From an uncultured Acholeplasma sp. (GTDB lineage Bacteria; Bacillota_I; Bacilli_A; Acholeplasmatales; Acholeplasmataceae): DNA of 64,000 nucleotides. How positions within the stretch are numbered: the first letter of the stretch is position 1; the number at the start of each line of letters is the position of its first letter. Location: positions 1-64,000 of the forward strand of contig CALMNM010000154.1 in assembly GCA_937868795.1 (NCBI GenBank), in the 5' to 3' direction. The notes under the pieces were generated by a model. The model did not search any database and was not told where the DNA came from. It saw nothing but the letters and a program-made list of their open reading frames with translations. A program made the position numbers and the translations under genes. Of this stretch, positions 1 to 64,000 are shown one piece after another.

Positions 1-21
1 CCTCAAAAATGACCTTTGAGG

Positions 22-54
22 TTGTTAGAAAGAGCATGATCATGCTCTTTTTTT
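22..54. terminator. Perfect 18-bp palindrome, terminator
   Basis: AGAGCATGATCATGCTCT (31-48) is a perfect palindrome followed by a T run on the plus strand, so it can end a plus-strand gene lying left of the window. On the minus strand it sits directly after the stop codon of the hydrolase at 53 with a weaker T run, so it may serve both directions. A second 7-bp inverted repeat, CCTCAAA (1-7) with TTTGAGG (15-21), lies beside it. Confidence 0.75.
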
Positions 55-1066
55 ATGTGTTGAAATCAAGAAATGCGAGAACATCAAGAATGGTGCGTTC
101 AGGATCTTCTTCCATGGGTACATGACCCAATTCTGGATAGATAATAATATCTTCGTCTTGAAGTTCAAGTGTTTCTTTAAATAGCTCAGTCGTTTCTACA
201 GGGATCCATGAATCTTCTTCACCCCATAAGATGATGACAGGAATATCCATTGTTACTAAATGTTCAAGTATGACGAGTTGATCATCAACAGATATCTCTT
301 CAAAAGTATTCTGCAATATGGATTCACGGTGTCCATCCACACGCAACATGGTGTAGTAGCGATCAATCACTTCATCGGTAGGTGAACCAAATGATCCATA
401 AACACCGTTAAGTAATTGCCTAAATAGGAAACGTGGTGTCATCTTACTAATGATTGGGGCAATGAAATCACTCGAGATGAAATTGATAAATCCACCTTCA
501 GGTGCACCACTGGATGACATAGGATAAATGCTGTCAATTAAGATTAATCCTAGTACATTAGTTTGATTTTCACCATGATAGGATCCTGCTAAATACCAAC
601 TGACCCCACCACCCATAGAGTTCCCTCCAATAAAAAATGACTCGATGTTCAAATGGATCAGTAAATTCATCACTGCTTCGGCTGAACGACGAATCGATGT
701 CACTTGATCCGAAAAACCAGTCGATAATCCATGATAAGGCAAATCGATTAAGATAACTCGATACCCTTCATCAAGCAAGCGGTCTTTCCAAACTTCAAAT
801 GTAAGTGCTGAGGAAAATGCACCATGTAATAAAACAACAGTGATATGATCAGGGTCACCATAATCAAGATAATGAAGGGTTACATCATGATTCATTTCAT
901 CTTGCCCAACTACTTCTGTTGTAAAAAAATTGGATTCATCTTCACTATATAGTTCAATAGCCTCTGCATAGGGAATATCGTTTCGAAACATAACGATAGA
1001 TATGAGAAGAATAAGCGATAGGATTATTAAGACGACATACTTGGTGATTTTTAAAACTAATCGCAT
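53..1066 (-). CDS. Membrane-anchored alpha/beta hydrolase
   Basis: A 337-residue alpha/beta-hydrolase-fold enzyme, probably an esterase or lipase of unknown substrate. One N-terminal membrane segment (about residues 5-27) should anchor it with the catalytic domain outside. Seen directly: the oxyanion-hole HGAF at 81-84, the nucleophile elbow GGNSMGGG with Ser150, the acid Asp285 in WGEEDSW and the base His315 in LGHVPMEE. The order and spacing of the triad are normal for the fold. A GGAGG lies 5 bases before the ATG. It stands alone; the next gene upstream is the nitroreductase, over 100 bases away. Substrate cannot be read from the sequence. Confidence 0.85.
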   Translation of the reverse strand: MRLVLKITKYVVLIILSLILLISIVMFRNDIPYAEAIELYSEDESNFFTTEVVGQDEMNHDVTLHYLDYGDPDHITVVLLHGAFSSALTFEVWKDRLLDEGYRVILIDLPYHGLSTGFSDQVTSIRRSAEAVMNLLIHLNIESFFIGGNSMGGGVSWYLAGSYHGENQTNVLGLILIDSIYPMSSSGAPEGGFINFISSDFIAPIISKMTPRFLFRQLLNGVYGSFGSPTDEVIDRYYTMLRVDGHRESILQNTFEEISVDDQLVILEHLVTMDIPVIILWGEEDSWIPVETTELFKETLELQDEDIIIYPELGHVPMEEDPERTILDVLAFLDFNT

Positions 1067-1171
1067 ATATGCCTCCGATAAACACTCATATTTTTTATTG
1101 TGAAAACAATGTATAGAACAAGTTTAAGATGATATGATTCTTTATCATATGATCAGTGTTTATAGTGACGA

Positions 1172-1714
1172 TCATGAATAGATTGTTGTTAGTTCGTAAG
1201 CTGATTTTCTTTTCTTCGGAGTGAGCGTTTGCTCAGGAAAGCCAACCATGACGAGTCCCACGACAATTTCTTGAGATGTTACACCGAGTATATCCTTGAA
1301 ACGATCGGATTCAATATACTTTGGAGTTTTCCATGCTCCACTTAATCCTTCTTCAGTCAAAAGCAATAAGAAATTCTCAATGAGCGCTGCACAAGCTTGC
1401 AAATCTTCGAGTTCATCTCGATAATCTGGATTTTTCGGCATAACGATAGCAAGGACTAAAGGAGCTTGAAATACCTTGTTCAACATTGCTAGTTGCTCAT
1501 TTTGATCAATTTCTTTGAATGAAGATACATATCTCGAAACGAGAGTTTTTTTCCCTTCCCCTTCTAAAATGATAAACCTCCAAGGTTCACGCATTTTATG
1601 ATTTGGAGCGTAGACAGCAAAATCTAACAAATCAATGATTGTATTGGGTTCTACTTTATCACCATTAAATTTTGTTGTAGATACTCTACTTTTTAATGTA
1701 CTTTTGATTGACAT
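1172..1714 (-). CDS. Nitroreductase-family oxidoreductase
   Basis: About 180 residues, an FMN-dependent nitroreductase-family protein (NAD(P)H-dependent reduction of nitro or quinone compounds, or of another electron acceptor). Family signs are the N-terminal helix with SRVSTTKF, the active-site stretch APNHKMREPWRFIIL, and the C-terminal half GLSGAWKTPKYIE followed by VVGLVMVGFPEQT and basic KKRK. The start is placed at the ATG at 1714 because AGGAG lies 9 bases upstream; the longer reading frame to 1759 would translate that ribosome site as Glu-Glu. Substrate unknown. Confidence 0.85.
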   Translation of the reverse strand: MSIKSTLKSRVSTTKFNGDKVEPNTIIDLLDFAVYAPNHKMREPWRFIILEGEGKKTLVSRYVSSFKEIDQNEQLAMLNKVFQAPLVLAIVMPKNPDYRDELEDLQACAALIENFLLLLTEEGLSGAWKTPKYIESDRFKDILGVTSQEIVVGLVMVGFPEQTLTPKKRKSAYELTTIYS

Positions 1715-1813
1715 ATGACTCATCTCCTCACACCTTAATGATACACTTTTGTTGATCATTTGACAAAAAAGATGTCTTGATCAGGCGTGAAATGGAGTCA
1801 ATTGAAGACTAAA

Positions 1814-2236
1814 CTAATGAATCGTTTTTTTGGGATGCAACGTATTGCCTTCGTGATCTTGGATGATTTTGTCGCGAATCATATCAAGAGTCGCCGTAAG
1901 CAGCATGAAAATAAGTACAAGTAAAACAGCGGATTGGAATGTATACTCAATCATCGCGATAACGATGAATAAAACAGAAACGGATACATAGACATTTCTC
2001 AACCAATAACTTAGCTTTGGTTTATAAAGGTGAACTTGATGGAATCCTTCACTCTGGAGCATGGTGATAAACACGATGACGAGTGAATATCCAATCATTC
2101 CACCATACTGAAACAGCAAGGTCGAATTTTGTACAAAATCACTTGCGGGAATGATTTGATTGATCCAACGTTCAGCATTAAAAACTAACGTTAAAACAAT
2201 GCCGATGTAAAATGAATATTTCAAGATTGTTTTCAT
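1814..2236 (-). CDS. Small four-helix membrane protein, unknown
   Basis: A 140-residue integral membrane protein with about four hydrophobic segments (roughly 7-21, 44-61, 83-100 and 101-117) and a basic, soluble C-terminus ending near HPKKTIH. I recognise no family. AAAGGAT lies upstream of the ATG. Its likely promoter has TTGACT at 2316-2311, and just upstream of that lie repeated CTAATT/AATTAG half-sites (2325-2353) that match half-sites in the promoter region of the repeat-peptide gene. That makes it a possible third member of the peptide-regulator system, for instance an immunity, export or response protein, but this is inference. Confidence 0.6.
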   Translation of the reverse strand: MKTILKYSFYIGIVLTLVFNAERWINQIIPASDFVQNSTLLFQYGGMIGYSLVIVFITMLQSEGFHQVHLYKPKLSYWLRNVYVSVSVLFIVIAMIEYTFQSAVLLVLIFMLLTATLDMIRDKIIQDHEGNTLHPKKTIH

Positions 2237-2324
2237 TGATGATCATATCCTTTCAAGTCAAACAAGATAGCAACTATGATTTCTCATGATTCTGCATACA
2301 AGAAGTGGAAAGTCAATTTTCATA

Positions 2325-2353
2325 AATTAGGTATGCTCTAATTCTAGAATTAG
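2325..2353. promoter_or_regulatory. Cluster of CTAATT/AATTAG half-sites with perfect palindrome
   Basis: AATTAG (2325-2330) is followed by the perfect 16-bp palindrome CTAATTCTAGAATTAG (2338-2353). The same six-base half-site occurs in opposed orientation at 3004-3009 and 3018-3023 in front of the repeat-peptide gene. It lies between the 3' end of the peptide gene and the 140-aa membrane-protein gene, just upstream of a TTGACT -35-like element. It may be an operator for a regulator shared by the two promoters; AT-rich palindromes can also arise by chance. Confidence 0.4.
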
Positions 2354-2434
2354 TTGACACCACACACCATTTCACCGTGAATAAGTAATGAAGTAATCTT
2401 AAAAGAATTTTGTCGTGTTTTCGTAAGATACCCC

Positions 2435-2462
2435 TTACACTTGACTATTCATGTGATATAAT
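2435..2462 (+). promoter_or_regulatory. Promoter facing into the peptide gene (antisense)
   Basis: On the plus strand TTACAC (2435-2440), a 16-base spacer and TATAAT (2457-2462) with an upstream TG (extended -10, TGA before the hexamer) would start transcription near 2469, running through the repeat array antisense to the peptide gene. No Shine-Dalgarno site or credible gene follows on the plus strand, so an antisense RNA is the simplest product. Motif evidence only. Confidence 0.35.
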
Positions 2463-2485
2463 TGTGATGTGTTTGAATGTAGCGA

Positions 2486-2983
2486 TTAAATTTCTGTACC
2501 GCGACGAACGATCTCTGGATAGCCTGCGTCATCAAAATCCACTGGAGTTCTGCGAACGATTTCTGGGTAACCTGCATCGTCAAAATCTAGTGGTGTTCTG
2601 CGAACGATTTCTGGGTATCCTGCATCATCAAAATCTAGTGGTGTTCTGCGAACGATCTCTGGATAACCTGCATCATCAAAATCCACTGGAGTTCTGCGAA
2701 CGATTTCGGGGTATCCTGCATCGTCAAAATCTACTTGATTTCTGCGGACAAACTCAGAATATCCTTGACTGCGATAATTTGATGGATTTCTTCTAACGAT
2801 TTCTGGATAACCTGCATCATCAAAATCTACTGGTGTTCTGCGAACGATTTCTGGGTAACCTGCATCATCAAAATCTAAGGTAACTTGATCGGCTGATGAA
2901 TTTTCAGCTGCTAAATAAGATAAACCGATATGACCGAATAATACTGCGACAAATAATACTGCGACAACGACTAATTTTTTCAT
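2486..2983 (-). CDS. Secreted repeat precursor, candidate multi-copy signalling peptide
   Basis: A 165-residue exported precursor of a kind I cannot assign to a known family. Residues 1-25 form a Sec signal peptide (MKK, hydrophobic core, SYLAA cleavage region). Residues 37-165 are eight tandem 16-residue units: seven carry the identical core DFDDAGYPEIVRR followed by linkers TPV, TPL, NPS or, at the end, GTEI; the third unit is divergent (NYRSQGYSEFVRR). Every unit ends in a dibasic RR, a natural processing site. Almost nothing exists outside signal peptide, short spacer and repeats, which resembles the yeast alpha-factor precursor plan. A strong GGGAGG lies 8 bases before the ATG. The divergent neighbour at 3097 is an HTH/helical-repeat regulator of the type that binds short imported peptides. 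Inferred role: source of a quorum-sensing peptide. Alternatives: a secreted structural or antimicrobial repeat protein. Confidence 0.85.
   Translation of the reverse strand: MKKLVVVAVLFVAVLFGHIGLSYLAAENSSADQVTLDFDDAGYPEIVRRTPVDFDDAGYPEIVRRNPSNYRSQGYSEFVRRNQVDFDDAGYPEIVRRTPVDFDDAGYPEIVRRTPLDFDDAGYPEIVRRTPLDFDDAGYPEIVRRTPVDFDDAGYPEIVRRGTEI
2489..2875 (-). repeat. Eight in-frame 48-bp tandem repeats
   Basis: Period 48 bases, in frame with the precursor. Comparing the copies, the seven canonical cores differ in codons (for example GATGAC versus GACGAT for Asp-Asp, GGC/GGT/GGA for Gly, TAT/TAC for Tyr, GAG/GAA for Glu, CGTCGC/CGCAGA/AGAAGA for Arg-Arg, CCA/CCC for Pro) but never in amino acid. 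Copy three, at about 2732-2779, keeps only GY, E, V and RR. Confidence 0.95.
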
Positions 2984-3002
2984 GGCTCATGCCTCCCTTT
3001 TC

Positions 3003-3050
3003 CCTAATTGTATTATCAATTAGGAGAAAAGAACAGGGCGTATACGCCCT
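3003..3050. promoter_or_regulatory. Divergent control region with two perfect inverted repeats
   Basis: CCTAATTG (3003-3010) and CAATTAGG (3017-3024) form a perfect 8-bp inverted repeat around TATTAT. AGGGCGTATACGCCCT (3035-3050) is a perfect 16-bp palindrome, GC-rich in an AT-rich region. On the minus strand TACAAT (3012-3007) or GATAAT (3017-3012) can be the -10 of the peptide gene; neither has a good -35, and the GC palindrome is centred about 42 bases upstream of the start predicted from TACAAT, the usual place for an activator that replaces a -35 box. Probable binding site of the divergent regulator. Confidence 0.6.
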
Positions 3051-3096
3051 ATTCGTACATAACGCAATGAAAATGAAATGTAAATGGAGTGAAAAT

Positions 3097-4023
3097 GTGA
3101 AATCTAGAGAGATTTGTAACTATTTAGAACAACTTAGAGCAGCAAGAAACATCTCACAAGAATCATTTACACAAAATGTTACCTCACTTCGTCAATATCG
3201 GAGATATTTGACAGGTGAATCTGACATTCCTTTTCCTGTGCTCGATCAGCTCTGTGTTAAGCTTGGTGTACAAACCATGAATTTTGTCATGGAAATTGAA
3301 ACTGCAAGAATTGAAGAATCAAAAAGAATCGATCAATTCTACAACTTTGTTGTCAACTCGAATGAAGTCGAAATTCAACGAATGAAAGAGGAATTTAACC
3401 ATAAAGATTTCCTTGAAACGGAAAACAAAATGCTCTTTGACCATAGTGTCCTACTCTATGATGTCATCACGAACAAAATCGATCTCGAAACTGCATGTTC
3501 ATTGACAAAACAAATGGTTAATTTTCAAAACATGAGTAAGCAAACCGCGTTCACCATGACTGAAATGCTCATTTTGACTTCATTACTCGACCTAGATACA
3601 AACTCGATTGAGACCGATGAAATTGCCGACAAAATTGAGGTAGTTCTTGAAGACCAGAGAGTAGTTGTGGGTTCATCAATCAATACTGCTTATCCACTCG
3701 TCTTATTCAGACTCGCAAAATACTCAGGCAAGAAAAAAGAATTCGATAAAGTTTTAAAGTATTGTAATTTAGGGATTGATCATGCATTGCAAGATAAAAG
3801 TTTTTATCTTCTTGACTATTTCTATTATTTCAGTGCTCTTGCTTGTTACCGATTAAGTGACTTTGATCGATATGAAGAGATGGTCACACGCTGCTTTGTA
3901 GCACTGCAAATCGATAACAATTCAAAAAAGATTGAGCGATTTGAACAGCTCATGGAAAGAGATTTTGGCATTGAACTCTCTTCATTCGTATTAGAACATT
4001 TTAAAAACTCGATAAAGAAATAA
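3097..4023 (+). CDS. HTH plus helical-repeat (RRNPP/XRE-like) regulator
   Basis: A 308-residue cytoplasmic regulator with an N-terminal XRE-type helix-turn-helix (residues about 3-55, ICNYLEQLRAARNISQES then SLRQYRRYLTGES) and an all-helical C-terminal part with TPR-like helix pairs (for example YPLVLFRLAKYSGKKKEF and DYFYYFSALACYRLSDF). That layout is typical of the Rgg/PlcR/AimR-type receptors that bind short peptides in their TPR superhelix. I place the start at GTG 3097: TGGAG lies 7 bases before it, the product begins right at the HTH, and the upstream in-frame ATGs at 3067 and 3073 lack ribosome sites. It is divergent from the repeat-peptide gene and ends in its own terminator. Ligand assignment to the neighbouring peptide is inference. 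Confidence 0.8.
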   Translation: MKSREICNYLEQLRAARNISQESFTQNVTSLRQYRRYLTGESDIPFPVLDQLCVKLGVQTMNFVMEIETARIEESKRIDQFYNFVVNSNEVEIQRMKEEFNHKDFLETENKMLFDHSVLLYDVITNKIDLETACSLTKQMVNFQNMSKQTAFTMTEMLILTSLLDLDTNSIETDEIADKIEVVLEDQRVVVGSSINTAYPLVLFRLAKYSGKKKEFDKVLKYCNLGIDHALQDKSFYLLDYFYYFSALACYRLSDFDRYEEMVTRCFVALQIDNNSKKIERFEQLMERDFGIELSSFVLEHFKNSIKK

Positions 4024-4050
4024 CTGGGTGAAAAATAGCACCCAGTTTTT
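4022..4050 (+). terminator. Terminator of the peptide-receptor-like regulator
   Basis: AACTGGGTG (4022-4030) pairs with CACCCAGTT (4039-4047) around an 8-base loop, followed by Ts. It overlaps the stop codon, so the regulator is a single-gene transcript. Confidence 0.9.
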
Positions 4051-4061
4051 AATCTTTCATG

Positions 4062-4067
4062 TATAAT
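4062..4067 (+). promoter_or_regulatory. -10 box of the methyltransferase gene
   Basis: TATAAT at 4062-4067 without a clear -35. If used, transcription starts near 4074, which excludes an ATG at 4066 as start codon and favours GTG 4087. Confidence 0.45.
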
Positions 4068-4086
4068 GTTCATGGAGTTGATATAT

Positions 4087-5262
4087 GTGGAACCATGCAA
4101 AATTACATTAAAACCTCGTGAAGAAGAACGACTTCTCTATGGCCATCCTTGGGTTTTTAGTAACGAGATTGATAAAATTGAAGGTAAAATACAAAGTGGT
4201 GACATCGCTTTTGTTTTTTCTTCGAAAAACCAATTCATTGGTAAGGGATTGTTAAATACGAGTTCGAAAATATTCGTAAGACTTTTATCTAGAAAAATGG
4301 ATGAGATTATTGATGAAAACTTCTTTAGATCAATCATCACTAAAGCCAATCAAACACGAATAGATCTAGGCTATCAGAATAGTTATCGTGTGCTTTTTGG
4401 TGAAGCAGATGGTATACCAGGTTTGATCGTTGATAAATATGGTGATTATCTTGTTCTTCAAATCTTATCATTGGGGATTGATCTTCGTAAAAAAATATTG
4501 ATTGATATTCTTGTTGATTTGTTTAAACCAAGAGGAATCTTTGAACGAAGCGATGCTCCTGTTCGAAAAAAAGAGGGACTAGAGTTATTTACTGGTGTTG
4601 TATATGGGACTGTTCCTGATTTTGTCCAAATCAAAGAAAATGAATTGTTGATGAACATCGATTTAAAGCATGGTCAGAAAACAGGTTCTTTTTTGGATCA
4701 ACAAGATAACCATAAAGCAATCAAGCCTTATGTTAAGAACAAAGACGTACTCGATTGTTTTTCACATATTGGTGGGTTTGGACTTCATGCGGCATATTAT
4801 GGAGCAAAAAATGTTACATGTGTTGATATTTCAAAAAAGGCTGTTGAAGATATTAAACTTAACGCAAAACTTAATCGATTAGATCACGTAAATGCATTGG
4901 AAGCAGACGTCTTTGAACTGTTAAGACAATATCAAAGCGAACAAAAACAATTCGATGTCATCGTGCTCGATCCACCTGCATTTGCAAAGAAAAATGATGA
5001 TGTAAAACGAGCATTTCAGGGATACAAAGATATCAATCTTCAAGCACTAAAACTCATCAAAGAAGATGGTTATTTAGTCACATGCTCTTGTTCACATTAT
5101 ATGACTCCATCACTCTTTTTGGAGATGCTCATGGAAGCATCAAAGGATGCAAAACGTATTACCCAAATGATTGAATTTCGTATACAAGGAAAAGATCATC
5201 CTGTACTTCTTGGTTCAGATGAGAGCTTATATCTCAAGTGCGTTGTGTTAAAGGTTAAGTAA
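4087..5262 (+). CDS. rlmI: RlmI-like rRNA (cytosine-C5) methyltransferase
   Basis: About 391 residues, an S-adenosylmethionine-dependent class I methyltransferase of the RlmI/YccW family, expected to methylate a cytosine C5 of 23S rRNA. An N-terminal PUA domain (about 1-75, with ERLLYGHPWVFSNEI) is followed by a linker and the Rossmann methyltransferase domain (about 180-390) with the SAM loop DCFSHIGGFGLHAAYYGA and the catalytic-site motif LDPPAF. The late VTCSCSH carries the conserved cysteines. Start chosen at GTG 4087, 9 bases after GGAG; an in-frame ATG at 4066 overlaps the likely -10 box. Exact target base is inferred from family. Confidence 0.82.
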   Translation: MEPCKITLKPREEERLLYGHPWVFSNEIDKIEGKIQSGDIAFVFSSKNQFIGKGLLNTSSKIFVRLLSRKMDEIIDENFFRSIITKANQTRIDLGYQNSYRVLFGEADGIPGLIVDKYGDYLVLQILSLGIDLRKKILIDILVDLFKPRGIFERSDAPVRKKEGLELFTGVVYGTVPDFVQIKENELLMNIDLKHGQKTGSFLDQQDNHKAIKPYVKNKDVLDCFSHIGGFGLHAAYYGAKNVTCVDISKKAVEDIKLNAKLNRLDHVNALEADVFELLRQYQSEQKQFDVIVLDPPAFAKKNDDVKRAFQGYKDINLQALKLIKEDGYLVTCSCSHYMTPSLFLEMLMEASKDAKRITQMIEFRIQGKDHPVLLGSDESLYLKCVVLKVK

Positions 5263-5290
5263 AAAACGCAGATGGTTTCTGCGTTTTATT
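5263..5290. terminator. Bidirectional terminator
   Basis: AAAACGCAGA (5263-5272) and TCTGCGTTTT (5278-5287) form a 10-bp stem with a 5-base loop between the convergent methyltransferase and acetyltransferase genes. Confidence 0.85.
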
Positions 5291-5331
5291 TTATTCCTAT
5301 ATATCGCTTTGTTATGCGATATTCTATCATT

Positions 5332-5883
5332 CTATTCTTTAATATTTTCTGCGTCACTTAGCCGCATTCCAAGTTCAAATCTCACTTCTTTTTTATCGAT
5401 ATCATGGTTAGTATATGACATGGTATCCAGCCCAATAAAGTGCATACCGCGATTGAAATAAAACCGAATTGCGGGTTCGTTACAACTTTGACATTCGAGT
5501 ACAATCGCTCTTGCGTTCAAGCCTTTTGCAACGTCAATCATGTGATCAAATAGAGCTTTTCCGTAACCTTCACCACGAAATTTTTTATCAACTAAAAAGT
5601 TCCAAATTCGAAACCGATTGTTCCAGGTTTCAAGTGATCCTTCAATCACTGCAACCAATTTTTTTCGATCGAAAATTCCATAGACTAATGGATTATCAAT
5701 GTAGCTTGCGAAGAGATGATCTTGAAATGTTTTGACCTGCTTGCGCAAAAATCTTTTTTTCTTAATCGATATCTTAATTTCACCACGCTTCTTTATAGAA
5801 ACATGATAATAATATTTAGTTGTGTACTCATATTCAAGAAGATGATCTTGATAATCACCTCTTTTTAGTTCTATGATTTTCAT
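5332..5883 (-). CDS. GNAT acetyltransferase, streptothricin-acetyltransferase-like
   Basis: A 183-residue GNAT-fold N-acetyltransferase that transfers acetyl from acetyl-CoA. The acetyl-CoA loop is RGEGYGKALFDH in the middle of the protein; before it, ETWNNRFRIWNFLVDKKF and after it IVLECQSCNEPAIRFYFNRGM and GLDTMSYTNHDIDKKEVRFELGMRL match the pattern I know from streptothricin acetyltransferases (SatA type). The N-terminal 60 residues are unusually basic. Convergent with the upstream methyltransferase and sharing its terminator. Whether it gives drug resistance or modifies a metabolite or protein is not known; the substrate call is weak. Confidence 0.7.
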   Translation of the reverse strand: MKIIELKRGDYQDHLLEYEYTTKYYYHVSIKKRGEIKISIKKKRFLRKQVKTFQDHLFASYIDNPLVYGIFDRKKLVAVIEGSLETWNNRFRIWNFLVDKKFRGEGYGKALFDHMIDVAKGLNARAIVLECQSCNEPAIRFYFNRGMHFIGLDTMSYTNHDIDKKEVRFELGMRLSDAENIKE

Positions 5884-6009
5884 CGCATAGTCCGTTCCCT
5901 ATATTCTCTATTAAACTTATTATATACAATTTTATCCGTTTGCTCAAGTCGATTTCATCTAGTGAATTCTTCTTCCCTATGGTAGAATGTACATGAAAGG
6001 GGTGTCGAC

Positions 6010-6633
6010 ATGTTACGCATTCTTCTCACCGGCTTTGAGCCATTTGGTGGAGAAACGATCAATCCTTCTATGGAAGCGATCAGACAACTTGATCTTACAA
6101 CATTTCCAGCGGAAATTTATCTATATGAAGTTCCCGTTGCCTTCTATGATTCCTCCCGATATGTGATTGAAAGAATACACGAAATTCAACCGGATATCAT
6201 CATGATGATTGGACAAGCTGGCGGAAGAAAGGATGTATCCATCGAAAGAATTGCAATTAATGTTGATGATTCGGCAATACCAGATAATAATGGGGTCCTG
6301 CCTAAAGATGATCCAATCTCTATTTTCGGAGAGTCAGCCTATTTTTCCACCCTTCCGATTAAAGCTATCGTTGAAAACATTCGTAAACTCCATATTCCTT
6401 GTCATGTGTCAAATTCTGCAGGTACATATGTTTGTAACCACCTGTTCTACTCTGTCATGCATGAACTCCACGAGAGACACATGAAGCATATAAAAGCTGG
6501 ATTTATTCATGTGCCATACGCTAATGAACAAGTAATTCACAAGCAGCACCTCTTCGCTTTAGAAATCAAACTCATTTCAAAAGCGATTGAATCAGCTATT
6601 CGAACAACCATCGATTCATTCAATCTAAAATAA
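6010..6633 (+). CDS. pcp: Pyroglutamyl-peptidase I
   Basis: A 207-residue cytoplasmic cysteine peptidase that removes N-terminal pyroglutamate from peptides. The family signature LLTGFEPFGGETINPS opens the protein; the catalytic residues are visible as Glu in GGRKDVSIERIAINVDD, Cys in SNSAGTYVCNHLFYS and His in GFIHVPYANEQ. Length is normal for the family. GAAAGGGG lies before the ATG. It forms a single-gene transcript with its own terminator. Confidence 0.95.
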   Translation: MLRILLTGFEPFGGETINPSMEAIRQLDLTTFPAEIYLYEVPVAFYDSSRYVIERIHEIQPDIIMMIGQAGGRKDVSIERIAINVDDSAIPDNNGVLPKDDPISIFGESAYFSTLPIKAIVENIRKLHIPCHVSNSAGTYVCNHLFYSVMHELHERHMKHIKAGFIHVPYANEQVIHKQHLFALEIKLISKAIESAIRTTIDSFNLK

Positions 6634-6636
6634 AGA

Positions 6637-6670
6637 GCACTATATCCACATGCGATATAATGCCTTTTTT
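6637..6670. terminator. Terminator after pcp
   Basis: GCACTATATC and GATATAATGC form a 10-bp stem with one weak pair, followed by seven Ts. It lies between convergent genes and touches the 3' end of the DUF2087 gene. Confidence 0.8.
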
Positions 6671-6986
6671 ATTTTATCTTATATCTTAAGTAATCATTAG
6701 GATCAACAATCATCCAATAGTCTTTCCCATCAGGGGTTCGATCCATCATCTGGTAATCAATCATATAACGTCGTATCATCACATAGTCGTCAACGATGGG
6801 CTTTAGGATCTCATTCAGTTCTCTTTCATGATAGTGTCTTGTAGGATCAATGAAATGTAACACCATGCAAATGACGATATATTTTCTTTTTTCTTTGACA
6901 GGCATCTTGTTTAAGATTAGTGGATTTTTCTGTATCACATGATGATCCAACACCCATTGAATATCTTGATCTGAAACATCAAACAT
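6669..6986 (-). CDS. DUF2087-domain protein
   Basis: About 105 residues, small soluble protein. The stretch LNKMPVKEKRKYIVICMVLHF, RHYHERELNEILKPIVDDYVMIRRYMIDYQMMDR and DGKDYWMI is the DUF2087 pattern, a winged-helix-like domain often fused to regulators. Start taken at ATG 6986 because GGGAG lies 8 bases upstream; the longer frame to 7001 starts with TTG inside the ribosome site. Function unknown; a DNA-binding role is possible from the fold. Confidence 0.75.
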   Translation of the reverse strand: MFDVSDQDIQWVLDHHVIQKNPLILNKMPVKEKRKYIVICMVLHFIDPTRHYHERELNEILKPIVDDYVMIRRYMIDYQMMDRTPDGKDYWMIVDPNDYLRYKIK

Positions 6987-7038
6987 TGTTATCACTCCCA
7001 ACTTATGATATCACAAATAGACCAAGTTGGTTAGTTAT

Positions 7039-7635
7039 TCAGATATTTTCTAACCAATTTTTTATCAAGGAAATCTCACTAGCGATGATTTGATGACCTG
7101 TATTCAGTAAATGAAAAACAACATTTGCATTTCGTTTCTCAAACATTTGTTTTAGTTCATTTGCTTCTTGCTTTGGAACAATCGAATCATACATTCCAGA
7201 TAACATAAGTATGTTTGTTTTCAGTAAATCGTCATGAGGTGCTTCTTTTAGTGGAACCATTGGACGAATTAAAACAGCTTTATTGATGATGTCTTTTTGG
7301 TGAAATACCATACTGCCAATGATATTTGCTCCATTCGAGTATCCGATAAGGATCGCTTCATCAAGCTTAAACTGATGAACTTTCGCAAGCTCCTGAATTC
7401 GATGAAGATAGTAATATGTTTCCTCTTTTAATGAATCAAGATCAAAAACACCAGGAGCAATCCGCTTAAAGAAACGATACATTCCATTTTCATTCACACG
7501 TCCACGAAATGAAAGCAGATTAGCGTTGCTATCAATTGCTTTGGCTAAAGGGATCAAATCTTTTTCATTTCCTCCCGTTCCATGAAACAAGATCAATGTT
7601 TTATTATTCGTGCCTTTTTCAAAGTATTCAATCAT
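7039..7635 (-). CDS. mhqD: Carboxylesterase, MhqD-like
   Basis: A 198-residue alpha/beta hydrolase. Seen: oxyanion site LFHGTGGNEKDL, nucleophile Ser100 in GYSNGAN, Asp150 in SGMYDSIVP, and His181 in NTGHQI. It is the last gene of an operon with an MhqO-like dioxygenase and an MhqR-like MarR repressor; its ATG overlaps the repressor stop by 4 bases. In Bacillus subtilis the equivalent gene set responds to catechol and quinone stress, where the hydrolase acts on ring-cleavage or quinone products. Gene name is given on the strength of that trio; sequence alone supports a carboxylesterase of the YodD type. Confidence 0.8.
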   Translation of the reverse strand: MIEYFEKGTNNKTLILFHGTGGNEKDLIPLAKAIDSNANLLSFRGRVNENGMYRFFKRIAPGVFDLDSLKEETYYYLHRIQELAKVHQFKLDEAILIGYSNGANIIGSMVFHQKDIINKAVLIRPMVPLKEAPHDDLLKTNILMLSGMYDSIVPKQEANELKQMFEKRNANVVFHLLNTGHQIIASEISLIKNWLENI

Positions 7636-8078
7636 TGAACTTCACTCACACTCTTTGCATGATAACCAACCTTTTTGAGCAGATCTATCATTTTGGGAAG
7701 TTCTTCTTCATCAAGAATTTCAAACAACGAACTCAAGGTGTCAATATGATGCTGAAAGATACTTGCAAAAAACGTTCGCCCTTCCTCCGTTAAGTCAACC
7801 ATGATCACACGCTTATCCTCTTCACCGGGGCTACGATAAATCATGTGACGTTGTTCAAGTTTGTCCATGACATAAGTCATTGAACTGTTGGCCATAAGCA
7901 TTCTTGATGCGATAGACTGCATCGGTTGCTTACCACGATTATAAAGCAATTCCAATGTGCCAAATTCTGAAGTGTTCAAGTTATAGGATAAAATATCTTT
8001 TTTAATGACATTTTCCACACTTTGCATCGCACGAAAGAGCACCGTTGTTAATTTTAAATAGTCGTTTTCTCTTGACAT
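7632..8078 (-). CDS. mhqR: MarR-family repressor, MhqR-like
   Basis: A 148-residue winged-helix repressor of the MarR family. N-terminal dimer helix, then helix-turn-helix MQSIASRMLMANSSMTYVMDKLEQRHMI and wing RSPGEEDKRVIMVDLTEEG, then C-terminal dimer helices. It lies between the dioxygenase and esterase genes (1-base overlap upstream, 4-base overlap downstream), so it is autoregulated if it binds the palindrome at 9131-9144. Expected effectors are quinones or electrophiles that relieve repression. Confidence 0.85.
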   Translation of the reverse strand: MSRENDYLKLTTVLFRAMQSVENVIKKDILSYNLNTSEFGTLELLYNRGKQPMQSIASRMLMANSSMTYVMDKLEQRHMIYRSPGEEDKRVIMVDLTEEGRTFFASIFQHHIDTLSSLFEILDEEELPKMIDLLKKVGYHAKSVSEVQ

Positions 8079-9073
8079 TACAATTCCTCCATATATTCTT
8101 TCTTCAATATTAAGTGACTACGTTTAGTATCGATAGGTCTAACCAGAGATTCGATGGTTGCGCGATCTTTTCTGAAACGTGGCGGTAGAGCTAATGTTTC
8201 ACCCAAAATCTCATATGACTCTTCATCATCAATAAATCCTGGTCCTACAGTTGCAAACTCGAAGAGAATTCCAGGATACAGTCGGGTATAAAGGGAATGG
8301 AAATAGAACCGATCCACATAACCTGAATGTGGAACTCTAAGTTCAGTTAAATGTTTGATCCATGCGTAAATATCCTGATCATCCTTCACACCAAAAGCAA
8401 CGTGATGAACACCACCATATCCTTGGCGTGCTGGTAAAGCGTTAGGTTGATCAATGATGATCACTGAAGCACCATTACCACCATCTCCCGATTGATAAAG
8501 ATAATAGTTATCTTGCTTTTCAACAAAGTTGAATGTCAACTTTTGCGTTAATACACTTTCCATGAGTTCATGTTGATTCACTCGGAAAAATACTGGGCCT
8601 AATCCCGTGATGCTAAACTCATCAGGAATTGGACCTTTTTTCCATGGTTTACCTGATGGAACACCAGGGACACCTTCATCAGAGAATAGTACATATTCTT
8701 GATCATCAAAGTCATAAAATTCTAGAGTCATACGATTGAATAACTTTCGAGGGGATTGATGTTTGACACCAAGTTTTTCAAAACGTTTTTGCCAATAAAT
8801 AATTGCTTGATTAGATGGAACTCGAAATCCTGTTTTTGCGATTTCGTTGGTTCCTTTAACAGCTTTTGCAGCACCTGGAAAATCAAAAAATGTCATATCT
8901 GTTCCTGCGTGTCCTTCATCATCAGCAAAAAACAAATGATATGTTTGGATATCGTCTTGATTGATTGTTTTTTTGACTAATCTTATGCCTAACGTGTATG
9001 TAAAAAATTCATAAATTTTTTCTGCGCTGCTTGTCATCGCAGTCACATGATGGATACCGATTAGTGGTTTCAT
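8078..9073 (-). CDS. mhqO: Ring-cleaving dioxygenase, MhqO-like glyoxalase family
   Basis: A 331-residue vicinal-oxygen-chelate (glyoxalase/extradiol dioxygenase) protein with two paired modules. Metal ligands visible: His in GIHHVTAM near the start, His in GYGGVHHVAFGV about residue 223, and Glu in GILFEFATVGPG. Such enzymes open hydroquinone or catechol rings. First gene of the mhq-type operon, with GGAGG 7 bases before the ATG and a palindromic operator 60-70 bases upstream. Length and motifs match the B. subtilis MhqO/MhqA/MhqE group. Confidence 0.87.
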   Translation of the reverse strand: MKPLIGIHHVTAMTSSAEKIYEFFTYTLGIRLVKKTINQDDIQTYHLFFADDEGHAGTDMTFFDFPGAAKAVKGTNEIAKTGFRVPSNQAIIYWQKRFEKLGVKHQSPRKLFNRMTLEFYDFDDQEYVLFSDEGVPGVPSGKPWKKGPIPDEFSITGLGPVFFRVNQHELMESVLTQKLTFNFVEKQDNYYLYQSGDGGNGASVIIIDQPNALPARQGYGGVHHVAFGVKDDQDIYAWIKHLTELRVPHSGYVDRFYFHSLYTRLYPGILFEFATVGPGFIDDEESYEILGETLALPPRFRKDRATIESLVRPIDTKRSHLILKKEYMEEL

Positions 9074-9130
9074 GTAAATACCTCCATGATTAGATTATAT
9101 AAAAACACTAGCGATTAATCCAGCATTTTG

Positions 9131-9144
9131 TTTCGAATTCGAAA
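9131..9144. promoter_or_regulatory. Candidate MhqR operator
   Basis: TTTCGAATTCGAAA is a perfect 14-bp palindrome upstream of mhqO and between it and the divergent acyltransferase gene. Its centre CGAATTCG is the same as the centre of the B. subtilis MhqR box as I remember it. Confidence 0.65.
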
Positions 9145-9196
9145 TTTATTTTGCGTTTTCTTTCGTTTTACTTTCGACATATATCCTAAAATGCGA

Positions 9197-9202
9197 TATA
9201 AT
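9197..9202 (+). promoter_or_regulatory. -10 box of the acyltransferase operon
   Basis: TATAAT at 9197-9202 with TTCGAC at 9173-9178 (18-base spacer) as a weak -35. It reads into the acyltransferase / DUF6320 pair. Confidence 0.45.
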
Positions 9203-9243
9203 ATGAATATAGCTGAATCCATTCTTGACATCAGGTGATTCGA

Positions 9244-10524
9244 TTGAAAAAACAAAAGTACTGGTACAAATTAGACAATGCAGGAAAAATCTTTCCTGCG
9301 GTTTCACAAGATGAGCGCAGCAACGTCTTTAGAATTTCATTCTATCTCAATGAAACTGTGCAACCTAACATCTTGGAAGAAGCTGTCAACAAAGTTTTAC
9401 CTCGATTTGAAACATTCGCCGTCCAGCTTAAAAACGGCCTTTTTTGGAATTATTTCGCTGCAAACTCAAGGCATTTCGTAGTTGAACCCGAACCTGCACA
9501 AATATGTAAGTATTTTAAAGCTGTGCATAATCACGGTTTCTTATTCAAAGTCTATTATTTAGATAATAAAATTACACTCGAAACATTCCATGCCATTTCT
9601 GATGGAACAGGTGCAATGCATTTCCTTAAATCAATCACATACAATTATTACAAACTTCGTGGAGAAAAAATTGACCATGAAGGTAAGATCCTGAGTGAAA
9701 AACCTTACTCTAAAAAGGAAAGTGAAGATACTTTTGTTTCCAATTATGACAAGAGTAAAGTCAAAAACTTGAAAGAGGAAAAGGCTTATCACTTCAGCGG
9801 TGAACGCTTTGCCAACCATTGGGTTTTAATGCTTAAGATTAAAACAGATACCAAGGCTTTACTTACGCTTGTTAAGCAAAAATATCAATGTACTGTGACT
9901 CAATTTGTCACTGCACTATTAGCCTATTCGATATTCAAGGAAACCGTAGATTTGGTGGGCGGAAGAAAACCGTTGAAAATCTTTATCCCGGTTAACTTAA
10001 GACCTTATTTTGATTCGGTTACTTTACGCAATTTTTCACTCTATATTAAAGGTACCTATGATCAAAAGAAAACAGATTGGACCTTTGAATCCATGCTTGA
10101 AGTGACCAAAGAACAGTATAAGGATCAGCTGGATAAAGAAAAGCTCCATTCACGAATCAGTTCTTTAGTTAGTTTTGAAAAAAATCTATTCTTGCGTGTG
10201 ATGCCACTAGTTTTGAAAACCATCGCGTTTAAGATTGGTTATAACATTTTAGGTGAATCCATCTCGAGCTGCTCGATCTCCAATTTGGGTGTGGTCGATC
10301 TCCCTGATAGCCTCTCGGATAAGATTATCGATGCAGACTTTGTCAACGCAGGTTATGGAATCGCGATGACACTTATTTCGATGAAATCACATACAAATAT
10401 CATTTTAAGTTCTCCTCTTAAAGATTTATCCATCATGAATCATATGATTCAATTTTTAGTTAACGAAGGTTTAGATTTAACCCTCGATACGAATTATCGG
10501 GAGGGATACGATGAGATATTGTAA
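9244..10524 (+). CDS. Alcohol acetyltransferase / condensation-fold acyltransferase
   Basis: About 426 residues with the chloramphenicol-acetyltransferase / condensation fold. The active-site HxxxDG motif is HAISDGTGAMHFL near residue 124, and the second half carries FIPVNLRPYF and SISNLGVVDLP, both typical of alcohol acetyltransferase-like proteins in Bacillota. Likely transfers an acyl group to an alcohol, lipid or polyketide-like acceptor. I take TTG 9244 as start because AGGTGA lies just before it; the in-frame GTG at 9235 overlaps that site. It overlaps the next gene by 14 bases, a pairing I know from other low-GC Gram-positives. Acceptor unknown. Confidence 0.75.
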   Translation: MKKQKYWYKLDNAGKIFPAVSQDERSNVFRISFYLNETVQPNILEEAVNKVLPRFETFAVQLKNGLFWNYFAANSRHFVVEPEPAQICKYFKAVHNHGFLFKVYYLDNKITLETFHAISDGTGAMHFLKSITYNYYKLRGEKIDHEGKILSEKPYSKKESEDTFVSNYDKSKVKNLKEEKAYHFSGERFANHWVLMLKIKTDTKALLTLVKQKYQCTVTQFVTALLAYSIFKETVDLVGGRKPLKIFIPVNLRPYFDSVTLRNFSLYIKGTYDQKKTDWTFESMLEVTKEQYKDQLDKEKLHSRISSLVSFEKNLFLRVMPLVLKTIAFKIGYNILGESISSCSISNLGVVDLPDSLSDKIIDADFVNAGYGIAMTLISMKSHTNIILSSPLKDLSIMNHMIQFLVNEGLDLTLDTNYREGYDEIL

Positions 10525-11173
10525 AACATGTCATGTCCATTATGATACCGATTTAGAACACTGCATGCTCTGCAATGGAGAACTTGAAAAAGAAAACGAT
10601 CAAATTGAAACGTTCAAGTTTACTGAATGTACGAAAAGAAAAGCGTCACGTTTCTTTTCACGACTCTTTATTTTCCTTAATATTATTTCGATCTTAGTGA
10701 CCATTTATTTAGATTACAACGATAGTCCAGCACTCACGTGGTCGCTTATTGTCACCATAACAAACGTCTATGCGATCTCGATGTTTATTATGCTCGCTGT
10801 TCCCACGATATGGACATCAAAACTGACAAAAAGTATTGTCATCACTGTAGGAATGCTCATTTTAATTGGTCTTGCACTCAGAGATCATTCTTGGGCGCTC
10901 GATTATGTATTTCCACTTGCTGTCACCTTGAACATCTTTATCGTCACCCTACTTATTATTGTCAATAAAAAGAAATGGTTTGATTATTTTTCAAGTTTGA
11001 TCATCATCACAATTATCGGCTTAGTTCCTGGTCTACTCAATTTACTTCATGTTGTTGAAGTTTCGTGGCCATCTGTTGTATGCTTCGTTTACGCTTTAGT
11101 CACACTGTTAGGAATCATATTCCTTCCATCAAAATCAAGTAGAGACGAATTTAGACGACGCTTTCACATTTAA
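10511..11173 (+). CDS. DUF6320 zinc-ribbon membrane protein
   Basis: A 220-residue protein: N-terminal zinc ribbon (CKTCHVHYDTDLEHCMLCNGEL, two CxxC pairs) followed by about six membrane helices. This is the DUF6320 layout, regularly found beside alcohol-acetyltransferase-like genes, as here. GGGAGG lies 6 bases before the ATG inside the end of the upstream gene, so translation is coupled. Likely a membrane partner of the acyltransferase; no biochemical role is known to me. Confidence 0.8.
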   Translation: MRYCKTCHVHYDTDLEHCMLCNGELEKENDQIETFKFTECTKRKASRFFSRLFIFLNIISILVTIYLDYNDSPALTWSLIVTITNVYAISMFIMLAVPTIWTSKLTKSIVITVGMLILIGLALRDHSWALDYVFPLAVTLNIFIVTLLIIVNKKKWFDYFSSLIIITIIGLVPGLLNLLHVVEVSWPSVVCFVYALVTLLGIIFLPSKSSRDEFRRRFHI

Positions 11174-11181
11174 ATATAACA

Positions 11182-11220
11182 AGAGCGGCGCTTCACAGAT
11201 GAAGCACCGCTCTTTCATTT
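11182..11220. terminator. Bidirectional terminator
   Basis: A 14-step stem from AGAGCGG (11182-11188) to CCGCTCT (11207-11213) with one mismatch and a 4-base loop, between the convergent DUF6320 and CBS-domain genes. Confidence 0.85.
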
Positions 11221-11644
11221 AAGGGTTTGGGATATCTTTTGACTCCGGATTCATTTGTTTTACCATATAATTGAAAATATCTTTTCGAGTGATAATTCCG
11301 ATGAACGATCCGAAATCATCGAGGACTGGAACGAAGTTTTGACGTGTTGCTACATCAATAATATCTTCAATATTGGTGTGGATGGGAACTGAAATGTTGT
11401 CTTTGTTTCGAGGCACCTTATTAATCGATGTATGTTCTGTTTTTGTAAAGTCAAGCTGGTGATCTTTGATGTACCATAGGAGATCACCTTCAGAAAGTGT
11501 CCCCACATATTTTCCATGCCTATCGAGAATGGGAATGGAGTTGTAACGATAGATCTGCATCTTTTCCAAAGCTTGGCGTATCGTGAAATCATTATAGAGA
11601 TACGCCACTTTTTCTTTCGGTGTTAAACAAAATAATACGTTCAT
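11219..11644 (-). CDS. Two-CBS-domain protein
   Basis: About 141 residues made of a tandem pair of CBS domains (roughly 12-70 and 75-135; RYNSIPILDRHGKYVGTLSEGDLLWYI and NFVPVLDDFGSFIGIITRKDIFNYM). CBS pairs bind adenine nucleotides and act as sensors. No effector domain is attached. Start placed at ATG 11644 after AGGAG; the frame could run to 11683. Its promoter is the TTGCAT/TATAAT pair near 11774-11801. Partner and ligand unknown. Confidence 0.85.
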   Translation of the reverse strand: MNVLFCLTPKEKVAYLYNDFTIRQALEKMQIYRYNSIPILDRHGKYVGTLSEGDLLWYIKDHQLDFTKTEHTSINKVPRNKDNISVPIHTNIEDIIDVATRQNFVPVLDDFGSFIGIITRKDIFNYMVKQMNPESKDIPNP

Positions 11645-11694
11645 AGTTCTCCTCATTTTTACTGAGTTTTGGTAAGATAACATAGGTATAGCAT

Positions 11695-11710
11695 ACGCTT
11701 TTGAAAGCGT
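11695..11710. promoter_or_regulatory. Inverted repeat in CBS-gene leader
   Basis: ACGCTT-TTGA-AAGCGT sits between the predicted transcription start and the CBS-domain start codon. Could be an operator or a small RNA hairpin; the right half, TGAAAGCG, also resembles a catabolite-repression site but the match is incomplete. Confidence 0.3.
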
Positions 11711-11773
11711 TACGCATGAACATCTAGTGATGTCAATCGTGATGTAAAATATGAATTGTTATCGACCATCTTT

Positions 11774-11801
11774 ATTATATCATAGATATAATGACATGCA
11801 A
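11774..11801 (-). promoter_or_regulatory. Promoter of the CBS-domain gene
   Basis: Minus-strand TTGCAT (11801-11796), 16-base spacer, TATAAT (11779-11774) with extended -10 TGA. The -10 lies in a perfect inverted repeat ATTATATC-ATA-GATATAAT (11774-11792), giving a TATAAT on both strands. Confidence 0.5.
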
Positions 11802-11876
11802 ACACAAATGATGATAACGCTATCATTTCACATATTTGGTTCTACGTTTTATCTATGTAGGAAGTTTTATATGAAA

Positions 11877-11906
11877 AGAAAAACCAATGGGGGTTGCCCA
11901 TTGGTT
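11877..11906 (-). terminator. Terminator of the GltS-type carrier gene
   Basis: AACCAATGGG (11882-11891) pairs with CCCATTGGTT (11897-11906); on the minus strand it is followed by TTTTTCTTTT. It overlaps the stop codon. Confidence 0.9.
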
Positions 11907-13350
11907 AACGCTTTGGATTTTTCTTTAATAAGAACCAAACAATTAAAACATATAAGATGACGAGAATGACCCATGTTATCAATGCTTGAGTAACTCCATT
12001 AGGCGCAAAGCTAGCTAAGAGTAAAATAGGGAAACCGAAGATAATAGCTGTAGTTGTACCCGTTACGATATCGGTAGCAGCTGGTGTTTCATAATATGGA
12101 TCCACTTCACGTAGGAGTGCAATCCCAGTAGATGCGGTACCTGTCATCATGCCATACATACTCGCAAATGCTGGTAAGTCATATTGATGATAGACACGTT
12201 TCGTAATCTTATGAAGATAATACATCGTTGCAAGTCCACCAATGGTCGTGATCACAAAGAAAGTAATCCAAACAGCAGGTGATGCTAAATCTTCAATATT
12301 GATGGATACGATGGATGCGACCACCATAAAGTCAAAGACGACACCCGCTATACGATTGAGCATATAGTTATTGGGATATTGTCGTGTCATCCAATTTTTA
12401 GAGCGCAAATAATTGAATAATTTCTTGGCAAGCAACGCGATAACCATACCAAAGATAAAGTTAAATCCCCAAATTAATGAACCAACAAGACGATAGATCC
12501 CAGGACTTAATGAAGCGAGTTTAATGAGTCCAAACATAGTCAGGAGGGTAACTCCATAGACGACGATGATCAAAACGATTTGCATCGTCAATTTATCAAT
12601 GGACTCTGCGACAGGAATTTCATCAGGAGATTCTACTTCTTGGACACTGGTCAAACGAACTTGCGATTCTTCTCCAGTGACTTTTTTGCGATAGACTTTA
12701 TTTAAATAAAGAACGCCACCAATACATGCCCAAATGAAACCCATGGATGAAATGGCTAATCCATAGGATTGACCACCGGCAAATCCTGTTAATACGCCTT
12801 CAATATTCATGAAGTTCTCATAGACAATCCCAAAATTATTGGCTTGTCCTGGACCTTGACCAAATCCAAAAGGTAACAAGATACCTGTTGCTAAACCAGG
12901 ACCTGTTTTGAATACAGGGAAAATGGTGAACGCAAAGATGGCAGTGATCCCAATCCCAATGATTCCTTGAAGTAGATATGAGGACACAATGACCATCCCG
13001 TTATAATAGCTGTGTGCTCTTTGTGTCTTAATCTTAAATTTTTCGTTTACTTTAAGCCCCATCGCGATAAAGCCAATAGCAATCGTATGATAGGTCACAA
13101 GATTTAAAAACATATTGAACTTATCGATTTGTGTCTCATCAATCCACCAACTATACCCCGTAAGTGGTCTTACGAGTGCTTCTTTGATGATGAGACCCAA
13201 AAGTCCACCAATCACCGCTGTTGGCAAAAGTGACTTTCTTAAAATCGGTACTTTTCTGCGAATCACATTGCCTGTTAGCAATAAAATACCCAGTATTGCA
13301 AAATAGATAATCGTCCCCCAAGTTGCTAAAGATTCATAATTGGAAACCAT
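11905..13350 (-). CDS. gltS: GltS-type sodium/glutamate symporter family permease
   Basis: A 481-residue polytopic membrane protein with about 11-12 hydrophobic segments and a central hydrophilic loop (about residues 225-255). The family glycine-rich reentrant motif FGFGQGPGQANNFG and the second repeat with SMYGMMTGTASTGIALL match the Na+/glutamate symporter (GltS) family. Longer than E. coli GltS (about 400) because of the loop. Has its own promoter (TTCAAA, 17 bases, TATAAT near 13395-13423) and AAAGGAG. Next to alanine dehydrogenase, so amino-acid nitrogen supply is a plausible role; substrate is inferred. Confidence 0.8.
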   Translation of the reverse strand: MVSNYESLATWGTIIYFAILGILLLTGNVIRRKVPILRKSLLPTAVIGGLLGLIIKEALVRPLTGYSWWIDETQIDKFNMFLNLVTYHTIAIGFIAMGLKVNEKFKIKTQRAHSYYNGMVIVSSYLLQGIIGIGITAIFAFTIFPVFKTGPGLATGILLPFGFGQGPGQANNFGIVYENFMNIEGVLTGFAGGQSYGLAISSMGFIWACIGGVLYLNKVYRKKVTGEESQVRLTSVQEVESPDEIPVAESIDKLTMQIVLIIVVYGVTLLTMFGLIKLASLSPGIYRLVGSLIWGFNFIFGMVIALLAKKLFNYLRSKNWMTRQYPNNYMLNRIAGVVFDFMVVASIVSINIEDLASPAVWITFFVITTIGGLATMYYLHKITKRVYHQYDLPAFASMYGMMTGTASTGIALLREVDPYYETPAATDIVTGTTTAIIFGFPILLLASFAPNGVTQALITWVILVILYVLIVWFLLKKNPKR

Positions 13351-13394
13351 GATGTTCTCCTTTGTGTTGAGATTGAGATGTTTATCTCACGTCT

Positions 13395-13423
13395 ATTATA
13401 AATCAAAATGTTTGAATTTGAAA
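13395..13423 (-). promoter_or_regulatory. Promoter of the GltS-type gene
   Basis: On the minus strand TTCAAA, 17-base spacer and TATAAT (13400-13395) lie between the ald terminator and the start codon. Confidence 0.6.
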
Positions 13424-13425
13424 GT

Positions 13426-13460
13426 AAAATCGGAGACCCATGGTTGAGTTCTCCGATTTT
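13426..13460 (-). terminator. Terminator of ald
   Basis: An 11-bp stem, AAAATCGGAGA (13426-13436) with TCTCCGATTTT (13450-13460), and T-rich flanks on both strands. Confidence 0.85.
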
Positions 13461-13466
13461 TTAATA

Positions 13467-14567
13467 TTATAGTAAGATAAGTGGGAGGTTAAAGGCATCT
13501 GCAACACCTTGACAGGTGATGTTTCCATGATAGACATTAACCCCTAATTTAAGCGCATTGGATTGTTTGATGGCTTCATCTAATCCTAAATTAGCAATCA
13601 TTAAGCCATAGCGTAAGGTAGCGTTATTAAGTGCAATCGTAGATGTGCGAGGTACAGCACCTGGCATGTTCGCAACTGAGTAATGAATGACACCATCAAC
13701 AACATAGGTAGGATCATCATGATAAGTCGCTTTAGCTACTTCAGTGGATCCACCTTGGTCGATCGCTACATCGACGATGACCGAGCCTGGACGCATGTCC
13801 TTATAATAAGCACGCTTGATCAGTTTTGGTGCTTTCGCTCCAGGAAGTAATACTGCAGAAATGACGAGATCGGACGCCTTAACCGTTGTTTCAATGTTAT
13901 CTTGGCTACTATAAAGTGTTTTCACACGACCACCATAAATATCATCCAAATAAGTAAGTTTCTTTAAATTGACATCAAGAATGGTGACATCGGCACCTAA
14001 GCCGACCAGCATCTTTAATGCATTTTCCCCAACAACACCCGCACCAATAATGCATGCTTTGGCTGGTGCAACTCCGGGAACACCTGAGACCAATACACCA
14101 CTACCACCAAAAGGTTTTTCTAGGTATTTCGCGCCTTCAATCGCTCCTAAACGTCCTGCAACTTCACTCATGGGTTTTAAGCAAGGAAGAGACCCATCAG
14201 ATAAAGTGATCGTTTCATAGGCGACAGATTGTGTTTTTGAATCCATCAATGCATGAGTTAAATCTTCATTGGCTGCAAGATGAAGGTATGTATAAAGAAT
14301 CAAGCCTTCTCTTAAGTATTGAAATTCAGAAGCTAAGGGCTCCTTCACTTTCACGATCATTTCTGAACGATTCCAAACCTCTGCCGCGGTTTTTAAAATC
14401 GTCGCACCTGCGTTTTTGTAATCATCATCACTAAATCCAGAGCTGATTCCAGCACCTGCTTCTACAAAGACTTGATGTCCGTGAGCCACATATTCCTTAA
14501 TGCTTGAAGGGGTTAACCCAACGCGGAATTCTTTGTTTTTTACTTCACGTACTGTTCCAATAATCAT
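13467..14567 (-). CDS. ald: Alanine dehydrogenase
   Basis: A 366-residue NAD-dependent alanine dehydrogenase (L-alanine to pyruvate plus ammonia, reversible). N-terminal signature IGTVREVKNKEFRVGLTPSS, catalytic Lys in MIVKVKEPLASE, catalytic His in YLHLAANEDLT, nucleotide-binding GAGVVGENALKMLVGLGADVTILDVN, and C-terminal MPGAVPRTSTIALNNATLRYG, all normal. Full family length. The GltS-type carrier follows on the same strand but behind a terminator, so the two are separate units. Confidence 0.96.
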   Translation of the reverse strand: MIIGTVREVKNKEFRVGLTPSSIKEYVAHGHQVFVEAGAGISSGFSDDDYKNAGATILKTAAEVWNRSEMIVKVKEPLASEFQYLREGLILYTYLHLAANEDLTHALMDSKTQSVAYETITLSDGSLPCLKPMSEVAGRLGAIEGAKYLEKPFGGSGVLVSGVPGVAPAKACIIGAGVVGENALKMLVGLGADVTILDVNLKKLTYLDDIYGGRVKTLYSSQDNIETTVKASDLVISAVLLPGAKAPKLIKRAYYKDMRPGSVIVDVAIDQGGSTEVAKATYHDDPTYVVDGVIHYSVANMPGAVPRTSTIALNNATLRYGLMIANLGLDEAIKQSNALKLGVNVYHGNITCQGVADAFNLPLILL

Positions 14568-14637
14568 ACTTTTCTCCTTTTAAATTTGCAATCGTATCTT
14601 CCATGAATATTGTAACATAGCACAATTATTTTTCATG

Positions 14638-15267
14638 CTACTGGTTGCGTTTTTTTTCATTTTCGTAAAGATTTTTTAACGTTTGTATCATCTTGGGTTG
14701 ATCGCTTAATAAATCATGAATACTTTTTAAACCTTGGCGGTTTTTTTCTGTATCTAACCATAGATTCAAGTAACCGTTAGGCCCATATTTTTCCAAAATA
14801 TGATGGTAAGCTCTAGCAACGTGTTCATCAATGGTCAATTCCGGATAGTGTTTAAATCCGAATTGAATCGTGCGCTTCATCACAATGTCTGGAGAAATAT
14901 CGCGGTCAGCTTCTGCGATAATTTTGCCGTAAATGGATCTTGGTGGTTGTTCTCTTGACGCACGATGATCTTCCACAGCTTCTTTCATAATGAGACGCTC
15001 ATTTTCTGTGAAAAATTCTTTAATCACCGGATCTTCAAACAAAAATAAACCACCGGTTAAATGGTGGTTATCACGACCAAATTTGATGCCGATGTCATGA
15101 TAACATGCAACCACATAAACCATATCGAGATTCACATCATAATCAGCGGCTATCTTTAAGCTGTTATCGATGACCTTCAAGACATGATCAATCTGGTGAG
15201 CGGGATCAAAGGATTGGTATATGGGAATGATGCTTTCATGTAAATACGCTTGCAATACTGGATGCAT
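14638..15267 (-). CDS. HD-domain phosphohydrolase
   Basis: A 209-residue HD-superfamily metal-dependent phosphohydrolase. Metal-site residues are visible as His in HQIDHVLKV, HD in VVACYHDIGIKF, HH in GRDNHHLTGG, and Asp in IIAEADRDISPD. GAGGCG precedes the ATG. It follows the Nudix gene by 7 bases, so the two form an operon that probably cleans up nucleotides. Substrate unknown. Confidence 0.85.
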   Translation of the reverse strand: MHPVLQAYLHESIIPIYQSFDPAHQIDHVLKVIDNSLKIAADYDVNLDMVYVVACYHDIGIKFGRDNHHLTGGLFLFEDPVIKEFFTENERLIMKEAVEDHRASREQPPRSIYGKIIAEADRDISPDIVMKRTIQFGFKHYPELTIDEHVARAYHHILEKYGPNGYLNLWLDTEKNRQGLKSIHDLLSDQPKMIQTLKNLYENEKKRNQ

Positions 15268-15274
15268 AAACGCC

Positions 15275-15688
15275 TCAGAAGTTAATGTTTGCTTTTTTTG
15301 ATAGGGATACGAAGATTTCTTTGTCTGTCTTATACGTTAATTTTTCTAAGACATCCGATGCATCAACCCATTGCGCATCAGCAATCTCTTCCTCTTGGGG
15401 TTTAAAATCACTGGTCACTGCACGGGCGAGAAAATAGACAACGTCTTTAATGACACCTTGTCTTGGGTAGTAGCGAGTTTTCTCTTTCAAGTGATCATAG
15501 ATGACCACTTCTAAACCGGTTTCTTCTAGCACTTCACGCTTTGCGGTCATTCGCTCACTTTCATTTTTTTCAACATGCCCCTTAGGAAATCCGAAATGAA
15601 GTCCATAGCGCTGTTGAATGAGTACAAATTGGTACTTGTCTTGATGTTTTCTAAAGATGACTGCACCACAAGATTTTTCTTTGGTCAT
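15275..15688 (-). CDS. Nudix hydrolase
   Basis: A 137-residue Nudix hydrolase. The Nudix box is GHVEKNESERMTAKREVLEETGLE (about residues 37-60), complete in its Gly, Glu, Arg-Glu and Glu-Glu positions. The sequence FGFPKGHVEKNE with upstream SCGAVIFRK resembles bis(5'-nucleosyl)-tetraphosphatases, so Ap4A-like substrates are a fair guess. AAGGTGATG before the start. First gene of the pair with the HD phosphohydrolase. Confidence 0.85.
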   Translation of the reverse strand: MTKEKSCGAVIFRKHQDKYQFVLIQQRYGLHFGFPKGHVEKNESERMTAKREVLEETGLEVVIYDHLKEKTRYYPRQGVIKDVVYFLARAVTSDFKPQEEEIADAQWVDASDVLEKLTYKTDKEIFVSLSKKANINF

Positions 15689-15792
15689 TTACATCACCTT
15701 CTTTTGTATTCTTACCTAAAGTATAACACATATTTCATATGTCGTCACCCCATATGATTCCATTTCACATACTTTTTTACGTCTATGTTACA

Positions 15793-15821
15793 TTGATAAA
15801 ACCGGTTCCATCATGTATAAT
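15793..15821 (+). promoter_or_regulatory. Promoter of glgA-glgC
   Basis: TTGATA (15793-15798), 17-base spacer, TATAAT (15816-15821). Start codon of glgA is 35 bases downstream. Confidence 0.75.
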
Positions 15822-15855
15822 AGGATTAAAGCATAAACACTTTGAGGTGAAACGG

Positions 15856-17283
15856 ATGAAAGTCTTATTCTGCAGTTCCGAAGCATTCCCCTTCAGTAAA
15901 ACTGGCGGTCTGGCGGATATGGCTCTTTTTTTGCCTAAATCACTCAAAGAATTAGGCCATGATGTAAGAATCATTACGCCCTATTATCGACAGATTTCTA
16001 AGCATCATAAAGACATGACGTTCAAAGGTTCTGCCACAATTGGTATGGGTGGAATCGAGACCATCGTCAACTATTATGAGTTGATTCATCAAGGCATCCC
16101 TTATATTTTCGTTCAAAATATGCACTATTTTGAGCGCGATCAACTCTATGGTTACAACGATGATGCAGAACGTTTTACATGCTTTAGTTATGCTATTCTC
16201 GAAGGATTAAAAGTATTTGATTTTTACCCCAATATCCTTCATCTAAATGATTGGCAAACCGGTATGATTCCTTATTTGCTCGATGAACATTATCGACATC
16301 GAAATGATCAATATTACTCCATTCATACCTTGCTAACCATTCATAACTTAGAATATCAAGGATCTTTTGACACCTATGTCGCACGATTCTTTAATACCGA
16401 ATTTAATTATACTTATATTCACTTTGATCGTGTCAATTTTCTTAAAGCAGGTATTGAACGCGCGACCAAAATCAATACCGTCAGTCCTACCTACCGTGAT
16501 GAAGTATTAACCAATGAATACGGATTTTCACTCGATGGTGCCTTAGAGAAGCGGAAAAATGATTTTACAGGCATTCTCAATGGTATTGATGATGAAGTGT
16601 TCAATCCTAAAACAGATCATTTCATCGATGCATGTTATGGGCTGATCAAAACCAGAGAACTTAAACAAAAGAACAAAGAAGCCATTTTACACCACTTTGA
16701 TCTCGATGTTAACCCTGAATTACCACTCGTGGTTTATATTGGTCGCTTAGCCACACAAAAAGGGATCAACCTCATGACGCGTAGTTTAGAAGAGGTGATT
16801 GAGTTTTCCGATGCACGGTTCATTCTTATGGGATCAGGTAACGATTCATATCAAGACTTCTTCCGCTATCTCACCTTTAAATTCCCTGACAAGGTCGGTC
16901 ACTATATTGGCTTTAATGAGGAAATTGCCCATAAATTATATGCTGCCTCTGATATTTTCTTGATGCCATCAAGGTTTGAACCTTGTGGCTTAGGGCAACT
17001 GATTGCGATGCGTTATGGATCTTTACCTGTCGTTAGAGAAACCGGTGGATTGAAGGATACCGTTGAACCGTATAATCAATATACAGCAGAGGGCACAGGG
17101 TTTAGTTTTGCGAACTATGATGCCTATGAGTTCAAGGAAAAACTCTTTGAAGCCATCAATGTTTATTTAAAGAAGCCTAAAGATTGGAACAAACTCATGA
17201 AACAGGCAATGAAGAAAGATTACAGCTTGAAACAAATGGCTTTACAATATGAATCACTATACCAAATCATACTAGGGGTGTAA
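15856..17283 (+). CDS. glgA: Glycogen synthase
   Basis: A 475-residue bacterial-type glycogen synthase (GT5) that adds glucose from ADP-glucose to an alpha-1,4-glucan. Motifs: KVLFCSSEAFPFSKTGGLADM with the ADP-glucose-binding KTGGL, HLNDWQTGMIPYLL, KINTVSPTYRDEV, YIGRLATQKGINLM and the catalytic-site FLMPSRFEPCGLGQLIAMRYGSLPVVRETGGLKDTV. Start at ATG 15856 after GAGGTG; the open frame upstream is not coding. glgC follows 2 bases after the stop. No branching enzyme or glycogen phosphorylase is adjacent. Confidence 0.95.
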   Translation: MKVLFCSSEAFPFSKTGGLADMALFLPKSLKELGHDVRIITPYYRQISKHHKDMTFKGSATIGMGGIETIVNYYELIHQGIPYIFVQNMHYFERDQLYGYNDDAERFTCFSYAILEGLKVFDFYPNILHLNDWQTGMIPYLLDEHYRHRNDQYYSIHTLLTIHNLEYQGSFDTYVARFFNTEFNYTYIHFDRVNFLKAGIERATKINTVSPTYRDEVLTNEYGFSLDGALEKRKNDFTGILNGIDDEVFNPKTDHFIDACYGLIKTRELKQKNKEAILHHFDLDVNPELPLVVYIGRLATQKGINLMTRSLEEVIEFSDARFILMGSGNDSYQDFFRYLTFKFPDKVGHYIGFNEEIAHKLYAASDIFLMPSRFEPCGLGQLIAMRYGSLPVVRETGGLKDTVEPYNQYTAEGTGFSFANYDAYEFKEKLFEAINVYLKKPKDWNKLMKQAMKKDYSLKQMALQYESLYQIILGV

Positions 17284-17285
17284 CG

Positions 17286-18512
17286 ATGGAAACATTAGCA
17301 TTAATTCTCGCTGGAGGTAAAGGGACAAGACTTGATATATTATCCCAACGTCGCAGCAAACCTGCCATGCCTTTTGCAGGTAAATTTCGTATTATCGATT
17401 TTACTTTATCGAATTGCACACAGTCTGGAATTTATGATATTGGCATTTTAACCCAGTATCTTCCCCTTTCGTTAAACGAACATATAGGGGCAGGGAAACC
17501 ATGGGACCTTGACCGACGCGACTCTGGGGTGACCTTACTTCAACCACATAACTATTGGTATTTAGGCACTGCGGATGCTGTCAAGAAAAATATGGAATTT
17601 ATCCAACGTAAGGATCCAACGTATGTCTTAATCCTATCAGGTGACCATATTTACAAAATGGATTATCGTAAAATGATCCAGCAACATAAAGACACTGGTG
17701 CGCGTTTGACGATTGCTACACAACCGGTCGAACCCAAAGAGGTGTCTCGCTTTGGTATTATGTCGATCAATCAAGATAAAGAAATCACTCATTTCGAAGA
17801 AAAACCTAAAGTATCGAATTCGAATTTAGCGTCCATGGGGATTTACCTCTTCGACATTGATTTATTGAAAGAAGTTTTGGTTTCCATCAAACAAGATGAT
17901 TTAGACTTTGGTAAGCACATCATTCCCCATCTCATTGAAACAACCAAAAAAGAAGTGTATGCATATCTTTTTGAAGATTATTGGATGGATGTCGGTACGT
18001 ATGACTCCTATCTTGAAACCAATCTTCAAATGACCAAAGATTTCACCGCACTTGATCTATATGATCCAACCTGGAAAGTCTTTACGAAGAGCGAAGATTT
18101 ACCTCCTGTTAAAGTAGGTAGCGATGCCAAAATTCAAAACTCACTCGTCTCGAATGGGTGTGTCATTGAAGGATCCGTCATCAATTCAGTACTCTCACCA
18201 GGTGTTCGTGTGGGTAAAGGTTCTGTCGTCATTAATTCTGTCGTATTAAATAATGTTATCATCAGCACCGATGTGAAGATTGACAAATGTATCATTGATA
18301 AGAAGGTGACCATTGGTCGAAATGCCTACATCGGATATTCTGAAGACTATACTCCCAATATTGAAAAGCCTGATCTATTAAAATCAGGGATTACCGTTAT
18401 TGAAAAAGGTGCAATCATCCCCGGCTTTACCAAGATCGGTCGTAATTGTCGAATCTTTAGATCTGCCAAGATTACCGAACCAATCATTAAGAGCGGATCA
18501 ACCATCGTTTAA
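17286..18512 (+). CDS. glgC: Glucose-1-phosphate adenylyltransferase
   Basis: A 408-residue ADP-glucose pyrophosphorylase: glucose-1-phosphate plus ATP to ADP-glucose. N-terminal nucleotidyltransferase domain with LILAGGKGTRLDILSQRRSKPAMPF, WYLGTADAVKKN, ILSGDHIYKMDY and HFEEKP; C-terminal left-handed beta-helix of hexapeptide repeats (about 280-405). Second gene of the glgA-glgC operon. Its substrate could come from the glucan phosphorylase at 51.5-54.6 kb. Only one adenylyltransferase gene is present, so this is GlgC rather than the regulatory GlgD partner. Confidence 0.94.
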   Translation: METLALILAGGKGTRLDILSQRRSKPAMPFAGKFRIIDFTLSNCTQSGIYDIGILTQYLPLSLNEHIGAGKPWDLDRRDSGVTLLQPHNYWYLGTADAVKKNMEFIQRKDPTYVLILSGDHIYKMDYRKMIQQHKDTGARLTIATQPVEPKEVSRFGIMSINQDKEITHFEEKPKVSNSNLASMGIYLFDIDLLKEVLVSIKQDDLDFGKHIIPHLIETTKKEVYAYLFEDYWMDVGTYDSYLETNLQMTKDFTALDLYDPTWKVFTKSEDLPPVKVGSDAKIQNSLVSNGCVIEGSVINSVLSPGVRVGKGSVVINSVVLNNVIISTDVKIDKCIIDKKVTIGRNAYIGYSEDYTPNIEKPDLLKSGITVIEKGAIIPGFTKIGRNCRIFRSAKITEPIIKSGSTIV

Positions 18513-18531
18513 TTTCACTTTATAAATAAAG

Positions 18532-18560
18532 AAGACGCAACCCGGGTTGCGTCTTTTTCA
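18532..18560. terminator. Perfect-palindrome bidirectional terminator
   Basis: A perfect 24-bp palindrome at 18532-18555 centred on CCCGGG, flanked by T runs on both strands; it ends the glg operon and the convergent ABC operon. Confidence 0.93.
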
Positions 18561-19370
18561 TTAGATAATTTCTCTTCGTCTAAACCGGTAAATCGAAAAC
18601 CCAATCACTGCAAGTGTAAAGATGGTATAAATCAAGAAATTAAGCCACTCGAAATCCGTATGATCCTTTAGGAAACCTACTGGTTCAGCAAATGTAAATG
18701 GAGAAATATATTTAAGCAGTTTAAGGGTTGCATTATCAGTGGCGTAAGCGATGGTCGTGATGACATATAATGGAATAGGAATCGCCATCGGGATAAAGGA
18801 TGAGGATTGAGGTTTCAATACAAGCGCAAGCCCCATGGATAAATAGCTGATCATAAGCATCATCATCATATCGAATAAACCAAACATAAAGAGTTCTGTG
18901 ATCGCTTCACCTGGTGATACGATCACAAATCCAATGATGACAAAAAGTATTTGTGATGCCATAAAAATGAAGATTTCCACAAAGACGACCAACATTTTTT
19001 GAAACAGATAACTGATGCGGTGGATGGGTAAGGTGTAGAGCACTTCGACCGTTTTTTCTTTGTCATCTTTATTGATGATTTGAAAACCGATCATCGCTGC
19101 ATAGATGCCAGCAGCTAACTGTAAAATCATCGCACCTTCGGTAGCAAAATATTCCACACCATTTTGGGGAATACCGCCAAAATCATTGATAAAATCAACA
19201 AAACTAGAGTTAATACTTTCGAGATAATCGATCATCTCATTGAGTGCATCCATCATATCCATCACCATCGGGTAGATGATAATGATCGAAAACATCGTGA
19301 TCCCTAAGGAAATAGACCAGATGAGATTGCTTTTAATGCTTCGCTTTAATTCTAAACGGAATAGTTTCAT
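18561..19370 (-). CDS. ABC-2 type transporter permease
   Basis: A 269-residue membrane protein with about six hydrophobic segments, N-terminal LFRLELKRSIKSNLIWS and the large extracytoplasmic loop after the first helix that is usual in ABC-2 (antibiotic or lipid exporter type) permeases; DKEKTVEVLYTLPIHRISYLFQKML is the coupling region. Partner of the ATPase directly upstream (4-base overlap). Exported substrate unknown. Confidence 0.85.
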   Translation of the reverse strand: MKLFRLELKRSIKSNLIWSISLGITMFSIIIIYPMVMDMMDALNEMIDYLESINSSFVDFINDFGGIPQNGVEYFATEGAMILQLAAGIYAAMIGFQIINKDDKEKTVEVLYTLPIHRISYLFQKMLVVFVEIFIFMASQILFVIIGFVIVSPGEAITELFMFGLFDMMMMLMISYLSMGLALVLKPQSSSFIPMAIPIPLYVITTIAYATDNATLKLLKYISPFTFAEPVGFLKDHTDFEWLNFLIYTIFTLAVIGFSIYRFRRREII

Positions 19371-20236
19371 CTTACATCACCTCTTTCATAAAAGACTTGA
19401 AAGAGTTCTTCAAGATCGATATTGCGAATGATAAGATCTTTGAAATGATAGGAAGATAGATAGTGCATTAACTGATTGACATCTCCTTGGTAGGTGTAAT
19501 GAGATGCTCCATTTTCATCGCGTAAATAATGAAGTCCTTCGAGCATTAAGTTTTGATGATTAGGCCAAACGATAATGCGTTTACTTTCTTCTTTGCGAAT
19601 GTCGTCCATACGACGGGTAAATAATAGCGATCCCTCTTTGATTAAAGCGACACGATCACACACTTTTTCAATCTCTTTTAAAACGTGTGAAGACAACAAT
19701 ATTGCCGTTCCCTTGATCTTTTGTTCGATTAAGAGATCTAAAAACCGCGCTTGAATCAAAGGATCTAGTCCTGCAGTGGGTTCGTCTAAAATCAAAACTT
19801 CAGGTTGATGCATCATCGCGACAATGATGCCGATTTTCTTTTTATTTCCAAAGGAAAGTGAGCCAAATTTTTTGCTTAAGTCGACATCGAGATGATCAAT
19901 CAGATGATCTAAATACGTTTGATCTACCTGACGAGTACTCTGAAAGAATTTGATGATATCCTTTACTCTAAGCTCATTGAAGAAAAATGATTCAGATGGC
20001 ATGTAACCCACTTTTGAAAAGTGATTTTGTCTACCTACAACCACCTCTTGATCAAAGAGTTGCATCGTGCCTGCATCCAAGTTTAATAAGCCTAAAAGGC
20101 TGCGAATAAACGTGGTTTTTCCGGATCCATTTGGACCCACAAAGCCAAAGATTTCACCCGGTTTTACCTCAAGTGAAACATCTTCAATTCCGCGAATTTT
20201 TCCATAATACTTTTTGGCATGGCTTGCTAAAATCAT
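19367..20236 (-). CDS. ABC transporter ATP-binding protein
   Basis: About 289 residues. Walker A GPNGSGKTTF, Q-loop region VGYMPSESFFF, signature LSFGNKKKIG (a diverged LSGGQ), Walker B VLILDEPTAGLDP and switch His in LLSSHVLKEIEKVCDRV. The C-terminal 70 residues form an extra domain as in exporter ATPases of the CcmA/NatA type. Start set at ATG 20236 after AGAGGTGATGAC; the ATG at 20251, overlapping the recD2 stop, is possible. Works with the permease downstream. Confidence 0.9.
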   Translation of the reverse strand: MILASHAKKYYGKIRGIEDVSLEVKPGEIFGFVGPNGSGKTTFIRSLLGLLNLDAGTMQLFDQEVVVGRQNHFSKVGYMPSESFFFNELRVKDIIKFFQSTRQVDQTYLDHLIDHLDVDLSKKFGSLSFGNKKKIGIIVAMMHQPEVLILDEPTAGLDPLIQARFLDLLIEQKIKGTAILLSSHVLKEIEKVCDRVALIKEGSLLFTRRMDDIRKEESKRIIVWPNHQNLMLEGLHYLRDENGASHYTYQGDVNQLMHYLSSYHFKDLIIRNIDLEELFQVFYERGDVR

Positions 20237-20247
20237 GTCATCACCTC

Positions 20248-22470
20248 TCATGTCATAAAATCATAAGGTGAAAGGTCCTCAAGTGGATCCATCTCCTCGG
20301 TTTCGTGCGTTATAAGGCCATTTAACCGCATTTTAAGCGTGGTTTGTCGTTTATCTGAAAGATGATTCGCCGCATAGATCAAAAGGTTCATATCGCCTAA
20401 AATGATCAAGAATCTTTTGGCGCGCGTCATCGCGGTATAAATCAATTCTTTTTTGAGCATATGCATATGGCTGCGAATCATCGGTAACATGACAATCTTG
20501 TATTCGCTTCCTTGTGATTTATGAATACTAATCGCATAGGCTAAATTGATCTCATCGAGATCTCCTTTTTCATACATAACCTGATTATCATCATAATCGA
20601 CAATCATATAAAGTTCATCCTGTGCATTGGTTTTGATTGCTTTGATGATACCAATGTCTCCATTCATAATCAGTCGTTCAGGATCGTTGACAAGTTGGAT
20701 GACTTTATCACCCACATAATATGTCTTATCACCATAAGTCATCTTGATGTCTTTATTAGGATTTAGTGCCGATTGAAAAGCTTGATTTAAAGCATCAATG
20801 CCAAGATCTCCTTTATACATCGGAGCGAGTATCTGGATATCTTCAATCAGATTATACCCTTCGTTAAGTGCACCTTGAACCTGTTTGATCAAAATATCTT
20901 TTATTTTTTCAGGATGGGCACGATATAAGTAAACATCCTGTTCTGAGACGAGATCATCAGCGTTCAAATTTTGTTCATTGACCAAACGAGACAAACGAAT
21001 GATCTTAGAGTCTTTCGCCTGACGATGAATTTGATTGAGTCGAACGGTGGGAATGGTTTCACTTTCAATCAAATCAGAGAGTATTTGACCCGGTCCTACG
21101 GAAGGTAATTGATCGACATCGCCAACGATGACGACTTGACAACCTACCTTTATCGCACCAAAGAGTTTTTTTGCGAGAAAAATATCAATCATCGATGCCT
21201 CATCCACAATGATCAAATCATGCGGGAGCGGATGATATTCATCATAAAGAAATTCGCCATCATAGTTATAACCAAGTTGACGATGGATGGTTTTCGCATC
21301 CATGTCGAGTAGTTCTTTCATGCGCTTGGCTGCACGTCCTGTGGGAGCCATTAAGGCAATTTTTTCACCCATAGAAGGATGCTTTAAATTGAGTCGATGA
21401 TAAAGACGATAAACCTCTAAAAGTCCATCGATGATGGTTGTTTTCCCTGTCCCAGGACCACCTGTAATGATGGAAAAAGAATGGGTAAGTGCGGTGATAA
21501 TCGCCTCTTTTTGAATGTCAGTATATTGCATGTTTTTTTGAATTTCTACAGCATCAAGTAATGTTTTGATGTAGGAAAGGTCAACATTGAGTGCTTCAAC
21601 ATGGGTAAGTTTACTGATTTTATCGGCTAAATAGATCTCACTGACATAAGACATCGTCAAATAGTAACGATCCTCTTCAATGGTGATCCGTTTCTCTTCG
21701 ATAAGTGCAGAAATCGCATCACGCAAATCCATCGGATCACCTAAGACCTGTTCAGTATAGGTAAGGAGTTGCGACTCAAGGAGATAAAGATCGCCATTTT
21801 GATAGGCGAGTGACTCTAGAGCATAAAGAATGGCAGCTTTAATTCGTCTGGGATCATCATTAGCTACGCCTAATTTATGCGCAATTTCGTCGGCTTTTAT
21901 AAATCCGATACCTTCGATATCATCCACGAGGCGATAAGGATTCTCTTCCAACTTTTCGAGCGTAAGCATTTGATATTTGTTCATCAACTTCATCGCCATT
22001 TTACCCGATAAGTTGAATCCATAAAGTGAAATGAGGATGTGTTCATTGGTTTGGTTTTCCAAAAGTTGTTGATAAAACTTTTCGATACGAACATTAGATA
22101 ACCCAATCCGTTTGAGAATAGCTTTATCTTCCATGATCAATTTAATCGCGTCTACACCAAATTCAGCCACAATTTTCTCCGCTGTTTTCGGTCCGATTCC
22201 ATGAAAAAAGGGTGAGGATAAATAACTGATTAATCCAGAGATACTTTGCTCTTCACACTTCTTGAATGACTCTACTTTTAATTGTTCTCCATAATTGGGA
22301 TGTTTCACCCAAGTGCCAGAAAATTCATAAAGGATATCTTCACTGACCACTGGAAAATAACCGACTAAGGTTACTTGTTTCATCTCATCGGTGACTAACC
22401 GCGCGATAGAATAACTATTTTCATCATTGTGAAAGACGTAATTTTTAATTCTACCTCGAACAGTTTCCAT
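20248..22470 (-). CDS. recD2: RecD2-type 5'-3' DNA helicase
   Basis: About 740 residues, a superfamily 1B helicase (RecD2/YrrC) acting in DNA repair and replication restart without RecBC. N-terminal OB-like region and helix-hairpin-helix part (FFHGIGPKTAEKIV, RIGLSNVRIEKF, IEGIGFIKADEIA), then Walker A TGGPGTGKTT, motif Ia MAPTGRAAKRM, Walker B IIVDEASMID, motif III GDVDQLPSVGPG, and late motifs AYAISIHKSQGSEY and YTAMTRAKRFLIILG. Start at ATG 22470, six bases after GGTGAGG; the longer frame starts inside that site. Followed by the ABC pair with overlap. Confidence 0.93.
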   Translation of the reverse strand: METVRGRIKNYVFHNDENSYSIARLVTDEMKQVTLVGYFPVVSEDILYEFSGTWVKHPNYGEQLKVESFKKCEEQSISGLISYLSSPFFHGIGPKTAEKIVAEFGVDAIKLIMEDKAILKRIGLSNVRIEKFYQQLLENQTNEHILISLYGFNLSGKMAMKLMNKYQMLTLEKLEENPYRLVDDIEGIGFIKADEIAHKLGVANDDPRRIKAAILYALESLAYQNGDLYLLESQLLTYTEQVLGDPMDLRDAISALIEEKRITIEEDRYYLTMSYVSEIYLADKISKLTHVEALNVDLSYIKTLLDAVEIQKNMQYTDIQKEAIITALTHSFSIITGGPGTGKTTIIDGLLEVYRLYHRLNLKHPSMGEKIALMAPTGRAAKRMKELLDMDAKTIHRQLGYNYDGEFLYDEYHPLPHDLIIVDEASMIDIFLAKKLFGAIKVGCQVVIVGDVDQLPSVGPGQILSDLIESETIPTVRLNQIHRQAKDSKIIRLSRLVNEQNLNADDLVSEQDVYLYRAHPEKIKDILIKQVQGALNEGYNLIEDIQILAPMYKGDLGIDALNQAFQSALNPNKDIKMTYGDKTYYVGDKVIQLVNDPERLIMNGDIGIIKAIKTNAQDELYMIVDYDDNQVMYEKGDLDEINLAYAISIHKSQGSEYKIVMLPMIRSHMHMLKKELIYTAMTRAKRFLIILGDMNLLIYAANHLSDKRQTTLKMRLNGLITHETEEMDPLEDLSPYDFMT

Positions 22471-22703
22471 GGAAAACCTCACCTATATTTTGTCAATATT
22501 ATACCATGGTTTTTATGTGATAAACTAACACTGATAAACTTTTCAAATGAATCGATTATGCATGGATAATTCATAAATTGTTGAGTTTATTCTTATTTAA
22601 CTAGAAAATCAAAGGTAAAATGAATCGATACTCATCAACATTATGTCAAAATCGATGAGCATACAATGATTGGTAGACTTGTTAGAAATCCATTCTTCCA
22701 TTA

Positions 22704-22734
22704 ACAAAAAGACACCTAAATCATCAGGTGTCTT
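22704..22734 (-). terminator. Terminator of nadD-nadE-mnmA
   Basis: AAGACACCT (22709-22717) and AGGTGTCTT (22726-22734), 8-base loop, followed by TTTTTG on the minus strand. Confidence 0.9.
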
Positions 22735-22739
22735 CATAA

Positions 22740-23870
22740 TTAAGAATAAAGTCTCGGTTCATGATCCATAAAGACTTGATCAATAAACCCAGAACCCACG
22801 CAACAGTCCCCTTGATAAAAGGCACATACTTGACCTGGAGTCACCGCTCTCACTTTTTGTGGGTAGGTGACTCTTATTTTATCCTCGGTAAGCCATTCAA
22901 CATTCACGTCATGATCTTTTTGACGATAACGGAATTTAGCGGTCATTGGACCCTCGGTTTTTGGTCCTCGCCAAATGACGTCAGTAATGATAGCTTCATC
23001 AGAGTATAGATAGGGATGATCAAAACCAGGTTCAACCAATAAGGTATTCGTCTTCAAATCTTTGCCTACGACATACCATGCGTCTGTGCCTTCTTTGGTG
23101 CCACCAATTCCTAATCCTTTACGTTGACCGATGGTGTAGTTCATCAGTCCAAAATGTTCTTTAATAACCGTCCCATCTAAGCGTTTCATCAACCCTTTTT
23201 GGGCAGGAAGATAATTACTTAAAAATTGTGCAAAATGACGTTCACCGATGAAACATATCCCCGTAGAATCTTTTTTATTTGCTGTGATGAGTCCTTGTTC
23301 AGTGGCAATCTTTCGCACCTCTGATTTATCGAGATGCCCAATGGGAAACATGACATTTTTGAGCTGTTCAGCCTTGAGCTGTGATAAAAAATAGGTCTGA
23401 TCTTTATTTTGGTCAAGGGCACGAAGTAAACGAGGATATTCTCCTGATAAATCTACTTGGGCATAATGACCCATCGCGATGTAATCGGGATTATAGCGCT
23501 TGGCATAGTCGATAAATGCTTTAAATTTAATTTCGTTGTTGCATAGGACATCGGGATTAGGTGTCCGATTTTTTTTATATTCATCTAAAAAATAGGTGAA
23601 AACACGGTCCCAATAATCCTCGATAAAATCGACTTTATGGAGGATGATGCCTAGTTTATCAGCAACCGCTTTTGCATCTTGATAGTCTTTTTCTTGTTCA
23701 CATACTTCATCAAAAGCGGTGGGATTTCCTTTGATATCTGCATTGGTTGCACTGTCCCAATTACGCATAAAAACGGCTTCAACATCGTAGCCGTCTTTAA
23801 GAAGGAGATAGGCAGCAACACTGCTATCCACACCTCCACTCAATCCTATAATGACTTTCTTTTTTGCCAT
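22740..23870 (-). CDS. mnmA: tRNA 2-thiouridylase MnmA
   Basis: A 376-residue tRNA-specific 2-thiouridylase that thiolates U34 of Lys, Glu and Gln tRNAs. PP-loop GLSGGVDSSVAAYLL at residues 8-22, catalytic cysteines in NPDVLCNNEIKF and DSTGICFIGERHF, plus the ARALDQNKDQTYFL tRNA-binding region. Normal length. Last gene of the nadD-nadE-mnmA set, 4 bases after nadE. Confidence 0.96.
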   Translation of the reverse strand: MAKKKVIIGLSGGVDSSVAAYLLLKDGYDVEAVFMRNWDSATNADIKGNPTAFDEVCEQEKDYQDAKAVADKLGIILHKVDFIEDYWDRVFTYFLDEYKKNRTPNPDVLCNNEIKFKAFIDYAKRYNPDYIAMGHYAQVDLSGEYPRLLRALDQNKDQTYFLSQLKAEQLKNVMFPIGHLDKSEVRKIATEQGLITANKKDSTGICFIGERHFAQFLSNYLPAQKGLMKRLDGTVIKEHFGLMNYTIGQRKGLGIGGTKEGTDAWYVVGKDLKTNTLLVEPGFDHPYLYSDEAIITDVIWRGPKTEGPMTAKFRYRQKDHDVNVEWLTEDKIRVTYPQKVRAVTPGQVCAFYQGDCCVGSGFIDQVFMDHEPRLYS

Positions 23871-23874
23871 AACA

Positions 23875-25725
23875 TCACTTTCTTTTTACGTCACTCGGCA
23901 TCCGGTATTGTCCTCGAGGTGATAATGATATCCCCAGAATTTTAGGACCTTCGGGTAGCGTAGCACGTTTGAATTGTTGGGTGTAAAATCGTTTGAAAAA
24001 GCGGGACACGTAAAGTGTTGCTTCTTCATTTGATAACTGGTAAGACGCTTTAAGTAAATAAATCAGTTTATCTTCATCAGCCCCACGCTCGAGATGGTGA
24101 AATAAGATGAAATCGTTGATATCATAGCGTCCAATAGAACTTTCTGTTGTTTGATTTTCCAAAAGTTCGGGTGTTATCGGTGCTTCTAAAATGCCTTTTA
24201 ACGTATCCTTGATGAATCCATAGTCATGATTCATATGATATTCGATTAACGTCTGAACCCATGTTTTAGGAAGACCAGCATTCACTGCATACATGCTCAT
24301 CTGATCCCCATTATAGGTCATCCATCCTAAGGCAATTTCTGAAAGATCTCCTGTTCCTAAAACGAAACCTCCATGCTTATTGGCTAAATCCATAAGAATC
24401 ATTGTTCTCATCCGAGCTTGTGCATTCTCGTAAGTGACATCTTTTTCTTCATGTTGAATGGATTTTAAATGGAGATTCACGGCATCCGCAATTGGAATTT
24501 CTAAGGAAGTTACTCCAAGTGCTTCCATCATCGTGGTTGCAAACCCTTTGGACTTCTTCGACGTCGCATGGGCAGGCATCGTCACAGCAATAATATCCTT
24601 AGGACTACGTCCTAGATGTTTCATGGCTTGATGGGACACAAGTAATGCTAATGCTGAATCAAGACCACCAGATATCCCGATCACGACTTTGCTGGATGAT
24701 GGTGGAAGGCTTTCAATACGCTTGATTAAGCCGTAAGTTTGTAAACGATTGGCTAGCGCGATATCTTCTTCATCTTCAGGTAAAAATGGCTTTTGTGGGG
24801 GAAGTTTTTCAAAGGTAAATGTCTGTGACTCATTAAACGTTACTGGGACAAACTGATATTGATTCTGGATGTGCATATGCATATCACGATAGGTTGAATC
24901 TTGGCGCTTTTGATAGTTAATCGCGGCTAAATCAATGTCTGCGACTAACACAGATGACTCCAAGTAGGGTTTAGTATCTTCAGCAATCATCACACCTTGT
25001 GATGCAATAAGTTTATGACTTGAAAAAACGACCTCAGAAGAGGATTCAAAGTGTCCAGTGGAGGCATATACATAGGCTGCCATCTGTTTTCTTGAATGAT
25101 CAAGTACCAAATGACGTCTTACTTGAAGTTTACCCACACGTTCGGGGGATGCAGAGAGATTAAAGATGAGATTCGCTCCTGCTAAGCTCATGTCATCCGA
25201 GGGACTATAGGCTGCCCAAAGATCTTGACAGATCTCGACACCAAAACGAATACTTTGATCCGCATCTTCAAATATCAAATAACCAAAAGGAACGGTTTCG
25301 CCAAAGAGTTTGATAGATTTCATCGTCGTTTTGAAACCGGTATGGAACCAGCGTTTTTCATAAAATTCATGGTAATTGGGCAAATAATGCTTAGGTACAA
25401 CACCAAGAACTTTGTTTTTTTGAATGACAATCGCACAATTGTAAAGAATACCATAAAGATCCAGTGGAGCACCTAAAATATAAATGCCTTCATACGTGGT
25501 TTCCTTCATGATGGCATGAATCGCATCTTTGGCTTCATCGATAAAGGCTTGTTGATAAAAGAGATCACTCGATGTGTAACCGGTCACCGTCATTTCAGGA
25601 AAAACGATAATCCCTGCATGTGTCTGGTTAAGAACTTTTAGAATTTCCAGTTGATTAAATTTTATATCCCCAACGACAATCTTTGGTGTGGCAGCTGCCA
25701 CTTTTAAAATGCCATATTTATACAT
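23875..25725 (-). CDS. nadE: Glutamine-dependent NAD+ synthase
   Basis: A 616-residue two-domain enzyme. The N-terminal glutaminase (nitrilase fold, about 1-280) shows Glu in VFPEMTVTGYTSS, Lys in VVPKHYLPNYHEF and Cys in FGVEICQDLW. The C-terminal synthase (about 320-616) has the PP-loop VVIGISGGLDSALAL, the adenylation region GTGDLSEIALGWMTYNGDQMSMYAVNAG and KTWVQTLIEY. Makes NAD from deamido-NAD, ATP and glutamine. Start overlaps the nadD stop by 8 bases. Confidence 0.95.
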   Translation of the reverse strand: MYKYGILKVAAATPKIVVGDIKFNQLEILKVLNQTHAGIIVFPEMTVTGYTSSDLFYQQAFIDEAKDAIHAIMKETTYEGIYILGAPLDLYGILYNCAIVIQKNKVLGVVPKHYLPNYHEFYEKRWFHTGFKTTMKSIKLFGETVPFGYLIFEDADQSIRFGVEICQDLWAAYSPSDDMSLAGANLIFNLSASPERVGKLQVRRHLVLDHSRKQMAAYVYASTGHFESSSEVVFSSHKLIASQGVMIAEDTKPYLESSVLVADIDLAAINYQKRQDSTYRDMHMHIQNQYQFVPVTFNESQTFTFEKLPPQKPFLPEDEEDIALANRLQTYGLIKRIESLPPSSSKVVIGISGGLDSALALLVSHQAMKHLGRSPKDIIAVTMPAHATSKKSKGFATTMMEALGVTSLEIPIADAVNLHLKSIQHEEKDVTYENAQARMRTMILMDLANKHGGFVLGTGDLSEIALGWMTYNGDQMSMYAVNAGLPKTWVQTLIEYHMNHDYGFIKDTLKGILEAPITPELLENQTTESSIGRYDINDFILFHHLERGADEDKLIYLLKASYQLSNEEATLYVSRFFKRFYTQQFKRATLPEGPKILGISLSPRGQYRMPSDVKRK

Positions 25726-26293
25726 GGGTTGTCACCTCATACAGTTGATGTTGTTTGATATAACGGTAGACTTCTTCGTCCAAATAATGTGCATAGAGGT
25801 CAACATGGTGTCTAATTTCAGATGAAGAGATTGGAATATAGAAATCGAGAAAAATAAACTTGTGAGGAATCTCTTGAAACATGAGATCAGCCTCTTCTTT
25901 GGTCATGTAACCCGATCGATTCATAACGATAAAAGGATAGGATGATAGAAGTTCTTGATAGTTGATCCATTGATCAAAATGGATGAGATTATCAGACCCG
26001 ATAACAAAGAGCAATTCTTGGTCGATCGTTTCAAGCTCTTTTAATGTCGCGAGAGTCCCTTGATAAGGTCTTTCGTGTTCAATGGTAGAAATCATGACTT
26101 TGCTTATATCTTTCGTTGCGAGTTCAAGCATACGGTAGCGATGCTCAAAAGTGGCAAGTTCCTTTTTCCGGTAATCATCACCTACGGGGACGATAATAAT
26201 GGATGCCTGGGGATAAAGCGCTAAAAGACGCTTGATTATCTCGATATGAGCCAATGTGGGTGGATTAAACGATCCACCATAAACAATTTTCAT
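25718..26293 (-). CDS. nadD: Nicotinate-nucleotide adenylyltransferase
   Basis: A 191-residue nucleotidyltransferase. The (H/T)xGH-type region is YGGSFNPPTLAHIEI at the start, with ISSSEIRHHV near the C-terminus. Converts nicotinate mononucleotide to deamido-NAD, which NadE then uses. Unlike many Bacillota there is no HD-domain YqeK gene behind it. GGGTGA precedes the ATG. Confidence 0.95.
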   Translation of the reverse strand: MKIVYGGSFNPPTLAHIEIIKRLLALYPQASIIIVPVGDDYRKKELATFEHRYRMLELATKDISKVMISTIEHERPYQGTLATLKELETIDQELLFVIGSDNLIHFDQWINYQELLSSYPFIVMNRSGYMTKEEADLMFQEIPHKFIFLDFYIPISSSEIRHHVDLYAHYLDEEVYRYIKQHQLYEVTTHV

Positions 26294-26308
26294 GAAATCA
26301 CCCTATTT

Positions 26309-26314
26309 ATTATA
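26309..26314 (-). promoter_or_regulatory. Extended -10 promoter of the nad operon
   Basis: Minus-strand TATAAT (26314-26309) preceded by TGA; no strong -35. About 15 bases before the nadD start. Confidence 0.5.
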
Positions 26315-26397
26315 TCATGCTTCAAAGAAAAATGATTGGTCTTTCATCCGTCTCTCGTTTCAAATGCGTTTTTCTTTAAATCAATTCTAAATACTGT

Positions 26398-26415
26398 TAT
26401 AATACATATGTATTA
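26398..26415. promoter_or_regulatory. Fur-gene promoter overlapped by a perfect palindrome
   Basis: TATAAT at 26398-26403 with an extended TG (26395-26396). The perfect palindrome TAATACATATGTATTA (26400-26415) overlaps the -10 and the predicted start, the place for an autorepressor site. Confidence 0.6.
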
Positions 26416-26448
26416 CTATTTCGTCATTTCCTGAAGGGAAGGATATCT

Positions 26449-26871
26449 ATGGACTTAAAAGAAAGATATTATCAAAAGATTCGCACAGATAAAATGCGTT
26501 TAACAAAAAGTCGTAAAGCGATGATCGAAATTCTCGAAAATCAGCATCTTACCTTTAAAGAAATCCAAAAGGCGCTCGCATCACGTGGTTTTTATAATGT
26601 ATCAACCATTTATAACAATTTAGAGTTCTTGGTCGAACAGAAAATTGTCGTTGAAATCTACATTAATGATACGAAGTATTACGATTTAGCGATGGGTAAT
26701 CCAATGCATAATGCTGATAGCCATATTCATATTATGAATCGTGATACCAATGAAATCACCGAGGTCAATAGTCCAGATATTTTTGAATATGTCGCTAGAC
26801 ATCCCGCCTTTAAACATCTTGATTTAGATTATATCCGCATCATCATCTCCGCATCAACCAAGAAAAAATAA
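26449..26871 (+). CDS. Fur-family transcriptional regulator
   Basis: A 140-residue Fur/PerR-family metalloregulator. Winged helix about 15-80 (RLTKSRKAMIEILENQHLTFKEIQKALASRGFYNVSTIYNNLEFLVEQKI), then the dimer domain with HNADSHIHIMNRDTNEITEV, the usual His-rich regulatory metal site. No cysteine at all, so the structural zinc CxxC sites of most Fur and PerR proteins are absent. Autoregulation is likely through the palindrome over its promoter. Whether it senses iron, peroxide, manganese or zinc cannot be read. Confidence 0.87.
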   Translation: MDLKERYYQKIRTDKMRLTKSRKAMIEILENQHLTFKEIQKALASRGFYNVSTIYNNLEFLVEQKIVVEIYINDTKYYDLAMGNPMHNADSHIHIMNRDTNEITEVNSPDIFEYVARHPAFKHLDLDYIRIIISASTKKK

Positions 26872-26873
26872 TG

Positions 26874-26898
26874 AAACTGCACACAACGTGCAGTTTTT
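26874..26898 (+). terminator. Terminator of the Fur-family gene
   Basis: AAACTGCAC (26874-26882) and GTGCAGTTT (26888-26896), loop ACAAC, followed by Ts. Confidence 0.93.
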
Positions 26899-26937
26899 TG
26901 TTATACTAAGAATAAATCACATCTTTTGGGGGGACCT

Positions 26938-27363
26938 ATGTTAACATTTCAACTGTTTAGTCTACTGACAAGTATCATCTTTTTTCTGTTTTTTACCTTT
27001 CACCTTAAACGACTTCCTAAAGTGACTGGTCAACGTTTAAACAGACATCTTTGGAAAGCGATGGGTATGTCACTTCTTTTGTTCATCGCTCAGATGACGC
27101 TTTACATGATGTCTGAATCACTGTTTGGGTTCGGTGAAACATCAAACCTCACAGGAATTTTTGGTTTATTTGGGTTTGGCTTTGGTATCTACTTTGCTTA
27201 TAAACGAATTTTTCCTTTTATAAAAAAAGGAGGATATCGCGACGATTCTACGATTGGACATCATCTCCATTTTCAATTCATTATGTTTTATCTTATCCTC
27301 TTCATCGTTGCTGTAACGATGGAAAGCATTTTATTAACTGTACTACTATACAGCTTATTTTAA
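26938..27363 (+). CDS. Four-helix membrane protein, unknown
   Basis: About 141 residues with four hydrophobic segments (roughly 3-22, 43-62, 72-90 and 115-140) and a basic loop LKRLPKVTGQRLNRHLWK after the first. It resembles YtpI-like small membrane proteins but I do not assign it. GGGGGG lies 4 bases before ATG 26938; the upstream in-frame TTG at 26926 would read through that site. Single gene with terminator. Confidence 0.65.
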   Translation: MLTFQLFSLLTSIIFFLFFTFHLKRLPKVTGQRLNRHLWKAMGMSLLLFIAQMTLYMMSESLFGFGETSNLTGIFGLFGFGFGIYFAYKRIFPFIKKGGYRDDSTIGHHLHFQFIMFYLILFIVAVTMESILLTVLLYSLF

Positions 27364-27384
27364 GATCGCAAGATCTTTTTTTAT
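27362..27384 (+). terminator. Terminator with GCAA tetraloop
   Basis: AAGATC-GCAA-GATCTT (27362-27377) followed by a long T run; a compact 6-bp stem closed by a GNRA loop, overlapping the stop codon. Confidence 0.85.
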
Positions 27385-27746
27385 TTTCTTAGATTTTTCA
27401 CAAAATGTTCACCCGTTTCCTTATTGGTCGCGAGTGGAATCTGATACACATCAGAAAGACGTAATAACGCTGAGACATCGGGCTCATGGGGCTGTGCGGT
27501 CAGTGGATCTCTAAAAAAGAAAATCATATCGATTTTTCGATTTGCGATCATTGAACCAATTTCTTGATCGCCACCGAGTGGACCCGATTTTTTTAGCATG
27601 ACTTTTAGTCCTGTTTCTTTGATAATCAGTGATCCTGTTGTTCCGGTCGCATAAAGATCATGAAGACGAAAAACATCGAGATGACGCTTGACAAAATCAA
27701 TCATTTCGGGTTTCTTTTTGTCGTGGGCAATTAATGCAATTCTCAT
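27381..27746 (-). CDS. mgsA: Methylglyoxal synthase
   Basis: A 121-residue enzyme converting dihydroxyacetone phosphate to methylglyoxal, a bypass of lower glycolysis when phosphate is short. N-terminal [12 protein letters not shown] with substrate-binding Asp-Lys, [10 protein letters not shown], the catalytic Asp in [15 protein letters not shown], and [21 protein letters not shown]. Normal length. Directly follows rsmH (1 base), same operon. Confidence 0.96.
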
Positions 27747-27747
27747 G

Positions 27748-28647
27748 TTACCTTCTCCTTAATGCGCGCAGTTTCGCGGATTTACTCCGCGGATTGATCA
27801 TCATTTCCTCTTCTTTGGGATAGATGGGTTTACGCGTCAGCACTTCAAAAGGGGTTTCTTTACTTTGAGGTATGGGAAGTTTTTTTAAGATCGGATCTTC
27901 GCTGCTCTCATCTTTAAAGAAATGTTTGACGATACGATCTTCAAGTGAATGAAATGTAATCACCACAAGCCTTCCATCTGGATTAAGCAAGGAAACAGCA
28001 TCTCTTAAGACATCCTCTAATACATGCAATTCATCATTGACGGCAATTCTTAACGCTTGAAAGACACGTTTGGCACTATGCCCTTTTTCGTTATAGTTGA
28101 CCTGATCACAAATCTTCACCAAATCCATGGTCGTTTTTAAAGGTCTTTTTTCGAGAATACGTCTAGCGATTTTAAAACTATTCTTTTCTTCACCATAGAC
28201 ATAAAAAATCTTGGCGAGTTCATCAAGTGTATAGGTGTTAAGGATGGTTTCAGCTGTGAGCGATTGCCGTTGATCCATCCGCATATCCAAAGCGGTTTCT
28301 TTTAGGTAGGTGAACCCTCTTTCTGGATCATCGATTTGAAAGGATGACAAACCTAAATCCAGAAGAATTCCATCCACACCATGAATATCTCTCTCATTCA
28401 ATTCTTTTTTCATATTCTTGAAATTGCTATGGATATAAGTGATATTTGAGAAATCTTTAAGAACATCTTTGGCGAAGTTAATCGCGAATTCATCCTGATC
28501 AAAAACAAAAAGATGCCCATCCTTTAAGGACTCTGCAATGCGTTTGGAGTGACCTCCACCACCAAGAGTACCATCGACATAAATGCCTTTTTCTTTGATG
28601 GCTAAGGATTGAATTGCCTCTTCTTTTAACACTGTGATATGGTTCAT
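27748..28647 (-). CDS. rsmH: 16S rRNA m4C1402 methyltransferase
   Basis: About 299 residues, RsmH (MraW), methylates C1402 of 16S rRNA with SAM. Motifs: [15 protein letters not shown] (SAM loop), [39 protein letters not shown] and [17 protein letters not shown], with the basic C-terminus. I take ATG 28647 after AGGGAT; the frame extends to 28665. Usually the start of the dcw cell-wall and division cluster, but here it stands with mgsA and no mraZ, ftsL or pbp gene, as in wall-less or reduced genomes. Confidence 0.95.
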
Positions 28648-28702
28648 GATATCCCTCATGTTCATTATCTATGAATCTTGATGAAATGTCAATTCACGAA
28701 AG

Positions 28703-28722
28703 AAAAAGGTGCCTTCGGCACC
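28703..28722 (-). terminator. Terminator of rpmF operon
   Basis: GGTGCC-TTC-GGCACC (28708-28722) followed by TTTTTCTTT on the minus strand, separating rpmF from rsmH. Confidence 0.9.
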
Positions 28723-28727
28723 CTTCC

Positions 28728-28919
28728 TTAATCCTTCTTGGATTCTTTCTTGGTTAGTACTTGTTGTCCTTTGTAATAACCACTGTTTGGTGTCACACGG
28801 TGTGGTAGTGTGAATTCACCGGTTTGTGGGCAAACAACTAATGCTGGAGCAGTCAACTTAAAGTGAGTTCTTCTCTTTCTTTTAGCAGTTTTACCCGTTC
28901 TACGAAATGGAACAGCCAT
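28728..28919 (-). CDS. rpmF: Ribosomal protein L32
   Basis: A 63-residue L32: [21 protein letters not shown] at the start and [25 protein letters not shown] behind it. Only one cysteine, so the zinc-ribbon form is not made; this is the zinc-free type. The 11-base gap to the DUF177 gene upstream reproduces the common yceD-rpmF pair. Confidence 0.96.
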
Positions 28920-28930
28920 CTGTTCACCTC

Positions 28931-29362
28931 CTAAGTCTTGTAATTCTTATCCAAATCAGCAAATGCGGGGTGAGGACTCTTTTCTTTTTCGAATGTGGTC
29001 TTTTCTGCATCTGGATGATAAATGGTGTAGGGTTTTTCGGTCACGATGTAACCGAAGATAATATCCGAGATATGGATGGGATCTTCGAGTGGATAATCCG
29101 CATCATCGATGTCACCAAAGATAATCTCAGTGTCTAAATTCATCGTGTAAGGCACTGGTTTCAGTGTCTTTGCACAGGCGAGTTCCATCTGACATTGAAG
29201 TTTAAGTGTCATGATCAGATGGTCTTGAAACCAGGACCAATCAAGATGAATCTTCGCAGGTTTTATCGATACCATGTCTGGAACTGATGTGAGGTTTGAC
29301 GTAAAGTCGAACTCAAAATCAAGTGAAGTCTTTTCTTTTAATTCATGGAGTGACATTTTCAT
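28931..29362 (-). CDS. yceD: DUF177/YceD protein
   Basis: A 143-residue YceD-family protein, normally linked to rpmF and to 23S rRNA maturation. The family core is [30 protein letters not shown] with its CxxxxxxC pair, [24 protein letters not shown] follows. GAGGTGAAATC precedes the start. Lies between the unknown 235-residue protein and rpmF; all three can be read from the promoter at 30170-30199. Confidence 0.88.
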
Positions 29363-29433
29363 GATTTCACCTCAACGAACGTATTATACAAAACATTCAC
29401 TAAAAAGTCAATGCAAACAGGTGATTATTGTCA

Positions 29434-30141
29434 TTAATTTGCTTGCGCTTTTCTGCTTTCTCTCACCTTGAATTTTAATGTATCCAAAAGGTCTTTTTCT
29501 TGCGCGGTGAGGAGTTGTTGTAAGTCATAATTATCATGAATTCGGTGGTTTCTTAAGTGGAAAGGAACCTTCGTTCCATCAACGAGTGTGACCTCTAAAT
29601 CAAGGGTCAGATATTTTGGATGAATGACATGGTCATACTTAAATGCAGTTTCCATATGAACAACATCAAAATAATTAAATTCTCCAGAAACATCATACGC
29701 GATATGACCATTTCTGTGATCCACATTGGCTTGGTGATAAAATAATGAATCATCACCAAAAAAGACGGCGGTTACCAATGCTTGATCATAAAGAAGTGTG
29801 TATGATCCGTTAGGTTTTTTATCCAAACGGTAGGAGACTTTACTATTGTGGTCAAAGGCATCAGGAACTGTGATTAAAATAAGCTTTTGATAATCGCTTT
29901 CTTGAATGCTTGAAAGTTCATGGGCACGAGTGATAACACTGCGATAATCTTCTTGTAGCATACCATCATACGAATCCTGTGCACGACCAGAAAATTTCTT
30001 GAAATATTTTGACGTGTACTTCGCACGATTTTTAACCGGTTTCACTTTGGATTTTTTGTCAACTTCTTTTTTGACGACTACATCATCTTCAGTGATGATT
30101 TCTGATTCTGCGACTGCTTTTCTAGGTTTCTTTTCTTTCAT
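29434..30141 (-). CDS. Unknown protein upstream of yceD-rpmF
   Basis: A 235-residue soluble protein I do not recognise. Residues 1-50 are lysine/glutamate-rich and probably disordered; the rest looks like a compact mixed alpha/beta domain (KLILITVPDAFDHNSKVSYRL, YTLLYDQALVTAVFFGDDS, AYDVSGEFNYFDVVHMETAF, KYLTLDLEVTLVDGTKVPFHLRNHRIHDNYDLQQLL). No signal peptide or membrane segment. It is read from a consensus promoter and lies 71 bases before yceD, so a role near ribosome assembly is possible but unproven. Confidence 0.7.
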   Translation of the reverse strand: MKEKKPRKAVAESEIITEDDVVVKKEVDKKSKVKPVKNRAKYTSKYFKKFSGRAQDSYDGMLQEDYRSVITRAHELSSIQESDYQKLILITVPDAFDHNSKVSYRLDKKPNGSYTLLYDQALVTAVFFGDDSLFYHQANVDHRNGHIAYDVSGEFNYFDVVHMETAFKYDHVIHPKYLTLDLEVTLVDGTKVPFHLRNHRIHDNYDLQQLLTAQEKDLLDTLKFKVRESRKAQAN

Positions 30142-30169
30142 GATTAAACCACCTTTCGCCTTCTATTCT

Positions 30170-30199
30170 ATTATATCGAATATTCAAAAATCCTGTCAA
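30170..30199 (-). promoter_or_regulatory. Consensus promoter of the unknown-yceD-rpmF unit
   Basis: Minus-strand TTGACA (30199-30194), 18-base spacer, TATAAT (30175-30170): both hexamers perfect. One of the strongest promoters in the window. Confidence 0.85.
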
Positions 30200-30229
30200 A
30201 TATTCCCAACAATTCATGAAAATAATGCG

Positions 30230-31219
30230 TTATTCCCCTAAAACCCCTTGTTCAAGAAGTGTTTTAAACTCTTCTTGCTTTACATCAAGGATGTAATCTT
30301 CGATCGAATCCTGTTGGAGGATACGTTCGATCGTGACCTTATCATAGGGTTGTTGTTCGAAATGCTTTTCAAAAGGAATCAAGGACTTCTTATCGAAGAA
30401 ATCTCCTTGGATAGAAAGTTGTTTGATAATGCCCTCTTCTAAATCGAGTTTGATCTCAAAAAGGCCGCCAGTAATACGTTTCTTTAGGATTTTGGTATAT
30501 GGAGGTTGTTTCTTATAAATCCATTCTTTCGTTTGATACTTTTCCGCGAGTTTATTGATCTTTTTGATGTCTTCAGGGGTAAGTTCATACGTTTGATTCG
30601 TCATGGTATTTTCAAAATGTTTGATCAATTGTTCCTGGCTCAATCCGTGAAGATAAGGTTTGAGATTGGTGACGCGTGATCGAACGGAATCTATGCCTTT
30701 TGAGACAAGCTTTTCATCGCTTGGTGTAATGGCACGAACCATAGTTTCCAAATCACAATCATAGAGGAATGTTCCGTGCATGAGCATGCCATGCTTGTTT
30801 TGTAAAAAGGCATTTCCACTAATCTTTTTACCTTCAAACAGAAGATCATTACGTCCTGAAAACTCGATATTTATATTAAGTAATTTCATCGAATCGATAA
30901 TTTTGGACAAATACGTTTTAAAAGAAAATTCTTTATTATGACGCTTGGTAATAATAGAAAACATCGTGTTTCGATGATCTGCATAGACACAGCCACCTCC
31001 GGTGGGGCGACGATAAATATCAATCTTATGCTCTTTTAAGAAATCGAGATTGACTTCATTTTCAATCACCTGATTTTTTCCGATGACCACACCGTGAATT
31101 TCCCAAGTAAAAAAGTAGGTTTCGTCATCTTTAAGCATGTGTGTTAAGACATATTCTTCTAGTGCAAAATAGAAATAGGGTTTGAGTTGTCCTTCATTGT
31201 GGTGGCGAATCAAAATCAT
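30230..31219 (-). CDS. lplA: Lipoate-protein ligase A
   Basis: About 329 residues; activates free lipoate with ATP and attaches it to lipoyl domains of dehydrogenase or glycine-cleavage proteins. Motifs: YRRPTGGGCVYADHRN (about residues 71-86 counted from 31219), the catalytic lysine in FEGKKISGNAFLQNKHGMLMHGTFLYD, and a C-terminal accessory domain (about 240-329). Start at ATG 31219, eight bases after GGGAGG; the frame to 31249 lacks a ribosome site. Its promoter is the extended -10 at 31255-31250. Confidence 0.93.
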   Translation of the reverse strand: MILIRHHNEGQLKPYFYFALEEYVLTHMLKDDETYFFTWEIHGVVIGKNQVIENEVNLDFLKEHKIDIYRRPTGGGCVYADHRNTMFSIITKRHNKEFSFKTYLSKIIDSMKLLNINIEFSGRNDLLFEGKKISGNAFLQNKHGMLMHGTFLYDCDLETMVRAITPSDEKLVSKGIDSVRSRVTNLKPYLHGLSQEQLIKHFENTMTNQTYELTPEDIKKINKLAEKYQTKEWIYKKQPPYTKILKKRITGGLFEIKLDLEEGIIKQLSIQGDFFDKKSLIPFEKHFEQQPYDKVTIERILQQDSIEDYILDVKQEEFKTLLEQGVLGE

Positions 31220-31249
31220 ACGATATACCTCCCATAAATATTCACACAT

Positions 31250-31255
31250 ATTATA
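31250..31255 (-). promoter_or_regulatory. Extended -10 promoter of lplA
   Basis: Minus-strand TATAAT with TGA just upstream; -35 not obvious. Confidence 0.45.
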
Positions 31256-31380
31256 TCATATTCATATTCTATCTAAAAACGAGATGACTTAAGATACTTC
31301 TTGATTCATCGTGTCGAGTCAAAATGGACCTTTCCAATTTAGATTCGTGATAAAATACAAGTGAAAGAGAGGTTATATCT

Positions 31381-31782
31381 ATGCTCACATTTTTGAAGCT
31401 CTACGCCATCACTTTTGTTATTTTCTTCTTGATTGATATGCTCTGGTTAGGACTGATCGCGAAGAATCTCTATCAACGACAGATCGGTCATCTCCTAAGC
31501 CCCAATGTCAATTGGGTGGCAGCGATTATTTTCTATTTACTCTTTATTGGAGGGCTAGTTCTCTTCGTGTTGATGCCTGCTGTACAAGATGGAAAATTGC
31601 TTCATGCTGTTCTTTATGGCGCACTTTTCGGATTAATCACTTATGCAACTTATGATTTAACAAATCTTGCTACTCTCAAGGATTGGCCGATTGCCATTAC
31701 GTTAATTGATCTTGGATGGGGGACCTTCTTAGGACTCTCAACATCCACGTTAGCTTACCTCATCTATCAGTGGATTTTTTAG
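31381..31782 (+). CDS. DUF2177 membrane protein
   Basis: A 133-residue four-helix membrane protein of the DUF2177 family; the family pattern is clear in VIFFLIDMLWLGLIAKNLYQRQIGHLL, YGALFGLITYATYDLTNLATLKDWP and LIDLGWGTFLGL. Function unknown in the family. GAGAGG precedes the ATG. First gene of a three-gene operon with the FakA-FakB fusion (15 bases downstream) and a DUF1295 reductase-like protein, which suggests a link with membrane lipids. Confidence 0.88.
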   Translation: MLTFLKLYAITFVIFFLIDMLWLGLIAKNLYQRQIGHLLSPNVNWVAAIIFYLLFIGGLVLFVLMPAVQDGKLLHAVLYGALFGLITYATYDLTNLATLKDWPIAITLIDLGWGTFLGLSTSTLAYLIYQWIF

Positions 31783-31797
31783 ATTGGAGGTTAGATT

Positions 31798-33567
31798 ATG
31801 TCATCATTTATCATTTCCAATGAACTGCTTTACAAATCATTTATCATCGGCGCGAAACAGGTCATTTCTGAAAAGAACGGATTGAATTCTATTAATGTAT
31901 TTCCTGTACCAGATGGAGATACCGGGACCAATCTCGCTTCGATGATGAATGCCATTATTGAACGCTCAAAATTAGGTCAAACACCTAAAGAAACACTCCA
32001 GTCAATCGCAGATGCAGCCATTATCGGTGCCAGAGGAAACTCAGGCATCATTTTCGCTTCCTATATCAGTGGTCTATCCGATGCTTTGGATCAAGAATTG
32101 ATCGATCTCGATACGTTTATTTCTTTAACTCAAAAAGCGTATCAAGCTGCCTACCATTCAATCAACACCCCTGTAGAGGGCACGATGATCACTGTGATGC
32201 GTGCCTGGATGAATGCCTTAAACGAATTTAAAAAAGCAACCGGTGAAGCGATTGATCTTTTAGTTAAATCCTATGAATATGTTAAAGAAGAACTCGCGAA
32301 AACACCAGAGTACCTAAAAGTCCTCAAAGATAATCATGTCGTCGATGCAGGCGCGAAAGGATTTGTGCATTTTATCGAAGGTTTTATTAAAGCATTTAAG
32401 GGTGAGGATCTTGTGATAGAGGTTCATGAAGCCGTCGAAGATCTCCACGTCGATCATTTGGAAGACTCGCAATTCCGTTATTGTACAGAAGCCTTACTTC
32501 GAGGAAAGCAACTCGATATCGATCATATACGAACAGAATTATCTTCCTATGGGGATTCATTAGTCGTTGCGGGAAATGAGCGCACGGTTCGTGTTCACAT
32601 ACATTCTGATCAACCCGATCAAGTGTTCGCCTATTTAGATCAATATGGTCAAATTCAAGAACAAAAAGTCGATGACATGAAGCGGCAATTTGAAGCGGCA
32701 AATCATCGGAAATATCCAATTGCCTTAGTCACAGATTCAATTGCTGATCTTCCCGTTGACCTTGTTGATCATTATCAAGTACATCAATACCCGATTACAC
32801 TTCATATGAATCATTCGGAATATTTAGATAAAGTCACCATTCAAAGTACGCGATTCTATGAACTGATGGATTCATTAGAGGTTTATCCCACTTCCTCACA
32901 ACCCAACGGTAAATCTTTAGAAAACTTCTTCTCTTTTTTAACAACTTATTATAAAGAGATTATCGTCATCACCGTATCCAAAGAGATGAGTGGAACGTAT
33001 CAAGCCTTTGTTGAAGCGGCGAATAAGTTTCCAAAGACTAAGATAAAAGTCATAAACTCGAAACAAAATTCTGGTGCTGAAGGACTCCTCGTATTGAAAG
33101 CAGCGAAGCTCATTCATGAAGGATTACCGATGGATACCATCGTCGATACGATTGAAAAGATGACGACCAAGGCGAAGATTTTAGTCAGTGTCAAAACGAT
33201 CAAATATATGATTCGCTCGGGACGATTAACACGATTATCAGGAACCATCGTCTCCTTAATGCATTTAAAGCCTGTTATCTCTATTGATGAAGATGGTAAA
33301 GGTATTATCATGATGAAAACCTTATCCACGCACAAAGCGGATCAAAAAATATTTGATCATATCAAAGAAATCCATCAAAAACACGGCATTGAGTCATACG
33401 CCATTGTCCATGCGAATGCAGAGGATCGCGCATCATTTTATGCATCATCACTTGAAAGCTTATTGGGTGAAAAACCCACGTATATCATGGATATATCCAC
33501 CGTTGTTGCAATGAACGCAGGGATTGGAACGGTCGCGGTAGCCTATATTAGAAAGGATCCATCATGA
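31798..33567 (+). CDS. Fatty acid kinase fusion (FakA-FakB, DAK2 plus DegV)
   Basis: A 589-residue fusion. Residues about 8-200 are a DAK2 kinase domain with the ATP/Mg loop [17 protein letters not shown] (Asp residues at 39 and 41) and [16 protein letters not shown]; about 205-300 look like the middle domain of FakA; about 303-589 are a DegV/FakB fatty-acid-binding domain ([46 protein letters not shown]). In Staphylococcus FakA phosphorylates fatty acids held by a separate FakB; here kinase and carrier are one chain, so acyl-phosphate would form in cis. GGAGG precedes the start; the next gene overlaps by 4 bases. Confidence 0.87.
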
Positions 33568-34343
33568 TTATAACCACATTGATTGCTGTTTTTGTCTTTT
33601 TTAACATCTTTTATCTCATCGCTCAACTAAAAAAGAATAATGGACTAGCAGATATTGCATGGGGTATGGGGTATGTTGTTGTCGCTTGGACAATGTTGCT
33701 TTCTGATGATGTCAAACACTTCCATCAATGGATCATTGTCGGATTAGTCACGTTATGGGGCATTCGCCTTTTCCTCCATATTGGAATCAGAAATTGGTCA
33801 AAACCAGAAGATTATCGCTATGTCAATATGCGTAACAAATGGAAAACAAACGTCCATTTAAAGGCTTATGTTTATGTGTTCATGCTCCAGATGATCTTCC
33901 TATTGATCATCGCATCTCCAATCATAATCAGTGGTTATACCGGATTTGATGAAATGAATCTTTTCGCCCAAATTCTTTTGGGAGTTGGTGTTGTGCTCTG
34001 GCTCATCGGTTTCTATTTTGAAGCGCTTGGTGATCATCAGCTTAATCGCTTCAAATCAAACCCAGAGAATAAAGGAAAACTTTTGACTACAGGACTTTGG
34101 AAATACACACGTCACCCCAATTATTTTGGTGAAGCGTTGATGTGGTGGGGGATTTGGGTCATTGGATTGAGTGGATTATCATGGCTTAGTGCCGTTGTCA
34201 TCATCAGTCCAATCTTCATCACTTATCTCTTGCGATACGTTTCAGGAGTACCACTCCTAGAAAAGAAATATCAATCGCGTCCTGATTTTATCGAATATGC
34301 GAAAAAGACTTCGGTCTTCTTCCCCCTTCCCCCCAAAAAATAA
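33564..34343 (+). CDS. DUF1295 family membrane protein (steroid-reductase-like)
   Basis: A 259-residue integral membrane protein with about six or seven helices. The C-terminal signature [26 protein letters not shown] and [24 protein letters not shown] is that of DUF1295, related to 5-alpha-reductase and isoprenylcysteine methyltransferase folds. Likely acts on a lipid or isoprenoid. Overlaps the FakA-FakB fusion by ATGA, so it is translationally coupled to fatty acid activation. Substrate unknown. Confidence 0.87.
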
Positions 34344-34367
34344 AAATGGAGGCCTAGTGCCTCCATT
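34341..34367. terminator. Bidirectional terminator between the lipid operon and dnaJ
   Basis: AATGGAGGC (34345-34353) and GCCTCCATT (34359-34367), 5-base loop; the minus strand continues TTTTTATTTTTT. Confidence 0.92.
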
Positions 34368-35481
34368 AATTTTTAAAGAGATTTTTAAATCGTTCCCAAC
34401 TGGATTCTTTTTCTTTGGCTTCGAGTTTTTCAAGTTGCTCATAAAGTTTTCTTTCTTGAGAAGAAAGATTTTTTGGCGTCTTGATCTGCACGATGACCTG
34501 TTGGTCACCTTTACGCTTTGTTCTAACATTTTGAATGCCCTTTTCACGCATCCGTAGGATCGTACCATGCTCGATTCCCGATGGGATTTTGAGCGAGACA
34601 TCCCCATAGATGGTTGGAATATCGACATTTCCGCCTAGGACAGCTTGTGTGATGGTGATCGGGACTTCAAGGATGATATCATCCTCTTCACGACGGAACA
34701 CCTTATGGGGGCGAACTCTAAAATTGAGATAGAGATCCCCAGGAGATGCTCCCTTTGTGCCACCATTGCCATAACCAGCAACTTTGAGCGACATGTTATT
34801 GTCCACACCTGCTGGAATATTTACTTCCACGGATTTGGTTGTTTTCACACGGCCACGTCCGTTACAGGTTGCACAACGCTTTTTAATAATTTTACCGCTA
34901 CCGCCACACTTGGGGCATGCTTGTTGTGAACGCATCGCGCCAAACATGGTTCGCTGCTCAACATTGATAAAGCCATCCCCGTGACAACGATCACAAACTT
35001 CGATGTCTTTGGAAGATTCAGCACCTAAACCATGACATGTATGACAATCTTCATCGATATCAACATTGATGGGTTTTTTGGTCCCCAAGACAGCTTCCAT
35101 AAAGTCAATCGTCATGGTTCGTTCTAAATCATCGCCGCGTTGCGGTCCGTTATAACTTTCACGACGTTGACGACCCCCGCCAAAGAACTGGCTGAAAATG
35201 TCGGAGAAACCTCCGAAATCACCAAATCCAGAGAAACCTGACCCGGCACCACCAAATGGATTGCCTTGATGACCATATTGGTCGTATGCGGCACGTTTTT
35301 GCTGATCGGATAACGTATCATAAGCTTCCTGAACTTCTTTGAATTTTTCTTCAGCGTTTGCTTCCTTAGACACATCGGGATGGTATTTTTTTGCTAGTCC
35401 ACGGTATGCTTTACGGATTTCATCCTCTGTTGCGGTTTTTGAGACGCCTAGAACGTCGTAATAATCACGTTTATCTGCCAT
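34366..35481 (-). CDS. dnaJ: Chaperone DnaJ
   Basis: About 371 residues, the Hsp40 co-chaperone. J-domain with the HPD motif (KKYHPDVSKEA), a Gly/Phe-rich linker GFGDFGGFSDIFSQFFGGG, four zinc motifs (CHTCHGLG, CDRCHGDG, CPKCGGSG, CATCNGRG) and the C-terminal substrate domains. Start at ATG 35481 after GGAG; the frame to 35511 has no ribosome site. Last gene of hrcA-grpE-dnaK-dnaJ, 44 bases after dnaK. Confidence 0.97.
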   Translation of the reverse strand: MADKRDYYDVLGVSKTATEDEIRKAYRGLAKKYHPDVSKEANAEEKFKEVQEAYDTLSDQQKRAAYDQYGHQGNPFGGAGSGFSGFGDFGGFSDIFSQFFGGGRQRRESYNGPQRGDDLERTMTIDFMEAVLGTKKPINVDIDEDCHTCHGLGAESSKDIEVCDRCHGDGFINVEQRTMFGAMRSQQACPKCGGSGKIIKKRCATCNGRGRVKTTKSVEVNIPAGVDNNMSLKVAGYGNGGTKGASPGDLYLNFRVRPHKVFRREEDDIILEVPITITQAVLGGNVDIPTIYGDVSLKIPSGIEHGTILRMREKGIQNVRTKRKGDQQVIVQIKTPKNLSSQERKLYEQLEKLEAKEKESSWERFKNLFKN

Positions 35482-35525
35482 ATCATCAACTCCATTCACA
35501 ATAAGGGGCAACGCCCCTTACTGGA

Positions 35526-37911
<2,386 letters not shown>

Positions 37912-37927
37912 GTTTGATCATCCTTCT

Positions 37928-38941
37928 TTATTTTTTATAGAGTTTTCCAAGGTTGCTAGCGATATATTCCAAAAGCGGAATGACCTTGTTATATTCCATG
38001 CGTGTTGGTCCTACAACAGCAATTGTTCCATGTTCATAATCACTGACGCGATAGGGTATGGAAATAATCGTACAATTATCCATTGGAATGAGTTGCAAAT
38101 CACTGCCAAACTTCACCGATAGTCCTTCATGATCACCGATCAGTTTAACGAGTTCCCTTCGGTCTAGCATGTCGACAAAGTTTTTAATGTGCCTTACGTT
38201 GTGAAACTCAGGTTGTTCAAAAACGTTGGTCACACCTGAAAGATAGAAATTATCTTGGGCAAATTTCGAAAATGCATGGATAAAGGACTGAATGAGTTGT
38301 GATTGATATTCCATAAAGGATTCAATCTCTGATTTTGCAAACTCTGCTTCAAGAATGGAACTTGCTTCAGAGATGAGACGATTGCGTAACAAATCATCTA
38401 ATGTCTTAATGACTTCTTTGACGTCATTGATATTAAGTTCTTCAGGTATCCGAATATTTTGGTGTTGCACATGACCTTGATCGGTCACAATAAGCACAAC
38501 CGCTTCTCTTTCAGATAATGGTATAAAGTCAATCTTCTTAATGACATTTAGGTTGGATGAAGGACCGATCGCAAGCGCAGTGTAATTGGTGAGTTCAGAT
38601 AATAAATGAATCGCTTGTTCCACCGCTGCATCGCGTACAATCGTATTTTTCATGAATACTTCGTCGATTAAGGGAAATTGTTCTAAGACTTCATAATCTC
38701 TTGTGACAAGATGTTCAACATAATAACGATAACCTTTTTCTGATGGGACACGTCCACTTGATGTATGCGTCTTTTCTAAAAAACCTAGATCTTCAAGCTG
38801 TGCCATATCATAGCGTAAGGTCGCAGAGGAGAAGTTGAGATAAGGCATGTTGGTGAGCGATTTAGATCCCACAGGTTGGGCATCTTTAACATATTGTTCA
38901 ATAATCGCTTTTAAAATCAATTTTTGACGACTGGTAATCAT
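37928..38941 (-). CDS. hrcA: Heat-shock repressor HrcA
   Basis: About 337 residues. N-terminal winged helix (ITSRQKLILKAIIEQYVKDAQPVGSKSL, SSATLRYDMAQLEDLGFLEKTHTSSGRVPSEKGYRYYV) and the C-terminal effector domain ending NLGKLYKK. Represses the operon through CIRCE, here present 14-40 bases before the start codon. Start at ATG 38941 after GAGGTGAACGA; the frame to 38965 would run through the CIRCE half-site. Confidence 0.96.
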   Translation of the reverse strand: MITSRQKLILKAIIEQYVKDAQPVGSKSLTNMPYLNFSSATLRYDMAQLEDLGFLEKTHTSSGRVPSEKGYRYYVEHLVTRDYEVLEQFPLIDEVFMKNTIVRDAAVEQAIHLLSELTNYTALAIGPSSNLNVIKKIDFIPLSEREAVVLIVTDQGHVQHQNIRIPEELNINDVKEVIKTLDDLLRNRLISEASSILEAEFAKSEIESFMEYQSQLIQSFIHAFSKFAQDNFYLSGVTNVFEQPEFHNVRHIKNFVDMLDRRELVKLIGDHEGLSVKFGSDLQLIPMDNCTIISIPYRVSDYEHGTIAVVGPTRMEYNKVIPLLEYIASNLGKLYKK

Positions 38942-38954
38942 TCGTTCACCTCGA

Positions 38955-38981
38955 TTAGCACTCATTCTTGATTTGTGCCAA
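38955..38981. promoter_or_regulatory. CIRCE element with one degenerate half
   Basis: TTAGCACTC (38955-38963), nine bases, TTGTGCCAA (38973-38981). The first half is the perfect CIRCE half-site; the second matches GAGTGCTAA at six of nine positions. Confidence 0.85.
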
Positions 38982-38985
38982 CTTT

Positions 38986-39014
38986 ATTGTACACGAACGT
39001 TTTGGCACTGTCAA
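38986..39014 (-). promoter_or_regulatory. Promoter of the hrcA-grpE-dnaK-dnaJ operon
   Basis: Minus-strand TTGACA (39014-39009), 17-base spacer, TACAAT (38991-38986). The CIRCE element follows immediately, over the transcription start. Confidence 0.88.
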
Positions 39015-39060
39015 GGATTATGTGCTATTTTTTATAAAAGAATACTAGACACATAGTGTC

Positions 39061-39091
39061 TAAAAAAAACACAATCTCTCACGATTGTGTT
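39061..39091 (-). terminator. Terminator of the MBL-fold gene
   Basis: AACACAATC (39068-39076) and GATTGTGTT (39083-39091), 6-base loop, followed by eight Ts on the minus strand. A second hairpin, TAGACAC-ATA-GTGTCTA (39046-39062), adjoins it. Confidence 0.9.
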
Positions 39092-39701
39092 ATTTATGCA
39101 TTTTCTGCCATTTTAGATAATAGGGGTTATTTTTTTGTTCATTGCGAATGGTCGTCGTTTCATCGTGACCTGGATAGACTTTGACATTTCCAGGAAGTCC
39201 TAAAAGTTTAATGATACTCTTTCTTAAATCAACAAGGTTTCCTGAATAAAGATCATGCCGACCTACATCTTCTTTAAATAAGGTATCACCTGTGAATAAT
39301 TTCTGATCATAAAGGAACGATAACCCACCCTTGGTATGCCCTGGTGTCGCAAAGACATCAATTGTGTGATCCGCAAGCATAATCTTCTTTCCTTCATCGA
39401 CAAAGATAAAGTCAAGTTGCTTACGCTTATAAGGATGCGTTTTTGGGGCATATCCATTGTACTGATCTTCAAATAAAAGATGCGCATCATCGCTATGCAT
39501 ATAAATCGGGGCATCAAAGTGACCAATCAGATCCACATGATCCGAATGTGCATGCGTTAAAAGAACGCCAACAATCGATCGTTCTCCCACTGCATGGATG
39601 ATGTCATCATAGCTGTGTGAGGGATCAATAATCAAGCATTGATCGAAGCGACAAAGGATATAAACATGGGATAAATCGTCATTACCTTTAATCTGAATCA
39701 T
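39090..39701 (-). CDS. MBL-fold metallohydrolase (GloB-like)
   Basis: A 203-residue metallo-beta-lactamase-fold hydrolase of the glyoxalase II / YqgX group. Metal motif THAHSDHVDLIGH, then ATPGHTKGGLSFLY, TGDTLFKEDVGRHDL and YPGHDETT supply the remaining ligands. Possible thioester hydrolase; shorter than true glyoxalase II. No clear ribosome site precedes the ATG, and a terminator for the rpmG transcript ends about 20 bases upstream, so how it is expressed is unclear. Confidence 0.85.
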   Translation of the reverse strand: MIQIKGNDDLSHVYILCRFDQCLIIDPSHSYDDIIHAVGERSIVGVLLTHAHSDHVDLIGHFDAPIYMHSDDAHLLFEDQYNGYAPKTHPYKRKQLDFIFVDEGKKIMLADHTIDVFATPGHTKGGLSFLYDQKLFTGDTLFKEDVGRHDLYSGNLVDLRKSIIKLLGLPGNVKVYPGHDETTTIRNEQKNNPYYLKWQKMHK

Positions 39702-39712
39702 GATTTTTGATA

Positions 39713-39736
39713 GAAAAAAAACTATTCAAAGAATAG
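39713..39736 (-). terminator. Terminator of rpmG
   Basis: CTATTC-AAA-GAATAG (39722-39736 region) followed by TTTTTTTT on the minus strand, immediately after the rpmG stop. Confidence 0.8.
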
Positions 39737-39737
39737 C

Positions 39738-39887
39738 TTATTTCTTTTCCTTGTGAATGGTGTACTTTCTTTCGCGTGGGCAGTATTTTTTTACTTCCAT
39801 ACGCTCTGGATGAGCTTTTTTGTTCTTATTCGTATGATAGTTTTCTTCGCCGCATTCGGTACACACCAATTTTACTAGGTCGCGCAT
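39738..39887 (-). CDS. rpmG: Ribosomal protein L33
   Basis: A 49-residue L33, translated as [19 protein letters not shown]... ending [17 protein letters not shown]. Cysteines at 9, 12 and 36 show the cysteine-containing (zinc-type) form, in contrast to the zinc-free L32 at 28.7 kb. GGAGG precedes the ATG. Usually followed by secE and nusG; here it stands alone with its own terminator, divergent from ispG. Confidence 0.95.
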
Positions 39888-40023
39888 GATAATCCCTCCA
39901 AACGTACGTGACCATTATAACAAATCACATTCACATTTTCAACTGTTTCTCATTTTAATTTCATTTTCAATTTAAAAATACATCACGGGAGCAAATGTGG
40001 TACCCATAATTTGATTTTTATCA

Positions 40024-40029
40024 TATAAT
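40024..40029 (+). promoter_or_regulatory. -10 box of ispG
   Basis: TATAAT 18 bases before the ispG start codon; -35 poor. Confidence 0.4.
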
Positions 40030-40046
40030 CGTTATAGGTGATGACA

Positions 40047-41114
40047 ATGATAACAAGAGAAAACACACGTCCCGTCCACGTGGGACCTTATCAACTCGGT
40101 GGAAACAGTAAAGTCTATATACAAAGCATGACAACGACCTATACCAAAGATGTGGATGCCACAGTCAAACAAATAAAACAGCTCACAGATGCTGGTTGTG
40201 AAATCGTTCGTGTGGCTGTCCTCGATATGGTGGATGCTCAATCTTTAGGTGAAATTAAAAAGCAAATTTCAATTCCTTTGGTAGCAGATATCCATTTTGA
40301 TTATCGTTTGGCTTTGGAAGCCATCCGTCAAGGTGTAGATAAGATTCGTTTAAACCCGGGAAATATTCCTAAGCGTGAACACGTCATGGAAGTGGTTCAA
40401 GCTTGCCAAGAAAAAAATATTCCGATTCGTATTGGTGTTAACAGTGGTTCTCTCCCTAATCGGATGGCTCCTACTGCTGAAAATATGGTTGCTACTGCAA
40501 AGCATCATGTGGACATCTTAGAATCGATGGGATTTTATGATATCGTCTTATCGCTGAAAGCAACCGATATGAAACTGATGATCGAAGCTTACCGGTTAGC
40601 CGCGAAAACATTTCCCTATCCTCTTCATCTCGGTGTTACTGAGGCGGGTACTGCTTTTTCAGGTGCCATCAAAAGTGCGATGGGTATTGGAATCCTGCTT
40701 GCTGAAGGTATAGGAAATACCATTCGCGTTTCATTAACGGATAATCCCGTCTTAGAAATTCAAGCCGCTAAAGAAATACTTAAAAATTTAGGACTTAAAG
40801 ATAAAGTACCTAATCTAATTTCATGCCCCACGTGCGGTCGTATTCAATACGATATGATCGATATTGCGAAAAAGATTGAACAATATTTGCTTAAGGTGAA
40901 TAAGAACATCAATGTTGCCATCATGGGATGCGCGGTCAATGGTCCAGGTGAAGCAATGCACGCAGATATCGGTATCGCTGGGGGTAAAGGTGAGGCTATC
41001 CTCTTTAGAAAAGGAAAGATCATTAAAAAGATTAAGGAATCAGAAGTCTACGATACATTAGTACAAGAGATTGATCAATACGATGATACATTAGAAAACA
41101 AGGAAGCCGAGTAG
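40047..41114 (+). CDS. ispG: HMBPP synthase (MEP pathway)
   Basis: About 355 residues, 4Fe-4S enzyme of the non-mevalonate isoprenoid pathway turning MEcPP into HMBPP. N-terminal barrel with [41 protein letters not shown] and [10 protein letters not shown]-terminal cluster ligands in [13 protein letters not shown] and [14 protein letters not shown]. Start at ATG 40047, six bases after AGGTG; earlier in-frame GTG and ATG lie inside or beside that site. It requires a flavodoxin or ferredoxin partner not seen here. Confidence 0.96.
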
Positions 41115-41124
41115 GCTTCCTTTT
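41100..41124. terminator. Bidirectional terminator overlapping the ispG stop
   Basis: AAGGAAGCC (41100-41108) and GGCTTCCTT (41114-41122) with loop GAGTA, which contains most of the ispG stop codon. Ts follow on both strands. Confidence 0.92.
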
Positions 41125-42661
41125 ATGTATAAAGAATGATTTCATAATCACATAAGTCTTGATAGAATTCCTTTTCATGTGAGACCAAGATCAGCGTTCC
41201 CTCGTAAGCTGCTAATGCATCTTTCAATGCATCTTTCGCAGCGACATCTAAGTGGTTCGTGGGTTCATCTAAGATTAATACATTTCCTTTTTGATGACGA
41301 AGCAGTGCTAAACGTACTTTAGTTTGTTCGCCACCTGAAAGTGAGTTTAACTCGCGATTAGCCATGTCATAATCAATCCCGTGATTACCCAAAAGACTCA
41401 TCACATCTTTTTTAGTGAAATGGGGATAGCGATGATGAACGATTTGGAATGGGGTGATACCTGCTTCAAACTCCATATCTTGTGCAAAATAGGCAATTTT
41501 TGCGGTATCAATCCATTTAAATTCTCCACCAAGTTTGGGAATAATGTCCATAATGGTTTTGATAAACGTCGATTTACCAATCCCATTTTTCCCTGTGATC
41601 GCGACCTTCTCTTGCTTTAATATTGCGATGGATAAGGGTTCTAAAAGCGGTTCCGAATAACCGATTTCAAGTTGATCTGTGACAAGGACATCTTTACCTG
41701 TTTGTGAGGATAAAGGAAATTGAAAATGGTATTTTCGATCATGTTGTGGCGCTTGAATTCGAACCATCTTTTGCAACATCTTTCGTCTTGATTGGGCACG
41801 TTTCGTTGTTTTGGCTCGTACGATATTCTTTTGAATAAACTCTTCAGTCTTTTGAATGAATTTTTGTTGAGAAACAAAGGCTTTTTCGGCCTGTTCTAAG
41901 CGTAATTCCTTTTCCTTAAGATAAAATTCATAGTTACCTTTATAACGCGTGATTTGTCCGTTTTCTAAGGCGAAAACGGTGGTGGCAATCTCTGCAATGA
42001 ATTCTTCGAGATGCGAAACGACCAAAAAGGTCTTAGGATAACTTTGTAGAAACTTCGCTAACCATTCGATATGTTTCACATCCAAGAAGTTGGTGGGTTC
42101 ATCCAGAAGCAAGACATCAGCATCCGATAATAAAAGCTTACCTAAAATAATCTTCGCACGCATGCCACCTGATAAATACTTGATCGGTTCTTCGAGAATA
42201 TCCATGGTTAATCCTAATCCATGAATAATATTCCCAATCTTTGACTTGATGGCATAAAAATCAGCATCCATCAATTCCTCTTGTAGAGTAGCTGCCCATA
42301 AAAGCATGCGATCATGATCTTTCTCATGCGCATGGACCACTTTTTCATAGATCGATTCCATTTCCTTTTCTTTTTCAAAGAGAGGGAGAAACGCTTCATA
42401 TAAATATGTGTTTACTTTGAGATCAGGATCAATTTTAGCATACTGGTCCAAATAACCAATCTTTTTGTTAGGCATCCAAGAAACAGATCCTGAATCAGGA
42501 GATAATTGTTTATCGAGCAAACGTAAAAGCGTCGATTTTCCAGTACCGTTCGGTCCTAAGAGGACAGCGTGTTCACCTTCAAATAAACGCATATTAGCTT
42601 TTTGATATAGATTTTCGCCACTATAACTAAACGTTAACTGCTCAATATCTAAAATACTCAT
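41123..42661 (-). CDS. ABC-F family ATPase
   Basis: A 512-residue soluble tandem ABC ATPase of the ABC-F group (ribosome-associated translation factors). First cassette: Walker A GPNGTGKSTLL, signature YLSGGMRAK, Walker B VLLLDEPTNFLD. Second: ITGKNGIGKSTFI, LNSLSGGEQTK, VLILDEPTNHLD. The linker (about 240-300) is basic and helical like a P-site-tRNA interaction motif. Odd point: the first H-loop reads VVSHLEEF where SHD is usual, while the second is LVSHEKEF. Closest in layout to YbiT/YkpA housekeeping members. Last gene of a seven-gene overlapping operon. Confidence 0.9.
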   Translation of the reverse strand: MSILDIEQLTFSYSGENLYQKANMRLFEGEHAVLLGPNGTGKSTLLRLLDKQLSPDSGSVSWMPNKKIGYLDQYAKIDPDLKVNTYLYEAFLPLFEKEKEMESIYEKVVHAHEKDHDRMLLWAATLQEELMDADFYAIKSKIGNIIHGLGLTMDILEEPIKYLSGGMRAKIILGKLLLSDADVLLLDEPTNFLDVKHIEWLAKFLQSYPKTFLVVSHLEEFIAEIATTVFALENGQITRYKGNYEFYLKEKELRLEQAEKAFVSQQKFIQKTEEFIQKNIVRAKTTKRAQSRRKMLQKMVRIQAPQHDRKYHFQFPLSSQTGKDVLVTDQLEIGYSEPLLEPLSIAILKQEKVAITGKNGIGKSTFIKTIMDIIPKLGGEFKWIDTAKIAYFAQDMEFEAGITPFQIVHHRYPHFTKKDVMSLLGNHGIDYDMANRELNSLSGGEQTKVRLALLRHQKGNVLILDEPTNHLDVAAKDALKDALAAYEGTLILVSHEKEFYQDLCDYEIILYT

Positions 42662-43170
42662 ATCGGTAAGTCGAAGAATTCAGGGATTAATTCATCCACA
42701 TAAATCCATTGCTCCTGTAAAAAATGCTCGTCTTCTGTGACGATGTCATTAACATCCTGTTTAAAATACTTGGCATTGCATGTGGCTAAGATATCGCCAC
42801 TCTCTGTACATAAATAACCTTCGCCTAAAAAGAGTCTACGACGATCCTCGGTTATCTTACCTACAACATAAAGCGTATCATGAAGAGGGACAGGTTTTTG
42901 AAAGCGAATATTCAAATCATAGGTAACACCAAATGTGTTTGGTTCAATAATTTGAATTGCACGTCCTATCGTTTCATCGAGAAGTGCTGTGATAATCCCA
43001 CCATGCATCCGAGTTGGATAACTTTGATGAACATTTTCACCATGAAAAACACCTAAAATTATTGAGTGATCGAGCTCATAAAATTTGGTATGTAATCCTG
43101 CTTGATTGTGCATCCCACAGACAAAACACATCTGGGAGTTATTTTGTTTTTTCGTGACTTTATATTTCAT
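42658..43170 (-). CDS. PaaI-type hotdog thioesterase
   Basis: A 170-residue hotdog-fold protein. The core SYPTRMHGGIITALLDETIGRAIQ holds the HGG and the catalytic acidic residue of PaaI-like acyl-CoA thioesterases; FQKPVPLHDTLYVVGKI follows. The N-terminal MCFVCGMHNQAGL is the CxxCG start common in this subgroup. Overlaps genes on both sides by 4 bases. Substrate unknown. Confidence 0.85.
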   Translation of the reverse strand: MKYKVTKKQNNSQMCFVCGMHNQAGLHTKFYELDHSIILGVFHGENVHQSYPTRMHGGIITALLDETIGRAIQIIEPNTFGVTYDLNIRFQKPVPLHDTLYVVGKITEDRRRLFLGEGYLCTESGDILATCNAKYFKQDVNDIVTEDEHFLQEQWIYVDELIPEFFDLPI

Positions 43171-43457
43171 ATAAGACTCAAATCAAAATGAATGTACAAC
43201 ATATATAGCATCCCGTAAAGAGCTAAGATGGTTGTTACAATCAAAAGTATAGAGTAAAGCTTTTGGAATCTGAAGGGGCGTTGAAAGGTTTGAAATAAAC
43301 CGATCGAAAAGGGAATGAATACAACTTTAAGATATGCCTTCGTATCGAGCTTTTCATGATATCCAATATAGATACGTAGCACTAGTAAAAGTAGTGGTCC
43401 CACAAATGCACCTAGATAAAGAGCATAGATAATGGTAAATAAGAGTGTACTAAGCAT
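43167..43457 (-). CDS. Small three-helix membrane protein
   Basis: About 96 residues with three hydrophobic segments (roughly 4-25, 40-55, 68-90) and basic loops. No family recognised. Start at ATG 43457, after GGAGGTAGACGTC; the frame to 43481 would translate the ribosome site. It overlaps the 48-codon gene upstream by 8 bases and the thioesterase downstream by 4. Confidence 0.65.
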   Translation of the reverse strand: MLSTLLFTIIYALYLGAFVGPLLLLVLRIYIGYHEKLDTKAYLKVVFIPFSIGLFQTFQRPFRFQKLYSILLIVTTILALYGMLYMLYIHFDLSLI

Positions 43458-43596
43458 GACGTCTACCTCCAAAAATTCCATACGCTAACACTAGCAATGG
43501 AATGAGGAAGAACCAAAGTGTATCTAAGAAAAACAAGCCAAGAACACCCCAAATGAGTGAGGAAAAAGTTGCTAAAAAGATTTGCTTTTTCGTCAT
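43450..43596 (-). CDS. 48-residue membrane microprotein
   Basis: A short gene: MTKKQIFLATFSSLIWGVLG at the start, then a second hydrophobic stretch and the basic end GGRRHA. Two membrane segments are likely (6-24 and 27-42). Support for being real: GAGG 7 bases before the ATG, ATGA overlap with the phosphoesterase stop, 8-base overlap with the next gene, and no gap in the operon otherwise. Function unknown. Confidence 0.7.
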   Translation of the reverse strand: MTKKQIFLATFSSLIWGVLGLFFLDTLWFFLIPLLVLAYGIFGGRRHA

Positions 43597-44540
43597 GATA
43601 AAACCTCACTTTCTGAAACAAGGTACGTATTTAGCGTCCCATTCTCCAAAATTTCAATGTGTCTTCCACCTTTTTCTAAGGTGCCATATCCGTTATAGCC
43701 AGTCGCGCGTCCATAAGCAAGCATGATGCCATCGAGCATGAAATAGAAATCATTGAGGTGGTCATGGCCGACAAAGAGTGCTTTGGATTTGCCAAACTCA
43801 ACCATCGCGTCAAAAAATCCCGTATCCATGCCTTGTGAATAAACCCGATCTTCACCAAATGTCCCCACGATATTATCATAGAGATTATATTGAATCAGGG
43901 GGATATGCATGAAAACGACGGAATCGACAAGATCATTTTCCACATGTCCACGATACCAATCAACTTGACCTTCTGAAAGATAATCATATTCAAAATCAGC
44001 GTCTTCTAACTCAGGAGCTTCTGCTTTTGAATCTAAAAGATAAAGTCGATAAAAAGGTAAACCATCTTTGGTGAATGTAAAGTGAAAATTACCCACACCA
44101 CCTTGATCAATCATCGGTCCTACTTTGAAGTAGAGATATTCGGTTTCTGGGATAATCGATAAGAAATCCTCATAGGTGTGATAGTCATTCTCGTGATTAC
44201 CAAAGATAAATGTCCATGGCGTTTTAAGTTTTTCCATGTGTGCGATGATTTGCTTGAATAAGCGCGGCGCAGAAGGTGACATCGTCAAATCACCTGAAAT
44301 AACGATGAGATCATAATCATCAGCTTCAGAGAGCGCTGTAATCAATTTGAGGGTCTTTTGATCACGAAAATCATACCCGTAGGTTAGATGGAGATCAGTG
44401 ATTTGTAAAATCTTTAATGTGTCTGCTTTCATTTCTAAAACAAAGGGTTGATCATCAGTATATTGAATGGGTTCATTTTGACATGATGTCAGGGTTACTG
44501 TTAACCCTATGATAATGAAGAAAAGTACAATTTTACGCAT
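43593..44540 (-). CDS. Metallophosphoesterase lipoprotein
   Basis: A 315-residue calcineurin-like phosphoesterase. Lipoprotein signal peptide with lipobox LTSC (Cys about residue 20). Two-metal motifs in order: DLHL in ILQITDLHLTYG, GDLT, GNHEND, HIPL and GHDHLNDF. It resembles the purple-acid-phosphatase-like Dcr2 group. Tethered outside the membrane, it may release phosphate from extracellular phosphoesters. Ends in TGA that overlaps the next ATG. Confidence 0.9.
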   Translation of the reverse strand: MRKIVLFFIIIGLTVTLTSCQNEPIQYTDDQPFVLEMKADTLKILQITDLHLTYGYDFRDQKTLKLITALSEADDYDLIVISGDLTMSPSAPRLFKQIIAHMEKLKTPWTFIFGNHENDYHTYEDFLSIIPETEYLYFKVGPMIDQGGVGNFHFTFTKDGLPFYRLYLLDSKAEAPELEDADFEYDYLSEGQVDWYRGHVENDLVDSVVFMHIPLIQYNLYDNIVGTFGEDRVYSQGMDTGFFDAMVEFGKSKALFVGHDHLNDFYFMLDGIMLAYGRATGYNGYGTLEKGGRHIEILENGTLNTYLVSESEVLS

Positions 44541-45003
44541 GTTGGGATAACCTCTTTAGTAAGTCTTCTAATTCTAAAATACGAACTACATAGAAATCAT
44601 AGACTTTATCAGCAAATGAGACAAAGACCATTTCATTTTCGTTGATATAGCGTTTAACACGAAGTGTTGATGGATAGACAATAACAATTTTCGGATATGG
44701 AGAAGATAGACGTTGTGTCTGGTCAATAATATGGGATTTGCCAATTGCATGAATATCCCATTTATTTCGACTATTGATGGTAAGTTCTGCATTGGCAGGC
44801 ACATGTATGTAGGATATCGAATAGATATCTTCATTTATTGAGACCGTAAGTTGACCATTGATTTCAGAAATTTCCCCGTATTGTTCGATAGTCAATCGCG
44901 TATTCTCTTTAATTTTACTCTCATTTTTCTTCTGTTGGAAGATTAGTACAAGATAGATGACAAGAAGAATCCCTGTTCCTATGATCAGCATTTCAAGAAA
45001 CAT
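44533..45003 (-). CDS. Membrane-anchored unknown protein
   Basis: About 156 residues: one N-terminal membrane helix (5-22), a short basic linker, then a soluble beta-rich domain (GEISEINGQLTVSINEDIYSISYIHVPANAELTINSRNKW) and a C-terminal helix ELEDLLKRLSQH. I do not recognise it. ATG 45003 is chosen after GAGGTG; the frame to 45009 starts with TTG codons. Overlaps both neighbours. Confidence 0.6.
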   Translation of the reverse strand: MFLEMLIIGTGILLVIYLVLIFQQKKNESKIKENTRLTIEQYGEISEINGQLTVSINEDIYSISYIHVPANAELTINSRNKWDIHAIGKSHIIDQTQRLSSPYPKIVIVYPSTLRVKRYINENEMVFVSFADKVYDFYVVRILELEDLLKRLSQHA

Positions 45004-45481
45004 CAACAATCACCTCTTTTGTCACTGAAACTAACACATCGTTTTCGAATGTGCAATGGAAATGATAGCGCGTTTGATCTGCCATCATTACAGGTAAAAA
45101 ATAGCGGATATTATGAGCAACTCCGTAGTTTTTGGGATCAATAATCCAGTCGAGCGATTTCCAATCTAAAATCCCTTCATCAGTTGCAAGTGGTGTCTTT
45201 ATTTTGGGATAATTATCTCCGTGAATAAGAAATAAGTGCAACCCTTGTCCGTGAGCATCAAACGTATTCCAGGTCATAATGCCACAGTCTTTGACATCTT
45301 CTTTTTGGAACTGCTGTCCAGTTTCTTCAAAAAGTTCACGCAGAATGCCTTGCAAAGGGGATTCACCTATAGTAAGTTTACCACCCAGTCCATTCCAGCA
45401 TCCTTGCCAAGGCTTTTTCTTTCGATTCACCATAAGGATTTGATTATGATTTGTTATAAATGCTAAAGTGTATGTATACAT
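44993..45481 (-). CDS. Nudix hydrolase (MutT/YtkD-like)
   Basis: About 162 residues. The Nudix box GGKLTIGESPLQGILRELFEETGQ is complete. NRKKKPWQGCWNGLGGKLTIGES is the pattern of 8-oxo-dGTP and related nucleotide hydrolases of the MTH1/MutT type. ATG 45481 follows GAGGGG; an ATG at 45493 is in frame. First gene of the seven-gene operon ending with the ABC-F protein. Confidence 0.85.
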   Translation of the reverse strand: MYTYTLAFITNHNQILMVNRKKKPWQGCWNGLGGKLTIGESPLQGILRELFEETGQQFQKEDVKDCGIMTWNTFDAHGQGLHLFLIHGDNYPKIKTPLATDEGILDWKSLDWIIDPKNYGVAHNIRYFLPVMMADQTRYHFHCTFENDVLVSVTKEVIVDVS

Positions 45482-45550
45482 ATGGCCCCTCACACATGAC
45501 TTTATTATAACATGGTCACCTCATTTTTTGAGATGAAGTATCTTTAAGTT

Positions 45551-45579
45551 GTAGATATCACGAATTTTCTATATAATGT
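45551..45579 (+). promoter_or_regulatory. Promoter of the DUF1801-like gene
   Basis: TTGTAG (45551-45556), 17 bases, TATAAT (45574-45579). Confidence 0.7.
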
Positions 45580-45607
45580 GAGTAGGTATTGAGAAAGAAG
45601 GCTAATT

Positions 45608-45958
45608 ATGGCATTTCAATCGATTGAAGATTATCGTGCAACGCTAACTGAAGAACAAGGATGGTGGTTTGATCATGTCAGTGATTATGTCAAAAAGACA
45701 TATCCATCTTATCCATTTGTCCTTTTCTATCAGCGCCCCATGTTTAAAATTAAACCTAAATTGTTTTTAATGCTCGGTGGTGGAGCTCATCATTTCTCGA
45801 TTTATACGACTGACTTTGACTATGTCAACCAGTGGAAAACAAAGAAAATACCAGGGCTCAAATTTGGAAAATCTGCTGTTTTATTTCCCTTAGATAAAAA
45901 AGAGATGATTACATTAGCATATCAGATGTGTGATGAGGTTATTCAGCGAGCGAACTAA
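45608..45958 (+). CDS. DUF1801-like protein
   Basis: A 116-residue soluble protein resembling the DUF1801/YdhG group (single domain, YDYRATLTEEQ-type N-terminal helix, YQRPMFKIKPKLFLMLGGGAHHFSIYT, then IPGLKFGKSAVLFPLDKKE and a C-terminal helix). Function of that group is not established; some are called iron chaperones. Own promoter and AAGAAGG ribosome site. tRNA-Lys follows from its own promoter. Confidence 0.6.
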   Translation: MAFQSIEDYRATLTEEQGWWFDHVSDYVKKTYPSYPFVLFYQRPMFKIKPKLFLMLGGGAHHFSIYTTDFDYVNQWKTKKIPGLKFGKSAVLFPLDKKEMITLAYQMCDEVIQRAN

Positions 45959-46002
45959 ACATTTTGATGATTTTAAAAATCGATTTTTTATGTCATAAAG
46001 AC

Positions 46003-46030
46003 TTGCAATTTTATCATGATATGCTATAAT
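46003..46030 (+). promoter_or_regulatory. Promoter of tRNA-Lys
   Basis: TTGCAA (46003-46008), 16 bases, TATAAT (46025-46030) with extended TG. The tRNA begins 22 bases after the -10. Confidence 0.85.
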
Positions 46031-46051
46031 AACACATGCACGGCTAAACAT

Positions 46052-46127
46052 GCCTCCTTAGCTCAGCTGGCAGAGCAACTGACTCTTAATCAGTGGGTCC
46101 ACGGTTCGATCCCGTGAGGGGGTACCA
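46052..46127 (+). tRNA. tRNA-Lys (CTT)
   Basis: A 76-base tRNA with encoded CCA. Acceptor GCCTCCT pairs with AGGGGGT (two G-U pairs), D stem GCTC/GAGC, anticodon stem ACTGA/TCAGT with loop CTCTTAA (anticodon CTT), T stem CACGG/CCGTG with TTCGATC. Reads AAG. Confidence 0.96.
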
Positions 46128-46138
46128 TCGAAGATAAA

Positions 46139-46166
46139 AGCACATCGCAGGATGTGCTATTTTTTT
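46139..46166 (+). terminator. Terminator of tRNA-Lys
   Basis: AGCACATC-GCAG-GATGTGCT (46139-46158) followed by a run of Ts; convergent with the next gene. Confidence 0.92.
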
Positions 46167-46894
46167 CTTACGTTGATAGAGATAGGATAATGATCACTTA
46201 GATAAATCGATTCCTTCTTATGATGATGAACGTTTGACCCCTCAATCACCCAAGCATCAGATAAAAAGATATAATCGATCGGTTGTCCTTTGATTTGATC
46301 ACTAAACCCATGGAAGGTCAACGGGGGTACTTCCATCGCATCATAGAGCGTTTGATGCGATTCTTTTAAAAATGATATCGTGCGTGAATCAGGATATTGA
46401 TTAAAATCCCCTGTAATCATGTAAGGAAGTTGATCTTTATTAATCAGTTGGATGATCTTCATTAAATATTCTGCTTGTTGATGACATACATCATCACTCG
46501 CATAATCCAAATGCGTATTAAAGAAGTAAAAGGGAAAGCTTCCCCCAATCTTTGCATAAGTAACGATCCTTGGAAAGTGGCTTCCTTTAATCGTCGACTC
46601 AACAAAGGGCGTATCTGTTAACCATAATGTTCCCTTATCCAAGATGGGTAAATGTTTATGAACCGCAATAGGCGTTCCTTCCCCACGCGAATCACGACCC
46701 TGATAAATCAATTGATATTCATGGCTCAATCCATCCACTAAATCTTTAAACATACCAGGACCTGCTTCTTGCATCCCAATAATGTCAAAGTTTTCATGTA
46801 AGATAAAATCAATCATTGAATCCTTGCGATATGCCCATGAACGCTGCCCATCCACTGGTACATCAATACGTAAATTTATACTTGCTATCTGCAT
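46157..46894 (-). CDS. Endonuclease/exonuclease/phosphatase-family protein
   Basis: About 245 residues of the EEP fold. Metal and catalytic motifs: ASINLRID near the start, GMQEAGPGM, FNTHLDYAS, ITGDFNQYPDS, QPIDYIFLSD and SDHYPISIN. Short, signal-free members of this type are usually phosphodiesterases or nucleases of unknown target. ATG 46894 follows AGGTGATGAAA; in-frame ATG and GTG lie 6 and 9 bases earlier. Confidence 0.88.
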   Translation of the reverse strand: MQIASINLRIDVPVDGQRSWAYRKDSMIDFILHENFDIIGMQEAGPGMFKDLVDGLSHEYQLIYQGRDSRGEGTPIAVHKHLPILDKGTLWLTDTPFVESTIKGSHFPRIVTYAKIGGSFPFYFFNTHLDYASDDVCHQQAEYLMKIIQLINKDQLPYMITGDFNQYPDSRTISFLKESHQTLYDAMEVPPLTFHGFSDQIKGQPIDYIFLSDAWVIEGSNVHHHKKESIYLSDHYPISINVRKK

Positions 46895-46936
46895 TTTCAT
46901 CACCTAAACCTATTGTAGCATTAACGATGATGAATA

Positions 46937-46967
46937 ATAAAAAAGATGTCCTTATTTTAGACATCTT
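46937..46967 (-). terminator. Terminator of the small secreted protein gene
   Basis: AAGATGTC and GACATCTT, 9-base loop (46943-46967), TTTTTT following on the minus strand. Confidence 0.88.
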
Positions 46968-46988
46968 GAAATATTTTTTTTACTTTGA

Positions 46989-47306
46989 TTAGCTGACATT
47001 GACCGTCAAACTTAATGTTTGTTCGATATAGACTGCGACATAAACTAAATCTGCATTCGGCATTTCATCTGGAAGTTCTCCACTCCATCCCACGAAGAGA
47101 TAACCGGGACGTTCTGGACCTTCAGGAAGGACAAAATCAGAAAGGTTAGCACCAGCTGCTAGATGTTCGCTATAAACGACATTGCCAAGATGATCTTCAA
47201 AGGAAATCTTTTGAATATCTACAGACGTTGCATGTGTCTTTGATACTTCAAGAACAAAGGTCATTGCAGCAAGTAGCATCGTTAATGTCATGATGATATA
47301 TTTCAT
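46989..47306 (-). CDS. Small secreted protein with InlB-repeat-like segment
   Basis: A 105-residue exported protein: signal peptide 1-25 (cleavage near THATS), then one copy of a motif like the bacterial Listeria-Bacteroides (InlB B) repeat: VSFEDHLGNVVYSE-type strand, PERPGYLFVGWSGELPDEM and VYVAVYIE. Such repeats are normally found in strings on large surface proteins; a stand-alone single copy is unusual. Own terminator. Function unknown. Confidence 0.7.
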   Translation of the reverse strand: MKYIIMTLTMLLAAMTFVLEVSKTHATSVDIQKISFEDHLGNVVYSEHLAAGANLSDFVLPEGPERPGYLFVGWSGELPDEMPNADLVYVAVYIEQTLSLTVNVS

Positions 47307-47388
47307 AGTATAGTGCTCCTTTCATCAATTTCATATTCATTATACGTAGAATCTCTTACGGTGAAATAACGTGTTTCTTACGTATTTA

Positions 47389-47862
47389 TTAAATCGTTTC
47401 TCGGAAAATCATTCGTGTCAAATGTTGTTTGATATTGCGAATGGATTTCGAAGACTCATAGAATGACAACTGTTCATCAAGCCAAATTAGATTCGATTCT
47501 TTGACTTTATGCTCGATCATTTTTTTTGAAAGTTCATGATACCGGCGATCATCAATTAACACGCAATGAAATCCATCAGATGTCGATTGACAAATCGCTT
47601 GTGTGCGAATGTAGTCGTTTGTCTTTTCACATCTTAGTCGGATCATGGTATCAAAAGGCTGCTTAAGTGATTGTTCAGAAAAATATTGAAACTTTCGATA
47701 ATCGTATTTATGAATCCATAATCTCATTTGTTCACTATTCAGTATAATTTCATTGGGTGCGTCGTGATTCGTTTGACAGGCATGAGAGGGATGCAAAAAA
47801 AGTTCACCCTTATGATGATTGTAGACTAAGTAAAAATCCCAACTAACGTTAAGCGTCTGCAT
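47389..47862 (-). CDS. Unknown soluble protein
   Basis: About 157 residues with no signal peptide or membrane segment. ATG 47862 follows GGAGGGG; the frame to 47895 would cover the ribosome site. Contains two cysteines spaced far apart and many aromatic residues; the C-terminal third is basic and helical (SIRNIKQHLTRMIFRE). I do not recognise it. It lies just downstream of the response-regulator gene but beyond a terminator. Confidence 0.6.
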   Translation of the reverse strand: MQTLNVSWDFYLVYNHHKGELFLHPSHACQTNHDAPNEIILNSEQMRLWIHKYDYRKFQYFSEQSLKQPFDTMIRLRCEKTNDYIRTQAICQSTSDGFHCVLIDDRRYHELSKKMIEHKVKESNLIWLDEQLSFYESSKSIRNIKQHLTRMIFRETI

Positions 47863-47947
47863 CGTATCCCCTCCAAGATGCTTATAGTCTACCAAAAAGA
47901 GTTTACGAGTCTATGACAGAATTATTAAGTATTTCTTAAATAAAAAA

Positions 47948-47968
47948 AGAGAGTTGCATTTACTCTCT
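47948..47968 (-). terminator. Terminator of the response-regulator gene
   Basis: AGAGAGT-TGCATTT-ACTCTCT (47948-47968) followed by seven Ts on the minus strand. Confidence 0.9.
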
Positions 47969-47977
47969 TCAATCGTT

Positions 47978-48667
47978 TTATTCTTGACCCAATTTATAGC
48001 CAAATCCCCACATGGTTAACACAATCTTAGGATGGGATGGATCGTCTTCAATTTTCTCTCTTAGGCGACGAATGTGGACGTTGATCACATTGTCATTATA
48101 ATAATACTCTTCACCCCATACCGTACGATACATCTGTTGTTTAGAGAACGTCTGGTCAGGATGCGTCACGAGTAACTTCAAGATTTCAAATTCTTTGAGT
48201 GTTAATTCCAGTAATTTACCATCTTTTTTGACTTCAAAAGTACTTAAATTGATGTTCAGTGGTCCGATATCGATCACACTCTTATGTTCTTTTTCATGAG
48301 ATTTTTGTGAACGTCTAAGCACTGCTTTGACTCTTGCGACAAGTTCTAACATAGAAAATGGTTTGGATAGATAATCATCAGCGCCTAATCCTAAATTAAT
48401 CGCTTTTTCGACATCGGTATCTTTTGTTGAAATAATGATCACAGGGACATCACCCTTTGATCGGATATGTTTTAAGACCTCTTCCCCATTCTTCAAAGGC
48501 AACATCAAATCAAGTAAAACACAATCATAGTCCACAGCATCAAACTGCTTGATGGCATCTTCTCCATTGAATACGGCTTTGACATCAAACATTTCTTCTT
48601 TCAGTTTGGCTTCAATGCTTCGGCTGACGAGGATGTTATCTTCGACGATTAGAATTTTTTGTGACAT
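47978..48667 (-). CDS. OmpR/PhoB-family response regulator, orphan
   Basis: About 229 residues. Receiver domain (1-120): acidic pocket ED in LIVEDNILV, phospho-acceptor Asp in CVLLDLMLPLK, Thr/Ser in IIISTKDTD and Lys in YLSKPFSM. C-terminal winged helix (about 130-229) with LTLKEFEILKLLVTHPDQTFSKQQMYRTVWGEEY and VHIRRLREKIEDDP. No histidine kinase gene is adjacent. ATG 48667 after GAGGTGCCTT; the promoter has an extended -10 at 48717-48712. Confidence 0.92.
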   Translation of the reverse strand: MSQKILIVEDNILVSRSIEAKLKEEMFDVKAVFNGEDAIKQFDAVDYDCVLLDLMLPLKNGEEVLKHIRSKGDVPVIIISTKDTDVEKAINLGLGADDYLSKPFSMLELVARVKAVLRRSQKSHEKEHKSVIDIGPLNINLSTFEVKKDGKLLELTLKEFEILKLLVTHPDQTFSKQQMYRTVWGEEYYYNDNVINVHIRRLREKIEDDPSHPKIVLTMWGFGYKLGQE

Positions 48668-48711
48668 AAGGCACCTCTTCTTCAATTATGATGAAAGCTT
48701 ATTCTATTTTT

Positions 48712-48717
48712 ATTATA
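48712..48717 (-). promoter_or_regulatory. Extended -10 promoter of the response regulator
   Basis: Minus-strand TATAAT preceded by TGG; it lies downstream of the small RNA terminator, so the two are separate transcripts. Confidence 0.55.
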
Positions 48718-48741
48718 CCATCAAGTAAGATAAAGAAGATT

Positions 48742-48857
48742 AAAAAAAATGCCTTGACCGCAGGGGGGGCGCGGACAAGGCGACTGAGAATCAGTTAAAC
48801 GACAAGAACACCCTAAAGGGGTGAAACTCATCATATTGTTTAAAGGAATCTCAGGTA
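48742..48857 (-). ncRNA. Candidate structured small RNA, about 115 nt
   Basis: An independent transcription unit in a gene-free gap. Promoter: TTGTTT (48890-48885), 16 bases, TATAAT (48868-48863). The RNA would start near 48857 and fold into an outer stem CUGAGA/UCUCAG (48854-48849 with 48789-48784), an inner UUAAAC/GUUUAA pairing and a hairpin CACCC/GGGUG (48823-48819 with 48813-48809). It ends in a terminator, GCCUUG/CAAGGC plus CCGC/GCGG (48751-48781), whose loop holds seven consecutive C, then eight U. It matches no family I recognise (not tmRNA, RNase P, SRP or 6S). C-rich loops in Gram-positive sRNAs often pair with Shine-Dalgarno sites. Confidence 0.6.
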
Positions 48858-48862
48858 CTTTC

Positions 48863-48890
48863 ATTATATATGATTTATCCAAAAAAACAA
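48863..48890 (-). promoter_or_regulatory. Promoter of the small RNA
   Basis: TTGTTT-16-TATAAT on the minus strand, just behind the LacI-gene terminator. Confidence 0.6.
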
Positions 48891-48918
48891 GGACTTCACA
48901 TAAAAGTGTTCTTCAAAA

Positions 48919-48941
48919 AAGAAAAGCCTGTTGCACAGGCT
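48919..48941 (-). terminator. Terminator of the LacI-family gene
   Basis: AGCCTG-TTGCA-CAGGCT (48925-48941) followed by TTTTCTTTTTT on the minus strand. Confidence 0.9.
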
Positions 48942-48950
48942 ACTTTCGCA

Positions 48951-49952
48951 TTACTTACGTTTTCGACACGAATCTCTAACGATAATTTCGGTGTCAACGA
49001 TGATCGGATCAATCTTTCTCACTTTGCCTTCAATCATCCCGAGGAGTGTCTCGCATGCGAGTTCTCCAAAGGCTTCGTAATCCTGACGAATGGTGGTCAG
49101 TTTCGGGGTGACGATCTCACACACTTGCAGATCATCAAATCCGATCACGGATACATCACCTGGAACAGAAAAACCGTGATTATTAAGATAATTAATGGCT
49201 CCAATTGCCATGAGATCAGACACCGAACAAACAGCTTCAGGAAGTCCAAATTCTTCAAAGATCATTTTCATGGTCATATAGCCTTCTTCGTAACTATATT
49301 TTTCGTTTGATCTTTCGGCTAAATAGAGGGGTTCAAGTCCTTTTTCGTGAATAAAATCTAGATAAGCGCGTAAACGTTCACGTCCAATAAAATTGGTATA
49401 AGAACCGTTGATAAAAGCGATACGCTTATGGCCTAAATCATAAAGATACTTGCAAGAACGCTTGATCGAATGATAGGAATCCGAAAAAATGGAATTGGGT
49501 CCCTTTTCAGTTGGGTCTAAAGTTAAAACAGCAAGTTGGCTCTGATAAAGCTTGTGAATGGCTTCAATATTATCCCCACCTGAAACGACGAGTACTGCAT
49601 CGACGTTTTTTGATTGACAATGTCTTAAGTAATCAAGACCGCTGTCGGTATTGTGGGATAACAATAAAATATCATAACCTTTAGATTCGATATTTTTACG
49701 GAAGGCTTCAAGCACACTAGAGAAAAAGAGATTCTTAAGACCGTACTGTACTTCATACACAACGCCTACCGTATTTGAGCGCTTGCGCACCAAACTTTGT
49801 GCCGTCGCATTGGGCATGTAGCCAAGTTCATCGGCAATATCAATAATTCTTTTTCTTGTTTTCTCACTGATTTCTGTATAACCATTTAATGCTTTTGATA
49901 CGGTTGAGATTGAAACTTTCGAAAGTTTCGCGATTTCATCGATGGTAACCAT
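48951..49952 (-). CDS. LacI-family regulator of the glucan locus
   Basis: About 333 residues. LacI-type HTH at the start (VTIDEIAKLSKVSISTVSKALNGYTEISEKTRKRI) with the hinge LGYMPNATAQSLVRKRSNTVGVV, then the periplasmic-binding-like sugar domain (GHKRIAFINGS, SVIGFDDLQVCEIVTPKLTTIRQDYEAFG). Start taken at ATG 49952 (an ATG directly before it, 49955, is equally possible) after GGAAGTGAA. Last gene of the carbohydrate locus, so it probably represses or activates the operon in response to glucan oligosaccharides or a phosphorylated sugar. Confidence 0.9.
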   Translation of the reverse strand: MVTIDEIAKLSKVSISTVSKALNGYTEISEKTRKRIIDIADELGYMPNATAQSLVRKRSNTVGVVYEVQYGLKNLFFSSVLEAFRKNIESKGYDILLLSHNTDSGLDYLRHCQSKNVDAVLVVSGGDNIEAIHKLYQSQLAVLTLDPTEKGPNSIFSDSYHSIKRSCKYLYDLGHKRIAFINGSYTNFIGRERLRAYLDFIHEKGLEPLYLAERSNEKYSYEEGYMTMKMIFEEFGLPEAVCSVSDLMAIGAINYLNNHGFSVPGDVSVIGFDDLQVCEIVTPKLTTIRQDYEAFGELACETLLGMIEGKVRKIDPIIVDTEIIVRDSCRKRK

Positions 49953-50013
49953 CATTTCACTTCCAGTCCACAAGTATTGTAGCAAATCGACGTAGTAAAT
50001 GTCGATATTTTAA

Positions 50014-50045
50014 AGAAAATTTACGAATAATGAACGAAATTTTCT
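50014..50045 (-). terminator. AT-rich hairpin after the GH30 gene
   Basis: AGAAAATTT (50014-50022) and AAATTTTCT (50037-50045) with a 14-base loop and a short T run on the minus strand. Too GC-poor to be certain; an ATCGAC/GTCGAT inverted repeat (about 49986-50006) lies next to it and could be a LacI-type operator. Confidence 0.35.
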
Positions 50046-50047
50046 CA

Positions 50048-51376
50048 TTAGTTGATGATTAATGTGACGATGGAGTGGGGTTCAAGATGAATGACTTTAC
50101 TCTTTGAATCAAGAACCAAAGAGATACTATGGTGATTTGAGGTCTCATTTTGGATAACAACGATGAGTTCTTGATCAGGATTTTGATATGAAACAGAATA
50201 GACGCCTTGAGGTAGATTCATCACAGATGAAATACGTTTTGCATGTTCCTTAAGATATCTAGAAAAATGACCAATGTAATAATATGAAGAGTTAATGATG
50301 ATTTCTTTTGTTTTTCGATCATAAAGAATGGGGGCATCACAGTAGTTTTTAACGTGGTTTGGCCCGCCTTCTTCATTCAGAATCAAATTCCAATCAATCC
50401 AACCCTCAACGTGATTGTTGAAATCACCGATGATATTTCGGCCATAGCGTTCACCGGTATTCCATGCATGCGGCTTAGGGCCTCCCTCGATACAACCTTC
50501 CGTAAATACGAGATGTTTATCGGGGAAAAGTGATTTGACAATCGATAGATTTTCAAAGGCTTCACTCACATACCAGTGGTGCGCAATCCCCCAAAGATAT
50601 TTGTTAGCCTTTTGATCTGAAAGCATTGTATTTGCTCTGGGGATGATGATATCACGATTATGATCCCATCCTAAGATTTTTAGCTCAGGATCAAAGGTAT
50701 GAAGGGTGGGTCCTAAGTAATCTTTTACGAAATCACGTTCTTCTTCCGCCGAATAGATACAAGAATCCCAGGTCTGTACGGCTTGAGGTTCATTTTGAAT
50801 CGTGACGGCCCAAAAAGGAATACCGCGCGATTTCATTTCAGATAAATATTTGACAAAATAATTCGCCCATGTTTGACGATACTTAGCAAGCAGTGATCCT
50901 CCGTGATTCATTTCTTGATTTGTTTTCATCCATGCAGGTGGTGACCATGGGGATGCAAGCAATTTTAACTTTTTTTGATACACCATAGCTTTTTTAATCA
51001 TAGGAACAACAAACTGGTCTTCTCTTGAAAGATCAAATGTGTTTAATGTTTCATCATGATCAGCTACATAGGTATAATTCCCTAGGGCAAAATCTGAACT
51101 ATGAATCGCTGTGCGACCCATGGTGTAATTCAACCCTTCCTTGGAGAAATATTTTTGGATAACTTCGTGTTGTTGATCAACCGATAGTTCAAAAAAAGTA
51201 TACGCTGCAGCTTCAGTAAAAGCCCCACCAAATCCGATATGTGATTGATAGGTGATCTTTGGATTTAAAACGATCATTGGATAGTTGGATTCAACACCTT
51301 GATCAAAGTGTTCAGTGGGGTGCTGATGCCACCGTTCTAAAGTATCTCTGGCTGTTTGTATTTTAGTTATTTGCAT
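50048..51376 (-). CDS. GH30 glycoside hydrolase, cytoplasmic
   Basis: About 442 residues of glycoside hydrolase family 30 ((beta/alpha)8 barrel plus C-terminal beta domain). Motifs: IGFGGAFTEAAAYTF, ASPWSPPAWMKTNQEM, acid/base Glu196 in VTIQNEPQAVQTW and nucleophile Glu293 in LVFTEGCIEGG. No signal peptide, so it works inside on imported sugars. Family activities include beta-1,6-glucanase, beta-glucosidase and glucosylceramidase; next to a beta-1,3-glucan phosphorylase, removal of beta-1,6 branches or side glucoses is the most sensible role. ATG 51376 follows GGAGGATCAT. Confidence 0.9.
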   Translation of the reverse strand: MQITKIQTARDTLERWHQHPTEHFDQGVESNYPMIVLNPKITYQSHIGFGGAFTEAAAYTFFELSVDQQHEVIQKYFSKEGLNYTMGRTAIHSSDFALGNYTYVADHDETLNTFDLSREDQFVVPMIKKAMVYQKKLKLLASPWSPPAWMKTNQEMNHGGSLLAKYRQTWANYFVKYLSEMKSRGIPFWAVTIQNEPQAVQTWDSCIYSAEEERDFVKDYLGPTLHTFDPELKILGWDHNRDIIIPRANTMLSDQKANKYLWGIAHHWYVSEAFENLSIVKSLFPDKHLVFTEGCIEGGPKPHAWNTGERYGRNIIGDFNNHVEGWIDWNLILNEEGGPNHVKNYCDAPILYDRKTKEIIINSSYYYIGHFSRYLKEHAKRISSVMNLPQGVYSVSYQNPDQELIVVIQNETSNHHSISLVLDSKSKVIHLEPHSIVTLIIN

Positions 51377-51450
51377 ATGATCCTCCATCGATTTATCCAT
51401 ATGAAAATGACATGGATGACAATCAAAACTTGTTGTGTCTTATCTTGGTG

Positions 51451-54400
51451 TTATTTTGACTTTAATATGACACGTACGCGATCAAAATGACCACGTCTTA
51501 TCTGTTCTGCAAGATGACCATCGACAGTGGATCCCTGAATCGTCACTAAATCAAAAGCATTTGACAGTTGATATTCGACTGGCTCAAGGCCATCAAACGT
51601 ATCCTTAAGTTCAGGATTGACGACAGTGATATTCACTTTATTAAATAATTTAAAGGATACTTCATGATGATCATCAAAGAAATCCTTCGTTAAGATCGGT
51701 TGAACTCTAAACTTCAATACTTGATCTTCAAATGTGAAAAGCTTCTTCCCGGTCATCATAAGGATCATGAGGGTGATTGCTTCTGAGGTTGTCCCTGTGA
51801 GACGAGCGACAAAAGCGCGACCATGATTCTTTGGATTAGGATTATTTGATGTCGCGATAAATGAAGCATTTTCTAAGGGGCTTCTACCATAGACTTCAGG
51901 ATCCATAAACGGAGGCATCGCCGTTTTCATATCGATAAAATACTCTTTATAGAGACCGCTCTTGATTAAACTGATTAAGTATTTGTAAGACATGTGCATA
52001 AAGCACGCTTCACGTTCTAACCAACCTTTAGTAAAGGCACGTGCACGTCCAATTTCAAGTGTTTCGTCATCAAGTGGATTTGATGTTAGGTATAGACCAA
52101 GTTTTTGATCATACATCTCGGTTTGTTTAATTTTGTCATAAATGATCTTGGCTTCATCGTGGTCGTGTAACTGTTTTAAGTAAGTCGCTGGAGCTTCTAA
52201 ATAGAAGGGGAGCATTCTCACTTTCCAGGAACGAACGGTCACAGTAGGATAACCTAATTCAGGATGTCTTTTCTCGTTTACTTGATAGTCAAAAGCTTCA
52301 TAGGATAGATAGGTTGGTAAAATGCCATCGCCCATGTTTTTTGCCTTAGTTAAGCCCTTTTCAATCGCCTTTTTCATCATAATCAGCCCATGGATAAGTT
52401 CATTTTTTGCGATTTTCAAAGGCTGTGGATCGAGGAAAAATTTCGTATCACGATCAAATGCTTCGCGTAAATCTTGTAGATAATCATAACCAAAATCGAC
52501 ACCTGCGACAATATCCTTAAAGAATTGTGCAATGCGTGTAGGGACTAAGAATTGTTCGTCATAAAGCTGTGGCAACCATTCGAGCATGCGATCAACCAAC
52601 CGCTTCAATGTGATGGTTTCGGTGAGTCCAGAACCGAAAATCGCGGGTAAACCATTCATAGCATCGTTCCAGCCTGGTTTTTCGCTATCCATCATCATCC
52701 CCATACCCTCAGGGTCTAAACTGGTAAATTTGATGGATGCTAAATGAATCAGTTTGGTTAAAAGTGTGACCCGAATCGTCTCACCGTGTGAACTCTTGTG
52801 GAAGTTGGTTTGATTGACAGCAAGTTTTGCTCTATCGATTTTTTCTTGGTCATGGTATAGTGGACCGAGTTGACGGACTTCACCTTTTGGTGTCATCACA
52901 TATTTGATCGAGCGAGGATAAACCGAAACATGATTTTGATAAAAACGATATTCAGGACTTAACAGGAGTTTATCTAAGCGATCCGGGAATACATTTAAAT
53001 AGGATTCAATCAAATCCATGTTATAGATCCAGTGATCACTCCAGTAACCTGTTCCATAGACAGATTGAATTTCTTGTGTCGCATAAGAAAGAACGTGGGT
53101 TAAGAAACGTTCTTTATCCACAGATAATCCAATCTTATAATGATCCACATCTGTCATCAATTTACCAGGAGTAAATGATTTCTTTAGGATATTTTCGACG
53201 CGATCTTGATGTGAGGTCACGAGTTTTAAGATATCGGGTAAATCCTCATGACTAATCTTTAGTTTGCTTCCTTGGATCGTTAAAGGATTATGTCCATCGA
53301 GCTGAATAAGGTCCATGAACTGACGAATATTAAATAGTTGTGCTTCAGGAACAAAATAGACGTCATTACGACGGTTTTGATTGACATCGCGATACGAACC
53401 ATTACCTTGTGAAAAGTATGCGGGTTCAACAAAATAATTGTTGTACTCTCTTTCCATATCCCCATGAATTCTTGAGTAAATATGGTAAATAATCTCATGG
53501 TCTTTTCCTTTAAAGACAAGAGGATAACCTCCACGTAATAAATTATCAAGGAAGCTTTGTTTTAAATACGCATCAAATGTCTTATATCGTGTAGATACAT
53601 CCATCGGTGAAGTGACTTCTTCACCTAATGTCATGGCAAATGCTTCAAGTTTTTCAAAATACTCAAAACTGAGGGTTGTTTCAAGTTCATGCAATTCTTC
53701 GAGGTGATTCGCTTTTCCGAAGAGTGTATAAAACGTATACTGGTCCTTTAGTTCAATGGATGCAGCAGAAAAACCACTCATAAGTTGGTTGACTGTGACT
53801 TGATCTTCTAGTAATAGATGAGATAATCCGGTATCTTTAAATACCTTGGGTTCACGAAGTGACATCTCATAACCAAAGATCAAGGAAGGATCAAAGATGA
53901 CGTCAAGTTTTTCTTGTTCTTGATTGATCGACACGTAAAAATTGCCCTGTTCAACCCCTTCAACCTCTGCAGTATCTTCGGTGGTTGAGCGATTTTTTAA
54001 TAGCGGCATCTTTCTTTCTTGATTAAAGACATCAAACCAAGCAACCGCTAAATTGCTCATGTTTTTGATCATGAATTGGTTGGTCCCATAAGGCCACATC
54101 GTTGCTAAACCATCGACGAGTTCAATTGTTCTTTTGTCTTTTCTTAAATTTTTGAGTGATACTTTTCGGATTAATCCTGGATAAGGCTGGTTCGTGACGT
54201 TAAAATATTTAACTGTCACTTCGAGATCATCAAAAACTTCTTTAATCCCTACAGCATTCGTTTCAATCCACATTTGACGTGGATTATCTTGTGTGGAACT
54301 AAATGGTTCATGATAGCGTCCATCGACTTTAATAAATGTGCGAAATCCATCGATTTCTGTCCGTCGATACGCCATATTGGCTGGACTAAAATCCAAAATC

Positions 54401-54582
54401 GCTTGATCCTTGGATTCAAGACCAAAACTCGAAATCAGTTGACCTCGATTCACATAATACACCCACATAGGGATGCCATATCGTCCGGCAATGCCAGGCA
54501 AAAAGGAGGCAAATGGCTTTTTTTGATCATACTGATCAATCCACAACTTGCCTTGTTCATATTGGTAAGAAAACTTCATCAT
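51451..54582 (-). CDS. Inverting glucan phosphorylase, GH161-like (GH94/149/161 group)
   Basis: A 1043-residue protein of the cellobiose-phosphorylase group. N-terminal beta-sandwich (FLPGIAGRYGIPMWVYYVNRGQLISSFG, NMAYRRTEIDGFRTF) and an alpha/alpha barrel; NGSYRDVNQNRRNDVYF at about 395-410 and the catalytic-Asp motif EKPGWNDAMNGLPAIFGSGLTET with Asp640. It is too long for GH94 cellobiose phosphorylase (about 800) and fits GH161/GH149 beta-1,3-glucan phosphorylases. Reaction: beta-1,3-oligoglucan plus phosphate to shorter oligoglucan and glucose-1-phosphate. No signal peptide, cytoplasmic. It starts 3 bases after the GH16 gene. Confidence 0.8.
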   Translation of the reverse strand: MMKFSYQYEQGKLWIDQYDQKKPFASFLPGIAGRYGIPMWVYYVNRGQLISSFGLESKDQAILDFSPANMAYRRTEIDGFRTFIKVDGRYHEPFSSTQDNPRQMWIETNAVGIKEVFDDLEVTVKYFNVTNQPYPGLIRKVSLKNLRKDKRTIELVDGLATMWPYGTNQFMIKNMSNLAVAWFDVFNQERKMPLLKNRSTTEDTAEVEGVEQGNFYVSINQEQEKLDVIFDPSLIFGYEMSLREPKVFKDTGLSHLLLEDQVTVNQLMSGFSAASIELKDQYTFYTLFGKANHLEELHELETTLSFEYFEKLEAFAMTLGEEVTSPMDVSTRYKTFDAYLKQSFLDNLLRGGYPLVFKGKDHEIIYHIYSRIHGDMEREYNNYFVEPAYFSQGNGSYRDVNQNRRNDVYFVPEAQLFNIRQFMDLIQLDGHNPLTIQGSKLKISHEDLPDILKLVTSHQDRVENILKKSFTPGKLMTDVDHYKIGLSVDKERFLTHVLSYATQEIQSVYGTGYWSDHWIYNMDLIESYLNVFPDRLDKLLLSPEYRFYQNHVSVYPRSIKYVMTPKGEVRQLGPLYHDQEKIDRAKLAVNQTNFHKSSHGETIRVTLLTKLIHLASIKFTSLDPEGMGMMMDSEKPGWNDAMNGLPAIFGSGLTETITLKRLVDRMLEWLPQLYDEQFLVPTRIAQFFKDIVAGVDFGYDYLQDLREAFDRDTKFFLDPQPLKIAKNELIHGLIMMKKAIEKGLTKAKNMGDGILPTYLSYEAFDYQVNEKRHPELGYPTVTVRSWKVRMLPFYLEAPATYLKQLHDHDEAKIIYDKIKQTEMYDQKLGLYLTSNPLDDETLEIGRARAFTKGWLEREACFMHMSYKYLISLIKSGLYKEYFIDMKTAMPPFMDPEVYGRSPLENASFIATSNNPNPKNHGRAFVARLTGTTSEAITLMILMMTGKKLFTFEDQVLKFRVQPILTKDFFDDHHEVSFKLFNKVNITVVNPELKDTFDGLEPVEYQLSNAFDLVTIQGSTVDGHLAEQIRRGHFDRVRVILKSK

Positions 54583-54585
54583 GTC

Positions 54586-55485
54586 TTATCCTTTCTGTAA
54601 ATTGGTCACTGTTTCTGATTGATATACTCTCACGTACTCAATTTCCATGCGTTGTGGGAAGATAGAGTCATCAACACCTTCAGCGCCACCCCAATTACCA
54701 CCAACGGCGATATTGAGTAAAAGATGGAAACGTTGGTCAAACGGCCATTCTTCAAATCCTGGACAATTTAAATATAAACCTGGATAAAAACGGAAGTATT
54801 GCACATCATTGATGTAGAAAATAATCCGTTCGGGTAACCAGACGATGGAATATTTATTAAATCCTGTCGATGCACTTTCAATCACGCGAGTTCCACTCTT
54901 TTGAGTGCCTATCGAATGATTATAAAACTTGGTATGAATCGATCCATGAATCACATTTTGGTCATAGCCAACATGTTCCATAATATCGATTTCACCGCTA
55001 TTTGGCCAGCTACCATAACGCCAATCGGTAGGTAACATCCAAATCGCTGGCCAGGTACCGACACCGGTAGGGAGTTTGGCACTGATTTCAAACTTTCCAT
55101 AGAGGAAATCACCCTTATTTTTACTGATCACCCGAGCAGAGGTATAATCGCGACCTAAATACGCTTCTTTACGTGCTTCAATGATCATCTTGCCATCTTC
55201 TACCCAAGAGTTAAGGCCATTCGTGTAGTATTGGAGTTCATTGTTTCCCCAACCTTGACCTCCCACATCATATCCCCACTTGGTCGAATCTAGGGCACCA
55301 TCAACATCGAATTCATCGGACCAGACGAGTTCATAATCGTCGATCGTCGTGAAATCATAGTCATATCCTGCGCCTTTGCAAAGGGAATAATCTGTTTCTT
55401 CAGGGGGTGTCGGTTCATCCTCCTCACATGAGGATAAGAGGAAGATGAATCCGATAAGTAAAATAAATAGTAAGTTTTTTTTCAT
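54586..55485 (-). CDS. GH16 beta-glucanase lipoprotein (laminarinase-like)
   Basis: A 299-residue lipoprotein: signal peptide with lipobox LSSC (Cys20), an acidic spacer EEDEPTPPEE, then a GH16 beta-jelly-roll. Catalytic motif GEIDIMEHVG with nucleophile Glu165, Asp167 and acid/base Glu170; WSDEFDVDGALDSTKWGYDVGG and TWPAIWMLPT match bacterial endo-beta-1,3-glucanases (laminarinases). Held on the outer face of the membrane, it would cut beta-1,3-glucan into oligosaccharides for the importer. One base before the MalG-type gene upstream. Confidence 0.92.
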   Translation of the reverse strand: MKKNLLFILLIGFIFLLSSCEEDEPTPPEETDYSLCKGAGYDYDFTTIDDYELVWSDEFDVDGALDSTKWGYDVGGQGWGNNELQYYTNGLNSWVEDGKMIIEARKEAYLGRDYTSARVISKNKGDFLYGKFEISAKLPTGVGTWPAIWMLPTDWRYGSWPNSGEIDIMEHVGYDQNVIHGSIHTKFYNHSIGTQKSGTRVIESASTGFNKYSIVWLPERIIFYINDVQYFRFYPGLYLNCPGFEEWPFDQRFHLLLNIAVGGNWGGAEGVDDSIFPQRMEIEYVRVYQSETVTNLQKG

Positions 55486-55486
55486 T

Positions 55487-56560
55487 TTATTCTCCTGTCA
55501 TACCAGTACGTTCGATACCTTCAATAAACTTACGTTGCGCCGCTAAATACATGATAAATAACGGTAACATCGATAAGAAGGTCGCAGCCATACGGTAAGC
55601 TTCATTAATTCTTACTTGCCCACCTTGACCAGGAATACTTCCAGCAAGGTCTTCAAATTGAGAGGCAAACAAAGATAATCTTAACACAATTAATGGATTA
55701 TTGGAATTATAATAGATCGTTGCTGAATATATATCATTCCAATTCCATACAAAACTAAAGAGGAAAACGGTGATAATAATCGGTGTGACAAGTTTGACAT
55801 AGATATGCCAGAAAACCTGAGTGGAAGTCGCACCATCGATTCTTGCTGCTTCATCTAATGAGATGGGAATCATCTTGAAGAAATTGTAGAATATTAAAAT
55901 GAGGATGGCTGAATTGACACCTTGACCAAACAGAGTGAGTAAGAACTGAGGAAACATCGTTTGGAAAAGGGTGGGTTTTAAAATGCCATCAAGGAAAGTG
56001 CCGCGCAGCGTTGAGTTAAAGAATGGAGTCCAAATCGTATCTTGTAAGCCAAAGATTGTCATGACACGGGGGATGGTGACCATTGGCAATGGAATGACGA
56101 AGGAAAGTAAAACCATCGCAAACCAGAATTTCTTAAACTTAAACTCATAACGGGCAAATGCAAATCCTGTGAGTGATGCGATCACCGTTTGAACAAAGGC
56201 AACGACACCAATATTTCTCAAGGATTGAAAGAGATTCCCTGCATCACTAAAGATACCTAAAATCGCTTGAAGTGGTGCTTCAGCAAAATTCGCAAGCGAT
56301 GGGGGTAAAAGTCCTAAGACGCGATTCGCCACCACATAGTTGGCGAAACTGAGTTGTGTTGGAATCCAGTCAACTTCAGGATTAACCAAATCGATTTGTG
56401 TCAAGAATGACATCGAAATCATTTTTAAGAGAGGAAAGAGGAAGATGTAGCTGACACCGATCAGTAACGCATAGACCACCGTTTTACCGATGATGCCTGA
56501 GGTTGCTTTATGTCCAAATAGGCGTTTTCTCCATTTAAGAAGATCAAGCTTGTTGATCAT
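55487..56560 (-). CDS. Sugar ABC permease, MalG type (pair A)
   Basis: A 357-residue membrane protein, about six helices, with the EAA coupling loop EAARIDGATSTQVFWHIYVKLVTP of MalG-type sugar importers. Longer than usual: an extra region (about 65-125, LLPPSLANFAEAPLQAILGIFSDAGNLFQSL) sits between the first helices. Pairs with the MalF-type gene upstream, which overlaps it by 17 bases. Confidence 0.88.
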   Translation of the reverse strand: MINKLDLLKWRKRLFGHKATSGIIGKTVVYALLIGVSYIFLFPLLKMISMSFLTQIDLVNPEVDWIPTQLSFANYVVANRVLGLLPPSLANFAEAPLQAILGIFSDAGNLFQSLRNIGVVAFVQTVIASLTGFAFARYEFKFKKFWFAMVLLSFVIPLPMVTIPRVMTIFGLQDTIWTPFFNSTLRGTFLDGILKPTLFQTMFPQFLLTLFGQGVNSAILILIFYNFFKMIPISLDEAARIDGATSTQVFWHIYVKLVTPIIITVFLFSFVWNWNDIYSATIYYNSNNPLIVLRLSLFASQFEDLAGSIPGQGGQVRINEAYRMAATFLSMLPLFIMYLAAQRKFIEGIERTGMTGE

Positions 56561-57596
56561 GGCTCTTATCCTCCTTCTTCTTCATTTTCTGTTTAATCTT
56601 GTTGGTTAAGTTAATCACACTATCTTTGATTTGATCAAAGAGTGGTTTTTGTTGCTTTTGTAGCTGCAACTTTTTCATCTTCTCTAATGTTCTTGCTTTT
56701 CTTTCTCTGAGTGATTCTTCATATACCGTATCATCTTTTTCTCTCAAGAGGGCATAAGCAATACCGACAAAGATAATGACGATGAGCGAATAAATCAAGA
56801 CAACTGCAGCGGCGAAACCAAGGCCATCGGAATAGTTATCACGGATCGTACCGACCACAAAGTTATAGATCGGGTTCACTTGGAAAATTGCAATTTGAAC
56901 GACCGAGAAAATGGACACTACAAGTGCGGTTGATTTCAAATTAGGAATCGTAATCTTCCAAAGGATCTGCCAAGAATTGGCACCATCGATTTGAGCCGCT
57001 TCATAGAGCTGTGAATTAATCTTCTGAAGACCATTCATAAACAGAACAATTGGAATCCCAGTAAACCATAAGATAAGGGTAAAGTTGTTAAAGATTCCGG
57101 CAATCATATCCGCAATGAAAGGTGAAAAGTTTTCAATCATGCGGAACACGATAATTTCGGTGACATCAATGCGGGTCGTTGAGTCCGAGTTAATGAGTTC
57201 GCTCATCACAGGTCCTGATAAAACGACAACCGGGAAGAAGTAAATCATTCTAAACCCTGCACGGAATTTAATATTGGCATTAAGGAGTAGCGAAAGGATT
57301 AATGACAACACGATAATCGCTGGGACATAGGTGAGTTCAACAACCATGAAGTCCAAGATTAATGGATTAAAGGTCGTGTTCTTAAAGAACGCTGTTTCAT
57401 AGTTGGCAAGGCCAATCCATGTTTGTGTCCACCCTGTTACATCCCTAACGACGTTATTTAATGATAGATATATCGTGTAGAAAAAGGGATAAGCAACAAA
57501 GAACACAAATCCAATAAGCCAGGGGAGTAAGAATAAGTAAGCCGAACGATTGACATGTTTTGATAAGTCTGAGACTTTTGATTTAGGTTTTTTCAT
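56544..57596 (-). CDS. Sugar ABC permease, MalF type (pair A)
   Basis: A 350-residue permease with about six helices and the EAA loop EAAQIDGANSWQILWKITIPNLKS. Its C-terminus (about 285-350) is a long lysine- and glutamate-rich tail, a coiled-coil-like extension not normal for MalF homologues. Partner of the MalG-type gene downstream. The ATPase must be supplied from elsewhere. Confidence 0.88.
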   Translation of the reverse strand: MKKPKSKVSDLSKHVNRSAYLFLLPWLIGFVFFVAYPFFYTIYLSLNNVVRDVTGWTQTWIGLANYETAFFKNTTFNPLILDFMVVELTYVPAIIVLSLILSLLLNANIKFRAGFRMIYFFPVVVLSGPVMSELINSDSTTRIDVTEIIVFRMIENFSPFIADMIAGIFNNFTLILWFTGIPIVLFMNGLQKINSQLYEAAQIDGANSWQILWKITIPNLKSTALVVSIFSVVQIAIFQVNPIYNFVVGTIRDNYSDGLGFAAAVVLIYSLIVIIFVGIAYALLREKDDTVYEESLRERKARTLEKMKKLQLQKQQKPLFDQIKDSVINLTNKIKQKMKKKEDKSHDQQA

Positions 57597-57606
57597 CTTA
57601 GCCTCC

Positions 57607-59991
57607 TTAATCCAACACGCGGTAGTTGAGTGCGGTCACCGAATGACCTTCATATTCTACGAGTTCATCGGTATAATTGATCACAATCTTAACACCATTA
57701 TCATAAGTATTCACGATGACGCCTGGCATGTAAACTTCACGATCTACCCATGATGCATTAAGCACATCTTGATAAGCATCATTCATTCGAGTATAAATAT
57801 CATGAATCATGTCTTGGTAAAGCACATATTCAGTAGAGTAGAAATTTGAAGAATTTGTGGATATCAATTCATAGGATGGGTCATGCGTCAACATAAAGGA
57901 TGGGAACACATTATAATCGATCATACGAAGCACATCACTATCCGTATAAAATGAGAAGTTTGCATAGGATGCATAGACTTCCATCGATCCCTGTAAGACA
58001 AGTTGCAAGAAAGGTACGGTATCGGTTTGAATGAGATATTGTGAGGTAAACATGGGTGCTTGTAAGTAACGATCAATAAATGGCCATAAATAGAAGTTAG
58101 GTGTTAAGGCATTGATCTTATAGTTTTCATCAATTGCCATCAGAGCATCGGTATAAAGCGCCATGACTTCTTGAATAGAAAGTTCGTCACGTCCGTAATC
58201 GCTATACAGTAAATTGGTGATTCCTTCATAGGTAAAACTCATTAAATTTAAGTCTCTAACCGCTTTTTCATGTGATTTAATCCACGAAGCTACCAGTTTA
58301 GGACGGGCAAAATAGGTCTCACTCACCGGTCCGACTTCACCGACAATGTGTTCTCTGATATACCAACCATTGTAGTGTTTCGCTGCATTACCTACTAAGC
58401 TCATCTGTTCTTCATAAATCGTCGAGTAATTGAGTGCGAGGGATAAATCAATATCAATAGCATTTAGATCAGCGACGACATCTTCAAACTCATTTTTCGA
58501 ACCGATAGAGCGTGTCCAATTGGGATTATCTTTATCCCCAAGGGTAATGCCTCCTCGTTGATAACCATAGACCCCTGAATTAATATTTTCAATGCCTGTT
58601 GAATTGAGTTCAGTTAAAATTTCTTTGACCTGATCAATCGTCGTGACAACGACATCTTGGGTACCAATCAAGGAATCCATGGCATCTGCCATGATGAAAT
58701 CAAGACGAATTGGCATTGCGTCCATCTGTTCTTCCATTGGATGAATCATATCATTTTCAATTAAAATATCACGATACTTAAGCGCCATACCAACGTAATC
58801 CGCAGGATAACCATCGGTTTGTCCATCACCCGCTAAGAACACATAATTCATGGTGATGTCATAAGCCATCATATCTGGGAAAAGAGTGTTATATCCTGCA
58901 CCAGCTTGGTTGTAAATCTGCTGGTAGACATTGTTGCGGTTAAACCGCGCATAGACGTAATTATAAGGAGTTAAGTTATTATGAGGGCTAGAAATAATTT
59001 CCATAAACTCAGCCCCATCGGTTGCATGTGCAAAGAAGGCGGCTTGACGATTTCCGTGAGCAACGCCATATAGAGGCAGCGAAGGTGTCTTTAGTGGGAC
59101 ATACCCAAATTGCCAACGGTAATGATAGGTGTCGGTACTCATATCGGCTCCATAAACATCTCCACGATAGGTGGAAAGTGACGTGGTGTAGTCATCAAGT
59201 CTGAGCAATGCCCCACTTCCATCGGGGACAAAAATATAACCAGGAATACGTTCTTTAGGCACATTTTCAGTCGCCCGTGGATAATCCATCTCGTCCATAT
59301 CAAAGATCAACTGTTGACCACCAGATGCTCCCATAAATGGTGTAAATATAAAGGCAGCAATCTCAGCGGTGTCTTCACCGGTGATTTCATCATTTAGAAT
59401 TTGATAGCGCATACCATCTTCATTCAAATAGATATGGACTTTAACCATGACATCGATGACATCGAAGGTCACATCTAAACGGTAATGCGTAGGATCATTA
59501 TTGACCATCACTAGTGTCGAACGAACTGCTTCTTCTGATGCAGATGAAATACGTTTGATCTGCATCGCACTATCATAATACTCCATGGTTAATAATGAAT
59601 TTCCAATCCCTTCGAAGAGCGTGTTCATCCGGTCCTCTAAAGGAAGACATGTTTCGAGAATCTCTTCTTCTGTTGGGGGGACTTCGCGTTCTAATAGAAG
59701 ATCACAATTATCTTTAATTTCATTATCAAAAGGAATGTCTAGACCCGTTTTCCAAGTGTAACCATTTCGTTTATCGTAGATAGCAAAAACATCTCTTGAA
59801 TCTCTAAAATAATACTTGTAGGTGTCATTTTCATAAAGAAACTGCATATCTGTCGGTTCACTGATCACATAGGTGACTTCATCGGGTGGAAGTTTGGTGT
59901 CTTTCGGTGATTCGAGATAAGTCGCACGTACTGTCAAACTTGTCATGACTAAAATCAAAAGGATGACTATCAGTTTTTTATTGAAGTACAT
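57607..59991 (-). CDS. DUF5696-type large exported protein
   Basis: A 794-residue protein with an N-terminal membrane/signal segment (about 5-22) and an extracytoplasmic body. I assign it to the DUF5696 group from memory of its context and pattern. The middle (about 420-600: LDFIMADAMDS, DQVKEILTELNSTGIENINSGVYGYQRGG, NEFEDVVADLNAIDIDLSLALNY) reads like a (beta/alpha)8 glycosidase barrel, with a beta-sandwich before it and a C-terminal beta domain (VYMPGVIVNTYDNGVKIVINYTDE). It sits between the two permease pairs, overlapping the NHL/YIP1 gene by 14 bases. Likely binds or processes the glucan outside; no catalytic residues can be named. Confidence 0.65.
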   Translation of the reverse strand: MYFNKKLIVILLILVMTSLTVRATYLESPKDTKLPPDEVTYVISEPTDMQFLYENDTYKYYFRDSRDVFAIYDKRNGYTWKTGLDIPFDNEIKDNCDLLLEREVPPTEEEILETCLPLEDRMNTLFEGIGNSLLTMEYYDSAMQIKRISSASEEAVRSTLVMVNNDPTHYRLDVTFDVIDVMVKVHIYLNEDGMRYQILNDEITGEDTAEIAAFIFTPFMGASGGQQLIFDMDEMDYPRATENVPKERIPGYIFVPDGSGALLRLDDYTTSLSTYRGDVYGADMSTDTYHYRWQFGYVPLKTPSLPLYGVAHGNRQAAFFAHATDGAEFMEIISSPHNNLTPYNYVYARFNRNNVYQQIYNQAGAGYNTLFPDMMAYDITMNYVFLAGDGQTDGYPADYVGMALKYRDILIENDMIHPMEEQMDAMPIRLDFIMADAMDSLIGTQDVVVTTIDQVKEILTELNSTGIENINSGVYGYQRGGITLGDKDNPNWTRSIGSKNEFEDVVADLNAIDIDLSLALNYSTIYEEQMSLVGNAAKHYNGWYIREHIVGEVGPVSETYFARPKLVASWIKSHEKAVRDLNLMSFTYEGITNLLYSDYGRDELSIQEVMALYTDALMAIDENYKINALTPNFYLWPFIDRYLQAPMFTSQYLIQTDTVPFLQLVLQGSMEVYASYANFSFYTDSDVLRMIDYNVFPSFMLTHDPSYELISTNSSNFYSTEYVLYQDMIHDIYTRMNDAYQDVLNASWVDREVYMPGVIVNTYDNGVKIVINYTDELVEYEGHSVTALNYRVLD

Positions 59992-62023
59992 TACGAATCA
60001 CCTCCTTAATAATCGCTTCTAGGAACATATAGAGTTGTTCCCACATCATGATAATAATGATGAGGACAACCGCGAACACCACAGAGAACAAAATCGTCAT
60101 CAGGATGCTCTTAAACGTTTGCCTTGCACTATAATCATGAATTTCTGTCATACCTAAGAATAGATTAATGAAACTCCATCCTAAACCCACGAGCATGAGC
60201 ATATTCAAGAAGAATACTTCGTTGTACGTGAGGACATACGATAAGATAGTTGTCGATAGTAATGCGATCATCAACGGTCCCATCGAATATATGAACATAA
60301 TGAAGATCTGCTTAAAGCCACCGATACCATCATGAATGGAGGTATCTAAATAGTTGCTGATGATGAGCACCATCGATATCGAGAAGAAACCGATGACGAT
60401 AGCGGATAAATCCATATCTTCTGCAGCAACAAACTGATAGATAAATCCTTTGTTGACACTGTAGTTGAGATACAACAAGAATAAGACAAAATAAAGGATG
60501 ATTGCGGTTGTTATGGTTGCCCGATGTTCTTTTTTGATCTCATAGAAACTATCCAAAGGATGTCTCATTACTCTAAAGATATACATAAGATCTCGTACGA
60601 TTTTTATGTCGAAGAATTTTCGAACCGGTGCGGTCCACAATGTGATCTTTCCTGTTTTGCGATCGACAATCACGAGTGTTTTTTGAAGCACCAAGAAGAC
60701 AACTAAAATGATAATCAATGCACCCAGTGCTTGTTGAATATCGACGTTACGCACTTCCCAATAAGCTTCTGAATAACCCGTTCGATTACCTGCGAGCTCG
60801 AAATGATACATCGCATCTTCATATCTTTCTTGTTGGAGATACGTTTTGGCAATCGAGTCATGAGCAATCACAGACATTTGGTTTAGTTGTAGTACTTCTT
60901 CCCAAACGACAATGGATTGACTGTATTGACGTGTTGAGTATAGGAAGAGTGCTTCATATATCTTATTTGCATAATCGGTGGGTTGAAATGACTGAAGGAA
61001 GTTTTTAGAGTCATCTAATGCCCAAATATTTCCTTTTGTATCCACTGCAATCGACGCTAGGCGAGAGAATAGTCCTGAAATATCAGAATTCATTTCACCT
61101 GTTAATAAGTTGGATGCACCAAAGTTATAGATGAAATCACCATCAGAAGTATAGACGAAGATCGTCCCATTTTGCATCGCAGCATAGACAATCCCTTCTT
61201 CATCGACATAGATATCACGGGCATCTTCATAAGAAATAGTTCTGCTTTCCGCGAAAATATTACCACCTTGCGTATTATGCTTCTTGATGGCATTTCTAAA
61301 GGTCCCCATGGTCGTTGTATAAATCATGGAGTTTTGATCGATAAAGATATTGGAGAATGTTTGTGGATCTCTTGCAGCGAAATCTTCAAACTGTTCTTCA
61401 GAGAAAATGAGTTTGTAGATTTGTTGTGTAAAGGATAATTGAACTTTATTGGATGTGAAATATCCTAAGAATTCGCCCGTATTCGAAAGTTGAATGATTC
61501 CATCTTTGACCCCTTCACCATAAATATAGAGGTTTCCACGATTATCGACGACAACTTTGCTGGGATTATAGGTGGTATCTCCAAAAGATGGCGTTGTTGG
61601 GCGATCAAACTGACGAATAAATGTACCATCAAGTTCGAACCAAAAGACCGTTTCTGCAGTGGTGTCTGCGACATATATCCCACGATCACTAACAAATACA
61701 CCTTTAGGTTTATTAAAATCAGGATGTGATAAGACAAAATCTATCGTGCTTGTCACAGTATTGAATACGACCACACGCTTATTGTCAGTATCGGCGATAT
61801 AAAGCATATCATCGCCGTAAAAAATCATGTCTTGGGGACCCTTTAACCCTAAATTGACATAGGTCTTATCGGGTAAATAGGCATCTTGGGTTCTCACATA
61901 ACGCCCTTTAGCATTCAGTGTCATCGTATAAGATGTGGCTGATGAGGCTTCGGTAGTCAAACTAAACCCAAAGACTAAAACGAAGGATAAAACGAGGATG
62001 GTTAACCATTTGATTGTTCTCAT
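59978..62023 (-). CDS. NHL propeller plus YIP1 membrane protein
   Basis: About 681 residues. Signal peptide 1-26; an NHL-repeat beta-propeller (about 30-350; repeated PQDMIFYGDDMLYIADTDNKRVVVFN, PKGVFVSDRGIYVADTTAETVFWF, PSKVVVDNRGNLYIYGEG); a short TPR-like segment (about 360-430, ALFLYSTRQYSQSIVVWEEVLQLNQ and KTYLQQERYEDAMYHFELAG); a membrane helix at about 440; and a five- or six-helix YIP1 domain (about 490-670). The first half is outside, the YIP1 half in the membrane. ATG 62023 follows GGAGGGTCCC. Its place inside an ABC sugar locus suggests a surface glucan-binding or transporter accessory part. Confidence 0.75.
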   Translation of the reverse strand: MRTIKWLTILVLSFVLVFGFSLTTEASSATSYTMTLNAKGRYVRTQDAYLPDKTYVNLGLKGPQDMIFYGDDMLYIADTDNKRVVVFNTVTSTIDFVLSHPDFNKPKGVFVSDRGIYVADTTAETVFWFELDGTFIRQFDRPTTPSFGDTTYNPSKVVVDNRGNLYIYGEGVKDGIIQLSNTGEFLGYFTSNKVQLSFTQQIYKLIFSEEQFEDFAARDPQTFSNIFIDQNSMIYTTTMGTFRNAIKKHNTQGGNIFAESRTISYEDARDIYVDEEGIVYAAMQNGTIFVYTSDGDFIYNFGASNLLTGEMNSDISGLFSRLASIAVDTKGNIWALDDSKNFLQSFQPTDYANKIYEALFLYSTRQYSQSIVVWEEVLQLNQMSVIAHDSIAKTYLQQERYEDAMYHFELAGNRTGYSEAYWEVRNVDIQQALGALIIILVVFLVLQKTLVIVDRKTGKITLWTAPVRKFFDIKIVRDLMYIFRVMRHPLDSFYEIKKEHRATITTAIILYFVLFLLYLNYSVNKGFIYQFVAAEDMDLSAIVIGFFSISMVLIISNYLDTSIHDGIGGFKQIFIMFIYSMGPLMIALLSTTILSYVLTYNEVFFLNMLMLVGLGWSFINLFLGMTEIHDYSARQTFKSILMTILFSVVFAVVLIIIIMMWEQLYMFLEAIIKEVIRNVLQ

Positions 62024-62033
62024 GGGACCCTCC

Positions 62034-62909
62034 TTACTTAATACCGGCATGGGCCATCGTGTTCATGACACGTGACTGCATGACGATAAAGATGATTAAA
62101 TTGGGTAAAAACATGATGAGACCGGCAGCAGCCGCCATACCGACACCAGCTAAGGTACTACCCGTATTGGCAAGTGCAAGTGTATTTAGGTAGAAGGCAA
62201 ACGACTTCATGGTTTCATCTTGAATGTAAAGTGATGATGCTTCAACTGCACCCCAGGTCGCCTGGAACGTCAAAATGGCAACTGTGGCAATCGCGTTTAT
62301 GGTGAGCGGGATAATAATTTTGAACACAATGTACATATCGGAAGCACCATCCACACGCGCAGCTTCAATAATGGGATCCGGGATCTGATCAATAAACTGC
62401 TTCATTAAGAATACGGAGACCGGAACCGCTAAATACGGTAAGATATGCACTAAGGGATTATTATTAAGTCCGATATTCACGATGATAAAGTAGGTCGGAA
62501 TAATCACCGCAGTTCTGACGAACATTAATGCAATCTGGTTAATACCAAACAATGTTTTCTTCGCTCTGAAGTTCTTCTTTGATAAAACATACCCTGTCGT
62601 GACGCTTATCCAAATCGTGAGGAATACCAACACCGTTGTAATGATTAAGGTGTTAAAGAAGTAACGGGAAAGAGGAACACCAGTAGACGTCGCTGTTCTA
62701 AAGAGTTCAACAAAGTTATCAAATGTCGGCTTTTGCACGAAAAAACGGGGTGGGAATAAGAAAAGTTCATCAAGCGGTTTAAATGCTTGGTTCACGATAT
62801 AAACCACAGGGAGTAGCATGAAAAGCCCAAGTGGAATCAGAAAGGCATAGAAGCCAATTTGTGATTTACTGAAATTGGTTGGATTAATCTTCGTTCCTTG
62901 AAAACTCAT
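62034..62909 (-). CDS. Sugar ABC permease, MalG type (pair B)
   Basis: A 291-residue six-helix permease of normal length with EAA loop EAARVDGASDMYIVFKIIIPLTIN and the C-terminal IVMQSRVMNTMAHAGIK end typical of MalG homologues. Ten bases before the NHL/YIP1 start, 11 bases after its MalF-type partner. Confidence 0.9.
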   Translation of the reverse strand: MSFQGTKINPTNFSKSQIGFYAFLIPLGLFMLLPVVYIVNQAFKPLDELFLFPPRFFVQKPTFDNFVELFRTATSTGVPLSRYFFNTLIITTVLVFLTIWISVTTGYVLSKKNFRAKKTLFGINQIALMFVRTAVIIPTYFIIVNIGLNNNPLVHILPYLAVPVSVFLMKQFIDQIPDPIIEAARVDGASDMYIVFKIIIPLTINAIATVAILTFQATWGAVEASSLYIQDETMKSFAFYLNTLALANTGSTLAGVGMAAAAGLIMFLPNLIIFIVMQSRVMNTMAHAGIK

Positions 62910-62920
62910 GTCCTCACCTC

Positions 62921-63862
62921 CTAGTCCTTATCCATGAAGAGCTTATAGGCAACTTTTGAGAACAAATAAATGATGATTAAAAGGACGACCGATAAAGCGG
63001 CAGCATAGCCCATCTCATAGCGGATAAATCCGTAATCATCAATATGGTTTGTAATCAGTTGCGCAGCATACTGTGGTGTCGGGTTAGACCCTGACAAGGC
63101 AACCCCAATATAACCATTCGTGAAAGTAGCAACAATCGCCATAACAGCTCCAAAAAGCATTTGAGGCTTCATCATGGGAATGGTGACATACATGACTTCT
63201 TGGAATTTATTACGGATGCCTTCGATATATGCAGCTTCATAAAGTTCTTCATTACCATTTAAAATACCAGCTAACATCGCCAAAAAGCCGACACCCATAC
63301 TGCTCCAAAGGGCAACGATAATGACGATATTCATCAAATAATCCGGTGAGACTAAAAATTGTATTGGACGATCAATCCAGCCATTATCAAGCAAGAATGC
63401 GTTGATATAACCAGATTCATCACCACTAAAAATCGTCCGCCATACCACCGACATAAAGACACCACCAACCATCGATGGTGTATAAATGGCGAGTGCTAAG
63501 ATCGTCCGAGGTACTTTTTGAATTTGCGCTAGCATCCAGGCAAGCAGGAAGGCGAGGAGATACCCTCCTGGTCCAACGATCAGCGCAAATTTCAGCGTGT
63601 TTGGTAATACATATTTCAAAAATACGGGGTCTTGTGTAAAGATATTGATGAAATTAAAGAGCCCGCGATATTCTGGAAATTGAATGACATTGAAACTAGT
63701 GAGTGAAAGATAAAAGGCAATCGCAACGGGAAGCGCAATAAAGATGGAGAACAATGTCGCATAAGGCAATAACATTAACGCGACAGTAAGTCCATCTTTG
63801 AACTTCGCTTGATTTCGATTCTTCTTCTTTAATGTCGTCGCATTCATCATGGTATTATCCAT
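62921..63862 (-). CDS. Sugar ABC permease, MalF type (pair B)
   Basis: About 313 residues, six or seven helices, EAA loop [26 protein letters not shown] (Glu in place of Asp-Gly, Asp being usual). Start at ATG 63862, six bases after AGGAGG; the frame to 63877 begins with TTG and would translate the ribosome site. Its ATG overlaps the stop of the upstream partial gene by 8 bases. Confidence 0.9.
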
Positions 63863-64000
63863 TGTTAGCCTCCTCAATCTTCATTCGTACCCAATCGATA
63901 TCACGAATGGTATAGGGGACAATGACTTCGCCATCTTGAGTCAAGAAACCAAATTCAATCATTTTCTTTCTGATTTCTCGGTCGATGACAATGGTGTAGC
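63855..64000 (-). CDS. C-terminus of a gene cut by the window edge
   Basis: The last 47 codons of a gene whose start lies beyond the right edge; it ends EANNG then TAA at 63857-63855. Visible residues include [20 protein letters not shown] and [19 protein letters not shown]. Position directly in front of a MalF-type permease suggests the solute-binding protein of the importer or another glucan-handling protein; the sequence seen is too short to say. Confidence 0.6.

Follow-up and report, generated by a model that had tools for sequence, protein, structure and literature searches.

To our knowledge, receptors of the RRNPPA group carry an N-terminal XRE-type helix-turn-helix (HTH) domain, with Rap as the sole exception. 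The C-terminal part of these proteins of 250–500 aa is a TPR-like helical superhelix of RRNPP topology, and the classic RRNPP precursor carries a single core near its C-terminus. In Bacillus, multi-copy propeptides with up to six copies have been described for AimR, NprR, PlcR and Rap systems, some of them with one deviating copy, and such designs make up 6.7% of the atypically long propeptides in the survey concerned, but 17 of 17 for NprR (PMC9765709). Moreover, two duplicated Phr systems yield active peptides, and up to eight copies have been cited (PMC11343458). Since multi-copy propeptides of this kind are described, the architecture is known in kind, and the claim of an earlier sequence-only reading that no described bacterial system has this form was wrong. 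The alpha-factor precursor of yeast likewise joins a signal peptide to tandem signal copies.

The locus addressed here lies in a window (i.e., the whole analysed stretch of 64,000 nucleotides) from an uncultured Acholeplasma sp., in which the gene for a 165-aa precursor (2486–2983, minus strand) is divergent from that for a 308-aa regulator (3097–4023, plus strand). We assign a probability of about 85% to this pair being an RRNPP-type peptide quorum-sensing circuit of the wall-less Acholeplasmataceae, in which the receptor would act as an activator with positive feedback. The pair resembles the RRNPPA systems at large, and PlcR-PapR and ComR-ComS (3u3w, 5jub) in particular, in combining an HTH with a TPR-like superhelix, and shares with them an adjacent small secreted precursor, a short palindromic operator and likely positive autoregulation. 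It differs from these systems in its receptor (12–17% identity and under the Pfam RNPP_C cut-off), its precursor being divergent from the receptor, its wall-less host, its DFxxSGxPE[W/I]V core and the common occurrence of a multi-copy array. As in the multi-copy Rap-Phr, NprR, AimR and PlcR propeptides, several pheromone copies (sometimes including a deviating one) are carried by each secreted propeptide; whereas these form a minority in the survey cited above, multi-copy precursors prevail here in two receptor clades and reach nine identical copies in strictly periodic units. Unlike the alpha-factor system, the family lacks conserved dibasic spacers and has an intracellular receptor, and the two share no homology.

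As judged from the ORF, the repeat analysis and the sister-genome orthologue, the window precursor begins with the hydrophobic leader MKKLVVVAVLFVAVLFGHIGLSYLAAE, which a short spacer separates from eight 16-residue units, in agreement with the sequence-only reading. A hydropathy screen predicted the signal peptide MKKLVVVAVLFVAVLFGHIGLSYLAA (2906–2983, minus strand; cleavage site placed by eye). The eight units of 48 nt, with core DFDDAGYPEIV(RR), extend from 2501 to 2884 (minus strand), and Tandem Repeats Finder, run on the window, located the array at 2505–2877. The description of this array as seven identical copies plus one variant holds for the core, since seven units share DFDDAGYPEIVRR and the third reads NPSNYRSQGYSEFVRR (2741–2788, minus strand; unit comparison with the sister genome), but not for the flanks, since the residues around the core vary among the seven standard units (VTL, TPV, NQV, TPL). 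Pairwise comparison of these seven units yielded 103 synonymous versus 55 non-synonymous differences (pN/pS of 0.16), and the array is therefore coding and under selection. The orthologue in the sister genome (L003) contains nine units, the third again being a variant (NPTVYRNSGYPEVVRR); in the window, the variant third unit possibly provides a second signal or a spacer. When modelled alone from its single sequence, the window precursor was unfolded (pLDDT 56). Pfam matches on the precursor (Osteoregulin, AhtL-like and others) were dismissed as repeat or composition artefacts, because differing families matched the same repeats, mostly without a significant stretch.

The regulator likely starts at the GTG at 3097, which is preceded by a GGAG ribosome site, with the ATG at 3067 as an alternative (the listed ORF begins at 2896). 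Its HTH domain (3121–3273, plus strand) is indicated by a weak HTH_3/HTH_31 match and by the helices of the model; the HTH_3, HTH_31 and RNPP_C matches of the window receptor all stay under the curated Pfam cut-offs, and HTH_3 is present at E≤0.01 in 22 of 40 members of the receptor family. An AlphaFold model made from 40 homologues reached a mean pLDDT of 89 and a pTM of 0.77, and its top 30 Foldseek matches in the PDB were all PlcR, ComR, Rgg (Rgg2, Rgg3), PrgX or NrpR, the best being 3u3w (PlcR-PapR7-DNA; E of 2.6e-7). TM-scores were moderate (0.5–0.6, with rmsd of 7–10), which could be explained by the flexibility of the superhelix. The fold comparison thus bore out the divergent regulator with HTH and TPR-like helices that had been read from the sequence, and the 308-aa protein displays both the XRE-type HTH and the TPR-like superhelix of RRNPPA receptors. 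A receptor profile run against PDB sequences retrieved Rgg2 chains (E of ~0.0025) and 5v5t (“conserved domain protein”, E of ~0.001), and the window receptor had no meaningful family match in NCBIfam; searches of NCBIfam, Pfam and PDB profiles placed it by sequence in none of the PlcR, NprR, Rgg, ComR, PrgX, Rap or AimR subfamilies. No support emerged for an origin from a mobile element or phage: viral contigs searched with the receptor pattern gave no match, and an RlmI-like methyltransferase gene adjoins the receptor in both the window and L023.

A single-protein scan of named genomes with the receptor gave no match, and a profile scan of named genomes revealed 63 receptor loci. Homologues were found in 50 of 101 related genomes and, in a sample of the class, in 62 of 395 genomes and 31 of 192 genera. 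The nearest named homologue (87% identical) belongs to the Acholeplasma sp. metagenome assembly SURF_22, and others occur in Acholeplasmataceae, in Acholeplasma laidlawii, granularum, oculi and equifetale, in Peloplasma aerotolerans, and in Izemoplasma and Haloplasma relatives. P. aerotolerans, a mollicute without a cell wall that came from a mud volcano, has been cultured (PMC11122141); its strain M4Ah carries a nine-unit array (L084), the same precursor as in G006, a genome that a genome search puts in the genus of the window.

The search for further HTH-TPR genes divergent from repeat precursors, as proposed by the sequence-only reading, was successful across many relatives: at nearly every intact receptor locus, reading the opposite strand revealed a small precursor upstream. 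A strict automatic screen asked for a ribosome site and a divergent signal-peptide ORF 30–330 nt upstream; of 91 receptor loci, some of them from close relatives, 66 scored positive, versus 21 of 261 control genes. The latter rate is best read as an upper bound, since 11 of the 21 control matches contain repeats and probably represent shadow ORFs of the arrays themselves. The adjacent small secreted propeptide of RRNPPA systems is thus present in this family, and about 30 loci carry a multi-copy precursor. Repeat genes lacking a regulator nearby, which would have spoken against the pairing, were looked for in the genus, but all 15 precursors found there with the window protein adjoin a receptor. 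A signal-peptide precursor was not recognised for the receptors of L002, L026, L033–L036, L040 and L048. At the loci of the second receptor paralogue (L002/L037 on G000:C144, L040, L026 and L033–L035), the receptor faces small and apparently leaderless ORFs. Their related motif (WDGFYWIGDPEFIWNP in L002 and L040, or KFSDVGSPEIV, given as FSDVGSPEIV for L026) is conserved between species. In L011/L078 (G003:C16), the array appears frameshifted past its first full unit, leaving most copies out of frame, either by sequencing error or by real loss.

Throughout the family, the core DFxxSGxPE[W/I]V is present in one copy (Acholeplasma) or in two to nine tandem copies per precursor. Arrays comprise, for example, five copies of LDFDDSGYPELIR (L004), six of IDFDDSGFPEFVR (L005), five of LDFDGNDAPDWVS (L009), six of LDFDNCGEPDWVR (L012), eight of LDFHNSGNPEYEE plus one variant (L014/L084) and nine of IDFDDRDEPEFIN (L113), and the unit of L007 reads VDFDNAGIPDLPGGTK. 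Single-copy homologues measure 50–75 aa and have the core near the C-terminus (FKKSGLPEWVETFA in L028, VDFEDSGDPEFV in L100, and also L044). Arrays are strictly periodic, with units of mostly 13–20 aa; the typical unit is a 13-mer, and that of the window is three residues longer. Differences among copies were exclusively synonymous in L005 (79/0 synonymous/non-synonymous), L014 (53/0), L113 (96/0) and L126 (122/0). In the receptor tree, 32 of the 63 rows are multi-copy: 23 make up a clade with no other type, eight group within a clade of Izemoplasma type and one stands alone, which indicates several gains (or losses) of multi-copy precursors.

The resemblance to the alpha-factor plan, which the sequence-only reading had seen in the repeated units, did not hold up, and dibasic, Kex2-like cleavage finds no support. 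The family does not conserve dibasic sites between copies: only the window and its nearest relative L003 have RR, and units of other arrays end in a single R (the typical case), E, S, GTK, FF or others. RR is therefore not the processing signal of the family, and dibasic processing was rejected as a general rule; RR may still aid trimming in the window/L003 pair. Among 42 cores aligned by hand, F2, P8 and E/D9 hardly vary and position 7 varies most. Since it is constant inside most arrays and hypervariable between species, position 7 behaves as would be expected of a specificity (pherotype-determining) residue. As a lead, the xP[E/D][I/F][V/I] part of the core resembles NprX (SKPDIVG).

Comparison of patterns across loci revealed a putative operator AACAGGGCGTATACGCCCTATT between both genes (3032–3053), with a perfect 16-bp palindrome at 3035–3050, and related inverted repeats occupy the equivalent site in nearly the whole family. 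In the direction of the precursor, the distance from the operator centre to the start of a –10-like hexamer (TACAAT in the window; 3007–3012, minus strand) is exactly 30 nt in 24 of 24 genus-type loci and, family-wide, in 72 of 80 loci (90%), the next best offset reaching 25%. The presumed transcription start lies ~42 nt downstream of the operator centre, and no –35 element is recognisable. This placement, together with the rigid 30-nt spacing, speaks for class-II activation with positive feedback. The operator is linked to the window receptor by position only, and since that of the paralogous receptor L002 is similar, cross-talk between the two would be possible. Another inverted repeat, CCTAATTG-N6-CAATTAGG (8-bp arms; 3003–3024), lies over the –10 hexamer; it is kept in most of the genus, absent from other clades, and possibly a second operator or a 5′ hairpin.

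In congeneric genomes, the operator pattern alone was enriched over its reversed control, and the combined pattern (operator, 19-nt gap, TANAAT) yielded 79 matches in 19 of 20 genomes, versus none for the reversed pattern. The sites in the window's genome are the precursor promoter itself and those on contigs C120, C113, C137 (pointing toward the contig end), C153, C21 and C144. Genes behind these sites encode two secreted proteins cut by contig ends (L134, L136), whose N-terminal regions are like that of the RHS/YD-repeat protein L221, a 158-aa protein of unassigned family without a Pfam match (L135; conserved in L152, L158, L160 and L162), an SPFH/Band_7 protein (L139; Pfam E of 7e-17) and a secreted 267-aa protein (L138). 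SPFH genes recur downstream of a site in about ten genomes, and the ~158-aa protein is likewise a recurrent regulon member. L221 itself (198–7121 on G003:C42) is a 2307-aa secreted RHS/YD-repeat protein behind a site in G003. Its RHS core end is typical, its C-terminal tail is short and variable, and the gene for a small lipoprotein follows; the two could be a polymorphic toxin and its partner.

The RRNPP-type receptor facing a multi-copy pheromone precursor, which the sequence-only reading had proposed, is thus supported by the fold, the family-wide co-occurrence, the selection on the repeats and the shared operator. The gene pair, the purifying selection on the repeats, the receptor fold, the operator, the fixed –10 spacing, the regulon sites and their conservation were computed; for export, cleavage, import, binding, direction of regulation and density dependence, we infer the following course. 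The precursor would be exported by Sec and relieved of its signal peptide by signal peptidase I (a gene for which is present in the genome), after which an extracellular or membrane protease would cut the array between its units into several short peptides containing DFDDAGYPEIV. These would return to the cytoplasm, probably via an oligopeptide (Opp) transporter (the genome encodes two OppA-type SBP_bac_5 binding proteins, whose substrate may be another peptide), and bind the divergent receptor in its TPR-like pocket. With peptide bound, the receptor would then attach to the palindrome at 3032–3053 and activate the precursor promoter as a class-II activator, thereby closing a positive feedback loop. 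It would also activate about six other promoters with the same operator and –10 spacing, with RHS/YD-repeat-type secreted proteins, the SPFH protein, the conserved 158-aa protein and a small secreted protein as targets.

The same receptor and peptide could also operate in the opposite sense, with the unliganded receptor as repressor or standing activator that is switched off by the peptide, as is partly the case for PrgX/cCF10 and Rgg3/SHP. The closest folds are indeed those of activators (PlcR, ComR) as well as of repressor types (PrgX, Rgg3), but an operator at ~42 nt, a –10 spacing held rigidly at 30 nt over some 80 loci and many regulon sites, and no recognisable –35 together constitute an activator layout, making such a switch-off circuit unlikely. 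That the repeat protein would instead be a secreted structural, surface or antimicrobial protein controlled by the regulator, without any signal, fits a long, many-copy secreted array and the secreted proteins among the other regulon members. However, single-copy homologues with the core near the C-terminus, the constant vicinity of an RRNPP-fold receptor (with no orphans in the genus), the unfolded precursor model and the hypervariability of one core position all disfavour this explanation, to which we attach very little credence. It is also quite improbable that the peptide acts inside its producer as self-sensing without export, or that the receptor mainly senses digestion peptides as nutrients: the apparently leaderless ORFs at the second-paralogue loci (WDGFYWIGDPEFIWNP in L002 and L040, FSDVGSPEIV in L026) would suit this, but a ribosome site and a clear hydrophobic leader at the N-terminus are seen in the window precursor and in most of its homologues.

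Beyond the activating quorum-sensing circuit proposed for the window pair, the family as a whole probably constitutes an undescribed RRNPPA subfamily that is widespread in wall-less Mollicutes (Acholeplasmataceae, Izemoplasmatales and relatives), in which “polypheromone” precursors arose at least twice and prevail in two receptor clades. Its promoters would follow a rigid class-II activator layout and, in the genus, would place RHS/YD-repeat secreted proteins, SPFH membrane proteins and other secreted factors under peptide quorum control. Full-text literature searches retrieved no described RRNPP system in Mollicutes, nor a description of the receptor subfamily, the DFxxSGxPE core or multi-copy as the prevailing plan. 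Apparently new here are the lineage, the receptor subfamily, multi-copy precursors as the rule in two clades, and the regulon. Because published screens limited propeptides to 10–100 aa (PMC10075063) or 20–120 aa (PMC9765709), long arrays such as the 165-aa window precursor were left out. If true, no peptide quorum-sensing system would have been described in Mollicutes before this one, judging from the literature searched. The family supplies dozens of species-specific peptide/receptor pairs, and a gene repeats its signal as many as nine times, which allows a guess from sequence at both the mature peptide and the position that sets its specificity. Moreover, it offers a predicted regulon and a cultured host (P. 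aerotolerans M4Ah), and the several multi-copy origins open the question of why many copies are used (dose, several messages or protease timing) to comparative testing.

Finally, some individual sites deserve mention. For Acholeplasma, the operator pattern identified self-sites in four of four genomes and one further site, so the regulon in that genus looks small. In L138 (1310–1507 on G000:C144), a truncated SPFH gene start with its promoter and operator precedes the secreted 267-aa protein, an apparent promoter capture. In L181 (3038–4567 on G016:C63), a radical SAM protein (PF04055) is encoded directly behind an operator and –10 hexamer, which suggests that a peptide-modifying enzyme may be under quorum control in that genome.
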